From a virus, in the IMG/VR virus record IMGVR_UViG_3300034167_000448, positions 1-44,491 of that record: 44,491 nucleotides of DNA; one strand, 5' to 3'. Made by a program: the position numbers and the translations under genes. The notes beneath the pieces are model-generated. The model was not told the DNA's origin and did not search any database. It saw nothing but the letters and a program-made list of their open reading frames with translations. Every line of letters begins with the position of its first letter. Positions within the stretch are counted from its first letter, which is position 1. Shown in pieces: positions 1-44,491 of the stretch.

Positions 1-187
1 GACACACAGTCTTAATAAGCAAATGGTTTTAGTGAGTTTAGGATTAGGGTTAGCATATAAAATAGATTCAAAGCAAACTACTGTAAGCGAATGGATTGAG
101 CTTTGTAAATTATTAGAAGAAAAAAATGCTCAACAAGCGAGAGCTAATAAGTAATTATAAATCTCGTAATGCTTTTTGATATGCTTC
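1..187. repeat. Left copy of 187-base terminal direct repeat
   Basis: Bases 1-187 match 44305-44491 except at one position: G at 128 against T at 44432. The repeat covers the 3' end of a tail gene and the last codons of the homing endonuclease gene. A repeat exactly at both ends is what an assembler leaves on a circular or circularly permuted genome; short real terminal repeats are the alternative. The mismatch changes Ala to Ser in the tail protein and suggests strain mixture or a sequencing error. Confidence 0.95.
2..154 (+). CDS. 3' fragment of tail assembly chaperone-like gene
   Basis: This is the C-terminal 50 residues of the 208-residue protein encoded at 43832-44458, seen again because the sequence overlaps itself. 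The frame enters open at base 2 and stops at 152-154, one base before the convergent endonuclease stop. It differs from the right-hand copy by one residue (Ala for Ser). It is the same gene read across the junction, not a second gene. Confidence 0.9.
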   Translation, partial: THSLNKQMVLVSLGLGLAYKIDSKQTTVSEWIELCKLLEEKNAQQARANK

Positions 188-631
188 TGAAGCATCTAAT
201 TCGTTAATAAATCTACCTAAAAATTTTAATTTTTTATTTATAACAATCTGAGAAATCCATTTATTTCTATTTTTATCCCAACTAACTCCTGTGTATTGTG
301 AGGATGATTTTAAATGTTTTTGGTTAGCGTTTTCTCTTGTAGTAATTACTTCTAAATTTTCAACATTATTATTAGCTCTGTTAAAGTCTATATGGTTTAT
401 TACTAATTGATATCTTGATGGCTTATGATTTAAAAACGCTTCAGCTACTAATTGATGAATAGTTCTTGTTTTCATATTTTTATTGAAATATAAATTAACA
501 GTTGAATAACCTCCTCCATTTCTACATAATTTTAGCATTTTTTCATTATTACCTATAAGACTTTTAACATTACCTAAATTAGATACTTGATAAATTCCTT
601 CATATCCAATAACATCTTTATATATTTCCAT
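155..631 (-). CDS. NUMOD4-HNH-AP2 homing endonuclease
   Basis: A free-standing homing endonuclease of 158 residues. An N-terminal NUMOD4 motif (residues 1-45, GYEGIYQVSNLGNVKSL) is followed by an HNH_3 nuclease core (about 58-105, with INHIDFNRANNNVENLEV) and an AP2-type DNA-binding domain (about 110-155, YTGVSWDKNRNKW). Such enzymes cut specific sites in related genomes and spread by repair. The gene is antisense to the late genes, ends against the stop of the upstream tail gene, and lies between the chaperone-like gene and the tape measure gene, a selfish insertion in a non-coding gap. It has its own promoter at 733-762. Confidence 0.9.
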   Translation of the reverse strand: MEIYKDVIGYEGIYQVSNLGNVKSLIGNNEKMLKLCRNGGGYSTVNLYFNKNMKTRTIHQLVAEAFLNHKPSRYQLVINHIDFNRANNNVENLEVITTRENANQKHLKSSSQYTGVSWDKNRNKWISQIVINKKLKFLGRFINELDASEAYQKALRDL

Positions 632-651
632 TATATTTTATTTAAGCTAAA

Positions 652-723
652 AACCCAACAAAAAAGAGGTGAGACACTCTTAATCATCGGGTTCTTATAA
701 ATAATTTTTATCAGCAGTCTCAC
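652..723 (-). promoter_or_regulatory. Structured leader of the endonuclease mRNA
   Basis: Two inverted repeats interleave here. GTGAGAC (669-675) pairs with GTCTCAC (717-723), and AACCC (652-656) pairs with GGGTT (689-693). Read in leftward mRNA they could form a pseudoknot or two competing folds, and the second ends in a U-run like a weak terminator. The segment lies between the promoter at 733-762 and the start codon at 629-631. A regulatory role is inference. Confidence 0.4.
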
Positions 724-732
724 TTGCTTTTA

Positions 733-762
733 CAAATATATAAAAAAATATAATAACAACAA
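733..762 (-). promoter_or_regulatory. Promoter of the homing endonuclease gene
   Basis: On the minus strand TTG (760-762), exactly 19 bases and TATATTTG (733-740) match the Bacteroidetes TTG-N19-TAnnTTTG consensus. It points at the endonuclease gene with a leader of about 95 bases, so the gene probably has its own host-type promoter. Confidence 0.75.
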
Positions 763-785
763 TATAAATATAGCGAATAATTTTG

Positions 786-793
786 TAACTTTG
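786..793 (+). promoter_or_regulatory. Late-type promoter before the tape measure gene
   Basis: TAACTTTG fits the Bacteroidetes -7 box TAnnTTTG, but no TTG lies 19 bases upstream. The segment TAATTTTGTAACTTTGTA is identical to that before the terminase small subunit gene, suggesting a shared class of late promoters. It lies about 25 bases from the divergent endonuclease promoter. Confidence 0.6.
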
Positions 794-803
794 TAATATC
801 TAT

Positions 804-832
804 GGGGATTGCTACGTAATGTGGTAATCCCC
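804..832 (+). promoter_or_regulatory. Hairpin in the tape measure mRNA leader
   Basis: GGGGATT (804-810) pairs with AATCCCC (826-832), and the pairing continues inward with G-U pairs to a three-base loop. It lies between the promoter at 786 and the start codon at 849, with no U-run directly after it, so it looks like an mRNA-stabilising or translation-tuning hairpin rather than a terminator. Confidence 0.5.
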
Positions 833-848
833 TTTAAATTTTTACATT

Positions 849-3482
849 ATGTCGAACGAGATAGATTTAGTAGTTGGTAATCAAGCATTTACACAGATAA
901 CTAGGTTATTAACAGAATTGGGTAAAGTAGATACTTCTTTTACAGAGTTGTCTGCTAAGTTTGCTGCGTTAGGAAATAATACAAATACTATAAAAAGCAC
1001 TGCTGATTTAGCGAAACTTACTGCTGAAAATGCAAAGCTAAACGCTGTAATAGAACAACAAATAAAAGATTTTTCAGATTTAAACGCTAAATTAGCTCAA
1101 GCAAATATTGCAAGAACAACAAGTACAAAAGGAGTAACAGAAGCTACAATTGCTCAAAGAGAACTTAATGCACAGACCACATTAAATATAAAGGCTACGA
1201 CTGATGCGGTTGGTGCTTACGCAAAGTTAGATGCTCAACACAAATTAGCAGTTAAGACCGCTCAAGATTTAGCCGTTGCTACAGGAAGAACAGGTCAATC
1301 ATATGAAGATGCTAAAAATAAGGCTAATGAATTAGGAAATAGATTAAGAGTCATTGACACCGACATTGGAAAACATACCCGTAACGTAGGTAATTACTCA
1401 TCATCTTGGAATGGATTAGGGAACTCGATTAATCAATTAACTCGTGAAGCTCCAGCATTTGCGAATAGCGTTCAAACAGGTTTTATGGCATTGTCTAATA
1501 ACATTCCTATTTTAACAGATGAGATAGGTGTGCTTATTAATAAAAATAAAGAACTTCAAGCAGAGGGTAAACCGACACAATCAATTCTTAAAACAGTTGC
1601 AGGAGCATTCTTCTCTTGGCAAACTGCTATATCATTAGGTGTAACTATACTTACTGTTTATGGAGCTAAACTTTATGAAATGTTTGTCGCTTTTACGAAA
1701 GGAAAAGAAGGGATTAACGAATTAAAAAAATCAACTGAAGATTTAAACAAAGCTTTTGAGGATACTTCAGTAAAAAATGCGGTTGAAAATGTCAATGAAT
1801 TAAAAATTAATATAGGATTAGCAAAACAAGGTTTTTTAGATAAAGAAGCGGTTGTAAAACAATACAACGAAACGATAGGAACAACAACAGGTTTAGTATC
1901 TAATTTAGATGAAGCCGAGCAGGGATTAGTAAAAAATGCGGATGCTTATATAAAAATGACCTTGTATAAAGCAGCGGCACAATTAGCATTAGAAGAAGCT
2001 GCGAAAGCTTCATTGGAAGCTGAAAGAACTAGGGTAAAAGATTTAAAAGATTTTTCTAACGCTTTTTTAGATGCGGATTTAACTCAAACAAGAAGTAAGG
2101 AACAGTATGACCAGAAACAGAAAAACCTGCAAACTCAATTAAAATTAAGAAAAGAAGAAGAAATAAAAATTTCAGAAAATGCTTCGAAAGCAAACCTAAA
2201 TATTGCCAAAAAATTTCAAGAAGATGCCGCAAAAATAGCCAAAGACTTTGACTTTAATTTATTTGGAGATACTAAAAAGGAAAACGATAAAAAGGTAAAA
2301 CAAGAAAAGGCTAAAAAAGAAGATTTAGACCACTTAGAAAGTTACATTAAGCCAGTAGGTACTATAATTGATGAAATAAACAAGGAAATTGACCGTTTAA
2401 CAACTGAAAAGATAATTGCCGATGAGTATGAGCTTCCAATAGTAAATCAACAATTAGAAGCGATGATAAAACTTAGAACTGAATTAAATGAGTTGCCTAA
2501 AGGCGGTGCTTTGCCTGACAACTTTGTTAAGCCTGAGCAAATTGAAGGTTTAAAGCAATTAACTCAAGAAATGAAAAATTACTTGCAGTCTTTTGTAAGT
2601 GAGTTTGCTTCTAAGAGTAATTTTGAGGGTGTGTTATATTTATTTGAAGGAGAAGATTCTTTGTTTGAAAGGATGAAAACTGGAATGGCTTTTACTAAAG
2701 ATTCTTGGAAATCTGACACAGTGGCTATGATGGAAGCTGCTCAAGAAATGTATAATTTTATTGATAGTACAAGTCAAGCTAATTTCGATAAAGAATATGC
2801 AAGATTAGATGCTCAAAAAGAAGCTTCTTTGAAATTTGCTGGAGATAGCACATCTGCTAAAGAAAAGATTGAAGCTGACTATCAAAAAAAGAAAAAAGAA
2901 ATAGAAGCAAGAGAATTTAAGCAAAAACAAAAGTCGGCAGTTGTTAATATAGCAATAGATACAGCTCAAGCTATTTTAGCTACATTTGCCAAAACTCCTC
3001 CACCAGCAGGAATACCATTAGCCGCTGCAATTGGAGTTTTAGGAGCTATTCAAGCAGGAGTAGTATTATCTCAAAAACCACCTGCTTACGCTGATGGTAC
3101 TGACAATCACTCAGGAGGTTTGATGCTTGTAAATGATGGAGCAGGAAGTAACTTCCAAGAGAAGGTTATATTGCCAAGTGGTAAAGTAATTAGACCTCAA
3201 GGAAGAAATGTCCTTATGGATGCTCCCAAGGGAACAAAGGTATTGAATCACGAACAACAATTATTTGAAATGTTACAAAGTAATAATATATCAATGTCTA
3301 CTCAAGGTAATAGTGGAATGACTTCAGAGGAAATGGATGAAATATTAGGTAAACATTTTGGAAATATTAAAACACAAAACACTATCTTTGACAAGAATGG
3401 ATTCCAAACGTATGTTAGAAATGGTAACAGTATCACAAGAAGTAATAGTAATCGTTCTCAAGCAATTGGTATAAGCGTATAA
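849..3482 (+). CDS. Tail tape measure protein
   Basis: A protein of 877 residues, the typical length-setting rod of a siphovirus tail. It is rich in Ala, Lys and Glu with long coiled-coil stretches (about 20-165 and 370-480), a hydrophobic segment near 250-282 and another near 697-745, as tape measure proteins usually have. The C-terminal region contains Gly- and Asn-rich motifs such as DGTDNHSGGLMLVNDG seen in tape measure proteins of Bacteroidetes phages. It directly precedes the large tail tip gene (2 bases apart), and the two chaperone-like genes lie upstream across the endonuclease insertion. At about 1.5 angstrom per residue a tail near 130 nm would be expected. Confidence 0.88.
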   Translation: MSNEIDLVVGNQAFTQITRLLTELGKVDTSFTELSAKFAALGNNTNTIKSTADLAKLTAENAKLNAVIEQQIKDFSDLNAKLAQANIARTTSTKGVTEATIAQRELNAQTTLNIKATTDAVGAYAKLDAQHKLAVKTAQDLAVATGRTGQSYEDAKNKANELGNRLRVIDTDIGKHTRNVGNYSSSWNGLGNSINQLTREAPAFANSVQTGFMALSNNIPILTDEIGVLINKNKELQAEGKPTQSILKTVAGAFFSWQTAISLGVTILTVYGAKLYEMFVAFTKGKEGINELKKSTEDLNKAFEDTSVKNAVENVNELKINIGLAKQGFLDKEAVVKQYNETIGTTTGLVSNLDEAEQGLVKNADAYIKMTLYKAAAQLALEEAAKASLEAERTRVKDLKDFSNAFLDADLTQTRSKEQYDQKQKNLQTQLKLRKEEEIKISENASKANLNIAKKFQEDAAKIAKDFDFNLFGDTKKENDKKVKQEKAKKEDLDHLESYIKPVGTIIDEINKEIDRLTTEKIIADEYELPIVNQQLEAMIKLRTELNELPKGGALPDNFVKPEQIEGLKQLTQEMKNYLQSFVSEFASKSNFEGVLYLFEGEDSLFERMKTGMAFTKDSWKSDTVAMMEAAQEMYNFIDSTSQANFDKEYARLDAQKEASLKFAGDSTSAKEKIEADYQKKKKEIEAREFKQKQKSAVVNIAIDTAQAILATFAKTPPPAGIPLAAAIGVLGAIQAGVVLSQKPPAYADGTDNHSGGLMLVNDGAGSNFQEKVILPSGKVIRPQGRNVLMDAPKGTKVLNHEQQLFEMLQSNNISMSTQGNSGMTSEEMDEILGKHFGNIKTQNTIFDKNGFQTYVRNGNSITRSNSNRSQAIGISV

Positions 3483-3484
3483 TT

Positions 3485-6400
3485 ATGGCAGGAGAAACTT
3501 TTCAATTAAGATTTAGAAATAACGAAGATGTAACCGTAAGTATTGATGAACCTATCAACTTTGCTACGGTTGATTTTCAGCTATCACAAAAGGATAAAGG
3601 TTATGGTCGTGATGTATCTTTTAATGGAGGAGAGGTTCAGTTTGAGTTTGTTAAATATCGCAATCATTATTTAGATAAATTACTATCATATAACAAGACC
3701 TATGGTTTTGAATCAATCGTAGAATTAATCATCACTTGTGGAAGTATAACAACTATAATTGGAGAATTAGATTTCGCAACCGCTATTACAGATGATTTTG
3801 AGTACTTTAAATGCAAAGTTATTCAGCAGTCAAGCAAACAGATAGTAAAAAGAAGAAAGGCTGTTAAAGTTGATTTATTAAGTAATAAAGATATAGATGG
3901 AAATCCTATTACTCCGTTAGAAAAAAAGAATTTAATTTTAATAGCAAAACCACTTTATCAAAGCTCAAGATTAGAGCAAAAAGAAGATGTAATAGCAGAA
4001 AGAGGTGTTTATAGTTCTGGAGGCGGAAGAACTTATTATAGATTATGGGCAAGACAATTAACTGACTATTCAATAGATGATACTTACAGTCCTATTGACG
4101 ATGGCACTTCAGAAGGGGCGAAAATTTTAACTGCTCAAAATGCACTAAGAAATATAAACATTAAAGTAAGTGACTTTACTTGCGAATACAAATTATACAA
4201 TAGTAGTGGTGGTGGAGTTGCCATAGGATATTTTGGAATAAGATGGGGTCTTGATTTTGCAAGTGCTGTAATTAATGAGGTTAGAATACCTGAAAGTGAA
4301 TTTTATTTTGATACTGGAGGTCAAACACGTACATATACCAAGTCTTTAAACGTAACTATCCCATCACTTCCGACAACTCATTCTGTTTGGGTATATCATA
4401 ATTTATATGTAAGACACTCTGGTGGAGGATATTCTGAAGTAAAGATAACTCAAAACAAAATGAATATTGATTTAGTTGCAGAAACTCTAGCTTCTGACTC
4501 TGTTGTATTTTCATTTAGATTAGTGGATGTAATGCGACAAGTTGTTAAATCAATATCAGGATTAGATATATACGCACCTCGTTTTGATGTAGCTGGAGAA
4601 TTTTATGATAATAGATTAGTAAACGGTAACTTTTTAAGAAAGATTGATACCATATTAGATAAAGATGATAATCTTATAAATAAAGCGTTTTTAATTTCAT
4701 TAGAGGATTTAGAAAAATCTCTTGCAGAGTTTAATGCGGATTGGGAAATAAACAATGATGGAGATGTGTTTTTTGGCATAGAAGATGATTTTTATATAGA
4801 ACAGGAAATTAAAAAATTTACAAATACGCAATTTTCATCTTTTAACAAATCATTTAATCCAAAGTTTCAGATTAATGAATTTAACTATGGCTATAAAACA
4901 TTTCAATCTTTAAAAGAAAACGAAGAATCTTATAGTGCTGATGTAATTAACGGTCAATCTAAATGGGTACTACAAAACAAATCTGTAGAGAATAAAAAAG
5001 ATGTTTCTATTGATTGGATAAGAGATTCATTTTCAATTGAGAGTAACAGAAGAAAAGCATTGGAAATTGAGTCTAATACAGCTTCGCAAGAAGATGATAG
5101 TCTTTTTATAATTGATAGTAAGGATACACCTTCAAACCAAACTAATAGTGATTCATCTATATGTAGTCACCGTTACATAGAATCAACAGGTTTTTTAGGA
5201 TTGCAATCAACAGTTAATTTTGAATTATTACCATTCAATGTTGGAGATGTATTCAAAATAGTTTCTCCCACAGCTATAAATATTGGAACTTATATTGTTA
5301 ATTCAATTGTTGGTTCAAAAATAGAGTTAGACAGACGAAGCGACCCTGCTCCAACAACAGGAGTTGTAACAACTTATAATTGGGATGATAACAACTCGTC
5401 TACAACTCCAAATCCAATGATTAAAACATATACATTTACTCATAATTATACAAAAATAATATTTAATAGAACGTTAAGATTATCAAAATCAACAGTATTT
5501 AGTGAAACTTATAGTGCAGGACATTTAATCGAAATAACTACTTGCCCAATAAACAAAGGTAAATATGAAATTTTAAATGTAAATAATGTTGCAGGAGACA
5601 CGTACTTAGATTTAACAAGATTAGATGACCCTTCAGTTATTACTGGTATAGGTACTAATTTTGAATATACATTAAATCCATCGGTAAACCCATTTACATC
5701 ATACACTAATGGTGGATTTACAAATATTAATAATTTAGTAGCTGAAGATAAGTTTGCTAATTTAAGATACTCCATAAGGAGGAATATAGAGAAGTATTGG
5801 AAAAAATACCTATCAACTTGTAATTTATACAAAAGAACGCGACCTATAAATAATACTTGGTATAAGAATAATAGATATTTCACAGCTACTTATAATGGAT
5901 TAACATTAACTGAATCAGACCCAATTACAAGTGGATTTATAGATTCAAAACCAAATTTAACACCTGTTTTATATAACGATGTTGTATTCGCAAATGTTGA
6001 GTTTTCCGATTTCATACAATTACAGAACGATATAAGAACAACAAGAGGATATATCACTACTTACGATAACAATGGATTAGAAATTAAAATATATCCAGTT
6101 AATATGAAGTATGAGAATTTAAGTAAGCAATTAACTATAAAAGGAGAAGAAAAATTTACATCGACATTTGTTCCTACAATTGAAACGGTAGCGATAACAA
6201 ATATATTATCAACACAAGCATCATCGGGAGGAAATATATTATCAAATGGATATTCGCCAATAACAGCAAAAGGAATAGTATGGGGAACAAGTCCTAATCC
6301 TACTACTGCATTAAGCACGAAAACAAGTCAAGGAACTGGAGATGCATCATTTACAAGTGTATTAACATCATTGACTGTAAATACATTATATTATGTAAGA

Positions 6401-6913
6401 GCTTATGCAACTAATTCAAACGGAACAAGTTATGGCTCTCAAGTTAGTTTTACAACAGCAATGCTTATACCAACCGCTAATAATGATACGTATAATGTTA
6501 ATAATGAAGATGTTATTGATTTATTTCCAATGAGTAACGATACATTAGGAGAGATACCGACAACTATTACGGCTATCAACACAACAGGAATAACAACAGG
6601 AACAATAGCTATAACAGGTTCAGGAAGTAAATTAACTTTCACTCCTAATGGAATATTTGTAAACGGACAAACATTTACATATACAATTACAGATAGCCAA
6701 TCAAACACGAGTACAGCAACAATAACTTTAAATGTAGAGGAATTTATAGCTCCTATAACTGAATATTTTACAGCTGAATTAGATTGGGGTAGGATAGAAT
6801 ACATTAATGAGTTAGGCGTTCTTGCTTTTCAAGATATATATAGTTACCAATGTGTAGCAATAACTTACAAAGAAATAATATTAACATTTCAATTAATACC
6901 TTGTACACCTTAA
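3485..6913 (+). CDS. Large tail tip protein with FN3-like and cadherin-like domains
   Basis: A protein of 1142 residues encoded right after the tape measure, the usual place of distal tail or tail tip proteins. The first 890 residues show no motif I can name. Residues about 895-985 resemble a fibronectin type III module of the Bacteroidetes kind (TAKGIVWGTSPNP, LYYVRAYATNSNGTSYG). Residues about 995-1090 resemble a cadherin-like Ig module (ANNDTYNVNNED, FTYTITDSQSN). Both are adhesive folds common on surface proteins of this phylum, so the C-terminus probably touches the host surface. The short Cys-containing C-terminal tail is not assigned. Confidence 0.75.
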   Translation: MAGETFQLRFRNNEDVTVSIDEPINFATVDFQLSQKDKGYGRDVSFNGGEVQFEFVKYRNHYLDKLLSYNKTYGFESIVELIITCGSITTIIGELDFATAITDDFEYFKCKVIQQSSKQIVKRRKAVKVDLLSNKDIDGNPITPLEKKNLILIAKPLYQSSRLEQKEDVIAERGVYSSGGGRTYYRLWARQLTDYSIDDTYSPIDDGTSEGAKILTAQNALRNINIKVSDFTCEYKLYNSSGGGVAIGYFGIRWGLDFASAVINEVRIPESEFYFDTGGQTRTYTKSLNVTIPSLPTTHSVWVYHNLYVRHSGGGYSEVKITQNKMNIDLVAETLASDSVVFSFRLVDVMRQVVKSISGLDIYAPRFDVAGEFYDNRLVNGNFLRKIDTILDKDDNLINKAFLISLEDLEKSLAEFNADWEINNDGDVFFGIEDDFYIEQEIKKFTNTQFSSFNKSFNPKFQINEFNYGYKTFQSLKENEESYSADVINGQSKWVLQNKSVENKKDVSIDWIRDSFSIESNRRKALEIESNTASQEDDSLFIIDSKDTPSNQTNSDSSICSHRYIESTGFLGLQSTVNFELLPFNVGDVFKIVSPTAINIGTYIVNSIVGSKIELDRRSDPAPTTGVVTTYNWDDNNSSTTPNPMIKTYTFTHNYTKIIFNRTLRLSKSTVFSETYSAGHLIEITTCPINKGKYEILNVNNVAGDTYLDLTRLDDPSVITGIGTNFEYTLNPSVNPFTSYTNGGFTNINNLVAEDKFANLRYSIRRNIEKYWKKYLSTCNLYKRTRPINNTWYKNNRYFTATYNGLTLTESDPITSGFIDSKPNLTPVLYNDVVFANVEFSDFIQLQNDIRTTRGYITTYDNNGLEIKIYPVNMKYENLSKQLTIKGEEKFTSTFVPTIETVAITNILSTQASSGGNILSNGYSPITAKGIVWGTSPNPTTALSTKTSQGTGDASFTSVLTSLTVNTLYYVRAYATNSNGTSYGSQVSFTTAMLIPTANNDTYNVNNEDVIDLFPMSNDTLGEIPTTITAINTTGITTGTIAITGSGSKLTFTPNGIFVNGQTFTYTITDSQSNTSTATITLNVEEFIAPITEYFTAELDWGRIEYINELGVLAFQDIYSYQCVAITYKEIILTFQLIPCTP

Positions 6914-6923
6914 AAAAATAATT

Positions 6924-7745
6924 ATGAGTGCAATAAATTTATATGCAACAAAAGAAGAAGCTCTTTATTTTAAAGACAGTCAAAGAAACCAATTCTATGA
7001 GTTTGGAGGAATACAACTTATTCCAAATATAACTTACACTCAAAAATCAAGTGGAATAGAGTTAGGTAATGGGTATTTAGTTTATGTATATTCTGTTGAT
7101 GATAATAGTTATTTAGGTTCAATACCAATTACAAACATATCAGAAGAAATTAACGGTATCGAATATTATGCAAATTCAACTGCTATATACGTAAATTCGA
7201 CTGTTATTCAAGTAGATACAAATGCAAATTCAGAATTGTATTGGTCTATTAACTCGTTATTAGATTTTGGGAATGAATTAATATATCTTAAATTTACTAA
7301 TAATGAAAGTTCTTATTATACAAATCCGTTTTATATAACATCATTAGACGAAGATAGAACTACTAAATTCACTTATAAATACTTACCTTCAAATCAATAT
7401 CAATCAATAGGTTTAAAAACTTGGTTTAGACAGAAATCAAGACAATCTGAATTGACTACGTACTACGAATCTTCAACAAAAAACACTGTTACTCAGGCTG
7501 TAAAAACACAAAATTTAGAGCTTTACGAATCAGAGTTTATGAGTATGGAGGATTTGATTATGACCGCTGAAATATTAGAAAGTCCTTATTTACAGATTGG
7601 AAGTAGAAGGTATAGTTTATTTGAAGCGGTAAAAATACCTGAATTAACACAACAAGAAAACTTTGGTAAAATAAAATTCACTTTAGCACCTAATAGTTCT
7701 AATGAAGAAGTTTTCTCCGATGAATTTGACATTGAATTTGAATAA
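6924..7745 (+). CDS. Putative tail protein
   Basis: A protein of 273 residues, rich in Asn, Ser and Tyr, 10 bases after the tail tip gene and before the fibre genes. I see no signal peptide, membrane segment or recognised domain; the alternation of polar and aromatic residues suggests beta structure. Context suggests a tail tip or fibre-attachment subunit. The function is inferred from position only. Confidence 0.6.
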   Translation: MSAINLYATKEEALYFKDSQRNQFYEFGGIQLIPNITYTQKSSGIELGNGYLVYVYSVDDNSYLGSIPITNISEEINGIEYYANSTAIYVNSTVIQVDTNANSELYWSINSLLDFGNELIYLKFTNNESSYYTNPFYITSLDEDRTTKFTYKYLPSNQYQSIGLKTWFRQKSRQSELTTYYESSTKNTVTQAVKTQNLELYESEFMSMEDLIMTAEILESPYLQIGSRRYSLFEAVKIPELTQQENFGKIKFTLAPNSSNEEVFSDEFDIEFE

Positions 7746-7780
7746 AACATAAAATCTAACAACAAATAAAATATAAAATT

Positions 7781-8854
7781 ATGGCAACAAGTGCAGAAAT
7801 AAAATCGAACAACAACACTCTAATTAGAATAAAAACAACCGCTAAAAGCATTACAAAAGAAAATGTAGCAGACCAACTTGATGCATCTATTGATTATACA
7901 GTTCAGGAAATATCAACTGTAAATTCAAGTAAAGAAAATTTATCAAACAAATCATTGAACGTAACAACTGATGGAGCAAGTGATGTTAAATATCCAAGCG
8001 TTAAGGCGGTAAAAACTTATGTAGATGCAAATATACCAGCAGCTGAATTATTAACTAACAAATCATTGAACGTAACAACTGATGGAGCAAGTGATGTTAA
8101 ATATCCAAGCGTTAAAGCCGTTAAGACTTATGTAGATGCAAACGCAGGAGTCGTATTAAAAACTAAGGGGACTATTAGTGGAGGAACATCTTCTCCATAT
8201 CCACAAAGTACATTTGACATAACTTTAGCAAATACGGTTGCAATTAATTCAAGGGTTAATTTAAAAAATCCAACACCAAGTATTGGAACTGTTTATAGGG
8301 TAATTAACGTTGGAGCATTTACAATATATGTTAGGGCTTCCGATGCAACAACTCAAGTTTTTGCTATTAATGGACTTAAAACAGATAAAACAGAAGAAGT
8401 GCCTATTGAAGTAAATGGAGAATACGACTTTACATATATAGACACGGCTACTTGGCTTGTAAACGCTGTTAATGATGCAAAACTACAACCATTGGAATAT
8501 ACTTGTCAATTATTTCAGTCAGGAACAAGTAATATTACCCCACAAACAAGAATGATTGATACAATCACTAAAAATTACGATGGTGGTTCAAGATTTGTTT
8601 CAATTGTTTTTTCAAGATTAGGCGTAGGAGATTATTATGTTAGAGTAAGATATAGTGCTATAAGTTTAGACCCTACAAAATTAGCAGTGTTTTTTGGAGA
8701 TTCAACTTGCAGAATATATGCTTCATCAACAGGGAATGATGGTGCAAATTATAAACAATGGAATTTTAAAACATATACAGAAGTTGGAGTTGTATCTGAC
8801 GACATTTTACAAGGTAACAACGGTGCTTTTATAAATATTAAATTATACAGATAA
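7781..8854 (+). CDS. Tail fibre protein with tandem 37-residue repeat
   Basis: A protein of 357 residues. Residues 56-84 and 93-121 are near-identical copies of a segment containing NKSLNVTTDGASDVKYPS and VKAVKTYVDAN, a module common in fibre-like proteins of Bacteroidetes phages and prophages. The repeats probably form the trimeric shaft and the remaining 235 residues, rich in beta-strand patterns, the receptor-facing tip. The next small gene overlaps its stop codon by one base. Confidence 0.75.
   Translation: MATSAEIKSNNNTLIRIKTTAKSITKENVADQLDASIDYTVQEISTVNSSKENLSNKSLNVTTDGASDVKYPSVKAVKTYVDANIPAAELLTNKSLNVTTDGASDVKYPSVKAVKTYVDANAGVVLKTKGTISGGTSSPYPQSTFDITLANTVAINSRVNLKNPTPSIGTVYRVINVGAFTIYVRASDATTQVFAINGLKTDKTEEVPIEVNGEYDFTYIDTATWLVNAVNDAKLQPLEYTCQLFQSGTSNITPQTRMIDTITKNYDGGSRFVSIVFSRLGVGDYYVRVRYSAISLDPTKLAVFFGDSTCRIYASSTGNDGANYKQWNFKTYTEVGVVSDDILQGNNGAFINIKLYR
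7946..8143 (+). repeat. Two in-frame copies of an 87-base coding repeat
   Basis: Copies at 7946-8032 and 8057-8143 are spaced 111 bases (37 codons) apart and differ only at a few mostly silent positions such as GCGGTA against GCCGTT. High nucleotide identity means a recent duplication or ongoing exchange, and makes the region prone to copy-number change in the fibre shaft. Confidence 0.9.
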
Positions 8855-8967
8855 TGACAGATGCACAAGTAACAACAGTAACTAGCGATATAGTAACAAG
8901 AAGTCCAGATACTGCTTTAGAAATCAGAAATTTATTAACTAAATTATTCAATAAGAGAGGGGGATAG
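8854..8967 (+). CDS. Small protein, 37 residues
   Basis: The start codon overlaps the stop of the fibre gene (TAATG), a strong sign of translational coupling. The product begins MTDAQVTTVTSD, ends NKRGG and has no membrane segment. Such very short genes between fibre genes are common in related phages. I cannot assign a function. Confidence 0.55.
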   Translation: MTDAQVTTVTSDIVTRSPDTALEIRNLLTKLFNKRGG

Positions 8968-9078
8968 CGGAATAGATGTTTATGTAACATATATTGAAAT
9001 AACACTTTAGAAATAAAATTCGCCTTACTATCTAACAATTAATAGAAGAAATTTACTAACTTTACAAAAAATTATATT

Positions 9079-11364
9079 ATGCCTTTAATAAACATAGGAA
9101 CACCATCAAACACCCCTACAGGAGACACTCTGTATGATGCTTTTAGTAAGATAAATACTAATGCTCTACAAGTAACATCCGATATAGCTTCAAAAGTAAA
9201 TACTTCAGATGTGATTAATACTTTAGTTTCTACTGAAACAGCAAAGCCTTTAAGTGCAAATCAAGGTAAAGTTTTGAATGATAAATTTAACTTATACGCT
9301 ACAGATGCAGAAGTAGCGATTATTGAATCTGATTTATATACAGCTATTTCGTCAGTACCATCAGGAAGTCCGAAAGGAACTTATGCTAATTTAGCAGCTT
9401 TACAAGCGGCATTTCCTACAGGTAACACAAATATTTATGTAACATTAAATGATGGTCATTGGTATTATTATAATTCAGGGTGGCAAGATGGGGGGCTGTA
9501 TCAATCGCCATTAACCGCTACAATAAAATCAAACCAATCACTCTCTTTAGCTCAAAGAAAAGACGATGTGATTTATGGTATTTTAGACCAATATACAGGC
9601 GAAGATATTACGCTTTCTAAAGTAACTGGAACACCAACGGTTGATGGAATTATTTATTTTCAATTAGGTAGTGAGTATTTTAAAAGGAATACTAAAGACA
9701 TAATTTGTGTCGATATTTTTAATGCTTTAGGTAAAGGCACAGTTGATGAAAAAGTAAGCATACAAAAAGCAATAGATTTTTGTATTGCTGACAAAAAGAC
9801 ATTATTTTTTAAAAAAGGCACTTATTTATTAGCAAACGCATCTTTAGTAATTAATGGAGCAATAAAGATAATAGGAGAAAATAAAGACGATGTTATTATA
9901 AAAACGGTAAAATCTAATTTAAGTAATCCTAATGGAGAAGACGTTAGTGGCAGCCCCGTAAACTATAAAGACTGTTTTGTTTTAGATAATAATGAAGTTG
10001 GTTGTGAGATAACTTTTAGTGATATTACTTTAGATGGTGGAAATTCATCTTTAACTAAAATATTTAATTACTCTCATAAAGGAGTAAATGGATGGTCGTC
10101 AACGGCAGAAACTATTAAAAAAGTAAATTTTTATAATGTTTCCATAAAAAACTTTGAGGGCGAGGGTGCTTCTGCTAATAATTATAACGCTTTGGGTGAA
10201 AAACTTGTAGAACTAGCCGAATATACAAATTGTAATTTTGAGTATAATGCTGGTGCTGCGGTTAATATTAACGGATGTCAAAAAGTATTTAATTCTACTT
10301 TTAATAATACTCAAATTGAACACGCAAATCATAGGGCGGATGGTTTTTTAGATGTGCAAAACTCTACTTTTATAAATTGCTTTGGATATGGAAAAACAGG
10401 AATCAGTTGCTTAAATGAAAAACCTGTTATTAGTAATAATACTGAATCATTAGATGCAAGAGCAAATACTTATTTAACTGTAAAAAACTGTAAATTTTAT
10501 AATGATAAAGCTTCTGCTTTATTGCTTTTAACTGCTCCATATAGTTTTGGCGGGGTGATTTTTTATGGTGTTGATAATGTATCTATAACAAACAATAATT
10601 TTAAAGATTGTGGAGCAGGGGCAGCTTATGGATTTAGTCCGATAGTTATAAGAGAGGCAAATAATAATATAATAATTGAAAATAACTCTTTTGAACGTAC
10701 CGATAGTTTTTTTAATTCGGGAATTTCCTTTCCTGAAGATAACAGTTTAATCAATTCCGTCTCTGTACTTAATAATATAGGTTTAAATTTATGGCAAACT
10801 GATTTATTGGCTAATATATACACTGTTTCTGATAAATATAAGATACCGTTTACATTAGTAAGTAAAAATAATAATGTTTATTTTAAAACAAAAAATAATT
10901 TTACCGCTACAAATGGAATTTCGGATTTTATTATTTTAAAAACAAATACCACTTATAAATATAGGGCTATTGTAAATATAGTGACTTCTGTTTTTTCTTA
11001 TTTCAATATAACAAATGCGTCGCAAAACACATTAGTTTCTATATTTCCTGGCAGTAGTTTAGCTGTTGGTGTTTATAATTACGAGGGGTTTTTCAAAACC
11101 GATAACATTAGTTCTAGTCAATATTTTTCTAATTTCTTAATTCAACAGATGAGTAGTGTGGATAATAGCTACTCAATTCTTATTGAAGAAATAGATGCTG
11201 ACAAACTTACTAGATATACAGTTGCCACACTACCTACTGGGAAGTTAGGCGATACTGCTTATGTAACAGACGCAACAGCACCTACATATCTTGGAGCATT
11301 AACTGGAGGTGGAGCTATTAATTGCTCTGTATTTCATAACGGCACTATTTGGGTTTCTAATTAA
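9079..11364 (+). CDS. Tailspike or fibre with right-handed beta-helix
   Basis: A protein of 761 residues. The N-terminus (DTLYDAFSKINTNA, then repeated SDI/SDV patterns) looks like a virion-attachment and trimer segment. Residues about 205-570 have the features of a pectate-lyase-type beta-helix: the entry motif IQKAIDFCIADKKTLFFKKG, then many Asn- and Gly-rich turns such as NVSITNNNFKDCGAG and NIIIENNSFERTD. Such spikes often bind or cut surface polysaccharide. A C-terminal knob (LPTGKLGDTAYVTDATAPTY, ending HNGTIWVSN) is typical of Bacteroidetes phage fibres. No catalytic residues can be assigned by eye. A weak late-type promoter (TAACTTTA, 9057) may lie upstream. Confidence 0.8.
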   Translation: MPLINIGTPSNTPTGDTLYDAFSKINTNALQVTSDIASKVNTSDVINTLVSTETAKPLSANQGKVLNDKFNLYATDAEVAIIESDLYTAISSVPSGSPKGTYANLAALQAAFPTGNTNIYVTLNDGHWYYYNSGWQDGGLYQSPLTATIKSNQSLSLAQRKDDVIYGILDQYTGEDITLSKVTGTPTVDGIIYFQLGSEYFKRNTKDIICVDIFNALGKGTVDEKVSIQKAIDFCIADKKTLFFKKGTYLLANASLVINGAIKIIGENKDDVIIKTVKSNLSNPNGEDVSGSPVNYKDCFVLDNNEVGCEITFSDITLDGGNSSLTKIFNYSHKGVNGWSSTAETIKKVNFYNVSIKNFEGEGASANNYNALGEKLVELAEYTNCNFEYNAGAAVNINGCQKVFNSTFNNTQIEHANHRADGFLDVQNSTFINCFGYGKTGISCLNEKPVISNNTESLDARANTYLTVKNCKFYNDKASALLLLTAPYSFGGVIFYGVDNVSITNNNFKDCGAGAAYGFSPIVIREANNNIIIENNSFERTDSFFNSGISFPEDNSLINSVSVLNNIGLNLWQTDLLANIYTVSDKYKIPFTLVSKNNNVYFKTKNNFTATNGISDFIILKTNTTYKYRAIVNIVTSVFSYFNITNASQNTLVSIFPGSSLAVGVYNYEGFFKTDNISSSQYFSNFLIQQMSSVDNSYSILIEEIDADKLTRYTVATLPTGKLGDTAYVTDATAPTYLGALTGGGAINCSVFHNGTIWVSN

Positions 11365-11610
11365 ATGAAAAAGCTAACACTAATACTATTCACAACAGTA
11401 AGTTTTGCTCAAAGTAGCATCGTTGCATCAGGATATGACGATAGAGAAGCAGAGAAGATTTATGTAATAGACTGCGGAACAGTAGTTGATGCTGCTAATG
11501 ATTATGATGTTGATGGAAATGGATTTGTAGTAGATACGGTTCATCCAAGTTTAAATGGATTTAATAATATGGGTAAAAGAATTGCATCATTTATTCAAGC
11601 TAACAGATAA
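11365..11610 (+). pseudogene. Secreted remnant of an SGNH/GDSL esterase
   Basis: A product of 81 residues beginning directly after the tailspike stop codon. A Sec signal peptide (MKKLTLILFTTVSFAQ) is followed by about 65 residues ending in DTVHPSLNGFNNMGKRIASF. That segment matches the last conserved block of SGNH hydrolases, which carries the catalytic Asp and His (DxxH). The family is normally about 200 residues and the GDS block with the serine is missing, so this is most likely a decayed or recombined esterase, or a short secreted protein built from its C-terminus. Loss of catalytic activity is inferred. Confidence 0.55.
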
Positions 11611-11614
11611 TAAA

Positions 11615-11953
11615 ATGGTAGAATTTCCAAACATAGAACATTATAAAGGCGATTGGTTTGAACAAATACCAATGGTATATAAACTTAACGGAACACCTCA
11701 ATCTTTGATTGGGGCAGTTATTCGTATGCAGTTAAGAAAAGAAAAAGATGGCGTATCTTATTTAGACTTAACATCCGTTGCTAATGCAGGTATAACTATT
11801 ACCGATGCTATTAATGGTGCTTTTAAGATAAACGGACAAGTGATAGATATTCAAGCTGGAAACTATGTTTATGACATTGAGTTTAACATAAATAGTAAGC
11901 CTGAAACATTAATCAAAGGAGATTTTATTATAACTAATGATGTAACAAGATAA
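11615..11953 (+). CDS. Fibre-associated protein resembling BppU N-terminus
   Basis: A product of 112 residues starting MVEFPNIEHYKGDWFEQ. An in-frame upstream start at 11555 would overlap the preceding reading frame and adds residues without family character, so I chose 11615. The pattern GDWFEQIPMVYKLNGTPQSL followed by IRMQLRK resembles the N-terminal domain of upper baseplate proteins (BppU-like) that dock receptor-binding proteins. The start of the next fibre gene overlaps its stop codon (TAATG). The role is inferred from pattern and context. Confidence 0.6.
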   Translation: MVEFPNIEHYKGDWFEQIPMVYKLNGTPQSLIGAVIRMQLRKEKDGVSYLDLTSVANAGITITDAINGAFKINGQVIDIQAGNYVYDIEFNINSKPETLIKGDFIITNDVTR

Positions 11954-13605
11954 TGGCGGATATTAAAGAAATAAATGTATATCAAACTGTTTCGTCAGTT
12001 AGTTTTGAAGTTGAACCTAATACTAATATTATAAATATTAATAAGGTAACTATTGAAGGAGATGGAGGAGGAGGAAGTGGTGCTACAAATTTAAGTACAT
12101 CACAAACTGCAAGTAACTTTACTATCAATAGTGATACTGGAAGTGATGCTGTTGTGCCTTTAGGAAATGGAACTTTAGCAGGAGCTACTTCAAATGATTT
12201 TACATCCGCAGAAAAAACAAAGTTAAGTGGAATTGCAATAGGTGCTGAAGTGAATGTAAATGCTGATTGGAATGCAGTTAGCGGAGATGCTCAAATATTA
12301 AACAAACCTACTATACCTAATGTTTCTTCATTAGTTCCATATACAGGTGCTATTTCTGATGTAAACTTAGGAGAGTTTGGTATTCAATTAGGCAATTTAG
12401 AATTTGATAATACACCTACTAATATACCTACTACAGCTGGTTCTGTTTATTATAATGATTCAGATGGAACGTTAGATTTAATATTAAAAGGAGGTAATGT
12501 TAAGTTGCAGATAGGTCAAGAAGTAGTTATTAGAGTTGTTAATAAAACCGCTACTAACATATCTTTGTTAGAATCCAATTATCAAGCAGTTCGAGTAACT
12601 GGAGCACAAGGTCAAAGAATGAAAGTTGATTTAGCACAAGCCACTTCTGATGGGTTAAGTGCCGAAACTATTGGACTTGTAACCGAAACAATAGCAAATA
12701 ATCAAGAGGGATTTATAACTACAAATGGGTTGGTTAGGAATATTAACACAACAGGTTCTTTGCAGTCAGAAACTTGGGTAGATGGAGATATTTTATATTT
12801 AAGTCCAACGGTTGCTGGTAGAATAACAAATGTTAAGCCATCTGCTCCGAATCATTTAATAGTAATTGGATATGTAATTCACGCTCACGCAACACAAGGA
12901 ACTATATTTGTAAAGGTAAACAATGGATATGAATTAGACGAATTACATAACGTATCTATTAATGGAAGTTTAGCAAATAATGATGTATTAACATATGAAA
13001 CTGCAACCTCATTATGGAAAAATAAACCTTTAAATAAATCAGCGGTCGGATTGGAGAACGTAGATAATACTAGCGATATTAATAAACCTATCTCAACTGC
13101 TACACAAGCCGCATTAGATTTAAAAGCTAATTCTTTATCAGTTCCTTTAGTCTTAACATTAGCTTCTGATTTTTCCACAACTTCTACCACAAGAGCTGAT
13201 GTTACCGGAATGAGTTTTGCTGTGACAGCAGGTAAAAAATATAAAATCACATTAATTGGCGACCAACAAACGGCAGTGGCTACAACAGGGGGGAGTATTG
13301 GTTTTGTATTACCATCAGGAACTGGAAATATAAAAGGATTTATGAGAATGGCAGTATCAACTTCAATAGTATCAACTGACAATAGTACATCGATACGGAA
13401 TATTAATTCTATTAATACAACAGCTGGTAGTTTTATAACATCTACAAGTGTTGTCCCTATAAATACCCCACACTATTTTACTGGTTTGTTAATCTTTGAT
13501 TGTTTAACTACGGGAGTATTTCAAATGCAATATGGTTCAGAAATCGCTGCAAGTGCGGCTCAAATGAACGCAGGAAGTGTTATGATTGTAGAAACTTTAA
13601 ATTAA
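11953..13605 (+). CDS. Tail fibre / receptor-binding protein
   Basis: A protein of 550 residues. A short N-terminal segment leads to a Gly-rich linker (GDGGGGSG near 37). A central region (about 200-330, with SAETIGLVTETIANNQEG and WVDGDILYLSPTVAGRI) is a module often seen in phage fibres. Near 365-390 the sequence VDNTSDINKPISTATQAAL is a pyocin-knob-like motif, and the C-terminal 150 residues are beta-rich. It is likely a second fibre beside the tailspike. No chaperone or peptidase domain is visible. Confidence 0.7.
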   Translation: MADIKEINVYQTVSSVSFEVEPNTNIININKVTIEGDGGGGSGATNLSTSQTASNFTINSDTGSDAVVPLGNGTLAGATSNDFTSAEKTKLSGIAIGAEVNVNADWNAVSGDAQILNKPTIPNVSSLVPYTGAISDVNLGEFGIQLGNLEFDNTPTNIPTTAGSVYYNDSDGTLDLILKGGNVKLQIGQEVVIRVVNKTATNISLLESNYQAVRVTGAQGQRMKVDLAQATSDGLSAETIGLVTETIANNQEGFITTNGLVRNINTTGSLQSETWVDGDILYLSPTVAGRITNVKPSAPNHLIVIGYVIHAHATQGTIFVKVNNGYELDELHNVSINGSLANNDVLTYETATSLWKNKPLNKSAVGLENVDNTSDINKPISTATQAALDLKANSLSVPLVLTLASDFSTTSTTRADVTGMSFAVTAGKKYKITLIGDQQTAVATTGGSIGFVLPSGTGNIKGFMRMAVSTSIVSTDNSTSIRNINSINTTAGSFITSTSVVPINTPHYFTGLLIFDCLTTGVFQMQYGSEIAASAAQMNAGSVMIVETLN

Positions 13606-13608
13606 ATT

Positions 13609-13926
13609 ATGAAAACAATTTTAATACTATTATTTACAACTATAGCATTTTCACAAACTCAATACAAAACTATTGTAGTTATAAGACGAGTTTTACCAAC
13701 AACAACTGTCGATTTAATCGCTAATAAAAAGTACGCTCCTGATTTAAAACAGTTTAATAATAATGATGAAGCACTTAATGCAGGTCTTAAAATCGATGAA
13801 TGGTATAGACTACCAACAACCAATGGGAAAATATTGATAACTATTGTATTTCCAAGAGAGGTTGCGGTAGGAAATGGGAGTATAGAGAATACTACAATTT
13901 ATATGAGTAAAGAATTTAATAAATGA
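13609..13926 (+). CDS. Secreted small protein
   Basis: A product of 105 residues with a clear Sec signal peptide (MKTILILLFTTIAFSQ, probable cut after SQ) and a mature part of about 88 residues without recognised motif (contains DEWYRLPTTNGKILITIVF). Its signal sequence closely resembles that of the gene at 11365, as if copied. It lies between fibre and lysis genes. An exported phage protein could act at the outer membrane, for example in receptor masking or superinfection exclusion, but that is inference. Confidence 0.6.
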   Translation: MKTILILLFTTIAFSQTQYKTIVVIRRVLPTTTVDLIANKKYAPDLKQFNNNDEALNAGLKIDEWYRLPTTNGKILITIVFPREVAVGNGSIENTTIYMSKEFNK

Positions 13927-14159
13927 ACATACCATTAATACCATTAGATAAGGCAAATCATTTTATATATGGTTTTGTAATTTATTTTATAGCTAATTTA
14001 TTCTTAAATCCTTTCATTTCTTTAGGAATTGTATTGCTTTTTGCTTTAGGTAAAGAGGTTATAGACGAGATAAATTACAAAGGATTTGATAAAATAGATT
14101 TATTAGTAACATTATTACCAGCAGTTTTACTGGTTTTAAAAACATTGATTAAAAAATAA
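13923..14159 (+). CDS. Small membrane protein in the lysis cassette
   Basis: A product of 78 residues with two predicted membrane segments (about 12-45 and 59-75) separated by the polar stretch ALGKEVIDEINYKGFDKID. The pattern DKANHFIYGF with GKEVIDE recalls the YfiM/DUF2279 group of membrane proteins, though I hold that lightly. It overlaps its neighbours by 4 bases and 1 base. An accessory lysis role is likely from context. Confidence 0.6.
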   Translation: MNIPLIPLDKANHFIYGFVIYFIANLFLNPFISLGIVLLFALGKEVIDEINYKGFDKIDLLVTLLPAVLLVLKTLIKK

Positions 14160-14401
14160 TGAAAGTATTTAACGACATATTAAAAGAAAAATTAATCTAC
14201 TCGCAAAAAAGAGTTTATGCTTTAGTAGTATTGATTTTTACTTTAGCACTAGGCACATTTATTGTGGTTTCAGATAAAATATTAGACAAAGAAGTTAATC
14301 GTTATGCAATCGACATTTTTAACTCTTTATTAATTTTTTTAGGATTATTGATTGGAGTTTCGGTGGTAGATAAAAAATTAACTAATAAAGTGGAGTTGTA
14401 A
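14159..14401 (+). CDS. Putative holin
   Basis: A product of 80 residues with two membrane segments (about 21-38 and 52-68), a short linker (DKILDKEVNRYAID) and a charged C-terminus, the size and layout of a class II holin. It is coupled to both neighbours by one-base overlaps and sits three genes before the endolysin. Holins form the membrane lesion that releases the endolysin. No holin family motif is recognised, so the call rests on topology and context. Confidence 0.55.
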   Translation: MKVFNDILKEKLIYSQKRVYALVVLIFTLALGTFIVVSDKILDKEVNRYAIDIFNSLLIFLGLLIGVSVVDKKLTNKVEL

Positions 14402-14754
14402 TGATAACATTTTTATTAGAAAATTGGCAATTATTACTGACTTCAATATCTATTCCTGTTGCTTGGGTGTTTGGGGGTAAGCAAAGAGCAAATGTAAATC
14501 TTAAAAAAGAGAATGCAGATGCAACCGTGACTATACAAGGAATGTATCAAACATTTGCACTTCAATATCAAACGCAATACGAAGCGGTTTTAGTAGAAGT
14601 TTCGGGATTACGAAAAGAAGTTATAGAATTAAACTTTAGAAACGGAATAATAACTGAAGCATCAGAGAACTGGGAAAAGAAGTTTAACGATTTGCAAAAA
14701 GAACACGACCAATTAAAAAGAGCATTTGACTTATTAAAAAAATCAATGAAATGA
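14401..14754 (+). CDS. Membrane-anchored coiled-coil protein of the lysis cassette
   Basis: A product of 117 residues with one N-terminal membrane segment (about 3-25) followed by a long heptad-rich helix (about 33-117, with [16 protein letters not shown] and [16 protein letters not shown]). This is the layout of an inner-membrane spanin or a class III holin-like protein. Its stop overlaps the endolysin start by 4 bases. Because a one-protein spanin seems to follow the endolysin, a holin or regulator role is as likely as i-spanin. Confidence 0.55.
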
Positions 14755-15215
14755 TAACAACAGCACAGGCATTTAAATCTTATGGCATTCCCTCTAAAAG
14801 TCCAGATTATTTGGTAACAATCAACCTACCTTATAAAATGCGTTTATCTTGGGATAAAAATGTTACTGTAGATAAAATTACTTGTCATAAATTAGTGGCG
14901 AAAAATTTAACTGCAATTTTTAACGATATTTTAGCACATTATGGTTATGAAAAGATTGTTGAGTTAGGTATCGATTTATATGGTGGATGCTTTAATTTTC
15001 GTAAAATGAGAGGTGGTAATGATTATTCTAGGCATTCTTGGGGAATAGCGATAGATTTAGACCCTGAAAGAAATTTATTAAAAGAAACTTCTGCAACGGC
15101 AAGATTTGCAAGAGCTGAGTATAAACCAATGATTGACATATTTTATAAACACGGATTTTTAAGTTTAGGTCGTGAAAAAAATTACGATTGGATGCATTTT
15201 GAAATTAAAACATAA
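14751..15215 (+). CDS. Endolysin, M15 peptidase (VanY-like)
   Basis: A product of 154 residues with the zinc peptidase signature of family M15: [12 protein letters not shown] gives the first His (95) and the Asp (102), and DWMHFEI gives the catalytic acid (146) and second His (149). Enzymes of this kind cut D-Ala or L-Ala-D-Glu bonds in peptidoglycan peptides. There is no signal peptide or cell-wall binding domain, so access to the wall would need a holin, which fits the upstream genes. The length is normal for a globular single-domain endolysin. Confidence 0.85.
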
Positions 15216-15222
15216 CAAATAT

Positions 15223-15672
15223 ATGAAGCAGATAATTATTTTACTATTTAGCATATCTTTACTATCGTCTTGCGGTAGCAGAAAAGTAGTTATAGAAGAA
15301 GTTAAGAAGGATAGTTTGTCACAAATATCTACTAAAATCGTTACAGATGAGGTTGTAAAAACTGAAACTAAAAACAATGTTGTAACAGATGAGTTCACTA
15401 TAACTCCATTAGATACTTGTAAAGATATTGTAGTGAACGGTATAAAGTACAAAAACGTTGTTTTAAAGTACAAAAAGACAAAAGATAACAGTTTACACAC
15501 AGAGCAGAAAAAAGTGTCTAAAAAAGAATTAAAAACACAAGACACAAAAGTAACAGAAAATAGAAAAGTTAAAGATATAGAGAGAACTTCTAATCCATTC
15601 TTACCATTCATTTGGTTATTAATTCCAATAATTATATACATACTATGGCGAAACAAACCATCACTACTTTAA
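15223..15672 (+). CDS. Putative unimolecular spanin (lipoprotein with C-terminal membrane anchor)
   Basis: A product of 149 residues. I chose the start at 15223 because it gives an immediate lipoprotein signal peptide (MKQIIILLFSISLLSSC, lipobox LSSC, lipidated Cys17); the longer frame from 15172 overlaps the endolysin. A Lys-, Val- and Thr-rich periplasmic part (about 20-122) is followed by a C-terminal membrane segment (about 126-142). A lipid anchor in the outer membrane plus an inner-membrane anchor is the architecture of u-spanins such as T1 gp11. Its place just after the endolysin fits. Confidence 0.65.
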   Translation: MKQIIILLFSISLLSSCGSRKVVIEEVKKDSLSQISTKIVTDEVVKTETKNNVVTDEFTITPLDTCKDIVVNGIKYKNVVLKYKKTKDNSLHTEQKKVSKKELKTQDTKVTENRKVKDIERTSNPFLPFIWLLIPIIIYILWRNKPSLL

Positions 15673-15779
15673 AGGTTGAAAAGAATATTTCAAGACCTTG
15701 TGTACACTCTAAAAGTAAATCTTCTGAATTAAAATCTTCCAAGAATTATAAAAAAAAATATAAAGGTCAAGGAAGATAA
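15645..15779 (+). CDS. Small basic protein, 44 residues
   Basis: A short gene overlapping the spanin 3' end by 28 bases. The product starts MAKQTITTLKVEK, contains CVHSKSKSSELKSSKNYKK and ends KYKGQGR. It is very Lys- and Ser-rich. Similar short proteins with the GQGR ending occur after lysis genes in many Bacteroidetes phages, which supports it being real. The function is unknown; nucleic-acid binding is plausible from charge. Confidence 0.6.
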   Translation: MAKQTITTLKVEKNISRPCVHSKSKSSELKSSKNYKKKYKGQGR

Positions 15780-15791
15780 ATATAAAATATT

Positions 15792-15926
15792 ATGAAAAAG
15801 AACTCAAACAGACGTTACAGAATGGACAACTCTACTGCTAAAAAGATTGGTGCAAAGCTGAATAAGAGTGGTAGATATATGATTTCCAAAGAACAAGAGA
15901 AGAAATTAAGCGTTATTAGAAAATAA
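15792..15926 (+). CDS. Small protein homologous to the N-terminus of the exonuclease
   Basis: A product of 44 residues. It aligns with residues 1-45 of the next gene: both start with basic residues, then RRYR, then AxKIG, a SGRY motif and an EQExK stretch. The shared unit looks like a compact helical, possibly helix-turn-helix, DNA-binding domain. Here it stands alone; next door it is fused to a nuclease. Tandem duplication or domain capture explains the pair. Confidence 0.65.
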   Translation: MKKNSNRRYRMDNSTAKKIGAKLNKSGRYMISKEQEKKLSVIRK

Positions 15927-15931
15927 TTACA

Positions 15932-15939
15932 TATATTTG
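15932..15939 (+). promoter_or_regulatory. Possible promoter of the exonuclease gene
   Basis: TATATTTG fits TAnnTTTG and lies 17 bases before the start codon at 15957. No TTG lies at the expected -33 distance, so the assignment is tentative. Confidence 0.35.
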
Positions 15940-15956
15940 TCGCTTAAACATTTAAT

Positions 15957-16859
15957 ATGAGAAAAAATGATGAAAGGCGGTATCGGTTTAATCACTATGT
16001 CGCAAACAAAATTGGAGTAATTATCAATCAAAGTGGTCGCTATCGACTAACTCCTGAACAAGAGAATAAGTACTTCAACATCGTTCAAAATCAAGAGCAA
16101 ATTAAAAGGCTTTTCTTTGACATCGAAACATCTCCTAATCTTGTCTATGCTTGGAGAATTGGTTACAATCTAACTATACATCCTGATAGTATTGTAGATG
16201 AACGTAAAATTATCTGTATCTCTTACAAATGGGAACACGAAGATAAAATCCATAGATTGACTTGGGATAAAAATATGTGTGATAAGCAAATGCTTATTGA
16301 TTTTATATCGGTAGCTAATAAAGCTGATGAAATGATTGCACATAATGGAGATAGGTTTGACATTAAATGGATAAGAACACGTTGTATATTCCATCGGGTT
16401 TCAATGTTTCCTCAGTACAAGACATTAGATACGCTTAAAAAGGCTAAAAGTGGCTTCAATTTCAATTCCAATAAGCTAGATTACATTGCACAATTTTTAG
16501 GAGTTGGAGCAAAGGTTAAGCATAGTGGGTTTGATATGTGGAAAGAAGTTATGAAAGGTAATCCTGATGCACTTGAGGAAATGGGTAACTACTGCGATGG
16601 CGATATAGTTGTCTTGGAAGATGTATTCTTAACGATGCAGAACTACATTAAACCAAATACTCACGCTGGAGTTATAAACGGTAATCTTAAATATAGCTGT
16701 CCTTCTTGCTCAAGTGAAAACGTAATCTTACTTAAAAATGTAGTAACCGCAATGGGAACTATTAAGAGATTAATGGAATGCCAAGACTGTGGTCAAGTTT
16801 ACGAGATAAGTAATTCAGCCTACAAACTTCATTTAGAAATGAAGGATAAGTTTAACTAA
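15957..16859 (+). CDS. DEDDy 3'-5' exonuclease with N-terminal DNA-binding unit and zinc ribbon
   Basis: A protein of 300 residues. Residues 1-45 match the small protein encoded just upstream. The nuclease core has FDIETS (54-59, Asp55 and Glu57), HNGDRFD (129-135, Asp135) and YCDGD (Tyr212 and Asp216), the ExoI-III motifs of the DEDDy class seen in proofreading domains and in RNase H-like YprB proteins. The C-terminus carries a CxxC pair at 248 and 251 and another at 275 and 278, a zinc ribbon. It could proofread or trim phage DNA, yet no polymerase is encoded nearby. It is the last gene of the rightward block, followed by a strong terminator. Confidence 0.85.
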   Translation: MRKNDERRYRFNHYVANKIGVIINQSGRYRLTPEQENKYFNIVQNQEQIKRLFFDIETSPNLVYAWRIGYNLTIHPDSIVDERKIICISYKWEHEDKIHRLTWDKNMCDKQMLIDFISVANKADEMIAHNGDRFDIKWIRTRCIFHRVSMFPQYKTLDTLKKAKSGFNFNSNKLDYIAQFLGVGAKVKHSGFDMWKEVMKGNPDALEEMGNYCDGDIVVLEDVFLTMQNYIKPNTHAGVINGNLKYSCPSCSSENVILLKNVVTAMGTIKRLMECQDCGQVYEISNSAYKLHLEMKDKFN

Positions 16860-16889
16860 TGCGGTAAATAAAGCGATAATCACCGCAAG

Positions 16890-16925
16890 AAAAACCCCTA
16901 ATAAATACATCTATTAGGGGTTTTT
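16890..16925 (+). terminator. Strong intrinsic terminator after the late block
   Basis: A 14-base stem (AAAAACCCCTAATA at 16890-16903 with TATTAGGGGTTTTT at 16912-16925), a short loop and a T-run. It separates rightward late genes from the leftward early operon and could work on both strands because the left arm begins with an A-run. Confidence 0.9.
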
Positions 16926-16933
16926 TATTTAGC

Positions 16934-16985
16934 ACCTACTCTTATAGCGTTCTCAGTTAATCGCTAATTGCTTACATAAGAGTAG
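16934..16985. repeat. Nested inverted repeats near the end of the early operon
   Basis: CTACTCTTAT (16936-16945) pairs with ATAAGAGTAG (16976-16985); inside it TAGCG (16945-16949) can pair with CGCTA (16962-16966). A third arm, TATAAGAGTAGGT at 17606-17618, is the inverse of ACCTACTCTTATA at 16934-16946. No long U-run follows in either direction. It may be an RNA 3'-end structure for the leftward transcript or a protein site. Confidence 0.55.
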
Positions 16986-17001
16986 GGTCACGTAGTTAAT
17001 T

Positions 17002-17091
17002 CTAATTACAGCTTTTACGTATTTCATCTATCATTATACGCTGATGTGTTTTATCTGTAATTCTGCTTAAATCCTGCTTTGATAACTTCAC
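17002..17091 (-). CDS. Possible very small protein, 29 residues
   Basis: A GTG-started frame after the three small overlapping genes of the leftward operon (product starts MKLSKQDLSRITDKTHQRIM). It continues the operon direction without overlap. No promoter, family or coding bias is strong enough to be sure, so treat it as a candidate. Confidence 0.25.
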   Translation of the reverse strand: MKLSKQDLSRITDKTHQRIMIDEIRKSCN

Positions 17092-17133
17092 AAGATATTA
17101 ACTACTTACTTAGAACTCATTTATTTTTTAAGC

Positions 17134-17274
17134 TTAATACCTATTTTTCACGCTTTGTAACTGTTTTTCACGTTCTTTACACTTTTCTAACAGTTCTTTT
17201 GCCTTTTGTTTTTGGTCTGATGCGTACTCCCATATTGAGAGTCTTTTTTCTACTGTGTGTTTGCTGTAAGCCAT
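17134..17274 (-). CDS. Small charged protein, 46 residues
   Basis: The start codon lies inside the end of the upstream gene (24-base overlap). The product starts MAYSKHTVEKRL and continues with a Lys/Glu-rich helix (KAKELLEKCKEREKQLQS), probably a short coiled coil. The tight overlap in a chain of small genes argues that it is translated. Function unknown. Confidence 0.55.
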   Translation of the reverse strand: MAYSKHTVEKRLSIWEYASDQKQKAKELLEKCKEREKQLQSVKNRY

Positions 17275-17411
17275 TCTTTTCTAAGTTTTTTAATGAAATC
17301 TTTAACTGCTCCTTCCATTTCTGTTGGAACACGTAACTGTAATATTTTGAAATCGTAATCTAATTGCTTCCTTCCAGCTCCTTGTCTTTTTCCGCCTTGT
17401 GTGTTACTCAT
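17250..17411 (-). CDS. Small putative DNA-binding protein
   Basis: A product of 53 residues with an N-terminal GKRQGAGRK motif followed by LQLRVPTEMEGAVKDFIKKL. The basic GAGRK tract followed by a beta strand ending in RVP and a helix is typical of ribbon-helix-helix-like phage and plasmid proteins. It overlaps its upstream neighbour by 8 bases. It may act as a small repressor or accessory DNA-binding factor; targets cannot be read from the sequence. Confidence 0.6.
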   Translation of the reverse strand: MSNTQGGKRQGAGRKQLDYDFKILQLRVPTEMEGAVKDFIKKLRKEWLTANTQ

Positions 17412-17583
17412 CATCGTTTTGTATTAAGTTGTAAATGTATTCCAATGTTTCAATTTCTCTCAATTGGGCATCTATCAATACGAGTGCATCTGCTACTCCA
17501 ATTTTCCAAAATGGGTCGTTATCCATTTCTCTTTTTGCTACTTCAATCATAGCTCCTATTTTAATCATTGCATTTTCTTTCAT
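17404..17583 (-). CDS. Small protein, 59 residues
   Basis: The product starts MKENAMIKIGAMIEVAKREM and is acidic at the end (YNLIQNDDE). It is helical in pattern, with no membrane segment or Cys motif. It begins a chain of three overlapping small genes at the promoter-distal end of the early operon. Function unknown. Confidence 0.6.
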   Translation of the reverse strand: MKENAMIKIGAMIEVAKREMDNDPFWKIGVADALVLIDAQLREIETLEYIYNLIQNDDE

Positions 17584-17764
17584 TGTTTATAATTTTTTTT
17601 AAAATTATAAGAGTAGGTTACAAGGTACTCATTAGTTAGATTTTCCCTTGTTCCTTTATTTAACCTCTTAGTATTTATTTTTGTTTCTCAGAATAAATTT
17701 ACTAAATAACTGAGAGAATACATAGTGTATAAGAACTACCAAAACTTTCTATATATTCTTCGAA

Positions 17765-17822
17765 GCAAGGGCAGGAATCGAACCTACACACTCTTTAAAC
17801 CTTAACCATTCAGTCACCTTGC
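17765..17822 (-). other. tRNA-like sequence lacking an anticodon arm
   Basis: Read on the minus strand, 58 bases begin GCAAGG and end CCTTGC, a 6-base acceptor-like stem. A D-loop-like segment (GAATGGTTAAGG) follows, then GTAGG-TTCGATT-CCTGC, a well-formed T arm. Only about 11 bases separate the D and T arms where a normal tRNA needs over 20, so no anticodon arm can form. It looks like a tRNA gene that lost its centre. No CCA is encoded. It lies between the VRR-NUC gene and the small genes in a 257-base gap where I see no other gene. Confidence 0.55.
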
Positions 17823-17840
17823 TAACCGACCGAGGATACC

Positions 17841-18098
17841 TCAATCCAAATAATCTTGTTTATAATTAGTCCATATTTCTACATCAAATCCGTTTGTACG
17901 GAGGGTATCTATTACATATTGTTGGATTGGGGATATAACTCCTTTAGGTTGCTTGACTTCGATAAACTTAACATCTCCATCTTTAAGACACATTAAATCA
18001 GGTATGCCATTCATAGATGTTTTTATCAATTTAACTACAATCCAACCTTCTTCTTTTAACTTCTTCTTAATCTTACTCTGAATCGCTGATTCTAGCAT
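17841..18098 (-). CDS. VRR-NUC domain nuclease
   Basis: A protein of 85 residues consisting only of a VRR-NUC domain. ESAIQSKIKKKLKEEGW is the N-terminal helix, GIPDLMCLKDGDVKFIEVKQ carries the PD-(D/E)xK residues (PD, then ExK), and SPIQQYVIDTLRTNG completes the fold. Stand-alone phage members of this family are thought to cut branched or flapped DNA. It overlaps the upstream gene by 26 bases in the replication operon, so a role in resolving replication or packaging intermediates is likely. Confidence 0.88.
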   Translation of the reverse strand: MLESAIQSKIKKKLKEEGWIVVKLIKTSMNGIPDLMCLKDGDVKFIEVKQPKGVISPIQQYVIDTLRTNGFDVEIWTNYKQDYLD

Positions 18099-18366
18099 AC
18101 ATCTTTATTTTATCATTATAATCACATTCAAACTCTAATAATCCACTTCCATCTAAATAAACAAACGTATATATCCAATGTGATTTTTCTACTCTATATC
18201 CATCTCGCCAAACCCATATTCTTTCTCTTTCTTCATTCAATCTAATACCGCTATATCTAATTTTCTTTCCTAGTGGTGTTTCTTGAATACGCTGGTCTAA
18301 CCAAAACTCCCTATTCTGAAAAACAATACATTCAGGTTTAATTTCTACGGTGGGTTGCTTTTTCAT
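18073..18366 (-). CDS. Hypothetical protein, 97 residues
   Basis: A soluble product (starts MKKQPTVEIKPECIVFQN) rich in Trp, Tyr and charged residues, with beta-strand patterns such as RIWVWRDGYRVEKSHWIY. No family is recognised. It ends overlapping the VRR-NUC gene and begins a few bases after the RHH gene, so all three are probably co-expressed. Confidence 0.6.
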   Translation of the reverse strand: MKKQPTVEIKPECIVFQNREFWLDQRIQETPLGKKIRYSGIRLNEERERIWVWRDGYRVEKSHWIYTFVYLDGSGLLEFECDYNDKIKMYARISDSE

Positions 18367-18371
18367 TTGAA

Positions 18372-18554
18372 TTAAAAAGGACAGTATTCTTTTTTAGGCT
18401 TTGCAATTAAATCTTGGTACTCTCGTTGTATTTTTTCTTTTATAGCTTGACGTATAAACTCGCCTACATCAACATTATAATACTTCATTTTTTGCAGTGT
18501 TTTATGTTGCGTTTCTGAAATCCTTATAACCTTTGTTTTAGTGTATAGTTTCAT
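18372..18554 (-). CDS. Ribbon-helix-helix DNA-binding protein
   Basis: A product of 60 residues. TKVIRISETQHKTLQKMKY and VDVGEFIRQAIKEKIQRE match the strand-helix-helix layout of MetJ/Arc-type repressors, with the strand IRIS contacting DNA. Such small proteins regulate early operons or copy control. It sits upstream of the nuclease gene. A TACATTTG box (18563-18570) just before it is on the opposite strand, so its own promoter is unclear. Confidence 0.7.
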   Translation of the reverse strand: MKLYTKTKVIRISETQHKTLQKMKYYNVDVGEFIRQAIKEKIQREYQDLIAKPKKEYCPF

Positions 18555-18599
18555 AATTGTAATACATTTGTAGCGGTTAGCGAGTAGTTATCACTCAGC

Positions 18600-19079
18600 T
18601 TATTTAGTAGTCGGTAAACCACATTGATTGCAGCACCACGTTTCGCCTATTCGTGTTTCACATTCACAATTTTTTGAATAATCATATTTGAATCGTTTGA
18701 ACCACTCATAAATTTGATTAGTAATATCTCCTAAATTTCCTTGATTTTCGTGAACAATATCATTTATTTCTTGATAGTGATTTTCAATTAAATTGTTAGT
18801 ATTTTCTATACTTTCTATAATTTCCTTAATTTCAATCCAATCTTTTTTAGCCAATTCAGTTCCCTCCCAATCTTCAAGGATAGCTATTACTTCTTCAGTA
18901 ACATAAATAGCGTGATTAAAACCTAAGTCCTGCACTAATTCTAATGCTTTTTCTTGTGTTGTCATTTTTTCTTTTATGTCCATTTTTTTATTTATTAAAT
19001 TGTTAGCATTATTTCTTACTTTTTCTTTTGTTTCTTCTGATGTTTCAGATAGAATTTTTAATGTTGTTTTTGTTCTCAT
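18600..19079 (-). CDS. Hypothetical protein with C-terminal zinc-binding motif
   Basis: A product of 159 residues if it starts at 19079. Met39 (18965), which begins MTTQEKALELVQDLG, is a credible alternative because related small phage proteins start that way, including the one at 21035. The middle is helical. The C-terminus CECETRIGETWCCNQCG has a Cys arrangement fit for zinc. It lies downstream of a 165-base leader with its own promoter and a terminator-like hairpin just before the start, suggesting separate control. Confidence 0.6.
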   Translation of the reverse strand: MRTKTTLKILSETSEETKEKVRNNANNLINKKMDIKEKMTTQEKALELVQDLGFNHAIYVTEEVIAILEDWEGTELAKKDWIEIKEIIESIENTNNLIENHYQEINDIVHENQGNLGDITNQIYEWFKRFKYDYSKNCECETRIGETWCCNQCGLPTTK

Positions 19080-19092
19080 ACTTTAGTGGAAT

Positions 19093-19136
19093 AAAAAGCC
19101 GAAGTGATAACATACGTTAACCGCTATTCAGGCTTT
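19093..19136 (-). terminator. Terminator-like hairpin just before a start codon
   Basis: On the minus strand AAAGCC (19131-19136) pairs with GGCTTT (19095-19100), extended by GAA/TTC with one bulged base, then U-rich sequence. It ends 14 bases before the start at 19077-19079, inside the leader of the promoter at 19249. A terminator in that place would act as an attenuator. A second imperfect inverted repeat (GTAAG-CCTA with TAGA-CTTAC) lies further upstream in the leader. Confidence 0.5.
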
Positions 19137-19248
19137 AGGTTAGATTTAATGTTTTTTTTGTGTCTGTAAGTCTAGTCATCATCCGAAAGTTTAGGCTTAC
19201 TTTTCCTGAACATCGGTTAGCTTTCCCGTTATTTCTCTTTTCATTTGA

Positions 19249-19277
19249 CAAATATAATACTTTAATTTGAATTACAA
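19249..19277 (-). promoter_or_regulatory. Internal early promoter
   Basis: On the minus strand TTG (19275-19277), 18 bases and TATATTTG (19249-19256). It overlaps the last codons of the helicase gene and would start a transcript with a structured leader of about 165 bases. A tiny frame (ATG 19241-19243, 15 codons) would lie at the very start of that RNA. Confidence 0.6.
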
Positions 19278-20510
19278 AATGTTTTCACGATTAAAATTTG
19301 ATAATGTATAATTCTTTTTACTCATTACCGATTTGTAGATATTGCGTTCTATACCTCCTTGTGAGAAAATCCAATATATATCGTTTGATGGTCTGTCAGA
19401 AGTCGTAAGTCGTGAACGTGATTGCCAATAACTTGTAGCAGAAAAGTCAATATTATAATAGACTAAATACTTAGCGTTTTTTAAACTTATACCTTCACGA
19501 CCTGACACAATTTGTAAAGCTATACATTTAAAAGTATTATTAAACTCATCCAAATCTTCTGTTAAATCATTTCCGTAAACAGATTTTAAGGCATTAAGCT
19601 CCTCTTTAAACTTATAGAATATTGCTATCTTATTGAATCTAAATCGCTCCTCTATAAATCTTGCTTTGCTATAATCAATAACTTTAGAAGTTCCATCTTC
19701 AAACTTACAAGTTCCACTTGACAACTGATGAACCTTCTGCATTAATTTAACACCAGTATCACCTAATATCAATCCACTTGTGCCTTGCACTATTTTGTCA
19801 CGTTTTAATCGCTTAATAATTTCGTAGGTAATATCTTCCATCGTGCATTCTAAAATATGCTCATTTACTTCAGATATGAACCCAGCTTCTGCTTGTGTAA
19901 AAGTTATAATATATGGTTTGACTGCTTCCATTATTTTGGATTCTTTTCCATCTTTATAAACTTTAACTCTTGCATAACCAAGATTCTGCTCAGTAACATT
20001 TACATAGTCATTTGCCCATTTGTAGAAGTTAGTGTAATGTTTGAATGGAGCAAAGTCATTAATCCAAAACTGATGAAATATTTGAGAATAGCTTTCAGGC
20101 GACATAGTTCCACTTAATGATATAGAAGGTATTTTATGAAATCTTTTCTTATATATTTTAGTAAACTTATTAATTTTTGGAAATGTTCCGAAAAGACCGT
20201 GAGATTCATCACATATAACTATATCAAAATCATTGCCTTCTACTTTGTGGATTGATTCCTTATTTATGATGGTCAAGTCGTATTTATATCCAAAAGCATC
20301 ATAATCTCCTTTAATGGAACTAAACGCTTTAATCTTTGTAATAAACAGAACTTTTTTAGCTCCATATAAATTACAAGTTTCAAGAGCAGTTAAAGTTTTG
20401 CCCAAACGTACTTGCATATTTAAAAATACAAATCCTTTTTCTTTTAATAAATCATTAGCTTCATTAGCTATACGAACTTGATAATCACGTAACTCCATAT
20501 TGTTAATCAA
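19272..20510 (-). CDS. SF2 DNA helicase (DEAD/SNF2-like)
   Basis: A protein of 412 residues. The Walker A motif VRLGKT (34-39) follows a Q-like ELRDYQ segment, motif II is DESH (101-104), motif III SGT (133-135), and motif VI is QSRSRL (363-368), a slightly altered form of QxxGRxxR. This compact two-domain SF2 helicase is common in phage replication modules, where it remodels forks or branched DNA. Met5 (20498) is an alternative start avoiding the 8-base overlap with the upstream gene. Expression probably comes from the operon promoter. Confidence 0.85.
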   Translation of the reverse strand: MINNMELRDYQVRIANEANDLLKEKGFVFLNMQVRLGKTLTALETCNLYGAKKVLFITKIKAFSSIKGDYDAFGYKYDLTIINKESIHKVEGNDFDIVICDESHGLFGTFPKINKFTKIYKKRFHKIPSISLSGTMSPESYSQIFHQFWINDFAPFKHYTNFYKWANDYVNVTEQNLGYARVKVYKDGKESKIMEAVKPYIITFTQAEAGFISEVNEHILECTMEDITYEIIKRLKRDKIVQGTSGLILGDTGVKLMQKVHQLSSGTCKFEDGTSKVIDYSKARFIEERFRFNKIAIFYKFKEELNALKSVYGNDLTEDLDEFNNTFKCIALQIVSGREGISLKNAKYLVYYNIDFSATSYWQSRSRLTTSDRPSNDIYWIFSQGGIERNIYKSVMSKKNYTLSNFNRENIL

Positions 20511-20796
20511 AATGTTTGAAGTGGTTTAAACAAGCAAAAAATGCAAGAAGTTCGTCAGTATGAAGCTCAATTCTCTTGCTCTCCCATTTATCTTTATTGA
20601 CTTCACTTTCAAAACTTACATCGTATCCTTCTCCATTTACCCATTCAGTTAATTTACAAAAGCAATTTCTCATACCATCTAATTGATATTCAACTGTCTT
20701 TCCTTTTCCAAATAGCTTTGGTCTATAATTATCCTCTTTTATAGCTTCTTCTTCTTCTTTTACAAAATGCTTTTTAATTTTATCTAATAATTTCAT
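20503..20796 (-). CDS. Hypothetical acidic protein, 97 residues
   Basis: A soluble product with a Lys/Glu-rich start (MKLLDKIKKHFVKEEEEAI) and an aromatic C-terminus (ELLAFFACLNHFKHFD). It is linked by 1-base and 8-base overlaps to its neighbours, just before the SF2 helicase. No family is recognised; a helper role for replication is possible from context. Confidence 0.6.
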   Translation of the reverse strand: MKLLDKIKKHFVKEEEEAIKEDNYRPKLFGKGKTVEYQLDGMRNCFCKLTEWVNGEGYDVSFESEVNKDKWESKRIELHTDELLAFFACLNHFKHFD

Positions 20797-21038
20797 TACT
20801 CTATCAATTTATTAATGTTAATATTATAATTATCAAGTATTTCATTTATTCTATTTGCATAAGCATCTATTCCATCAAATACATCATTATTAGTGTTGTC
20901 TGAATTTTCAAATATACGTTCTAAACTCTTACGCAATTGTAATATATCAAATAAAGCACAAGCCATATCTAATGACTGATTTGCTCTATTAAATTCCATT
21001 TGTTCTTCGGGTAAATTAAATTCTAATATTGCTTTCAT
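20796..21038 (-). CDS. Conserved small phage protein, 80 residues
   Basis: The product starts MKAILEFNLPEEQMEFNRA, a beginning I recognise from many phage proteins of Bacteroidetes and other hosts that lie near replication genes. The rest is helical and ends in an Asn/Ile-rich helix (INEILDNYNININKL). No function is established. It overlaps the upstream gene by 4 bases. Confidence 0.65.
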   Translation of the reverse strand: MKAILEFNLPEEQMEFNRANQSLDMACALFDILQLRKSLERIFENSDNTNNDVFDGIDAYANRINEILDNYNININKLIE

Positions 21039-21250
21039 AGTTTTTCTATTTCTTTTTGTGTTTCTAAATAAAATGAATATTGTTCGCTTGGGTAGTCTAA
21101 TATGTTTAATATTTCATTAACTGTTATTAATGAACATTGTTTAGCGTTTTTAGTCCATATTTTAGTATCATAACAACTTCCATTACTAGCATCGTGTGCG
21201 TATTTATAAAACTTATTTGTTAATTCGATTGCTTTTTCTTTTGATGTCAT
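21035..21250 (-). CDS. Conserved small phage protein, 71 residues
   Basis: Starts MTSKEKAIELTNKFYKYAHD, then NAKQCSLITVNEIL and ends ETQKEIEKL. This pattern recurs in phages and prophages of Bacteroidetes. It is helical, without membrane segment. It is coupled by 4-base overlaps to both neighbours. The start resembles Met39 of the protein at 18600. Function unknown. Confidence 0.65.
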   Translation of the reverse strand: MTSKEKAIELTNKFYKYAHDASNGSCYDTKIWTKNAKQCSLITVNEILNILDYPSEQYSFYLETQKEIEKL

Positions 21251-21483
21251 AATCCTTTTTCTTTTTTATAGATTTCTAATATTTTATTAGTTTCTCTTGA
21301 ACCTTTTATTAATTCAAGTATATAACCTGATTTGTTTAACCACTCTGCAAATCCAATAGCAAATTCTTCTTTAGTTTGGTCTTTCTTTATTTCAAGAACC
21401 GTTTCTTTATTGATAGATAATTTTAAACTCTCAAGTTGAGAACCTTTTCCTAAAATTATACCCTCTGGTGATGATTGTGCCAT
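21247..21483 (-). CDS. Hypothetical protein, 78 residues
   Basis: First gene after the hairpin that follows the primase gene. The product starts MAQSSPEGIILGKGSQLES and is helical (EEFAIGFAEWLNKSGYILEL). A TACATTTA box upstream (about 21501) is a weaker variant of the Bacteroidetes -7 element and could start this sub-operon. Function unknown. Confidence 0.55.
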   Translation of the reverse strand: MAQSSPEGIILGKGSQLESLKLSINKETVLEIKKDQTKEEFAIGFAEWLNKSGYILELIKGSRETNKILEIYKKEKGL

Positions 21484-21544
21484 AATATTTTTTTTGTAAA
21501 TGTAATACTTTATTCTATTAATTAAAATTATTTAACATATTATT

Positions 21545-21590
21545 AACCTCAGCCAAAAGGGTTATTTATTTGGTAGATTTGGCTGAGGTT
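21545..21590 (-). terminator. Long hairpin after the primase gene
   Basis: A perfect 13-base stem (AACCTCAGCCAAA at 21545-21557 with TTTGGCTGAGGTT at 21578-21590) overlaps the primase stop codon. No clear U-run follows on the minus strand, so it may be an mRNA end protector or a weak terminator rather than a full stop. Confidence 0.6.
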
Positions 21591-23904
21591 AAAACATAAC
21601 TTCTTCTTCAGTTCCTTCTTCTCCGACCATAAACCATTTCATTCCGTTGCTATTACCATCATCGTATTTAATATCTCTAAACTGGCAATACTTTTGTATG
21701 AATATTTGGAATCGTTTGTGTGTTAATTTAAATTGAGCAAAATCAGGATAATCACGTTTGAAATTATCTAAATAAATCTGCTTATCTAATCGTATTCCTA
21801 TCGGTAGGTTTTCGCTATCCATTGACCATTCGTTAAACTCAGGAGATGTACTTGCTATAAACTTACGTAGTTTAGTGTTCTTACTATTTTGAGCAATCAA
21901 TCCATAAGTGAAATAAGTTTGTAAGCAATCGACCATATAATTGTCAAAGTTATTAAAATCCTTAAGTTCCCAATCATCAAACAACTGCCTTCCAAAATCT
22001 TGTTCAGGTGTTAAGTTCTTACCATAATATTGTGCTATCTCTAATTCGTGCCTTCTACGGTCTTGTGAGTGTCCATCTCCTTTGATTGCATAGTTAGTAG
22101 AGATGATTACTTTAGGAGATTCGTGTACATTTAGCTTGATAGCATCTTTGTTTTTCTTCTCTAATGTAATTCCTTCTGTAATCAAACTAAAGTTATTCTC
22201 AAAATCAAATCCTTTCTTAACATCATCAAACACAAGTACTTTGGTTTCTAACGATATGGTTTGGTACGAGAATTGTTTTTTACTATCGTACTGCTTACCA
22301 TCTATAATGTCCGTTCTTCTAATCTGACCAATCCCTTGTACGAATAATCCTTTTCCAGTTCCTCCTTCGGGAGATTCTGATATAATCTCGTCATTAAGGA
22401 TTACAGCCTTGTTTTGAGAACGATTTTTATAATTTAATAGTAAGTAACCTATCGTACATTTCATTGCAAGAGAATCGTTGTGAGATATGTTCTCGATGAA
22501 CTTTTGATAGTCGTTGTCGCTTGATTTTGTTTTTACCCAGTCACGTTCCAATATTTGGCTCTCCCAAATGTACCCATCCATTTCAAAATACTCTTTTAAT
22601 TCTACTCCAGTTTGAGTTACTTCTAAGATACCATTTGAAAATGGAATATAACTTGTATCTTTAAAATCCTTCAGCATCATTAGGTCGATAGTTTCTAACA
22701 TTATCAAATATTGCTCAGTAAACAAGTTATGATAAGTTGAGCAGTAATTAAATACATCGATATGCTTTCCTTGAAGTAGGTAGGTAAGAACAAAATCCTT
22801 TATCCTTGCTACTGACGATTCTCTTACTTTATTAGATTTAATAAATACAAACATCGGTTTGTCAGAACCATTTGGATAATGTTTAGCAAATCCTTTTTCC
22901 TCTAAAAACATTTTGTATTTTAGTGAGTCAATCTTTACATTGTCCTTTTTATCTAAATACCAAAAGTTATCATTCTCACTTACCTCTTTTAAATCATCAA
23001 ATGTGCTATCGTCAATACTATGAATTTTCATCACTTCTGCTTTACCTCGATGTAAGTCAAGTTTAATTCTGTCTATTTTCTGATAATCCTCGAAATACTT
23101 AGAATCGAATTGCCTTTTACGGTAAGCAGACTTAATGGTGTTCTTTGCTTCTTGTTCTGAAAACTCTCCTATAATCACGTTGTTAATAATATATCCTTCG
23201 GCAGTATATTGTGTAATTCCATACTCGCAAAACGCTCCAGCGATATCAAACACAAACGCATTACGCTCTCCTTCATTAAATCCTTTACCCCAATTAAATT
23301 TCATTATCTTATCAATAATTTTATCCTCATCAGTAATTGGAATTAATGGCACACGCTCAGCAATTGTAAATCCCTCATCAATTAGTTTTGCATCAAACAT
23401 TTCAGCATCGTAATTAACATAGATATTAGGGTCATAGGATTCAAAACAAACTCTGTCCACATTGGAATTAGCAATGTCAAAATAATCAAAGTCAAATTTC
23501 TTCTGAAATGCCTTAAAATATTTAGGATGCGTTTCTTTGGTGGCTACTGGTATTTTTACAACTCCCTTTATACCGTTCCCTGACGGAGATATAAACAAAA
23601 GAACGAAGTGTGGATTTTGCTTCAATAACTCAAAATGTTCGTTAATATGTACAATATCGGGGTATTTGTCGTAATCTACAACCATTAGTCCTGAATGATT
23701 AATTAATCCATTTGAATTTCTCTCGGTAAATTCTCCAGCGAATAAGATACAAGGAAGTTGTTTTTTCAAATCTTCTCCTTTTCTAATACGCTCAATTAAA
23801 TCTTTGCTTTTCCCATCTCTAATTCTCGCAACAACTTTTTCGATTGGCACGATAAATGGAACTTCTTTTGATTTTAATAAATCTCTAAAAACTGATACTT
23901 TCAT
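21589..23904 (-). CDS. Primase-helicase (BT4734/VirE-type primase, SF3-like helicase)
   Basis: A protein of 771 residues. The N-terminal part (about 1-300) shows the BT4734/VirE-type primase layout: an acidic VVDYDKY strand, SPSGNGIKGVV and later DRVCFESYDPNIYVN, a PrimPol-like arrangement typical of Bacteroidetes mobile elements. The C-terminal half has Walker A GGTGKG (near 515), Walker B VLVFDDV, a sensor-like IISTNYAI and the Arg-rich DRRRHELE, as in D5-type superfamily 3 helicases. It likely primes and unwinds at the phage origin. Its start overlaps the methyltransferase stop by one base and a long hairpin covers its stop. Confidence 0.85.
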   Translation of the reverse strand: MKVSVFRDLLKSKEVPFIVPIEKVVARIRDGKSKDLIERIRKGEDLKKQLPCILFAGEFTERNSNGLINHSGLMVVDYDKYPDIVHINEHFELLKQNPHFVLLFISPSGNGIKGVVKIPVATKETHPKYFKAFQKKFDFDYFDIANSNVDRVCFESYDPNIYVNYDAEMFDAKLIDEGFTIAERVPLIPITDEDKIIDKIMKFNWGKGFNEGERNAFVFDIAGAFCEYGITQYTAEGYIINNVIIGEFSEQEAKNTIKSAYRKRQFDSKYFEDYQKIDRIKLDLHRGKAEVMKIHSIDDSTFDDLKEVSENDNFWYLDKKDNVKIDSLKYKMFLEEKGFAKHYPNGSDKPMFVFIKSNKVRESSVARIKDFVLTYLLQGKHIDVFNYCSTYHNLFTEQYLIMLETIDLMMLKDFKDTSYIPFSNGILEVTQTGVELKEYFEMDGYIWESQILERDWVKTKSSDNDYQKFIENISHNDSLAMKCTIGYLLLNYKNRSQNKAVILNDEIISESPEGGTGKGLFVQGIGQIRRTDIIDGKQYDSKKQFSYQTISLETKVLVFDDVKKGFDFENNFSLITEGITLEKKNKDAIKLNVHESPKVIISTNYAIKGDGHSQDRRRHELEIAQYYGKNLTPEQDFGRQLFDDWELKDFNNFDNYMVDCLQTYFTYGLIAQNSKNTKLRKFIASTSPEFNEWSMDSENLPIGIRLDKQIYLDNFKRDYPDFAQFKLTHKRFQIFIQKYCQFRDIKYDDGNSNGMKWFMVGEEGTEEEVMF

Positions 23905-24722
23905 TATTGTAAATTTTTAAATATATGTGCAATCACATCAACTGTCCAACTATTTCCTAATGCGTGAAATCTTCTTCCTTCAGATATTCCTAAAGTATAA
24001 TCAACTGAAAATGTTTGTAATTTCTCTGCTTCAATAGAATTTAGTTTAGAATATTTATTTTTCTCATCATTCAAATAATAATTTCTCGGATGTGTTTTAG
24101 ACGTAGTTAAACAATTAGATTTTTCAGATTTTAATAGTTTTAAGTTATCTAATTTCGATTTTTCACCCCATTTACTATAAACCCATTTGCCTAATTCTTT
24201 CCATTCTCTATCATAACTTACTATATCTTTTAATAGTATGTTTTTATCTTCAGGTATTTCTATATTAGGAATATTAGTCCAATATAATCTTTTTCTATTT
24301 TGAGCTGAAACTAAATTACTATTGATTTCTATTGGTTTTACACCTAACAAATTAGATATAACATTCTCCCATTCTTTTTTCATTTTTACATTCTCCAATA
24401 AAAAGTAAGTAGGATTTGTTTCTTTCAATACTCTAATATACTCATAAAATAAACCGCTTTTACCATCAAACCCACTTCCATCTCCTATTATTGAAAATGA
24501 CTGACAAGGCGAACCTCCACATAATAAATCAATTTTAGGTAAATTTGAAACGTCTAAACTAACAACATCTCCAACCTGAATTGTGTTTGGATAATTTTTC
24601 ATTGTTACTTGGATAGCATATTTGTCTATCTCACTTGCGTAGTAATTATCTACTTTAATTCCAGCTCTCTCTAAAGCTACTTGACCTGCCGATATTCCAT
24701 CGAATAAACTTAATACATTCAT
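23904..24722 (-). CDS. DNA (cytosine-5) methyltransferase
   Basis: A protein of 272 residues with ordered C5-methyltransferase motifs: LSLFDGISAG (I, 4-13), GGSPCQSFS (IV, catalytic Cys73), ENV (VI, 110-112), QNRKRLYW (VIII, 141-148) and GNSWTVDVI (X, 256-264). The target recognition region is short, as in other small phage enzymes. No restriction endonuclease partner is visible, so it probably protects phage DNA from host restriction. A terminator-like hairpin lies 13 bases before the start, suggesting attenuated expression. Confidence 0.92.
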   Translation of the reverse strand: MNVLSLFDGISAGQVALERAGIKVDNYYASEIDKYAIQVTMKNYPNTIQVGDVVSLDVSNLPKIDLLCGGSPCQSFSIIGDGSGFDGKSGLFYEYIRVLKETNPTYFLLENVKMKKEWENVISNLLGVKPIEINSNLVSAQNRKRLYWTNIPNIEIPEDKNILLKDIVSYDREWKELGKWVYSKWGEKSKLDNLKLLKSEKSNCLTTSKTHPRNYYLNDEKNKYSKLNSIEAEKLQTFSVDYTLGISEGRRFHALGNSWTVDVIAHIFKNLQ

Positions 24723-24734
24723 ATAATTATAATT

Positions 24735-24779
24735 TAAAAAGCCTTAAATCATTGGCATCCACTCCAAATCATTAAGGCT
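24735..24779 (-). terminator. Attenuator-like hairpin before the methyltransferase gene
   Basis: AGCCTTAA (24740-24747) and TTAAGGCT (24772-24779) form an 8-base stem. On the minus strand a run of five U follows directly, then the methyltransferase start codon 13 bases on. The U-run is at the right place for intrinsic termination of leftward transcripts. Confidence 0.6.
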
Positions 24780-24879
24780 CTTATGGTTTTTACACCTAAT
24801 TTCTTAAAGTATGTGGATGTTATACTTGTTGGATAAACCCCATTTTTTAGGGTCTTTGTTACCACGAATGGTAATGGTT

Positions 24880-24903
24880 AAAAAACCCTCTCGTTAAAGA
24901 GGG
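24880..24903 (-). terminator. Intrinsic terminator after the SSB-like gene
   Basis: On the minus strand CCCTCT, loop TTAACG, AGAGGG, then a run of six U. The stem is short but G+C-rich in a very A+T-rich genome. It would end transcripts that begin at the SSB promoter (25768-25797), with read-through needed for the methyltransferase and primase. Confidence 0.75.
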
Positions 24904-25045
24904 TAATAAAATGTTAGCCTTTCCCACCGTTCTTACTAACTTGCTAATTAAACGCTTCATTTTTTAGCTCCCGATACCACAATCCTGTAAAGTGGATTTG
25001 TATTCCCTTTAGTTTTCTTTACTTTCTAAAGCCAGTTACTTTATG

Positions 25046-25714
25046 CTAAAACGGAAGGTCTACTTCGTCACATTCAACAATAACACTCATTTCGTCAATG
25101 TCAACCTTAGCAAGATATGTTTTAAGATATGCTTCTAACTCATCAAACTTTGCATCAGCATCTCTTGCATCTAAATCCTCAATGTCAGCACCTATTGTGA
25201 AATTTGGTACAGAAAATACAACCTTACCTTTTTTACTCTCGGTAGCAGTTTTTACATTTACCCAAGTACGAGTAATACTCATCTTATTTGCTTTAACAAA
25301 TTCGCCCCATTGTTGGGTAGCACTACCTTTCAATTGAATGTTGGCTAATGCACCATCTTCTAACATAATGTAGATAGACTTTGAGTAGTGACCTCCAAAA
25401 TTTTTTACACGGTCTTTAATCTCGTTGTACAATCCTTGAGCTAACACTCCACCTTTAAAGGCTTTAACAGTCATTGGCTCTTTAGAAAGATACCTAACTT
25501 CGTTTGCGTAAATACCTGAAGAACTGGCATCATTCCAACCTTTTACAGTTGATAATTCGTCAAGGAAAACAAACTTAAATGGAAGTGAAACTTCAACATT
25601 TTTTGCTAATCCTTTGTCGTAATAAGAAAATCCTTTTTGGTCAGATTTCCAATCTAAAAATTTAGTAGCTGGATTTTTGCTACCTCCTGAAAACACATTT
25701 GTTCTATTGCTCAT
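25046..25714 (-). CDS. Putative single-stranded DNA-binding or annealing protein
   Basis: A protein of 222 residues. There is no classical SSB signature, but the C-terminus is an acidic tip with hydrophobic end (CDEVDLPF), like the DDDIPF-type tail through which SSBs recruit partners. The body is beta-rich with many Lys and aromatic residues (LPFKFVFLDELSTVKGW, FGGHYSKSIYIML). Related proteins in Bacteroidetes phages are usually called SSB. It has its own strong promoter and terminator, as expected for an abundant protein. It could also be the annealing partner of the YqaJ exonuclease. Confidence 0.6.
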   Translation of the reverse strand: MSNRTNVFSGGSKNPATKFLDWKSDQKGFSYYDKGLAKNVEVSLPFKFVFLDELSTVKGWNDASSSGIYANEVRYLSKEPMTVKAFKGGVLAQGLYNEIKDRVKNFGGHYSKSIYIMLEDGALANIQLKGSATQQWGEFVKANKMSITRTWVNVKTATESKKGKVVFSVPNFTIGADIEDLDARDADAKFDELEAYLKTYLAKVDIDEMSVIVECDEVDLPF

Positions 25715-25767
25715 AGCGATATAAATTTAATAAGAGGAATTATGATGCCCTCTCAATGCATCTTTGA

Positions 25768-25797
25768 CAAAGATAATACTTTTATTTACTTATCCAA
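25768..25797 (-). promoter_or_regulatory. Promoter of the SSB-like gene
   Basis: On the minus strand TTG (25795-25797), exactly 19 bases and TATCTTTG (25768-25775), a full match to the Bacteroidetes consensus. It overlaps the 3' end of the upstream membrane-protein gene and gives a leader of about 50 bases. Confidence 0.8.
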
Positions 25798-25994
25798 ACA
25801 AAATTGAAAGAAAATATAAAAAAAAGTATTTGAACGATATGTTCTGTTTCATTATTCTCAAATTCTTCACTATTATATAATGCTCCGACCATTACGCCTT
25901 TAATTGGAGCTATTGTTATTTCTCCTTCACTTCTCATTATTAGGTCAAATAAAATCCAAGTTACCATCGATAATATTATAATTGCTGTTGTCAT
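25782..25994 (-). CDS. Small membrane protein, 70 residues
   Basis: Two hydrophobic segments (about 3-18 and 53-68) flank a polar loop with SEGEITIAPIKG. The start overlaps the upstream stop in an ATGA arrangement. Its 3' end contains the promoter of the next gene. Phage early membrane proteins of this size may alter host membrane functions; nothing specific can be said. Confidence 0.55.
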   Translation of the reverse strand: MTTAIIILSMVTWILFDLIMRSEGEITIAPIKGVMVGALYNSEEFENNETEHIVQILFFIFSFNFVWISK

Positions 25995-26119
25995 TTTTGA
26001 AGTCTTATTAAGTTAATTTTTCTGTACACCTCATTTACTCTTTCAGAATTAAGACCTCTCTTATAATTGAAATTCATAACTCTTAATATTCTTTGCCAAT
26101 CACTATACTTTTTTTTCAT
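25991..26119 (-). CDS. Small protein, 42 residues
   Basis: Starts MKKKYSDWQRILRVMNFNYK; very basic, with a helical pattern. It overlaps the upstream gene by 17 bases and the downstream gene by 4 (ATGA). The chain of overlaps supports translation. Function unknown. Confidence 0.55.
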   Translation of the reverse strand: MKKKYSDWQRILRVMNFNYKRGLNSERVNEVYRKINLIRLQK

Positions 26120-26426
26120 AGATATATATAAATTTTTGTTCTTCTTTCAGTCCATTGCAGTGGTCGTATATTTGATTTAGACCTACCTTATTATCTTTAG
26201 CAGCTATTTTTACCGAAGTATAAACTTTGCCATCTTTTAATCTTTTTACCCTTCTATCAATTGAAAACTCGCTAACGGATTTTTTTTTAACTATTGGAAC
26301 TCCACGTTTAATGCAGTCTAAAACTATAAAATCATAATCATCCCATTTAGGTCTTGGTTTATTCCAAAGTCTATGCTCTTTAATTCCAGCTTCAAAAAGA
26401 ATTTTGCTTATTTCGTGATTTCTCAT
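26103..26426 (-). CDS. NUMOD1-like DNA-binding protein
   Basis: A product of 107 residues. The C-terminal half (RRVKRLKDGKVYTSVKIAAK followed by NKVGLNQIYDHCNG) resembles the NUMOD1 helix-turn-helix unit found in homing endonucleases, here without nuclease motifs. The N-terminus (SKILFEAGIKEHRLW) is also helical. It may be a sequence-specific regulator, or the remains of an endonuclease fused to another domain. Confidence 0.6.
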   Translation of the reverse strand: MRNHEISKILFEAGIKEHRLWNKPRPKWDDYDFIVLDCIKRGVPIVKKKSVSEFSIDRRVKRLKDGKVYTSVKIAAKDNKVGLNQIYDHCNGLKEEQKFIYIYEKKV

Positions 26427-26668
26427 AAAGTTTTAATATACTGTCCGTTAGCGTTAGTTAATATTACTATATCAAATTTTCTATCGTATTCTGCAACTAC
26501 ATAATTAAGAATTGAATTTAAGTCAGCATATGTTTGAATGTACATCATAAGTTCGTTTCTACTTAATTCAGGCTTGTGCTTATACCCATCAAACTTTTCT
26601 TTGTAATAAATATATATTAGCTCGGTAGGGTTTGATGCCTTTAAATTGATATATTGTTGTTTTGTCAT
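26423..26668 (-). CDS. Hypothetical protein, 81 residues
   Basis: Starts MTKQQYINLKASNPTELIY; soluble, Tyr-rich, helical in the middle (LMMYIQTYADLNSILNYVV). Coupled by 4-base overlaps to the genes on either side in the early operon. No family recognised. Confidence 0.6.
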   Translation of the reverse strand: MTKQQYINLKASNPTELIYIYYKEKFDGYKHKPELSRNELMMYIQTYADLNSILNYVVAEYDRKFDIVILTNANGQYIKTL

Positions 26669-26889
26669 AATTTTACTGTAATCTTACCAGTTGGACAACT
26701 TAATTTGTGTATTCCAGCGTACTGATGGCAATAAGGGCATTTGTTCTCCCAATACTCATCACATTCTCCTTTTGAATTTATCGGTGGGGGTTGAAAGTAC
26801 CATTGGTTATCTTTCTTCGGTATCGCTGTAAATCTCCAACAAAACTCTCGCTTTTTACAACCTTCTCCCGAACACATTGTTATATCCAT
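26665..26889 (-). CDS. Cysteine-rich putative zinc-finger protein
   Basis: A product of 74 residues with many Cys: CSGEGCKKREFCWR near the N-terminus, GECDEYW, then CPYCHQYAGIHKLSCP. The spacing fits two zinc sites, the first like a common small phage protein family in which CxxxxCxxxxxCxR is conserved. Protein or nucleic-acid binding is likely. It lies among early genes. Confidence 0.65.
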   Translation of the reverse strand: MDITMCSGEGCKKREFCWRFTAIPKKDNQWYFQPPPINSKGECDEYWENKCPYCHQYAGIHKLSCPTGKITVKL

Positions 26890-26890
26890 A

Positions 26891-27013
26891 CTAATTTATC
26901 TGTAAATGTTTAAACCAAAAATCTTTCAAGCTTTCAGGAGCTGTATCCCAAGTATATAAAGCAACATCTGCTTCTTGACCTTCATTGATTTTATTTAATA
27001 CTTTTTCTTTCAT
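26891..27013 (-). CDS. Small protein, 40 residues
   Basis: Starts MKEKVLNKINEGQEADVALY and ends WFKHLQIN. It fills the gap between two assigned genes in the same direction, with one base on either side. Acidic, helical, no motif. Function unknown. Confidence 0.5.
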   Translation of the reverse strand: MKEKVLNKINEGQEADVALYTWDTAPESLKDFWFKHLQIN

Positions 27014-27014
27014 C

Positions 27015-27269
27015 TTATTTCTTTTTAAATTGGTCAAACCATTTTTTCATTGCTTTAGAAAAAGGTAAATCTCCATCTCTTAATTGCCAACCATCAAGGA
27101 AAGCAGTTTTTAAATCTTCCTCACTATAACTTCTTTCTTGTTGCCATTTAGCACCTTTGATAAATGCTTTTTTACAGTTAGCGTGTAAAGTTTTTTCATT
27201 TGAATCAGAATAATCCCATATTTTACTTGCATATTTTTCAGCAACTTCTTCAAGTGTTTCTTTTTTCAT
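27015..27269 (-). CDS. Conserved phage protein, 84 residues
   Basis: Contains KAFIKGAKWQQERSYSEEDL, a pattern frequent in small proteins of phages of Bacteroidetes and other groups. Predicted helical and charged. The start overlaps the HTH gene upstream by 4 bases. No function is established. Confidence 0.6.
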   Translation of the reverse strand: MKKETLEEVAEKYASKIWDYSDSNEKTLHANCKKAFIKGAKWQQERSYSEEDLKTAFLDGWQLRDGDLPFSKAMKKWFDQFKKK

Positions 27270-27616
27270 AATCTGTTTATTTTACTTGGAACTGTTACGC
27301 ACATATCGTTTTTTAAATACTCACTTATAATTCTGTCTATTCTGTACTGAGGTATAAAGAACACTTTTTCTAAATCTGAAGCACTATTTTCTCTGTTGGA
27401 TAGAAAGTACTCTAAAACTGAAAATCTTTCGTTAGGAGTTATGAAATTGCGTTTAATATTCATATGCTTTAGTAAGGCAACATCTGATTTTAAGTAAAAA
27501 AACTTTTGATTTAGGTTTAGTGGTTGGATATTCAACTTTTCAAATCTACTTACAATTGTTTTTTTACTTAAATCCAGTTGATTCGCTAGGTCTATTAAGC
27601 TTATGTAATTTGCCAT
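27266..27616 (-). CDS. Putative helix-turn-helix DNA-binding protein
   Basis: A product of 116 residues. The start SLIDLANQLDLSKKTIVSRF is a good helix-turn-helix of the MerR/excisionase or replication-initiator type, followed by a wing-like strand. The C-terminal part (ASDLEKVFFIPQYRIDRIIS) may be a second HTH. It may regulate early genes or bind the origin. It is coupled by one base to the YqaJ exonuclease gene. Confidence 0.6.
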   Translation of the reverse strand: MANYISLIDLANQLDLSKKTIVSRFEKLNIQPLNLNQKFFYLKSDVALLKHMNIKRNFITPNERFSVLEYFLSNRENSASDLEKVFFIPQYRIDRIISEYLKNDMCVTVPSKINRL

Positions 27617-28296
27617 TACAACTGTATGTTGTTGGTTATTTTCTCGATGTAATCCTCTTTAATACCAATTGCTTCCTCAAGTCTTTCTTTTATCAAAGCA
27701 ATCATCTCCTCATCTCTTTTTACTTCGATAGTGTGATGAAATTCCTCTCCATCAATAATACAGTAGTTAAAGAAATATGCCTTATCAGAATTACTACATA
27801 ACATTTGCATCTGCATTTGAGCATAGTATTCCTTATCAATATTCTCATCAGCTACAATCTTAAAGAATTTGGTCGCTCTTGGACACTTAATCTCAAGTAT
27901 CGCATCCTTACCTACAACTCCATCAGGAGATGCTCCAGCGTGTTCCCCATATGGGAACATAAACGATTCTTTTACTTCAGGGTGCATCTCTTGGAATTTC
28001 TTAAAGGCTAAAGGCTCTAATTCTATACCTCTTGTCATATCAGCACCACGATAACTGTCCTCTATCTGACCATACAACTGTTCGATTGCTTTTTCAATAG
28101 CGTAAGATTTACCAGTTTCTCCTAATCCACGAACTCCTAAAAGCTTGTGGATGCAACTTGCTGTAAATTTACCATACCTGTCTTTGAACCAGCTTTCTGA
28201 CCTTTGTTGGTTTTGATTGCCTTGATAGGTTGCCTCGTTGGTATGATTCATAACGTATTGTTCGCTATACTCTAATGCTGAATGTCTATTGCTCAT
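27616..28296 (-). CDS. YqaJ-family viral recombinase exonuclease
   Basis: A protein of 226 residues related to lambda exonuclease. Motifs are RSESWFKDRYGKFTAS near the N-terminus, GIELEPLA (90-97), SPDGVV with Asp125, LEIKCP with Glu135 and Lys137, and YYAQMQMQM near 157. These are the PD-(D/E)xK residues of the YqaJ family. It degrades 5' ends to give single strands for annealing. No obvious Bet/RecT gene accompanies it; the SSB-like protein at 25046 is the best partner candidate. Confidence 0.9.
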   Translation of the reverse strand: MSNRHSALEYSEQYVMNHTNEATYQGNQNQQRSESWFKDRYGKFTASCIHKLLGVRGLGETGKSYAIEKAIEQLYGQIEDSYRGADMTRGIELEPLAFKKFQEMHPEVKESFMFPYGEHAGASPDGVVGKDAILEIKCPRATKFFKIVADENIDKEYYAQMQMQMLCSNSDKAYFFNYCIIDGEEFHHTIEVKRDEEMIALIKERLEEAIGIKEDYIEKITNNIQL

Positions 28297-28562
28297 ATTT
28301 GCTTTATTAAAACTTCTAAATTAGTTAGTTCTTTAAGTACTTCTCTAGCTGTTTCTAATCCCCAAGTACATTTGTTCATAAACCCAACTAAAGCAGTTTT
28401 TAAATTTGGATAGTAGAAGTTCTCTGTAAACTCTTTATACTCTCCAGTACCTACATACTTTTTAGTGCTTTCATCTTTTACTTTGATTTCTCTCGATTCA
28501 AAGAATTGTAGAATAGTGTTTTCAGCATCGTACACTATTCTGTAATTTCCATTTAGATTCAT
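28293..28562 (-). CDS. Hypothetical protein, 89 residues
   Basis: I place the start at 28562, where ATG overlaps the upstream stop (ATGA); an in-frame start 18 bases earlier is possible. The product (MNLNGNYRIVYDAENTIL, then a C-terminal helix with REVLKELTNLEVLI) resembles small proteins often encoded beside YqaJ exonucleases. No function can be named. Confidence 0.6.
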   Translation of the reverse strand: MNLNGNYRIVYDAENTILQFFESREIKVKDESTKKYVGTGEYKEFTENFYYPNLKTALVGFMNKCTWGLETAREVLKELTNLEVLIKQI

Positions 28563-28723
28563 ATTGTTTTTGGTTTCCATATTCCAATGGAGTTAATTCC
28601 TCTATTTACTTGGTACATAGGAGCTGTATATATAAAATTTACAATCTCATTTAATCCTTTATAATTATTTACAAGAACATAAGTTCCATTTCCATAATTA
28701 TTTATTGCATATCCTTCTTTCAT
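28559..28723 (-). CDS. Small protein, 54 residues
   Basis: Starts MKEGYAINNYGNGTYVLVN and ends WKPKTI; beta-strand patterns, no membrane segment. Overlaps both neighbours by 4 bases. Function unknown. Confidence 0.55.
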   Translation of the reverse strand: MKEGYAINNYGNGTYVLVNNYKGLNEIVNFIYTAPMYQVNRGINSIGIWKPKTI

Positions 28724-28830
28724 TTTGTATCAATTTTTTCGTAAGCGTTACACATTCTTTCGTTATCGTGATAATAAATGGATTGTACTGTTTTTCTCAT
28801 CCATTTGTCAAAAGCCTTAATTTCTTTCAT
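28720..28830 (-). CDS. Small protein, 36 residues
   Basis: Starts MKEIKAFDKWMRKTVQSIYY; helical and amphipathic. Overlaps the upstream gene by 14 bases and the next by 4. Function unknown. Confidence 0.5.
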   Translation of the reverse strand: MKEIKAFDKWMRKTVQSIYYHDNERMCNAYEKIDTK

Positions 28831-29011
28831 ATTGCGATAAGATTAATTGTTTATCAAACTCCTCATCCTCTGATATTTTGCCAAAGATAATAAATTTTCT
28901 ATTAATCCTAGCTAATTCTTTTAAATGATTTAAAGCAATGCTTAATTTTCTTTCTTGATGATTCATAACCATCTCTAAAGATTCTATCTGTTGTAAGATT
29001 GTTTCTTCCAT
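28817..29011 (-). CDS. Small coiled-coil protein, 64 residues
   Basis: Starts METILQQ-like (MEETILQQIESLEMVMNHQE) with heptads through residue 40, then a basic hydrophobic patch (RINRKFIIFGK). Overlaps the first gene of the operon by one base. It may oligomerise with that gene's product. Function unknown. Confidence 0.55.
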   Translation of the reverse strand: MEETILQQIESLEMVMNHQERKLSIALNHLKELARINRKFIIFGKISEDEEFDKQLILSQYERN

Positions 29012-29259
29012 TATAGTATTGATATTTCTAAGGTTAATCTTTTTTTAAGTCTTTTCAATTCCACTTCTAATTCATAACTAAGGACTCCGAAAATTTCTTT
29101 CTCTTGCTCAATAAGATTTATCTTATTGTTGATTCTTTGTATCGTTCCAGCGATTCCGTTAATTTCTTCAATCAATGCGTTTAAAACATCATCGTTGAAC
29201 TCTCTCTCTGCATAATCTATAATGTTTTCTAATGCAGTTCCTGTTTGCTCTATGTCCAT
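29011..29259 (-). CDS. First gene of the early operon, coiled-coil protein
   Basis: A product of 82 residues starting MDIEQTGTALENIIDYAERE with a long coiled coil (INGIAGTIQRINNKINLIEQ). A longer GTG-started frame reaches 29337, but a perfect promoter lies inside that extension, so translation must start at the downstream ATG. It leads the leftward operon and is probably made very early. Function unknown. Confidence 0.65.
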   Translation of the reverse strand: MDIEQTGTALENIIDYAEREFNDDVLNALIEEINGIAGTIQRINNKINLIEQEKEIFGVLSYELEVELKRLKKRLTLEISIL

Positions 29260-29309
29260 TTTTATTTTATTTAAAGTCTGCCACAAATTTGTTTCCTTGA
29301 CTTCGAGTA

Positions 29310-29339
29310 CAAATCTACATAACATACATAAATCCACAA
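29310..29339 (-). promoter_or_regulatory. Main promoter of the leftward early operon
   Basis: On the minus strand TTG (29337-29339), exactly 19 bases and TAGATTTG (29310-29317). It fully fits the Bacteroidetes consensus and faces the long early operon. Confidence 0.85.
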
Positions 29340-29440
29340 TACTGTTTTAGAAAACTTTAACACAAAAGTGCTGTTTTGTAGGAAAAAAGTATTGAAAAGT
29401 GCCATTTTTCATTTTTTATAAAAAAAAAGTGCGTTTTTAT

Positions 29441-29481
29441 ACCCCCCCCCTAAACAAAATACCAAAATAGGGTGGGGGGGT
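29441..29481 (+). promoter_or_regulatory. C-run/G-run hairpin of module A
   Basis: An A followed by nine C (29442-29450), a 19-base A-rich loop, then GGG-T-GGGGGGG-T (29470-29481). In an A+T-rich genome this is very stable. T-rich sequence follows on the plus strand (TCTATTTCC), so it may terminate transcription, or the G-run may bind protein or form a quadruplex in trans. Confidence 0.65.
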
Positions 29482-29560
29482 CTATTTCCTATTATTTTAT
29501 AAAAAAAACTAATTAATTAATATATATATAAAAATAGTAGTATAGTATTAATTAATTTAT

Positions 29561-29568
29561 TATCTTTG
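29561..29568 (+). promoter_or_regulatory. Late-type promoter in module A
   Basis: TATCTTTG followed by TAGCAA, identical around the box to module B. No -33 TTG is present; instead ATAGTATTAATTAATTT lies upstream in both copies. This suggests recognition with a phage factor. Confidence 0.6.
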
Positions 29569-29589
29569 TAGCAACTAATATATTTATTT

Positions 29590-29898
29590 ATGAGTATAAG
29601 TCATACTGGAATGGTTTTCTTTGGAACTGAAGCAAAACCTTATAAAGAACCTGAAATACAAGATTCAATCGTAAATAGCGTTGTAAATCAATTTAAAGAG
29701 CGTTCTGAAGTAGGAATTGCTAAATATGGTGTTACCCTTGACCGAGAAGATTTAAGTACCTTAGAATGGCTACAACATCTCCAAGAAGAATTATTTGACG
29801 CCAGTCTTTATATTGAAAAGTTAAAATCTAAATTACATATAATCGATATGATGAAAGCTGATGAGGAATTAGGATTATATGATTGTCAATGTAAGTAA
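29590..29898 (+). CDS. MazG-like nucleotide pyrophosphohydrolase-type protein
   Basis: A product of 102 residues. KYGVTLDREDLSTLEWLQHL followed by QEELFDASLYIEKLK matches a widespread group of short phage proteins with an EExxD metal-site helix like that of MazG. Such proteins may hydrolyse nucleoside triphosphates or alarmones, but activity of this short form is unproven. It is the only gene driven by module A and converges with the next gene (19 bases between stops). Confidence 0.55.
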   Translation: MSISHTGMVFFGTEAKPYKEPEIQDSIVNSVVNQFKERSEVGIAKYGVTLDREDLSTLEWLQHLQEELFDASLYIEKLKSKLHIIDMMKADEELGLYDCQCK

Positions 29899-29917
29899 TT
29901 CCTTTTACTCGCTGGGG

Positions 29918-30196
29918 TTATCTAAAGAACTTTAGTAGGTTAATGTCCACTTCTGATTTGGTATCGTACTTTAACTGAGCTAGACCTCTCTCAACTATAT
30001 TCATAACCTCATCAGTTGTATTGGTTTTCCAACCTATTCTCTTTAATAGAACCGTTCTGTTTTTATACTTAAAATAATCAATTGCTGTTGAGTGCATAAG
30101 TTGCCTCGTTAGGTTCACAAAATCATAGTCAATCTCCTTACTGTCCAGTATGATTTGATTATTTTTAGCTATCTCTATAAGTTTTTCGTCTGTCAT
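29918..30196 (-). CDS. Hypothetical protein, 92 residues
   Basis: A soluble, helical, charged product starting MTDEKLIEIAKNNQIILD. No recognised family, though a small regulator is conceivable. It has a TATATTTG box just upstream (30201-30208), facing it, and lies back to back with a possible RNA gene. Confidence 0.6.
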   Translation of the reverse strand: MTDEKLIEIAKNNQIILDSKEIDYDFVNLTRQLMHSTAIDYFKYKNRTVLLKRIGWKTNTTDEVMNIVERGLAQLKYDTKSEVDINLLKFFR

Positions 30197-30200
30197 AGTG

Positions 30201-30208
30201 CAAATATA
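30201..30208 (-). promoter_or_regulatory. Promoter box of the 92-residue protein gene
   Basis: TATATTTG on the minus strand, ending 5 bases before the start codon, which would give a very short or no leader. TTG-like triplets occur 14 and about 16 bases upstream instead of 19, so the match is partial. Confidence 0.5.
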
Positions 30209-30280
30209 ACAAACCCTTACAACAAATTAATGCTATAAGGGTTGTATTTTTTTCGTCTTTCCGAAATGCCAAAGAATATG

Positions 30281-30288
30281 TATATTTG
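30281..30288 (+). promoter_or_regulatory. Promoter box of a possible small RNA
   Basis: TATATTTG on the plus strand with TTC (30259-30261) at the -33 position, one base off the consensus. No substantial frame follows in this direction (only a 6-codon frame at 30298), so the product may be RNA. Confidence 0.5.
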
Positions 30289-30292
30289 TAAG

Positions 30293-30425
30293 GATTTATG
30301 AAAATTTTACCTAATTAACACCCTACTTTGACTCAAGCATATACACGACCTACATTGTATCTTTTACAAGGATTTCCATTCATTAATTAGGCTTTATATT
30401 GTATTGCTCACTCGTGAGCATTATT
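30293..30425 (+). ncRNA. Candidate structured small RNA
   Basis: Downstream of the 30281 box, CCTAATTAA (30310-30318) and TTAATTAGG (30383-30391) can form a closing stem around 64 bases. A stable hairpin TGCTCA-CTCG-TGAGCA (30405-30420) followed by TTATTGTATT could end the transcript. Promoter, closing stem and end hairpin in this order suggest an RNA of about 130 bases. It would overlap the 3' end of the leftward gene at 30408 and be partly antisense to it. No known RNA family is recognised. Confidence 0.4.
30405..30420. terminator. Hairpin between converging transcripts
   Basis: TGCTCA-CTCG-TGAGCA, a 6-base stem with a four-base loop, overlaps the stop codon of the leftward gene at 30408. 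The sequence beyond is U-rich on the plus strand (TTATTGTATT), so it is best read as a terminator of the rightward RNA. Confidence 0.5.
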
Positions 30426-30599
30426 GTATTGGACAGTGTCCACTTGTGTCGGTGGGTTCATTACCTCTCCAAGTGTCCACTCTTGCGAAGTGTCCAGATG
30501 ATTTATAATCCAATGTCTTGCATCTGATATGTTTAATGCTCTGAATGTGTAATGTTCCTTATTTGATTTTGCGTAGTACGTTCTCAAAATATTTCCCAT
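30408..30599 (-). CDS. Small hypothetical protein, 63 residues
   Basis: Starts MGNILRTYYAKSNKEHYTFR and contains SDARHWIINHLDTSQEW, like small phage proteins with an SxxDARxWI motif. The gene contains three copies of AGTGTCCA and one CGGTGGGTT, echoing the repeat array at 30839. Overlaps the upstream gene by 16 bases. Confidence 0.5.
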   Translation of the reverse strand: MGNILRTYYAKSNKEHYTFRALNISDARHWIINHLDTSQEWTLGEVMNPPTQVDTVQYNNAHE

Positions 30600-30745
30600 A
30601 AAATATCTACCCCATTACTTTCAATTATTCTTTGTCCAATTTCGTAATTAACTATTTTACGAGCATTTTCTAATGAAAACCAGCTATCTAATCCAGTTCC
30701 AGCATTAAAAAAAGTACCATTAAAGTTTTGTATTCTGTATTTCAT
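30584..30745 (-). CDS. Small hypothetical protein, 53 residues
   Basis: Starts MKYRIQNFNGTFFNAGTGLD and contains WFSLENARKIVNYEIG, again a SLENAR pattern similar in style to its downstream neighbour (NISDARHWI). The two may be related. It is preceded by a perfect early promoter. Function unknown. Confidence 0.55.
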   Translation of the reverse strand: MKYRIQNFNGTFFNAGTGLDSWFSLENARKIVNYEIGQRIIESNGVDILWEIF

Positions 30746-30770
30746 AATTTTTAGTTTTAAATTTCTTCTG

Positions 30771-30800
30771 CAAATATATGGCGACTGTTTGAATTATCAA
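30771..30800 (-). promoter_or_regulatory. Promoter of the leftward two-gene unit
   Basis: On the minus strand TTG (30798-30800), exactly 19 bases, TATATTTG (30771-30778). A full consensus match, 26 bases before the start codon at 30745. Confidence 0.8.
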
Positions 30801-30838
30801 CTATGCATTAACAAAAGTTTAACTTATTTCTTTTATGT

Positions 30839-30938
30839 CGGTGGGTTTAGTTCCGTTTATACGGTGGGTTTAGTTCCATTTATACGGTGGGTTTAGTTCC
30901 GTTTGGTCGGTGGGTTTAGTTCCGTTTGGTCGGTGGGT
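30839..30938 (+). repeat. 23-base direct repeats, four and a third copies
   Basis: Four adjacent copies start CGGTGGGTTTAGTTCC and end GTTTATA, ATTTATA, GTTTGGT and GTTTGGT; a fifth stops after CGGTGGGT. Copies begin at 30839, 30862, 30885 and 30908. There are no spacers, so it is not a CRISPR array. The unit is G-rich on this strand in an A+T-rich region, as iterons or operator arrays often are. ACCCACCG, the inverse of its first 8 bases, appears at 33899-33906 right after the 16-base array. Confidence 0.95.
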
Positions 30939-31165
30939 AAAAAAGTGAAAAATCACAAAATGTTACAAATATAACAAAATGTTACAAAAAACATCAAAAT
31001 GATTTTTAGCTTGTTTAAAGCATTATTTTAATCAAAATGTATCAATACATCAAAAAAGTTTTTTATCGCCTTAAATTGACTGAAAAAGCTATCTAAAAAA
31101 TCAACTATAAAACGTAAAATGTAAATTTTAACATAATATTAACAAAATTTTAACACTTTAAAGTA

Positions 31166-31195
31166 TTGTTTTAATCAAAAACAGTTGTATATTTG
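31166..31195 (+). promoter_or_regulatory. Promoter of the rightward small-gene operon
   Basis: TTG (31166-31168), exactly 19 bases and TATATTTG (31188-31195). A full consensus match facing the operon that starts at 31242, with a leader of about 40 bases. Confidence 0.85.
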
Positions 31196-31241
31196 TATAA
31201 GAAAGGAAGCAATAAAGCAACCTAAAAAAAACTTAAATAAA

Positions 31242-31337
31242 ATGAAAAAAGAAACTTTAAACACAGTATTATTCTTTGCACTAGTAGTTGTTTTAACCGT
31301 GACAATACATTTTTTAACAGCACCGATATATAGATAA
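31242..31337 (+). CDS. Single-span membrane peptide, 31 residues
   Basis: Starts MKKETLNTVLFFALVVVLTV; one membrane helix, short C-terminus. First gene after the promoter, two bases before the next. Small membrane peptides at the head of an early operon may act on host membranes or be toxin-like; there is no direct evidence. Confidence 0.5.
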   Translation: MKKETLNTVLFFALVVVLTVTIHFLTAPIYR

Positions 31338-31339
31338 CT

Positions 31340-31438
31340 ATGAAAAACTACTTTTTAAAACAGAAATATCAAATTTTAACGGCTCAAATATTTGCAGCCT
31401 ATTTAATAATCAATTTAATAATTAATTTAATAAACTAA
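31340..31438 (+). CDS. Small hydrophobic peptide, 32 residues
   Basis: Starts MKNYFLKQKYQILTAQ and continues with a membrane segment (FAAYLIINLIINLIN). The C-terminal Ile/Asn repeat is encoded by repeated AATTTAATAAT words, so part of it may be low-complexity DNA. Real translation is moderately likely from tight spacing. Confidence 0.4.
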   Translation: MKNYFLKQKYQILTAQIFAAYLIINLIINLIN

Positions 31439-31442
31439 AATT

Positions 31443-31646
31443 ATGAAAAATTATAAAATTCAAGCGACTCATATAATTGACAACGACCCACAAACCTATA
31501 AAAAATTTATTTTTTATTACAGTACACACGAACCAATTGAAACTTGTTATTACTATTTTTTTAATATCATAAATAACAATTATCAATTTTCTAAAATTGA
31601 CCTAAACAATGACTCTAATTTCAATCTTTTAATAACAACCTTTTAA
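31443..31646 (+). CDS. Hypothetical protein, 67 residues
   Basis: Starts MKNYKIQATHIIDNDPQTYK; rich in Asn, Tyr and Phe, probably a small beta/alpha protein. Four bases after the preceding peptide gene. Function unknown. Confidence 0.55.
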   Translation: MKNYKIQATHIIDNDPQTYKKFIFYYSTHEPIETCYYYFFNIINNNYQFSKIDLNNDSNFNLLITTF

Positions 31647-31658
31647 AACTTAAACAAA

Positions 31659-32483
31659 ATGAAAAAAGTAAATTCACCACAACAAACCGCGCATTTATTC
31701 GCCACCCAAACACAAAACGAAGCGTACACGCCAACAAGAAACTTATATTTTTATGAGAAAAGTATTTTTTCTTATGGCTCTCATTTTTGTATAGCAAAAT
31801 TTATAGATGAAAAAACGCTACTTTTTACCGAGCGAAGCTACTCAAATACAACCGCCAAACATATACAAGTAGTAAGGCACGCCACAAGTCACATAAACAA
31901 AATTTATTGTGCAAATCCAAATAATTCACACGTTGATAATTTTAGTTTTTGGTTAAACAATGCGGAAACTTTAGCCGATAAATTAAAAAGAGCAAACAAA
32001 CCCGAAATTTATATTTCGCAATTGCAACAAATAGAAAACAAGGCGAATATTTACGCGAATTATTTTAGTATCGTAATACCTGAAACTTTGCAAACAGTTC
32101 TTAAAGTGACCACAAAAGCCGAAATTTTGGCATATATGGAAAACAAAGCGGAACTAATAAAAGCGGAAAAAATAGCCAAAGAAAAAGCGTTAAAAAAAGA
32201 ACATACCACAAATTTAAAAAAGTGGCGGAATTTTGAAATATCAAAACTATATACAAGAAATGAGGGTATAGATTATTTGCGAAAAAATGAAACGGAATTT
32301 CAAACATCTCAAGGCGTAAAAATACCGCTTGAAATAGGCAAACGATTTTATAATAATTTAGCAAATGTAAAGCCAAACGATAAATTTTTAGACTATACAA
32401 TTAACGAAGTAACCAAACAATTTATTAAAATAGGTTGTCACAAAATAACATTTAAAGAAATTAATAACGTAATAAATAAATAA
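31659..32483 (+). CDS. Conserved phage/plasmid protein of unknown function, 274 residues
   Basis: The N-terminal half has a recognisable pattern: HLFATQTQNEAYTPTRNLYF, then SIFSYGSHFCIAKF, then RSYSNTTAKHIQVVRHAT. I know it from a family spread widely among phages and plasmids whose function is not established. The C-terminal half is a Lys/Glu-rich helix (about 165-200) and a basic tail. GCG, GCC and CGC codons are visibly more frequent than in the structural genes, hinting at separate origin. It is the largest gene of this operon. Confidence 0.65.
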   Translation: MKKVNSPQQTAHLFATQTQNEAYTPTRNLYFYEKSIFSYGSHFCIAKFIDEKTLLFTERSYSNTTAKHIQVVRHATSHINKIYCANPNNSHVDNFSFWLNNAETLADKLKRANKPEIYISQLQQIENKANIYANYFSIVIPETLQTVLKVTTKAEILAYMENKAELIKAEKIAKEKALKKEHTTNLKKWRNFEISKLYTRNEGIDYLRKNETEFQTSQGVKIPLEIGKRFYNNLANVKPNDKFLDYTINEVTKQFIKIGCHKITFKEINNVINK

Positions 32484-32484
32484 T

Positions 32485-32682
32485 ATGACTATACACGAAA
32501 TAAAAAAACGAGTAACAAACGCACCTTTTTTCTTTACTACCAAATCAATGAAATTTTTTGGTCAAACTTTAAAATCTTTTAAAGTGCGGAAACTAGAAAA
32601 CGGAAACTTTTACATATTTGCACCGCACAAAAACGGTTTCACGGAAAGAGAATTTAACCCAATAACAAATAAATTTATTTAG
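32485..32682 (+). CDS. Hypothetical protein, 65 residues
   Basis: Starts MTIHEIKKRVTNAPFFFTTK; basic, with FFGQTLKSFKVRKLENGNF and a C-terminal aromatic pattern. Two bases after the 274-residue gene, a spacing typical of small proteins that accompany that family. Function unknown. Confidence 0.55.
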   Translation: MTIHEIKKRVTNAPFFFTTKSMKFFGQTLKSFKVRKLENGNFYIFAPHKNGFTEREFNPITNKFI

Positions 32683-32683
32683 T

Positions 32684-32944
32684 ATGAAAATATATATAAT
32701 TGAAAACGGAAACTTAGAAAAAACGGGCTTAATTTTTTGGTATGACAAAAAAGCATTTAAAAGCAAAAAAGACTCTTTATTTTATATTAAAAATAGTTTT
32801 GAAGTAAACAAAGGAACTAACAAAATAGAAAACGACTGTATTTTTGATGATAAAGTAAATTTTATTACTTATAATTGTTTTTCTACTGATAATAGAGAAA
32901 TGACAGTTTATTTAAAAATAACAGAAATTAAAACATATTATTAA
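32684..32944 (+). CDS. Hypothetical protein, 86 residues
   Basis: Starts MKIYIIENGNLEKTGLIFWY; Lys- and Asn-rich, beta-strand pattern at both ends. One base after the previous gene. No family recognised. Confidence 0.55.
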   Translation: MKIYIIENGNLEKTGLIFWYDKKAFKSKKDSLFYIKNSFEVNKGTNKIENDCIFDDKVNFITYNCFSTDNREMTVYLKITEIKTYY

Positions 32945-32945
32945 T

Positions 32946-33053
32946 ATGGAAAACGAAAACCCCCCGCCTTTTTTAGCCTTATTTTTAGCATTTTGTTGTA
33001 TTGGCTCAATTTATGGTATTATAGCACTAATAGGATTAATTTTAAACGTATAA
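32946..33053 (+). CDS. Small membrane peptide, 35 residues
   Basis: Starts MENENPPPFLALFLAFCCIG; a Pro-rich start followed by about 25 hydrophobic residues with two Cys. One base after the preceding gene. Third membrane peptide in this operon. Function unknown. Confidence 0.5.
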   Translation: MENENPPPFLALFLAFCCIGSIYGIIALIGLILNV

Positions 33054-33066
33054 ACAAAAAAAACTT

Positions 33067-33642
33067 ATGAAAACAATTGAAATAAAATTATATAAATTTA
33101 CAGAATTAAGCGAACAAGCCAAAAATGTAGCAATTGAAAAACAAAGAAACCACGAAATAGATTTTGATTGGTTTTCTGATTATTGCCACGAACAAATAAG
33201 CGAAAAAGGTTTTAAAGGTAATATAAAATTGCAATATAGTTTGTCTTATTGTCAAGGCGACGGGCTGTCTTTTTCGTGTGACTATTTTAACAATTTAAAT
33301 GCCTTATTTGTTGAAATTTTAGGCACTGAAAAGCAAAAAACAATAGACTGTATAATTAATAATTGCAGCCTAAAAATTAAAGGCAATGACCGCCGCTATT
33401 GTTATGCTCATAGAAACGATATTAACTTTGAATTGGATAACTATTACGTAAAAAGCAGCACTAATTTAGATAATTTAATTAGTGAAGTTGAAAGCAAATT
33501 AAAGGACTTATATATTGACTTATGTAACGAATTACAAAAACAAGGATATGACGATATCGAAAACCAATATAGCGACGAATATATTACGGAAACATTAATA
33601 GAAAAAGATTATTATTTTACTATTGACGGCTTAATTTATTAA
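33067..33642 (+). CDS. Conserved phage protein of unknown function, 191 residues
   Basis: KLYKFTELSEQAKNVAIEKQ at the N-terminus is the hallmark of a common phage family (the LSxxAKxxAI pattern), followed by WFSDYCHEQISEKGF and LQYSLSYCQGDGLSFSCDY, where the QGDG motif is conserved in the family. The role is not established, though some members are annotated as antitoxin-like. It closes the rightward small-gene operon. Confidence 0.65.
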   Translation: MKTIEIKLYKFTELSEQAKNVAIEKQRNHEIDFDWFSDYCHEQISEKGFKGNIKLQYSLSYCQGDGLSFSCDYFNNLNALFVEILGTEKQKTIDCIINNCSLKIKGNDRRYCYAHRNDINFELDNYYVKSSTNLDNLISEVESKLKDLYIDLCNELQKQGYDDIENQYSDEYITETLIEKDYYFTIDGLIY

Positions 33643-33659
33643 TGTTTTCAAGGAATTAG

Positions 33660-33749
33660 ACAAAAAAACACAAAGACAACGCCTTCAATTTTCGCACAAA
33701 CGTATAGAAACATTTATAGAGATTAAAACCTTTATAGATGTTTTTTTGT
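33660..33749 (+). terminator. Long-range inverted repeat after the small-gene operon
   Basis: ACAAAAAAACA (33660-33670) pairs with TGTTTTTTTGT (33739-33749) across 68 bases. The stem is A-U only and distant, so it is a weak terminator candidate at best; the T-run at its right end could still help release RNA. Confidence 0.35.
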
Positions 33750-33761
33750 GTCTTATTCCTT

Positions 33762-33889
33762 CAGGTGCATACTCTTACAGGTGCATACTCTTACAGGTGC
33801 ATACTCTTACAGGTGCATACTCTTACAGGTGCATACTCTTACAGGTGCATACTCTTACAGGTGCATACTCTTACAGGTGCATACTCTTA
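33762..33889 (+). repeat. Eight perfect 16-base tandem repeats
   Basis: The unit CAGGTGCATACTCTTA is repeated eight times without a single change, 128 bases in all, with no spacers. It lies between the small-gene operon and the terminase genes. Perfect identity implies recent expansion or strong conversion. Iteron-type replication origin, regulator-binding array or recombination hot spot are all possible; translation is unlikely because the frame shifts with each unit. Confidence 0.97.
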
Positions 33890-33922
33890 CAACAAGCCAC
33901 CCACCGAAAAGAAACCAAAGGC

Positions 33923-33982
33923 AAAAACAGACCCCCAGCCACTGAAAATGACACAAGCTAAGCTAAAAACAGACCCCCAGCC
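33923..33982 (+). repeat. Direct repeat of 18 bases beside the tandem array
   Basis: AAAAACAGACCCCCAGCC occurs at 33923-33940 and again at 33965-33982, 42 bases apart (four turns of DNA), so both copies would face the same side of the helix. C-rich words like these are rare in this genome outside the control modules. Confidence 0.85.
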
Positions 33983-34322
33983 CCCCTATTTTGAAACGAC
34001 ATAGACTATATCTAACCCCCTCCATAAATTTTTTCCACACAATATAACTTTTCATTTGCAGTATTTTCTTACATATATTTATTCAAAGACCCTACAAAAA
34101 TTTTTTCCCTATTCTATATACTTTTTGAAAGAGAGAAGATTCTTACAAGTTGTAAAAATAAAATAAAAGCCGTTTGTTGTCGTTTAATCCACTTTTGAGT
34201 TAGAAATACAAATTATTTAAGATTACAGTTCCAACTAAAAAATAGAAATGTCTTGTTTTGTAGGAAAAAAGTATGAAAAACGGCACTTTTTGAAAAAACG
34301 TAAAAAAAAAACACACTTTTAT

Positions 34323-34362
34323 ACCCCCCCCCTAAAAAGTGATGTACGAAATAGGGGGGGGT
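34323..34362 (+). promoter_or_regulatory. C-run/G-run hairpin of module B
   Basis: A plus nine C (34324-34332), CTA extended pairing, a loop of about 20 bases, TAG and eight G (34354-34361). It is even more regular than the copy in module A. T-rich sequence follows. It may insulate the late operon from upstream transcription or mark DNA for packaging. Confidence 0.65.
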
Positions 34363-34440
34363 CTATTTTCCTTTATTTTATAAAATATTATTATTATTAA
34401 AAAAATATATATATATATATAATAGTATTAATTAATTTTG

Positions 34441-34448
34441 TAACTTTG
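34441..34448 (+). promoter_or_regulatory. Late-type promoter of the terminase operon
   Basis: TAACTTTG preceded by AATTTTG and followed by TAGCAA. No TTG at -33. It shares 18 bases with the promoter before the tape measure gene and is the likely start of the rightward morphogenesis transcript. Confidence 0.65.
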
Positions 34449-34472
34449 TAGCAATTATTATAATTTATAAGA

Positions 34473-34910
34473 ATGGAAAGAGATAAAGTATTTTTGGATA
34501 TTATTCAACAGATAGAGTTGGGTCGTTCAATAAAGAATATATTAGATGGTGATGATTTCCCAATCACACGAGGTACTTTCTACAGCTGGTTAAATGACAA
34601 TCCCGATAGAATAGAATTATATAAGAAAGCTACTGAAATACGTGCTGATGGTATCTTTGACGATATGTTAGAGATTTCTGATGATGGTACTAAGGACTAT
34701 TACTATGATGTTAATGGAAACAGACAACAAAGTATGGTTGCAGTTAATCGCTCTAGGTTACAACTTGACACTCGTAAATGGGTATTGGGGAGAATGAATC
34801 CTAAGAAGTATAGTGAGAAGTTAGATATTACTTCAGGAGGCGATAAATTGAAAATAGTTCCGATTATAGGGATGCAGATTATTAACCAAGAAGAAGAAGT
34901 TGCAGAATAA
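34473..34910 (+). CDS. terS: Terminase small subunit
   Basis: A protein of 145 residues. The N-terminal helix-turn-helix (IKNILDGDDFPITRGTFYSW) would bind the packaging site; the middle (EIRADGIFDDMLEISDD) and C-terminal RSRLQLDTRKWVLGRMNPKK match terminase small subunits of many phages. It recognises phage DNA and recruits the large subunit. First gene of the rightward morphogenesis block, overlapping terL by 11 bases, with module B directly upstream. Confidence 0.88.
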   Translation: MERDKVFLDIIQQIELGRSIKNILDGDDFPITRGTFYSWLNDNPDRIELYKKATEIRADGIFDDMLEISDDGTKDYYYDVNGNRQQSMVAVNRSRLQLDTRKWVLGRMNPKKYSEKLDITSGGDKLKIVPIIGMQIINQEEEVAE

Positions 34911-36258
34911 AAGCCTATCGCTAAATGTAAGAGGTAATTTAAAGCAGTTAGAGGCAATAAAAGCTTGGACTGATAAAACTACCATTGATATTGTTTATGG
35001 TGGCTCTAAAGGCTCAGGAAAGACTTTTATAGGGTGTTCTTTGATATGTGCTGATGCACTGATGTATCCTGAAACGCATTACTTCATTGCGAGAAAGACT
35101 TTGGCAGATTTACGTAAGTTTACCATTCCTTCTATTCAAGAGGTTTTAAGTGGATGGGGAATAACGGAAGATTATTATAGTTTTAATGGTCAAGATAACT
35201 ATTTTAAGTTTCACAATAAGTCTAAGATATTTTTGATTGATGCGAAGTATTTACCAAGTGACCCGAACTATATGAGATTTGGGGGTATGCAGAATACTCG
35301 TGGTTGGATTGAAGAAGCTGGAGAGTTTGATATAGAGTGTAAGAATAACTTACAAGCCTCTATTGGTCGTTGGAAGAATAAGGAGTATAATTTAGCTCCA
35401 AAGTTGTTGCAGACTTGTAACCCTAGTAAAAATTATTTATACAAAGATTATTATAAAGCAACAATTGATGGTAATATTCCAAGCCACAAGAAATTCATTC
35501 AAGCCTTGCCAACAGATAACAAAACACTACCTGAGGATTATGTTCCCAACTTAATGAAGATATTGAGTCACAACGAGATTCAAAGACTTGTGTATGGGAA
35601 TTGGGAATTTGATGATAATCCTTATGCGATGTTTGAGTATTCAGATATTCTTGGATTATATACAAATGAGTTTGTAAAGCCTACCGAACAGAGGTATATG
35701 ACTTGTGACATTGCTTATACTGGTTCTGATAAGTTTGTTATTGTGATATGGGCAGGATTTGTAGCATTGAAGATAATCGCAATTGATAAGATTGACGATA
35801 CGATGGTGAGTAAGAAGATAAATGAGTTGAGAATAGAGAATAGAGTGCCGCTTAAAAATGTGATATATGATGCTGATGGATTGCAGACATTTACGAGAGC
35901 ATCAACAAAGTTAGGTAATTTAGTAGGAGCAACACCATTTAACAATAATGGGAAACCGATAAAAATGCACGGAAAGACTGAGAACTTTAAGAATTTAAAA
36001 GCTCAATGTTACTGGTATTTTGCAGAAGCGGTTAAGGATTCTAAGATGTTTATTCAAGAAGATAAATATAGAAAGCAAGTTATCGAGGAATTAGAGCAGA
36101 TAAACAGACAGCCATTACAAGATGATGGTAAGATAGCTCTAGAGAAAAAGGAAGAAATAAAAAAGAGGATAGGTCGCTCTCCTGATTTTGCTGATGCGTT
36201 AATGATGCGATTTTTCTTTGAGTTAAAGGGTAAGCCGAGATTAAGGATAATTTGGTAA
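34900..36258 (+). CDS. terL: Terminase large subunit
   Basis: A protein of 452 residues. Walker A is GGSKGSGKT (34-42), Walker B GWIEEAGE (135-142, with paired acidic residues), a coupling-type CNPS follows, and the RNase H-like nuclease shows CDIAYTGSDKF (Asp270, Asp277), YDADG (near 324) and SPDFADAL near the C-terminus. It pumps DNA into the prohead and cuts it. The order terS-terL-portal is standard. Confidence 0.95.
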   Translation: MQNKSLSLNVRGNLKQLEAIKAWTDKTTIDIVYGGSKGSGKTFIGCSLICADALMYPETHYFIARKTLADLRKFTIPSIQEVLSGWGITEDYYSFNGQDNYFKFHNKSKIFLIDAKYLPSDPNYMRFGGMQNTRGWIEEAGEFDIECKNNLQASIGRWKNKEYNLAPKLLQTCNPSKNYLYKDYYKATIDGNIPSHKKFIQALPTDNKTLPEDYVPNLMKILSHNEIQRLVYGNWEFDDNPYAMFEYSDILGLYTNEFVKPTEQRYMTCDIAYTGSDKFVIVIWAGFVALKIIAIDKIDDTMVSKKINELRIENRVPLKNVIYDADGLQTFTRASTKLGNLVGATPFNNNGKPIKMHGKTENFKNLKAQCYWYFAEAVKDSKMFIQEDKYRKQVIEELEQINRQPLQDDGKIALEKKEEIKKRIGRSPDFADALMMRFFFELKGKPRLRIIW

Positions 36259-36270
36259 ATAAATAAAAAT

Positions 36271-37908
36271 ATGATATTTAAAAGCAACGAACAAGCCGTA
36301 TCGGCTATTAAGAGTAATCTTAAAATCAATGAAGAATTTGTTGAAATGCGTGAATGTTCTGATGAACTAAAAGCACTTGTAAACGGAGATGATTTCATCG
36401 ATGAGCTTATAGAGAATATAGAAGGTATTGAAAGCACAGTAAAAGCAGATGCTAGAAGAAAGTACAGTAGAAGTATCAAAGATTTATTCGGAAGAATATT
36501 TCAACCTATCGATAATATTTACTACGCAACTGGAGGAATCAAGGACTATGACATTTTAAACCCTACGATTAAATCAGACTTTTTAAACAAGATTGCAAAT
36601 ATTAGAGATGGTAAATCTTTAACGGAATGGGTACAAGATAATGCGATTAGATTAATGAATACAGACCCTAATGGTTTGATGTTCTTAGAATATACTACCG
36701 AGCCAAATATTGATATTTATCCTACTTACAAATCTATCGACAGTATTCGTTATTACGAGTCAAAAGGTCAAATGATTGAGTATGTAATATTCGAACCAAA
36801 GAGATTAGAAAACAGACAGTTTTGGAGAGTTGTTGATGATTTGACAGATAGAACTTTTGAGCAAATAGGTCTTGAGTTTAAAATTATACCTGAATTATCA
36901 TTTGAGCATCCATTTGGTCAAGTTCCTGCATTAATTTGCTCTAACATACAGATACCAGCAGAAGAAGAAAGATTGTCAGCTATTGATAACATTATAGACA
37001 TATCCAAAGAATATGCGAGAGACCAATCATTCTTAACATTATATAAAATTTATAAGGGCAATCCAATCTTTTGGAAATACGTTCAGTATTGTGGAGATTG
37101 TGCTGGTTCAGGTAAAGTAGAGGAAGAAAAATGTACTACTTGCGATGGTCACGGAAAGATGATGGGCAAGAGTGATGTGACAGGTGTTGTTGAGTTACCT
37201 ATTCCTGATGATAGAGACAGTCCTATTATCGCACCAAACATTGCAGGATTTATATCCCCTGATTTAGATGTGTGGAAACAATACTCAGAAGAATTGAATT
37301 TACTTGAGGAGAAGATGTATAAAACACATTGGGGAACAAGTTATGGTATTCAGAATATGAACAATGTAGAGAAAACAGCTACAGAGATAATCTACAACAA
37401 ACAGCCTTTAGAAAATCGATTAAATAAATATGCAGACTTTATTGAGTACGTAGAGTGGAAGTTCTGTGAATGGATATTGAATTTTTATGACTTAGGCAAG
37501 AGTAGGTCTGAAACTAGAATAACAATTAATTTAGGTCGTAGATATATTGTTGAAGGATATGACACATTACTTGAAAGATATGAGATGTCGGTTAAGGCTG
37601 AAGAAAATAGTGTTGTGTTGGATAAGTTATTTAGTGAGTATTTATCGGCAAAATATAGAAATAATCCAATTGATTTGCAAATTAATTTGTTAAAAATGCG
37701 GATTGAACCATATTTACACTTACCTTTACAAACAGTTTTAAATATCTTTGGAAACGAAGAAGCACAAAGAAAAGTATTATATCAAAAATGGTGGCAAACC
37801 GTTACTGATTATAGCAAGTCAGAAGAAGTATTGACTGCTGAATTTAATAACTGGTTTGAATTAAATAAAAAGGTTGTAGCACCACCAGTTACACCGATAA
37901 CTAAATAA
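36271..37908 (+). CDS. Portal protein with a DnaJ-like cysteine insert
   Basis: A protein of 545 residues directly after terL, where the portal belongs. Sequence patterns (DPNGLMFLEYTTEPNIDIYP, then IDNIIDISKEYARDQSFL, then WGTSYGIQNMNNVEKTATEI) fit a portal of the SPP1/phi29-like kind. Near residues 272-294 it has CGDCAGSG and CTTCDGHGK, two CxxCxGxG motifs as in the DnaJ zinc finger, unusual for a portal. Twelve such subunits would form the DNA entry ring and head-tail connector. Confidence 0.85.
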   Translation: MIFKSNEQAVSAIKSNLKINEEFVEMRECSDELKALVNGDDFIDELIENIEGIESTVKADARRKYSRSIKDLFGRIFQPIDNIYYATGGIKDYDILNPTIKSDFLNKIANIRDGKSLTEWVQDNAIRLMNTDPNGLMFLEYTTEPNIDIYPTYKSIDSIRYYESKGQMIEYVIFEPKRLENRQFWRVVDDLTDRTFEQIGLEFKIIPELSFEHPFGQVPALICSNIQIPAEEERLSAIDNIIDISKEYARDQSFLTLYKIYKGNPIFWKYVQYCGDCAGSGKVEEEKCTTCDGHGKMMGKSDVTGVVELPIPDDRDSPIIAPNIAGFISPDLDVWKQYSEELNLLEEKMYKTHWGTSYGIQNMNNVEKTATEIIYNKQPLENRLNKYADFIEYVEWKFCEWILNFYDLGKSRSETRITINLGRRYIVEGYDTLLERYEMSVKAEENSVVLDKLFSEYLSAKYRNNPIDLQINLLKMRIEPYLHLPLQTVLNIFGNEEAQRKVLYQKWWQTVTDYSKSEEVLTAEFNNWFELNKKVVAPPVTPITK

Positions 37909-37915
37909 AAATTAT

Positions 37916-38260
37916 ATGAGTCAAGTTGCAGTTTACGTATTACACAAATTAGGTAGAGAGGGAAATGGATTTAATTCTAACTACAAATTATCAGTAGAAA
38001 GACCTCCGCATTTAGTACACATTACTTTTGCAGACACAACAAATGATAATTGCAAGATTAATGGATTATGGTATGAGAAAGATGAAAAACTTACTAAATT
38101 ACATTTAGAAGGAAAAGACTTCTTAGAAGTACAAGAAGAAGTAGCTGAAGAAAGCAAAGAAGATTTAATATCTAAGTACGAAGAATTATCAGGAGAAAAA
38201 GCAAAGCCTATTTGGGGAGTAAAGAAACTTACTGAAGAAATTGCTAAACTTAATAAATAA
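37916..38260 (+). CDS. Hypothetical head-module protein, 114 residues
   Basis: Starts MSQVAVYVLHKLGREGNGF. The C-terminus (EDLISKYEELSGEKAKPIWG followed by VKKLTEEIAKLNK) looks like a small helix-extension-helix or SAP-like unit, which bind nucleic acid in other proteins. Between portal and scaffold genes, it may be a minor capsid or head maturation protein. Confidence 0.5.
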   Translation: MSQVAVYVLHKLGREGNGFNSNYKLSVERPPHLVHITFADTTNDNCKINGLWYEKDEKLTKLHLEGKDFLEVQEEVAEESKEDLISKYEELSGEKAKPIWGVKKLTEEIAKLNK

Positions 38261-38263
38261 TTT

Positions 38264-39055
38264 ATGGCATTAGAAAATATTGCAGAAATTGAAACCACAC
38301 TAGGAATTGAAAGTGGTAAGTTAATTGAAATGATAAATAGTGAAGAAGCGTTTTCAGTAGATTTATCAGAAAAAGTATTCTTGAGTAAAACTGCTTATGA
38401 GGAGCGAATTGCAAATATCAAGAAAGAAAGTGCAACAGTAGCAATTGAAACTGCTGTAAAAGAACAAAGAAACAATCTTGGATTAGATTTTCAAGGCAAG
38501 ACAATCGAGAATTTGGTAACTGCTATAAAAGCAAAAACTGAATCAGAAAATAAGATTGAGCCTGATGAAAAGTTTAAACTTTTGAAAACAGAGTTTGATG
38601 GTTTGGTTTCTAAGTTAAATGAAAAAGATACGGAATTTAATTCGTTCAAAACTCAAATAGAGAAAACAAATCTGTTAAGTGAAATTAAAAACGAGTTTAC
38701 GAAACATATCCCTGACAATGTATTAGTATCTAAGTCTACAATATTTACTGAAGCTAAAGAAAAAGGATTCTCTTTTGAAAAAGAAGAAGGTAATGTTGTG
38801 GTAAAAGATTCTAATGGTAACATTTTAAAAGATGCTAACTATTCTCCAATAACCGTAAAGGATTGGGTAACTAATTTTGCTACTCCTTACTTATCAAAAC
38901 CTGAAGGAGGAGCTGGTAAAGGAGATGATACTGGAGATGGTAAAGCTGGAAGTTTTGAAGCGTTTCTGAAAGAATCAGAAAGAAATAGTTGGGATGCTTC
39001 TAAACAAAATTCAGAGATGGCTAAACGTATTTCTAATGGAACTTTAAAGATATGA
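38264..39055 (+). CDS. Putative scaffolding protein
   Basis: A protein of 263 residues, highly charged and helical with a long coiled coil (about 90-150) and a Gly/Asp-rich flexible segment (EGGAGKGDDTGDGKAG) before a C-terminal helix, the usual layout of phage scaffolding (GP20-like) proteins, whose C-terminal helix binds the capsid protein. No protease motif is visible. It precedes the major capsid gene by two short genes. Confidence 0.7.
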   Translation: MALENIAEIETTLGIESGKLIEMINSEEAFSVDLSEKVFLSKTAYEERIANIKKESATVAIETAVKEQRNNLGLDFQGKTIENLVTAIKAKTESENKIEPDEKFKLLKTEFDGLVSKLNEKDTEFNSFKTQIEKTNLLSEIKNEFTKHIPDNVLVSKSTIFTEAKEKGFSFEKEEGNVVVKDSNGNILKDANYSPITVKDWVTNFATPYLSKPEGGAGKGDDTGDGKAGSFEAFLKESERNSWDASKQNSEMAKRISNGTLKI

Positions 39056-39216
39056 GAAAAGTAATTGAATGGTTCTTCTCTTTATTTATATCTAAATCTA
39101 AGATTGAAGAATTTAAAGAATTAGAGGCTAATAAAATGAGAGAGGAACTTTTGGAATACAAAAACAAAGTTTACTTTAATAAATTAAGAAAAAGTGCCAC
39201 TAAAAAAAGGTTATAG
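39052..39216 (+). CDS. Small protein, 54 residues
   Basis: Starts in an ATGA overlap with the scaffold gene (MRKVIEWFFSLFISKSKIEE) and continues as a charged helix. An amphipathic or weakly hydrophobic N-terminus may associate with membranes. Overlaps the next small gene by 23 bases. Function unknown. Confidence 0.55.
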   Translation: MRKVIEWFFSLFISKSKIEEFKELEANKMREELLEYKNKVYFNKLRKSATKKRL

Positions 39217-39337
39217 TCGTAAAAGCGTGAGTTCTAATATTAGAACTGAAATAAAACGTGGAAAAAGTAAAAAGCAATCAATTGCAATTGCTCTTAGCGT
39301 AGCTCGTAAAGCTAAAATGAAAGCTAAGAAGAAGTAA
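39194..39337 (+). CDS. Small basic protein of DUF6496 type
   Basis: GTG start; product of 47 residues reading MPLKKGYSRKSVSSNIRTEI and then GKSKKQSIAIALSVARKAK. This pattern (PLxxGxSxxxxxxNIRxEixxGKxxKQAxAIALxxARKA) is a well-known short phage and bacterial family of unknown function, present here in full despite its small size. Strongly basic, so DNA binding in the head is possible. Confidence 0.75.
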   Translation: MPLKKGYSRKSVSSNIRTEIKRGKSKKQSIAIALSVARKAKMKAKKK

Positions 39338-39383
39338 TACAGAAAAATCGCCTTATTATTCATTAGCTTTAATAGTGCGTAAG

Positions 39384-39403
39384 TATAATGATAAATCATT
39401 ATA
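39384..39403. promoter_or_regulatory. Operator-like palindrome before the capsid gene
   Basis: TATAATGAT-AA-ATCATTATA, a perfect 9-base inverted repeat. Its core (AATGAT, two bases, ATCATT) recurs in the palindrome at 43795-43816. Both lie close to late-gene boundaries, so a common binding protein or RNA processing site is possible. Confidence 0.45.
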
Positions 39404-39410
39404 AATAAAA

Positions 39411-39448
39411 AAAATCCCTTACGAATTTAAAACTTGTAGGGGATTTTT
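39411..39448 (+). terminator. Intrinsic terminator before the capsid gene
   Basis: AAAATCCC (39411-39418) pairs with GGGATTTT (39440-39447) around a 21-base loop and ends in a T-run. It ends transcripts from the terminase promoter partially or fully, just before the capsid promoter. Confidence 0.8.
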
Positions 39449-39450
39449 CT

Positions 39451-39458
39451 TAACTTTG
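39451..39458 (+). promoter_or_regulatory. Late-type promoter of the major capsid gene
   Basis: TAACTTTG directly after the terminator, followed by TACCAC, without -33 TTG. It gives a leader of about 80 bases containing the G-rich stretch GGCGGTAGTTGGAGG. Own promoter for the most abundant virion protein is reasonable. Confidence 0.65.
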
Positions 39459-39540
39459 TACCACTTTGGCGGTAGTTGGAGGGATTCGGGCGGTATGCTC
39501 ACAATTAAAAAGAGTATTATCAATTAAAATTTAAAGCAAA

Positions 39541-40572
39541 ATGGCTAACAAGACCACCGCAAATTTAGTAAAAGCACAAGCAAGATTACTTGGAGCTTTC
39601 CAATCTTCTGAATTAAGATTCAGATACCCAGCTACTTATTTAGCACTTAAAGGAATGTCACCTATTATGTTCCCTAACTACGATGAACTTCGTGTAAGAG
39701 AGGACAGAACAGTAGAAACAAACTTCATCGCAAGAGCAAAACGTTCTCTTGGAACAGGTGGAAGAACTCACAACCACACTGGTGTGAAGCAAGATTCAGC
39801 AATACTAACTCCATCTTGGACTCAATATTCTGATAAATTCAATATGTCATTGAAACAAGCTGACAGCTCTTTGTATAATGCAGATGAGCAATTGTTCAAC
39901 GAAATTTCAAATGCAGTATCTAACTTTATGGAAGGATATGAAACAGCTGCTACTTCTTACATCTTTACAAACAGAAGTGCTGTAGTTGCTACAACTCCTG
40001 AGTGTACATTTATTACTGCTGGTACAGTAAATGCTTATGAGATTGCTTCTGCTAACGAAAGTAGAGCTATGCAAATCACTAAGATTGCAATGATGGCTAA
40101 TAAATATCCTGAAGGAATTACAATTTTCTGTGATTCAGTTGCTTATGCTAAATTTGAGTATCAAGCTGCTCAAGGTATTTCTAACTCTGCTAACTTGTCA
40201 TTCCAATTCAATGGAGTAACATTTGTTCACTCAGTAGAACTTAATGCTCTTGCAGTTGCAGTAAAAGCTGGTCATACAAAAGGATATTGGATTGTAGTTC
40301 CTGATGGAACTGTGTCTACATTGCCTTGGATTCCTAAACAAAACAGAGTTGGTGTTGAAACAGTAGTAGGTAACTACTCTAATATCATCAACCCTATTGA
40401 CGGAGAATCTTACGCATTGCATACTTATGTAACTGCTGCTGATGATAGTTCAAACAATGGTTATACTCAAGATGTAGTTACTCAATACGAAATATCTCAA
40501 GATATGTCATTTGCTAAAGCTCCTCTTACAGTATCGACTGAAACTCCTATCATTGCATTTGCAATTATCTAG
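39541..40572 (+). CDS. Major capsid protein
   Basis: A protein of 343 residues after scaffold-like and promoter sequences, with capsid-like composition (Ala, Asn, Thr-rich, few Cys). SLGTGGRTHNHTGVKQDSA is followed by a long helix (EISNAVSNFMEGYETAATSY), and the second half has beta patterns typical of the HK97 fold. No propeptide cleavage site is obvious. The codon choice is more careful (GCT, GGA, CTT frequent) than in its neighbours, as in highly expressed genes. Confidence 0.85.
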   Translation: MANKTTANLVKAQARLLGAFQSSELRFRYPATYLALKGMSPIMFPNYDELRVREDRTVETNFIARAKRSLGTGGRTHNHTGVKQDSAILTPSWTQYSDKFNMSLKQADSSLYNADEQLFNEISNAVSNFMEGYETAATSYIFTNRSAVVATTPECTFITAGTVNAYEIASANESRAMQITKIAMMANKYPEGITIFCDSVAYAKFEYQAAQGISNSANLSFQFNGVTFVHSVELNALAVAVKAGHTKGYWIVVPDGTVSTLPWIPKQNRVGVETVVGNYSNIINPIDGESYALHTYVTAADDSSNNGYTQDVVTQYEISQDMSFAKAPLTVSTETPIIAFAII

Positions 40573-40575
40573 TAG

Positions 40576-41649
40576 ATGATAGACATCACTAAAATACAAA
40601 CAGCGTTATCGGGAATTGTAGGGTTTAAACAGCCTTACAATCCTGATTATGCTATTGTAGATTCAACGAATCAATTAAGTTCTTCAGGTTATTACATAAC
40701 GGATAATCCGTATGCTAAAATCGAGTACATAAAGGACAATCAAGATTACGTTGATATATCTGCAACAAATTTCAATTCATTACTTACTGATATAAAAAAA
40801 TCATCAATAGCTAGTGTTTGTAACCAAGTATTTAGTGATTATGATTTTATCGATAGGACTTTATTATTCAAAAATGCTTCTAATAAAGCAGAAGTAGAAA
40901 TATTACCAACAGGATTTGTCGGGTATCATATTAGAGTAACATCAAATAAGAATGTGGCTTTTAAGATTAGCCGAGTGTTACTAGATTTTCAAGGTACAGG
41001 AAGTTTTACTTTACTACTTTGGAATACTGCAAAGAAGGCAGCGATACAATCCAAGGTAATAACAATAACAACAGACCATCAAGAAGTTGTTCTTGATTGG
41101 GTAATAGATAATACAGATACGACTTATAAAGGAGAGTATTATATCGGTTACATTGCTAATTCACTTACGGTAACTCCGTTTAAAAGAGATTGGAATGCTG
41201 GTAATGTTTTATCAAATCCAACTCATTTACAAGTTGAAAGAGTAAAAGTAGTAAATCATTTGACTACTACATTATTCGACTTAGATGATGTTGAAGGATT
41301 ATCTGAAGATTCAGGATTAAATTTAGACATAACAGTCTACGAAGATTATACTGATTTCATTATAAATAACAAATCGATTTTCGCAAGAGCAATTCAAATT
41401 GAAGGTATTATAGGTTGTATTCAACTATATGTATCATCTTTAAGAAGTAACTCAAACCAAGCACAATCTGCTCAATTATATGAGAAATTAATGATTGAAT
41501 TGAAGGGAACAGGTAGCGAAAGTACTATTAAAGTAATAGGATTAGAAAATCAATTATTAGGAGAGATTGCTTCTATAAGAACAGAAATAGGTAAGTTAAA
41601 AAAAGGTTTAGTTAAATCTAATCAAATATTCGCTTATACATTAAGATAA
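40576..41649 (+). CDS. Putative virion structural protein, 357 residues
   Basis: Starts MIDITKIQTALSGIVGFKQP; a mostly beta-rich body with FKISRVLLDFQGTGSFTLLL and a helical C-terminus (about 290-345). Located between the capsid and connector-like genes, it is likely a structural protein of head or neck, perhaps a decoration or adaptor. Overlaps the next gene by one base. No family recognised. Confidence 0.6.
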   Translation: MIDITKIQTALSGIVGFKQPYNPDYAIVDSTNQLSSSGYYITDNPYAKIEYIKDNQDYVDISATNFNSLLTDIKKSSIASVCNQVFSDYDFIDRTLLFKNASNKAEVEILPTGFVGYHIRVTSNKNVAFKISRVLLDFQGTGSFTLLLWNTAKKAAIQSKVITITTDHQEVVLDWVIDNTDTTYKGEYYIGYIANSLTVTPFKRDWNAGNVLSNPTHLQVERVKVVNHLTTTLFDLDDVEGLSEDSGLNLDITVYEDYTDFIINNKSIFARAIQIEGIIGCIQLYVSSLRSNSNQAQSAQLYEKLMIELKGTGSESTIKVIGLENQLLGEIASIRTEIGKLKKGLVKSNQIFAYTLR

Positions 41650-42167
41650 TGGCTAACTATACAAAAACAAATCCAGTAGGATTAGATTTAGTAGTTGATA
41701 AAGTGCAACGAAAATTGTATGATAAATTAACTGCTTTGTGGAATGTGAAGTTAGATGGTTATCCGAGGTGTTACGAAGTAAAGAGAGATAAAAAAACTAC
41801 GCTTGAACATTACAAAGGTAAAAATGAATACGTATCTTTGATACATAGTGATAATAACAAATTTTTCTTCACTTGTAAAAAAGATATAGTTCAGAATAGC
41901 TTTACAACCTATAATGCAGAATTAGAGGTTTATTTTATAATAAATGTAAAAGATTGTAAGCCATCGATACAGCATAGAGCTGATGAAGAAGTTAGAATGG
42001 ATGTGATTGATATTTTATCCACAATTGGATATGTAGAAACTACAAAAAAGATAACAACTGATATTACAAACGTATTTAGTGGATATGATTTCAAATTAGT
42101 AAATGATTTGCATCCAAATCATTGTTTTAAGGTTACATTTGAAGTAAGTGATTTTAAATTAAAATAA
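41649..42167 (+). CDS. Putative head-tail connector protein
   Basis: A product of 172 residues starting MANYTKTNPVGLDLVVDKVQ. Size and place, two genes before the tail tube, match head-closure or tail terminator proteins; the pattern VYFIINVKDCKPSIQHRADEE is consistent with a tail-terminator-like alpha/beta fold. The next small gene starts directly at its stop. Role inferred from synteny. Confidence 0.55.
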   Translation: MANYTKTNPVGLDLVVDKVQRKLYDKLTALWNVKLDGYPRCYEVKRDKKTTLEHYKGKNEYVSLIHSDNNKFFFTCKKDIVQNSFTTYNAELEVYFIINVKDCKPSIQHRADEEVRMDVIDILSTIGYVETTKKITTDITNVFSGYDFKLVNDLHPNHCFKVTFEVSDFKLK

Positions 42168-42329
42168 ATGGAGTTTAAAATAATTAAGCCATTTACATTT
42201 GACAAGTATTACAACAAAGGAGAAGTAATTAATCTCTATACAAAACAATTAATAAAACGTTTAATTAATAACAAATACATTATAAAAAATGGCATTAGCA
42301 AATCAAATAATAATAGTTCCAAGTTCTAA
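42168..42329 (+). CDS. Small protein, 53 residues, overlapping the tail tube gene
   Basis: Starts MEFKIIKPFTFDKYYNKGEV and contains YTKQLIKRLINNKYIIKNG, the shape of small connector-gene proteins (KPFxFxxxxYKKGxxxxL) found in many phages. It overlaps the next gene by 41 bases. Function unknown. Confidence 0.6.
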   Translation: MEFKIIKPFTFDKYYNKGEVINLYTKQLIKRLINNKYIIKNGISKSNNNSSKF

Positions 42330-43254
42330 AGCAGACTTATTAGGAACTGGATTGGAAGCAACAGCTTTCGATTGGGATAGAGTAGAAACTATTGAATTAT
42401 CTTCAAGAGCATACGTATATCCAACAACAGACCAAACATTAGCTTCTGTTCAAGCTGCTCAAGTAGCTTCAGAATTAATCATTCTTCAAGGAATTAAATC
42501 TTTCAAACTTGTTCCAGTTGAGCCACAAGTTAATACAGCAGATGGTTCAGGTTACAAAACTGTAACAGGAGAACTTCCTTATGAGTACGAAGTGATGTTT
42601 GACAACAACGGTGTTTACTTTTGGAAAGCGTTAAGAAAACTTAACTCTAAAGATTCTTACAATATTGCGTTTTATGATGTTGAAGGAAATAAAATCTTTA
42701 CATCAAATAAAAACGGAGATGTATTTAAAGGATTCCAAGCTAAAATGTTGTTCGTAGGACAATACAAAGGTAAAGAAGGAAATGCTCCAGCAGAAGTTAA
42801 AATGAGCATTCAATTAGCTGATAGTGGAGAAATGGAAAGACAAGTATGGATTTCAGGAAATGTTCTTGATTTTGATGCTAAATCTGACTTAGATGGTATC
42901 AATGATTTATACATTGGAACTACAAGTACAGTTACCGCTGCTTCTACTACTTGGTCATTCACTAATACATTGGCAGACCGTTCTCAATTCGTTGCTGGTA
43001 TTCCATTGACAAATTGGGCGATTAAAAAAGTAGCTACTTCAGGTGGAGCTGTTACTTATATAATCCCAACGGTTGTGTCTGAAAATGCAGTAACAAAAAC
43101 GGTTACTCTTACTCATACTGCAATTGGAGCAGGGTTTACTGCATCTGTAATTACAGCTACTACTCCAACAACTAGCTCGATTGCTTCTAACACAATTCAA
43201 TTATCAGCTACTAAATTGCTTTACAAAGGAGTAAGTGCAGGTGTTGTATTGTAG
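42289..43254 (+). CDS. Major tail tube protein
   Basis: A protein of 321 residues. Position after the connector genes and before chaperone-like and tape measure genes, and composition like other abundant structural proteins, indicate the tail tube. The first 225 residues (with FDNNGVYFWKALRKLNSKDS and NGDVFKGFQAKML) probably form the tube fold; the Thr/Ser/Val-rich last 100 residues look like an added Ig-like domain on the tail surface. A terminator follows. Confidence 0.75.
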   Translation: MALANQIIIVPSSKADLLGTGLEATAFDWDRVETIELSSRAYVYPTTDQTLASVQAAQVASELIILQGIKSFKLVPVEPQVNTADGSGYKTVTGELPYEYEVMFDNNGVYFWKALRKLNSKDSYNIAFYDVEGNKIFTSNKNGDVFKGFQAKMLFVGQYKGKEGNAPAEVKMSIQLADSGEMERQVWISGNVLDFDAKSDLDGINDLYIGTTSTVTAASTTWSFTNTLADRSQFVAGIPLTNWAIKKVATSGGAVTYIIPTVVSENAVTKTVTLTHTAIGAGFTASVITATTPTTSSIASNTIQLSATKLLYKGVSAGVVL

Positions 43255-43279
43255 TATTTAGATTTAATTAATTTATTAG

Positions 43280-43312
43280 ACCCGATGCGTAACAGTATCG
43301 GGTTTATTTTTT
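43280..43312 (+). terminator. Intrinsic terminator after the tail tube gene
   Basis: ACCCGAT (43280-43286), a 10-base loop, ATCGGGT (43297-43303), then TTATTTTTT. Clear stem plus T-run. It overlaps the beginning of a longer open frame that would start at 43285, which argues for the later start at 43324. Confidence 0.85.
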
Positions 43313-43319
43313 ACCTTTG
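43312..43319 (+). promoter_or_regulatory. Late-type promoter after the tail tube terminator
   Basis: TACCTTTG followed by TATT and the ATG at 43324. Transcription would start at or very near the start codon, so the mRNA may be leaderless. Same terminator-then-promoter arrangement as before the capsid gene. Confidence 0.55.
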
Positions 43320-43323
43320 TATT

Positions 43324-43797
43324 ATGGGAATTAAAGAGTACATAGAAAATGCTAAAATAGTTCAAAATTCTATAAAAGGATATGTTGATGATATTGCATT
43401 AATGAAAGAAGATGAGATAATAAATCTTAATGTAACTCAAATGCAATCGGGAATAGGTAGTAATGACCAAGCACTAAAATATCCATTTGAGGATTATAGC
43501 GGTAAGTACACTCAAAGAACAGTAGCTGAATCCTTAAAAAGACCTACAGTATTACCTAAATCTGTTGGTGCATTGTATAACTTTGGTGCATCAGGAGATT
43601 TCTTATCTAATTTTCAAGTTAGAATAACGAGTGAAAACAAATTAGAGGTTTTTAGCACAGGTACAGGAACAGGTAGTAAAAGAACTTTACTTACTCAAAC
43701 TCCATATATGTATGGTTTAAACACAGAAAATACTCGTAAACTCAACTACGAAATAATATATCCTGAACTAATGAAATTTATAAAACAATTTATATAA
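43324..43797 (+). CDS. Putative tail assembly chaperone or tail protein
   Basis: A product of 157 residues starting MGIKEYIENAKIVQN. I chose 43324 because a terminator and promoter occupy the 5' end of the longer frame. Location between tail tube and tape measure genes, next to a second gene, suggests the gpG-like chaperone, though residues such as KSVGALYNFGASGDF are not diagnostic. The frame of the next gene is open from 43784, overlapping the end of this one. Confidence 0.55.
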   Translation: MGIKEYIENAKIVQNSIKGYVDDIALMKEDEIINLNVTQMQSGIGSNDQALKYPFEDYSGKYTQRTVAESLKRPTVLPKSVGALYNFGASGDFLSNFQVRITSENKLEVFSTGTGTGSKRTLLTQTPYMYGLNTENTRKLNYEIIYPELMKFIKQFI

Positions 43798-43816
43798 TAA
43801 TGATGCATCATTATTA
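43795..43816. promoter_or_regulatory. 22-base perfect palindrome between chaperone-like genes
   Basis: TAATAATGAT-GC-ATCATTATTA begins at the stop codon of one gene and ends 15 bases before the next start. It could be an mRNA hairpin, an operator or a frameshift stimulator. It shares its core with the palindrome at 39384-39403. Confidence 0.55.
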
Positions 43817-43831
43817 AAAAAAAATATTTAT

Positions 43832-44458
43832 ATGATTGAATACTATGATAGCTTAGAAGTGTTACCACTATACAACTGGGATAAATACACTACAACAAGA
43901 GATAATAATTGGTTGATAATTGATTTCAATGGTAGACAGCCTAAAATAGACAATGAAGAATTGACTGCATTAGAAGGCAAATTACAAGAGGAATATTTTA
44001 AGCTAGTTGATGATAGGACTTTTGTAAAAAAGTTGCAGAAATGGGCTAAAATCGATAATCTACGCACACGTTACAATGTAATAGCGATGTTGTGTCAAAG
44101 ATTATGGTTAGGTTTTGGAGATATGCAGATGGAATTAAGGCAAAACTACATTGAAATAATAAACAAGTTCGGTTTTAGTATGCCTTTGATAAATACAGTT
44201 GAAGGAGATGCAGAAGAAATAGCTAAGATAACAAACGCTATGCAAAACATTAAAACGCAAATTGAAATGCTTGAATCAGAATTAAAAACTGACGAGAAAA
44301 AACAGACACACAGTCTTAATAAGCAAATGGTTTTAGTGAGTTTAGGATTAGGGTTAGCATATAAAATAGATTCAAAGCAAACTACTGTAAGCGAATGGAT
44401 TGAGCTTTGTAAATTATTAGAAGAAAAAAATTCTCAACAAGCGAGAGCTAATAAGTAA
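43832..44458 (+). CDS. Putative tail assembly chaperone, second gene
   Basis: A protein of 208 residues, helical and charged (LQKWAKIDNLRTRYNVIAML, then a coiled coil near 128-160). It stands where gpGT-like proteins are encoded, before the tape measure gene, from which it is now separated by the homing endonuclease gene. The 3' end is repeated at the window start with one residue changed (Ser here, Ala there). Confidence 0.6.
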   Translation: MIEYYDSLEVLPLYNWDKYTTTRDNNWLIIDFNGRQPKIDNEELTALEGKLQEEYFKLVDDRTFVKKLQKWAKIDNLRTRYNVIAMLCQRLWLGFGDMQMELRQNYIEIINKFGFSMPLINTVEGDAEEIAKITNAMQNIKTQIEMLESELKTDEKKQTHSLNKQMVLVSLGLGLAYKIDSKQTTVSEWIELCKLLEEKNSQQARANK

Positions 44459-44491
44459 TTATAAATCTCGTAATGCTTTTTGATATGCTTC
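44305..44491. repeat. Right copy of the 187-base terminal direct repeat
   Basis: Same 187 bases as 1-187, with T at 44432 where the left copy has G at 128. Joining the ends gives continuous genes on both sides, so the whole genome is in this window. Confidence 0.95.
44459..44491 (-). CDS. 3' fragment of the homing endonuclease gene
   Basis: The last ten codons and stop of the endonuclease encoded at 155-631, present only because the sequence overlaps itself. Not a separate gene. Confidence 0.9.
   Translation of the reverse strand, partial: EAYQKALRDL

Follow-up and report, generated by a model that had tools for sequence, protein, structure and literature searches.

Two diverged copies of a hairpin and promoter-like module bracket a 4.9-kb region in a Bacteroidota-type phage

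Introduction

PeSL (promoter-early stem-loop) cassettes were reportedly described in T4-type phages by Arbiol et al. 2010 and Comeau et al. 2014. In excerpts of a later source they appear as a composite promoter-terminator motif that is repeated, is said to mediate gene shuffling between related phages and reaches high copy density in regions of shuffling (PMC4503421). Excerpts on the primary sigma factor of Bacteroidota give its promoter consensus as TAnnTTTG at -7 with TTTG at about -33 (PMC7366714). In the literature listings searched, no paper on a unit of the kind described below turned up for Bacteroidota phages.

The window analysed here is the whole of a 44,491-nucleotide virus record (IMGVR_UViG_3300034167_000448). 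The virus appears to be a Flavobacterium-like phage of Bacteroidota-type bacteria; within the phages collection, Flavobacterium phage 11b gives the best match to its large terminase (35.9%), and the virus encodes a YqaJ-type recombinase. It carries two related modules, A and B, which we consider probable, though well short of certain, to be terminator-promoter junctions that double as recombination patches between direct repeats.

Results

Modules A and B are homologous and share one layout

An earlier note on this DNA had proposed that two diverged copies of a 219-base control module surround a region of about 4.9 kb. Global alignment of positions 29372-29589 with 34254-34472 aligned 211 columns, 171 of them identical, with 15 gap positions, and the local score of 275 compared with a mean of 131 and a maximum of 163.5 for 1000 dinucleotide shuffles of B. 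When the window was sampled in 219-base pieces every 50 bases, with the module areas left out of the + strand scan, the next-best stretch scored 149.0 on the + strand and 151.5 on the - strand. The two copies are therefore real, their alignment lying far above the shuffles and the unit recurring in relatives; identity above that of shuffled sequence and conservation of the blocks in relatives were the two outcomes on which the earlier note had made its proposal depend. The 219-base segments are indeed homologous copies, although the strong homology begins at the TGTTTTGTAGG block and ends with CTTTGTAGCAA, short of the start codons, and defines a unit of 203 bases in A and 201 bases in B.

29372 to 29574, + strand: module A, whole unit from block 1 to CTTTGTAGCAA, by alignment with B and copies in relatives; 5' of the 102-aa gene at 29590-29898
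34254 to 34454, + strand: module B, whole unit, by alignment with A and copies in relatives; 5' of the small terminase gene
29372 to 29391, + strand: block 1 of A, TGTTTTGTAGGAAAAAAGTA, identical in A and B
34254 to 34273, + strand: block 1 of B, identical in A and B
29542 to 29558, + strand: ATAGTATTAATTAATTT of A, 5' of the -7 element, by alignment with B
34422 to 34438, + strand: ATAGTATTAATTAATTT of B, 5' of the -7 element, by alignment with A

The order of parts in each unit is a conserved block, a C9/G7-8 hairpin, a T-rich tract, an A+T tract and a -7 element. That both modules hold the same blocks, as the earlier note had it, stands for A and B, although ATAGTATTAATTAATTT is less constant than the other parts, its core TATTAATTAATTT being present in 23 of the 26 complete copies collected. 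The arms of nine C and nine G claimed for both hairpins were not found, since C9 is opposed by GGGTG7 in A and by G8 in B. There are two full copies in the window, with a longest identical run of 21 bases, and at most two in each of 32 related records.

The window holds three occurrences of TTGTAGGAA, part of block 1, against a mean of 0.55 expected, and three or more occurrences were reached in 1 of 100 shuffles; block 1 was not seen 5' of the hairpin in three relatives (L030, L031 and L132). The TTTGTAG of block 1 resembles a -7 element, yet a role as second promoter was rejected because copies do not consistently retain the TA that lies four bases before it. One lone copy, in G013, does carry TAATTTTGTAGG. 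Separately, a short frame follows block 1 in B copies (ATGAAAAA and onward) and is a candidate leader peptide.

The hairpins are terminator-like

29442 to 29480, + strand: C9/GGGTG7 hairpin of A, terminator-like (-21.0 kcal/mol, z -0.78, 41 of 200 shuffles as stable)
34324 to 34361, + strand: C9/G8 hairpin of B, terminator-like (-22.8 kcal/mol, z -2.59, 1 of 200 shuffles as stable)

The modules recall intrinsic (Rho-independent) terminators in that a T-rich tract comes after a strong G+C hairpin; they differ in a stem whose two arms are runs of C and of G, in a long loop and in the interruption of the T-rich tract (TCTATTTTCC). The A hairpin has no extra stability over shuffles of the same composition, and its energy is mostly explained by the C/G runs alone. 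Neither module hairpin was listed by a simple terminator scan with a loop limit of 8. Because A faces diverging leftward genes, there is no obvious rightward transcript that would need a stop there. The diverged relative L033/L034, whose small terminase is 76% identical, has a CCACCCC/GGGGTGG hairpin in place of the C-run hairpin (-19.3 kcal/mol, z -3.23 for the stretch), and TATCTTTG still follows.

A pseudoknot or anti-terminator, in which the AAAAGTG loop of B would pair with CACTTTT located 5' of the C run, was dropped as the pairing is not maintained. Among the 26 complete copies both elements are present in 16 B copies, the loop without CACTTTT in copies A of G003, G005 and G009, copy B of G010 and the G006 hybrid, CACTTTT without the loop in copy A of G020, and neither in four other A copies.

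The hairpin with its TA flanks was found in 34 stretches of viral_contigs versus 2 of genome_contigs, the latter unrelated in look by their flanks, which argues against a common feature of bacterial genomes. A looser pattern without TA flanks gave at least 119 stretches; among the matches listed, 80 loci comprised 7 known carriers and 73 that look unrelated. C-run hairpins in general are therefore nothing special, whereas the flanked form seems to be special. The homopolymeric hairpin occurs in two phage groups, and Rfam at gathering threshold returned nothing at the modules.

Promoter-like elements follow the hairpins

29561 to 29568, + strand: TATCTTTG, TAnnTTTG-type -7 element of A, exact consensus
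34433 to 34448, + strand: TAATTTTGTAACTTTG, two abutting TAnnTTTG elements of B (34433 and 34441), exact consensus
29310 to 29317, - strand: TAGATTTG, diverging leftward promoter-like site with TTG 19 bases upstream, region conserved in relatives
778 to 793, + strand: TAATTTTGTAACTTTG, double -7 as in B, 5' of a tape-measure-like gene (849; gene by PHROGs)

In each unit, the -7 element lies 21-24 bases 5' of the start codon. As far as the excerpted consensus goes, A and B match the -7 element of Bacteroidota primary sigma (sigma-ABfr-type) promoters exactly and differ in having no TTG or TTTG at about -33; a search 17-23 bases upstream of the -7 element found no TTG in A or in B. Copy A of G020 has TACCTTTA in place of TAnnTTTG. 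The modules probably belong to a phage class of promoter without the -33 TTG, and for want of that TTG they may need a phage helper. B precedes the terminase genes and lacks the TTG that most sites ahead of leftward genes have, which would point to a late timing for B. The phage-specific regulatory unit suggested by the earlier note has support at the level of sequence, as a terminator-like hairpin and a promoter-like element that are repeated and conserved.

A junction of similar layout, and possibly another, occurs elsewhere in the window.

39410 to 39458, + strand: second terminator-promoter-like junction, hairpin with T-run and then TAACTTTG, 5' of gene 39541, conserved in relatives
43277 to 43319, + strand: possible third junction, hairpin with T-run and then TACCTTTG (-17.2 kcal/mol, z -6.38)

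The hairpin at 39410-39458 (-16.3 kcal/mol, z -5.46) has a stem unrelated to those of the modules. At the possible third junction TACCTTTG is only 4 bases 5' of the ATG at 43324, and the gene may instead start at 43285, in which case the hairpin and TACCTTTG would both lie inside it; this ambiguous start weakens the standing of the site as a junction like A and B.

Module B adjoins the terminase genes

29590 to 29898, + strand: 102-aa gene, first after A, conserved in relatives
34473 to 34910, + strand: small terminase subunit, Sf6-like (Pfam PF20901, Sf6_terminase, E 7.5e-26; PHROG 1482, E 8.1e-29)
34900 to 36258, + strand: large terminase subunit (Pfam PF03237, Terminase_6N, E 3.9e-09)

The Pfam matches support the terminase operon that the earlier note had placed after B, and the genes on this side comprise terminase and head genes. 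The MazG-like label given to the 102-aa gene found no support: the protein had no match in Pfam (E 0.01) or NCBIfam (E 1), a single one among PDB sequences (a sentrin protease at E 0.54, not meaningful) and PHROGs matches that are all of unknown function.

Module B ends 18 bases 5' of the small terminase gene, and in L120, the one member of the second phage group examined, the hairpin also precedes a short gene run leading to the large terminase. Both observations would suit B as a pac or cos recognition region for the adjoining small terminase, with A a by-product copy. Such a packaging site is nevertheless very improbable, given that copies also precede the 102-aa gene and other genes, that a TAnnTTTG element closes the module, and that in the diverged relative the hairpin sequence has changed yet a hairpin and promoter-like element are retained. 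The packaging or replication element raised in the earlier note would suit the position of B and fits poorly with A and with relatives that have a similar hairpin before other genes.

Gene content varies inside the interval, and one contig has a single hybrid module

Relatives whose sequence spans the interval (L022, L016/L039, L024/L005 and L028/L041) retain both modules as well as the gene immediately following A, and their content differs inside the interval without reaching the modules. The gene after copy A differs in L003, L011 and L119, and a similar hairpin was found before other genes in some relatives. G006 carries a single hybrid module: window positions 28718-29581 and 34254-37000 both align to L037, overlapping only in the module. 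On this 24.4-kb contig tblastn (E 1e-3) gave no match to the eight interval proteins searched, an absence informative only for the three (29590, 29918 and 30408) that the same search found in G020 or G013. Since G006 is a metagenome contig and its likely parent modules share a 47-base exact run, the hybrid is possibly an assembly chimera.

That the modules are the ends of an acquired segment, a composite mobile element, would agree with direct repeats around a 4.9-kb region that is missing from G006 and in part poorer in G+C (0.25-0.27 at 31-33 kb). We regard it as highly improbable, as the four interval proteins tested had no Pfam family at E 0.01, six records keep both copies, and the variation in gene content lies inside the interval and short of the modules, so these do not look like the ends of an insertion. 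The acquired segment of the earlier note is unsupported as an insertion and partly right in another sense, in that recombination between the copies may be able to remove the segment, as G006 suggests.

Some copies look mosaic

In G020, copies A and B share 76 identical bases; the left part of copy A matches the B copy of G020 itself at 99% and no other A copy at more than 75%, while the loop of copy A is A-like. Four further copies also look mosaic. In G005, G003 and G009, copy A has a loop that is elsewhere a feature of B copies, and in G010 the left part of copy B matches the reference for A at 71% and that for B at 69%.

These copies bear on a simpler account, in which selection for co-regulation preserved an old duplication of a terminator-promoter unit, and the hybrids and mosaics arose by assembly error or as rare accidents, with no role in shuffling. 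In six genomes, A-B identity within versus between genomes was 77.5 versus 75.5% for the left part and 73.2 versus 74.2% for the right; within-genome identity is not clearly above between-genome identity, and exchange is thus occasional at most. This absence of clear homogenisation, the persistence of A and B as distinct lineages, correspondingly placed in six records, and a hybrid known from one contig all favour duplication alone. Against it, copy A of G020, with its 76 bases identical to its own B, would require two switch points, and three A copies, each on a different contig, have B-type loops, beside the altered left part of B of G010. We judge duplication alone to be rather unlikely.

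Discussion

Under the preferred reading of terminator-promoter junctions with a recombination role, the C-run/G-run hairpin and T-rich tail would end transcription arriving from upstream, and the TAnnTTTG element about 80 bases past the hairpin would initiate the rightward operon, namely the 102-aa gene after A and the terminase and head genes after B. A and B are direct repeats, and in the six two-copy genomes they share identical stretches of 18 to 76 bases. They can therefore serve as patches for homologous recombination, a role that the YqaJ-type recombinase of the phage would favour, although the longest run is 18-45 bases in five of the six, which is short for ordinary recombination. A crossover between A and B would delete the intervening segment and leave a hybrid with all parts, while partial exchange would give mosaic modules.

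If so, gene blocks could be lost or exchanged with neighbouring genes still under control, and the joints at which blocks come and go would be named. The link between regulatory junctions and modular exchange in T4-type phages would extend to unrelated Bacteroidota-type phages with different promoters. To our knowledge terminator-promoter parts for Flavobacterium genetics are few, and the module would be a candidate. Tentatively, and with more doubt than conviction, the cassette TATA-C8-10-TAAA...AAATA-G7-10-T could act in at least two Bacteroidota-type phage groups as an insulator, a phage-specific late-promoter entry and a recombination joint, making whole operons deletable or swappable with their regulation intact.

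As PeSL cassettes are portrayed in the excerpts of PMC4503421, the modules resemble them at sequence level as intergenic composites of a promoter and a stem-loop, and they lie at breakpoints of gene content (the G006 junction, in one contig, and the differing gene after A in L003, L011 and L119). They differ from that portrayal in having two copies per genome and not a high density, in placing a homopolymer-run hairpin first with the -7 element about 80 bases on, in driving genes that include the terminase operon, and in belonging to a phage that is not T4-type (a 44-kb record with an Sf6-type small terminase). By analogy the modules may work like PeSL shuffling cassettes, while copy number and phage type speak against membership. 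What appears to be new is a homopolymeric-hairpin form of the known promoter-terminator shuffling kind, present in two phage groups.

A duplicated terminator-promoter-like junction

Sequence comparison identifies in the window a real, conserved and duplicated junction of terminator-promoter-like type. Each copy consists of a 20-base block (block 1), a C-run/G-run hairpin resembling a terminator, with a T-rich tract, an A+T tract, and the -7 element TAnnTTTG at its 3' end:

29372-29574 (+): module A, at the left-to-right switch of gene direction, before a 102-aa gene (29590-29898)
34254-34454 (+): module B, immediately upstream of the small terminase gene

The leftward genes (about 17.8-29.3 kb) include those for a YqaJ-type recombinase and a primase-like protein, and the rightward genes those for terminase, head and tail proteins. 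A 187-base repeat (99% identical) at the ends of the 44,491-base record is what a circular or circularly permuted genome (about 44.3 kb) would show. A tRNA at 17763-17823 (-) was recognized by Rfam (37.4 bits) and not by ARAGORN.

The likeness of A and B exceeds chance. Their local alignment scored 275, against a maximum of 163.5 in 1000 dinucleotide shuffles and 151.5 elsewhere in the window (stretches sampled every 50 bases), and the kinship proposed in the earlier note was thus upheld by pairwise alignment. The common block order proposed with it recurs in relatives. An exact scan of viral_contigs with block 1 returned 13 stretches on 12 contigs, one (L004) truncated by the contig end, and the order block 1, hairpin, CTTTGTAGCAA was constant in all 12 complete copies. 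The A+T block TATTAATTAATTT was less constant, being found in 23 of 26 complete copies (partial or weaker copies from eight other records set aside) and absent from copy A of the related records G003, G009 and G020. One possible role of block 1 is protein binding. In two loci with longer A modules (L003, L010), the right part of copy A contains a reversed block-1 core (TTTCCTACAAA), placed after the hairpin and ahead of the promoter, and L038 carries TTGTAGGAATTTAGA with a reverse-complement partner at about this position.

Hairpins and promoter-like elements

TAnnTTTG is the -7 consensus of the Bacteroidota primary sigma factor (PMC7366714); for Flavobacterium johnsoniae, that source describes the -33 motif as not identified. 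The -7 element follows the hairpin at a distance of 80 bases in A and 79 in B, and precedes the start codon by 21 (A) and 24 (B) bases. Predicted folding energies are -21.0 kcal/mol for A (z -0.78), mostly accounted for by the C and G runs themselves, and -22.8 kcal/mol for B (z -2.59). Two further sites were considered:

39410-39458: hairpin with T-run, then TAnnTTTG, laid out as in the modules, stem unrelated (z -5.46)
43277-43319: hairpin (z -6.38), then a -7 element

The former is kept in relatives, where stem changes retain pairing as judged by eye. The latter is uncertain as a junction because its -7 element lies only 4 bases 5' of the ATG at 43324 and that frame has a further ATG at 43285. 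A conserved, G+C-richer leader (39459-39503, ACTTTGGCGGTAGTTGGAGGGATTCGGGCGGTATGCTCA) separates the promoter-like site at 39410-39458 from the gene at 39541. It is nearly unchanged across many relatives, differs in its central part in L008/L035 and L020, and has no Rfam match at the gathering threshold.

The promoter-like sites seem to fall into two classes. In the window, 22 intergenic TAnnTTTG sites were listed. Seven were left out: six that lack a gene on their own strand within 350 bases (17676, 18563, 21574, 30281, 33704 and 30973, the last with a TTG) and 42194, inside a 53-aa frame. Two overlapping pairs were merged. A TTG 17-23 bases upstream was present at none of six rightward loci (778/786, 15932, 29561, 34433/34441, 39451, 43312) and at 6/7 of a second group, six leftward loci and 31188 (+) (two-sided Fisher p = 0.0047, the groups having been defined after the data were seen). 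Divided by strand alone the contrast is 1/7 vs 5/6 (p = 0.029), and without the uncertain 43312 it is 0/5 vs 6/7 (p = 0.015). Such a TTG occurs at about 13% of intergenic + strand positions.

Distribution of the hairpin

A pattern for the TA-flanked hairpin returned 34 matches from viral_contigs and 2 from genome_contigs. By flanks and shared contig names, 23 of the 34 were placed in the window's group and 9 in a second one; of the remainder, the hairpin of L122 precedes another gene and L135 looks unrelated. Gene content of the second group was taken from one member, L120. Here two genes lie upstream of the hairpin, one with weak HTH likeness (HTH_28, E 0.0011, which does not reach the Pfam cut-off) and one of 69 aa. 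Downstream of the hairpin comes a short series of genes whose last encodes a Terminase_3 large subunit; the first of them matched no family. The large terminases of L120 and the window are weakly similar (E 7e-4 over about 50 residues). Likeness between the groups is partly selected, since some of the flanking bases were specified in the search pattern. Scanning without flanks gave many unrelated C/G hairpins among the matches listed. Also among these was another phage group (L177, L180, L195, L198, L173), with 1-4 intergenic-looking hairpins per locus, in each of which a long C run is followed by a long G run (both mostly 15 bases or longer), sharing the flanks GCACG...TGCT and TATCCCCTTGGGATA.

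Copies in relatives and possible recombination between them

The search of relatives suggested in the earlier note yielded genomes with two, one and no copies. Module B matched 27 of 32 related records at E 0.001. Among the five without a match at this threshold, G024 and G025 cover the site and have a different hairpin with the same upstream sequence; G027 covers it and has a different inverted repeat; G028 retains the 102-aa gene with no C-run hairpin within the 370 bases inspected; and the G026 contig begins within the terminase match or immediately ahead of it. Copy number was assigned in seven records, the window included. Six carry both A and B, with the starts 4,882 (window), 5,066 (G002), ~5,665 (G005), ~5,090 (G010) and ~5,575 (G017) bases apart; in G020 (contig of 42,839 bases, B at 17, A at 37,557) the interval between the copies crosses the contig ends, and a length for it presupposes a circular genome. 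G006 has a single copy between both outer flanks.

The modules of G006, G020 and some other relatives suggest, without being conclusive, that the junction also acts as a recombination joint. In G006 the left part of the module resembles A (93% identical to the A reference, 71% to B) and the right part resembles B (79% to A, 100% to B), and by blastn window segments 28718-29581 and 34254-37000 are adjacent in this contig, with their overlap confined to the module. None of eight interval proteins was found by tblastn in its 24.4 kb; absence is informative only for 29590, 29918 and 30408 (named by gene start), because the other five were also missed in the G020/G013 stretches. The join could instead be an assembly chimera, formed at a shared stretch such as the 47 bases common to A of G003 and B of G001.

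Regarding exchange between copies, G020 has 76 identical bases common to its A and B; the left part of its A is 99% identical to its own B and ≤75% to any other A, the loop is of the A kind, the right part is ≤73% identical to any copy, and the -7 element is TACCTTTA. A B-type loop is present in copies A of G005, G003 and G009, and the left part of copy B of G010 is 71% identical to the A reference and 69% to B. A-B exchange is sporadic at most, since across the six two-copy records A-B identity within a genome is about equal to that between genomes.

The interval also holds two tandem arrays:

30839-30938: 23-base unit (CGGTGGGTTTAGTTCCGTTTAGA), 4.3 copies
33762-33891: 16-base unit (CAGGTGCATACTCTTA), eight perfect copies, with the small terminase gene about 580 bases downstream

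The 23-base array also aligned in G002, G005, G003 and L019, and CGGTGGGT is also present near 30451 and, in inverted orientation, near 33905. L005 (G005) and L040 (G003) align to the 16-base array, and G020 has seven CAGGTGCA spaced 16 bases near its contig end (L144 6162-6258); nine other loci checked had no array and 0 or 1 such octamer. The 16-base array is a candidate terminase-binding or replication site.

Comparison with known systems

The terminator-promoter-like junction appears to work like the promoter-early stem-loop (PeSL) shuffling cassettes of T4-type phages, yet as tested it does not belong among them.

Follow-up and report, generated by a model that had tools for sequence, protein, structure and literature searches.

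The DNA analysed here (the window) is the whole of the IMG/VR virus record IMGVR_UViG_3300034167_000448, 44,491 bases long. It is probably a complete genome of ~44.3 kb, circular or terminally redundant, because its first and last ~187 bases nearly coincide (1-187 against 44304-44491, one mismatch seen); with their mismatch, these ends may represent either terminal redundancy or an assembly overlap of a circular genome. The host is likely of the Flavobacterium type, since a relative (TerL 77%) sits in a Flavobacterium MAG. A gene-free gap of 830 bases (33643-34472) separates a + strand gene (33067-33642) from terS, which encodes the small terminase subunit (34473-34910, + strand; Sf6_terminase, E = 7.5e-26). 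The large subunit gene, terL, follows (34900-36258, + strand; phrog_2 and related families, tblastn to phage TerL). From left to right, and all given on the + strand, the gap holds a conserved element, a terminator, a tandem array (array A), C-rich blocks, an AT-rich block, a second AT-rich element and a promoter-like module.

The leftmost element, TTAGACAAAAAAAC...TTCGCACAAACGTA (33656-33704; also delimited as TTAGACAAAAAAAC..CGCACAAACGTA), is kept in relatives, and it is probably a DNA element because its position relative to the terminator changes, preceding it in close relatives and following it in more distant phages. The intrinsic terminator (33706-33747; fold z-score -6.5) closes the upstream + operon, and among relatives its hairpin and T run are kept while the stem sequence varies. 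To the right of array A, the C-rich blocks (33928-33986) contain CAGACCCCCAGCC twice at a distance of 42 bases (33928 and 33970); the C-rich block is kept in relatives, usually not paired. The most conserved block of the gap, ACCCCCTCCATAAATTTTTTCC...TATAACTTTT (34014-34055), is AT-rich and a candidate opening region. It reads ACCCCCTCYAMAAATTTTTWCC beside array A, then TATAACTTTT in close relatives, and it occurs once per genome, at the gap, in those relatives whose sequence spans this place, as far out as ~50% TerS identity. A second, similar element, CTACAAAAATTTTTTCCC...TATACTTTTTGAA (34092-34128), was recognised in the alignment of relatives. Just before terS, the promoter-like module (34246-34468) combines a poly-C/poly-G inverted repeat with the box TAACTTTG, which we take to be a -7 box of the Bacteroidetes type. 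We read this segment as a promoter module and not as an origin because a second copy, at 29364-29587, also precedes a + gene.

Array A (33762-33889, + strand) consists of eight perfect copies of the 16-base unit CAGGTGCATACTCTTA, with the core CAGGTGC. TRF reports it at 33762-33891, with a period of 16, 8.1 copies and a 100% match. A search for CAGGTGCATACTCTTA allowing up to 3 mismatches found eight copies in the whole window, all of them in array A, against a chance expectation of 0.32, and none of 100 shuffled sequences reached eight. The original prediction's description of the site, eight identical 16-base tandem repeats in a gene-free region of 830 bases, near A+T-rich DNA and C-rich direct repeats 42 bases apart, is therefore accurate, the AT-rich DNA following the C-rich repeats. 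The + frames are open across array A, since 16 is not divisible by 3; a coding reading (ORF 33738-34004) was rejected, as relatives have periods of 15 and 17 and other sequence, and hence no conserved protein. An RNA gene was likewise rejected, as a search of Rfam gave no hit at E values of 1 or below. The exact two-unit pattern had no match in an IMG/VR search, no nucleotide match was found among GenBank phages, and the ~26.7 kb stretches of phages 11b and P12002L that were scanned contain no tandem arrays of this kind.

Relatives, given below by G and L numbers, were gathered as TerL-based loci. In about 16 of them, tandem arrays of 14-17-bp units occupy the homologous site, after a transcription terminator and ~500-580 bases upstream of terS. 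As these relatives were assembled independently, their arrays argue against an assembly artefact, which had been named as a possible refutation. Exact copy numbers are uncertain because the contigs of L015, L016, L026 and L039 stop within such arrays. The unit is CAGGTGCAGACTTATT in G001, CGGGTGCTTCATGTGTT in L012, CGGGTGCTGCATTAGTT in L011, CAGGTGCTGCCGTGTT in L017, CTGGTGCTGCCGCTGA in G015 and CAGGCTCACACTCTTA in L015 and L142, among others, and the arrays of L013 and L016 alternate units of 17 and 15 bases. Units thus differ between relatives, even where the DNA downstream of the array is 94% identical. The window and G015 share that identity in a stretch that starts at the C-rich block and continues past terS (81-95% leftward) and have an identical terminator flank, yet the entire linker and the copy number differ. 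What most arrays retain is a CRGGTGC core, spaced 15-17 bases. In units aligned on the core, with register and orientation chosen on the core itself so that the values are descriptive, CRGGTGC holds 1.4-2.0 bits per column (0.7 in the R column) and the linker 0.2-1.2. Degenerate cores occur in L015/L142 (CAGGCTC), L014 (CAGATGC) and L026 (CAGGATC); the core is on the opposite strand in L014 and L048, and a looser resemblance likewise in L026 and L039. Close relatives of three lineages, L019/L032, L021/L022 and L010, have no array, and the distant relatives L038, L041, L159 and L160 carry irregular quasi-repeats between the terminator and the AT-rich block.

A second array in the window, array B (30839-30938, + strand), was found by TRF and by comparison with relatives; it is composed of 23-base repeats with CGGTGGGTTT and is intergenic between the early and + operons. 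Region B of relatives contains 13-, 21-, 23- and 26-mers, and in G001, L102 and G018 a further array of 30-, 31- or 16-mers directly adjoins the array B site. G018 has its CAGGTGC array within region B, which puts it ~3 kb away from the conserved block.

Array A could be inert, a neutral hotspot in which GGTGC seeds flanking a non-essential stretch between the terminator and origin or promoter DNA expand by slippage and are swapped between phages through recombination. Perfect units imply a recent expansion, and the complete turnover of units between G015 and the window, with flanks remaining, is consistent with neutrality, as is the absence of the array from the three close lineages. Even the conservation of the core could come from seeding by flanking GGTGC, for example in GGTGCAAAATTGCC at the array end. 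However, the arrays recur at one site in most relatives with a period held to 14-17, the alternating 17/15 array averaging 16, whereas those of region B range from 13 to 31, and the core is retained while the linker is replaced. We consider neutrality unlikely, although it is the leading rival to the origin reading developed below; if it holds, the array will still be useful as a recombination and typing marker.

The strand bias of the + genes flanking the gap changes across it, their third codon positions being C-rich to the left and G-rich to the right (G:C of 53:110 and 127:48 in the window, 35:59 and 150:55 in G001, 33:80 and 138:54 in G004). The two sets of flanking genes share one orientation, so that the direction of transcription does not by itself account for this jump. 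Pooled over relatives, which are not independent, 4-fold sites gave 172:241 on the left, where the counts include a small number of spurious ORFs that run through the array, and 486:215 on the right. When gene boundaries were ranked by the jump in third-codon GC skew, the gap had the largest local one in all four genomes ranked (window, G001, G004 and G015). The right-hand skew is partly TerL-specific, TerL alone supplying much of its value, and the array-less L019 still has a left/right difference. A whole-genome regression on gene strand and two switch points placed the best ori position of the window at 33750-34250; in G004 the gap was nearly tied and the outcome ambiguous, and G001 disagreed, another position being chosen. 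For the window, the genome-wide model with two switches did not reach significance when genes were permuted (200 of 2000, p = 0.10). The skew evidence for an origin in the gap is good locally and weak globally. Of the two observations that the original prediction had set against an origin here, repeat-free relatives are indeed found, in the three close lineages named above, while skew minima elsewhere find no counterpart in the largest local jump, which lies in the gap.

That jump would be left unexplained by a pac site, at which TerS, via its N-terminal HTH, would wrap the repeats to begin headful packaging. Binding to repeated sites is a known property of TerS rings, the array is just upstream of terS, and the near-repeated genome ends fit headful packaging. 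Against this, the G018 array in region B is ~3.5 kb from terS, the array is absent in close relatives with the same TerS, and phages whose units differ have TerS proteins of 96% identity, which makes a packaging site improbable in our judgement.

The original prediction saw no evident initiator belonging to any known iteron class, which overlooks a primase-helicase of 771 aa encoded in the early operon (21589-23904, - strand). It has BT4734_N, PriCT_1 and DUF5906 domains, the latter two exceeding the Pfam cut-offs, and DUF5906 is presumably a D5-like helicase, so that the protein joins such a helicase to primase-associated domains, as expected of an initiator of the P4 alpha/SaPI Rep type. Its C-terminus is predicted to form a winged helix, with a local pLDDT of ~88; the full-length AlphaFold model was of too low a quality (pLDDT 52), and the C-terminal domain comes from a second model that is poor elsewhere. 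The best structural matches of this C-terminus were RFX-type DNA-binding domains, at Z of 6.4-6.8, a level below that showing kinship; the P4 origin-binding domain was absent among the matches listed, which excludes nothing. PDB sequence searches returned nothing relevant, and hhalign detected no similarity between the primase-helicase and P4 alpha. Co-variation of this candidate initiator with the unit was rejected: close relatives have highly identical proteins throughout their length, and no C-terminal excess reaches past the final ~20 residues. The proposal of a new, matched initiator-repeat pair is therefore unsupported, because the units change completely among phages whose primase-helicases remain 92-95% identical, and only the ~7-base core recurs. 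Only this core could be read by the primase-helicase. A C5 cytosine methyltransferase gene (23904-24722) adjoins that of the primase-helicase; its product is 48-65% identical or undetected in relatives with a primase of 92-95% identity.

The HTH protein encoded at 27266, a weak match to Mga, also speaks against a matched pair, since the window and G015 share it at 99% identity in spite of their different units. The same identity weighs against a regulatory array, whether one that serves the late promoter in front of terS as operator or enhancer or one that insulates early from late transcription, roles in which this protein might otherwise be a candidate. Although an array placed between a terminator and a promoter-like module, and able to flip its orientation, would suit such a role, it is ~550 bases from the promoter, and no such array was found beside the module copy at 29364-29587. 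Regulation appears very improbable to us, and we rank it after a packaging site.

We tentatively favour, at somewhat short of an even chance, array A as an auxiliary, iteron-like part of the phage replication origin upstream of terS, ahead of the neutral hotspot. This putative origin combines direct repeats, alike in length and spacing, with an adjacent conserved AT-rich candidate opening region. Of the original alternatives, an iteron origin or a regulator array, the local skew jump, the conserved AT-rich block and the P4/SaPI-like primase-helicase with its predicted winged helix best support an iteron-like origin, without the matched new pair. By analogy with P4 alpha and SaPI Rep, the primase-helicase would bind the CRGGTGC cores via its C-terminal winged helix, and the ~16-base spacing and high copy number would load or concentrate it beside the conserved AT-rich block. 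This block would then open, and forks would depart bidirectionally. Because only the short core would matter, linkers would be free for replacement by slippage and inter-phage recombination, and array number and orientation would be flexible.

Several known systems offer partial parallels. P4 alpha binds ori repeats through a winged helix (PMC4234260). P4 ori and crr contain short repeats in both orientations with GGTG in common with the core, and ori lies just before the late operon with a second repeat locus (crr) elsewhere, comparable to region B here. The annotated P4 type 1 repeats are mostly TGTTCACC, or GGTGAACA in reverse complement, and their parallel with the GGTGC of the array core is suggestive but weak. 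However, P4 repeats are 8 bases long and irregularly spaced, in contrast to a perfect 16-base tandem array, and P4 alpha has a bacterial-type (TOPRIM) primase, with no sequence similarity found to the window protein. SaPI Rep and SCCmec Cch2 share with the latter a D5/SF3-type helicase, and their C-terminal domains recognise short iterons, of 5 bases in the case of Cch2 (PMC7581432). Their origin is directly downstream of the helicase gene, whereas array A is ~10 kb from the primase-helicase gene, and unlike theirs, the unit linker of the window lineage is replaced between close relatives. Theta-plasmid iteron origins also place tandem repeats beside AT-rich DNA in a gene-free region, but no plasmid-type Rep was identified here, and iteron and candidate initiator do not co-vary in the window lineage.

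If the arrays are a functional iteron set, this would be an origin at which repeats can be exchanged in full, turned round or lost with almost no change in the machinery, which contrasts with the usual tight co-evolution of initiator and iteron, and the arrays would form a natural variant series on how much of an iteron is needed. Linkers might even be under diversifying selection, with swapped arrays setting a replication-specificity or incompatibility type among phages of the same initiator, so that co-infecting relatives avoid titrating each other's replication proteins, but we give this little credence. To our knowledge the origins of Bacteroidota phages are hardly mapped, and a literature search found no report on this phage lineage.

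Further observations concern the relatives. Away from the sites of arrays A and B, L010 (4299-4588), L115 (5911-6419) and L134 (1-143) carry imperfect tandem repeats, 15 bases long (a 5-residue period) and in up to 34 copies, which apparently code for a KLAER/KSAER-like coiled coil. Finally, in the TerL of L138 (11373-13403) and L134 (6076-8316) the Walker A motif is interrupted by an insertion (GGSKG|C...HN|SGKS) that the window TerL does not have. This insertion reads as an intein, and in L134 it matches Intein_splicing and Hint. Within the insertion there is a second, overlapping open frame (L138, 11698-12267; L134, 6404-6967), which in L138 encodes a NUMOD4-HNH_3 homing endonuclease and in L134 a visibly similar protein, so that an endonuclease gene appears to lie inside the intein in a different frame.
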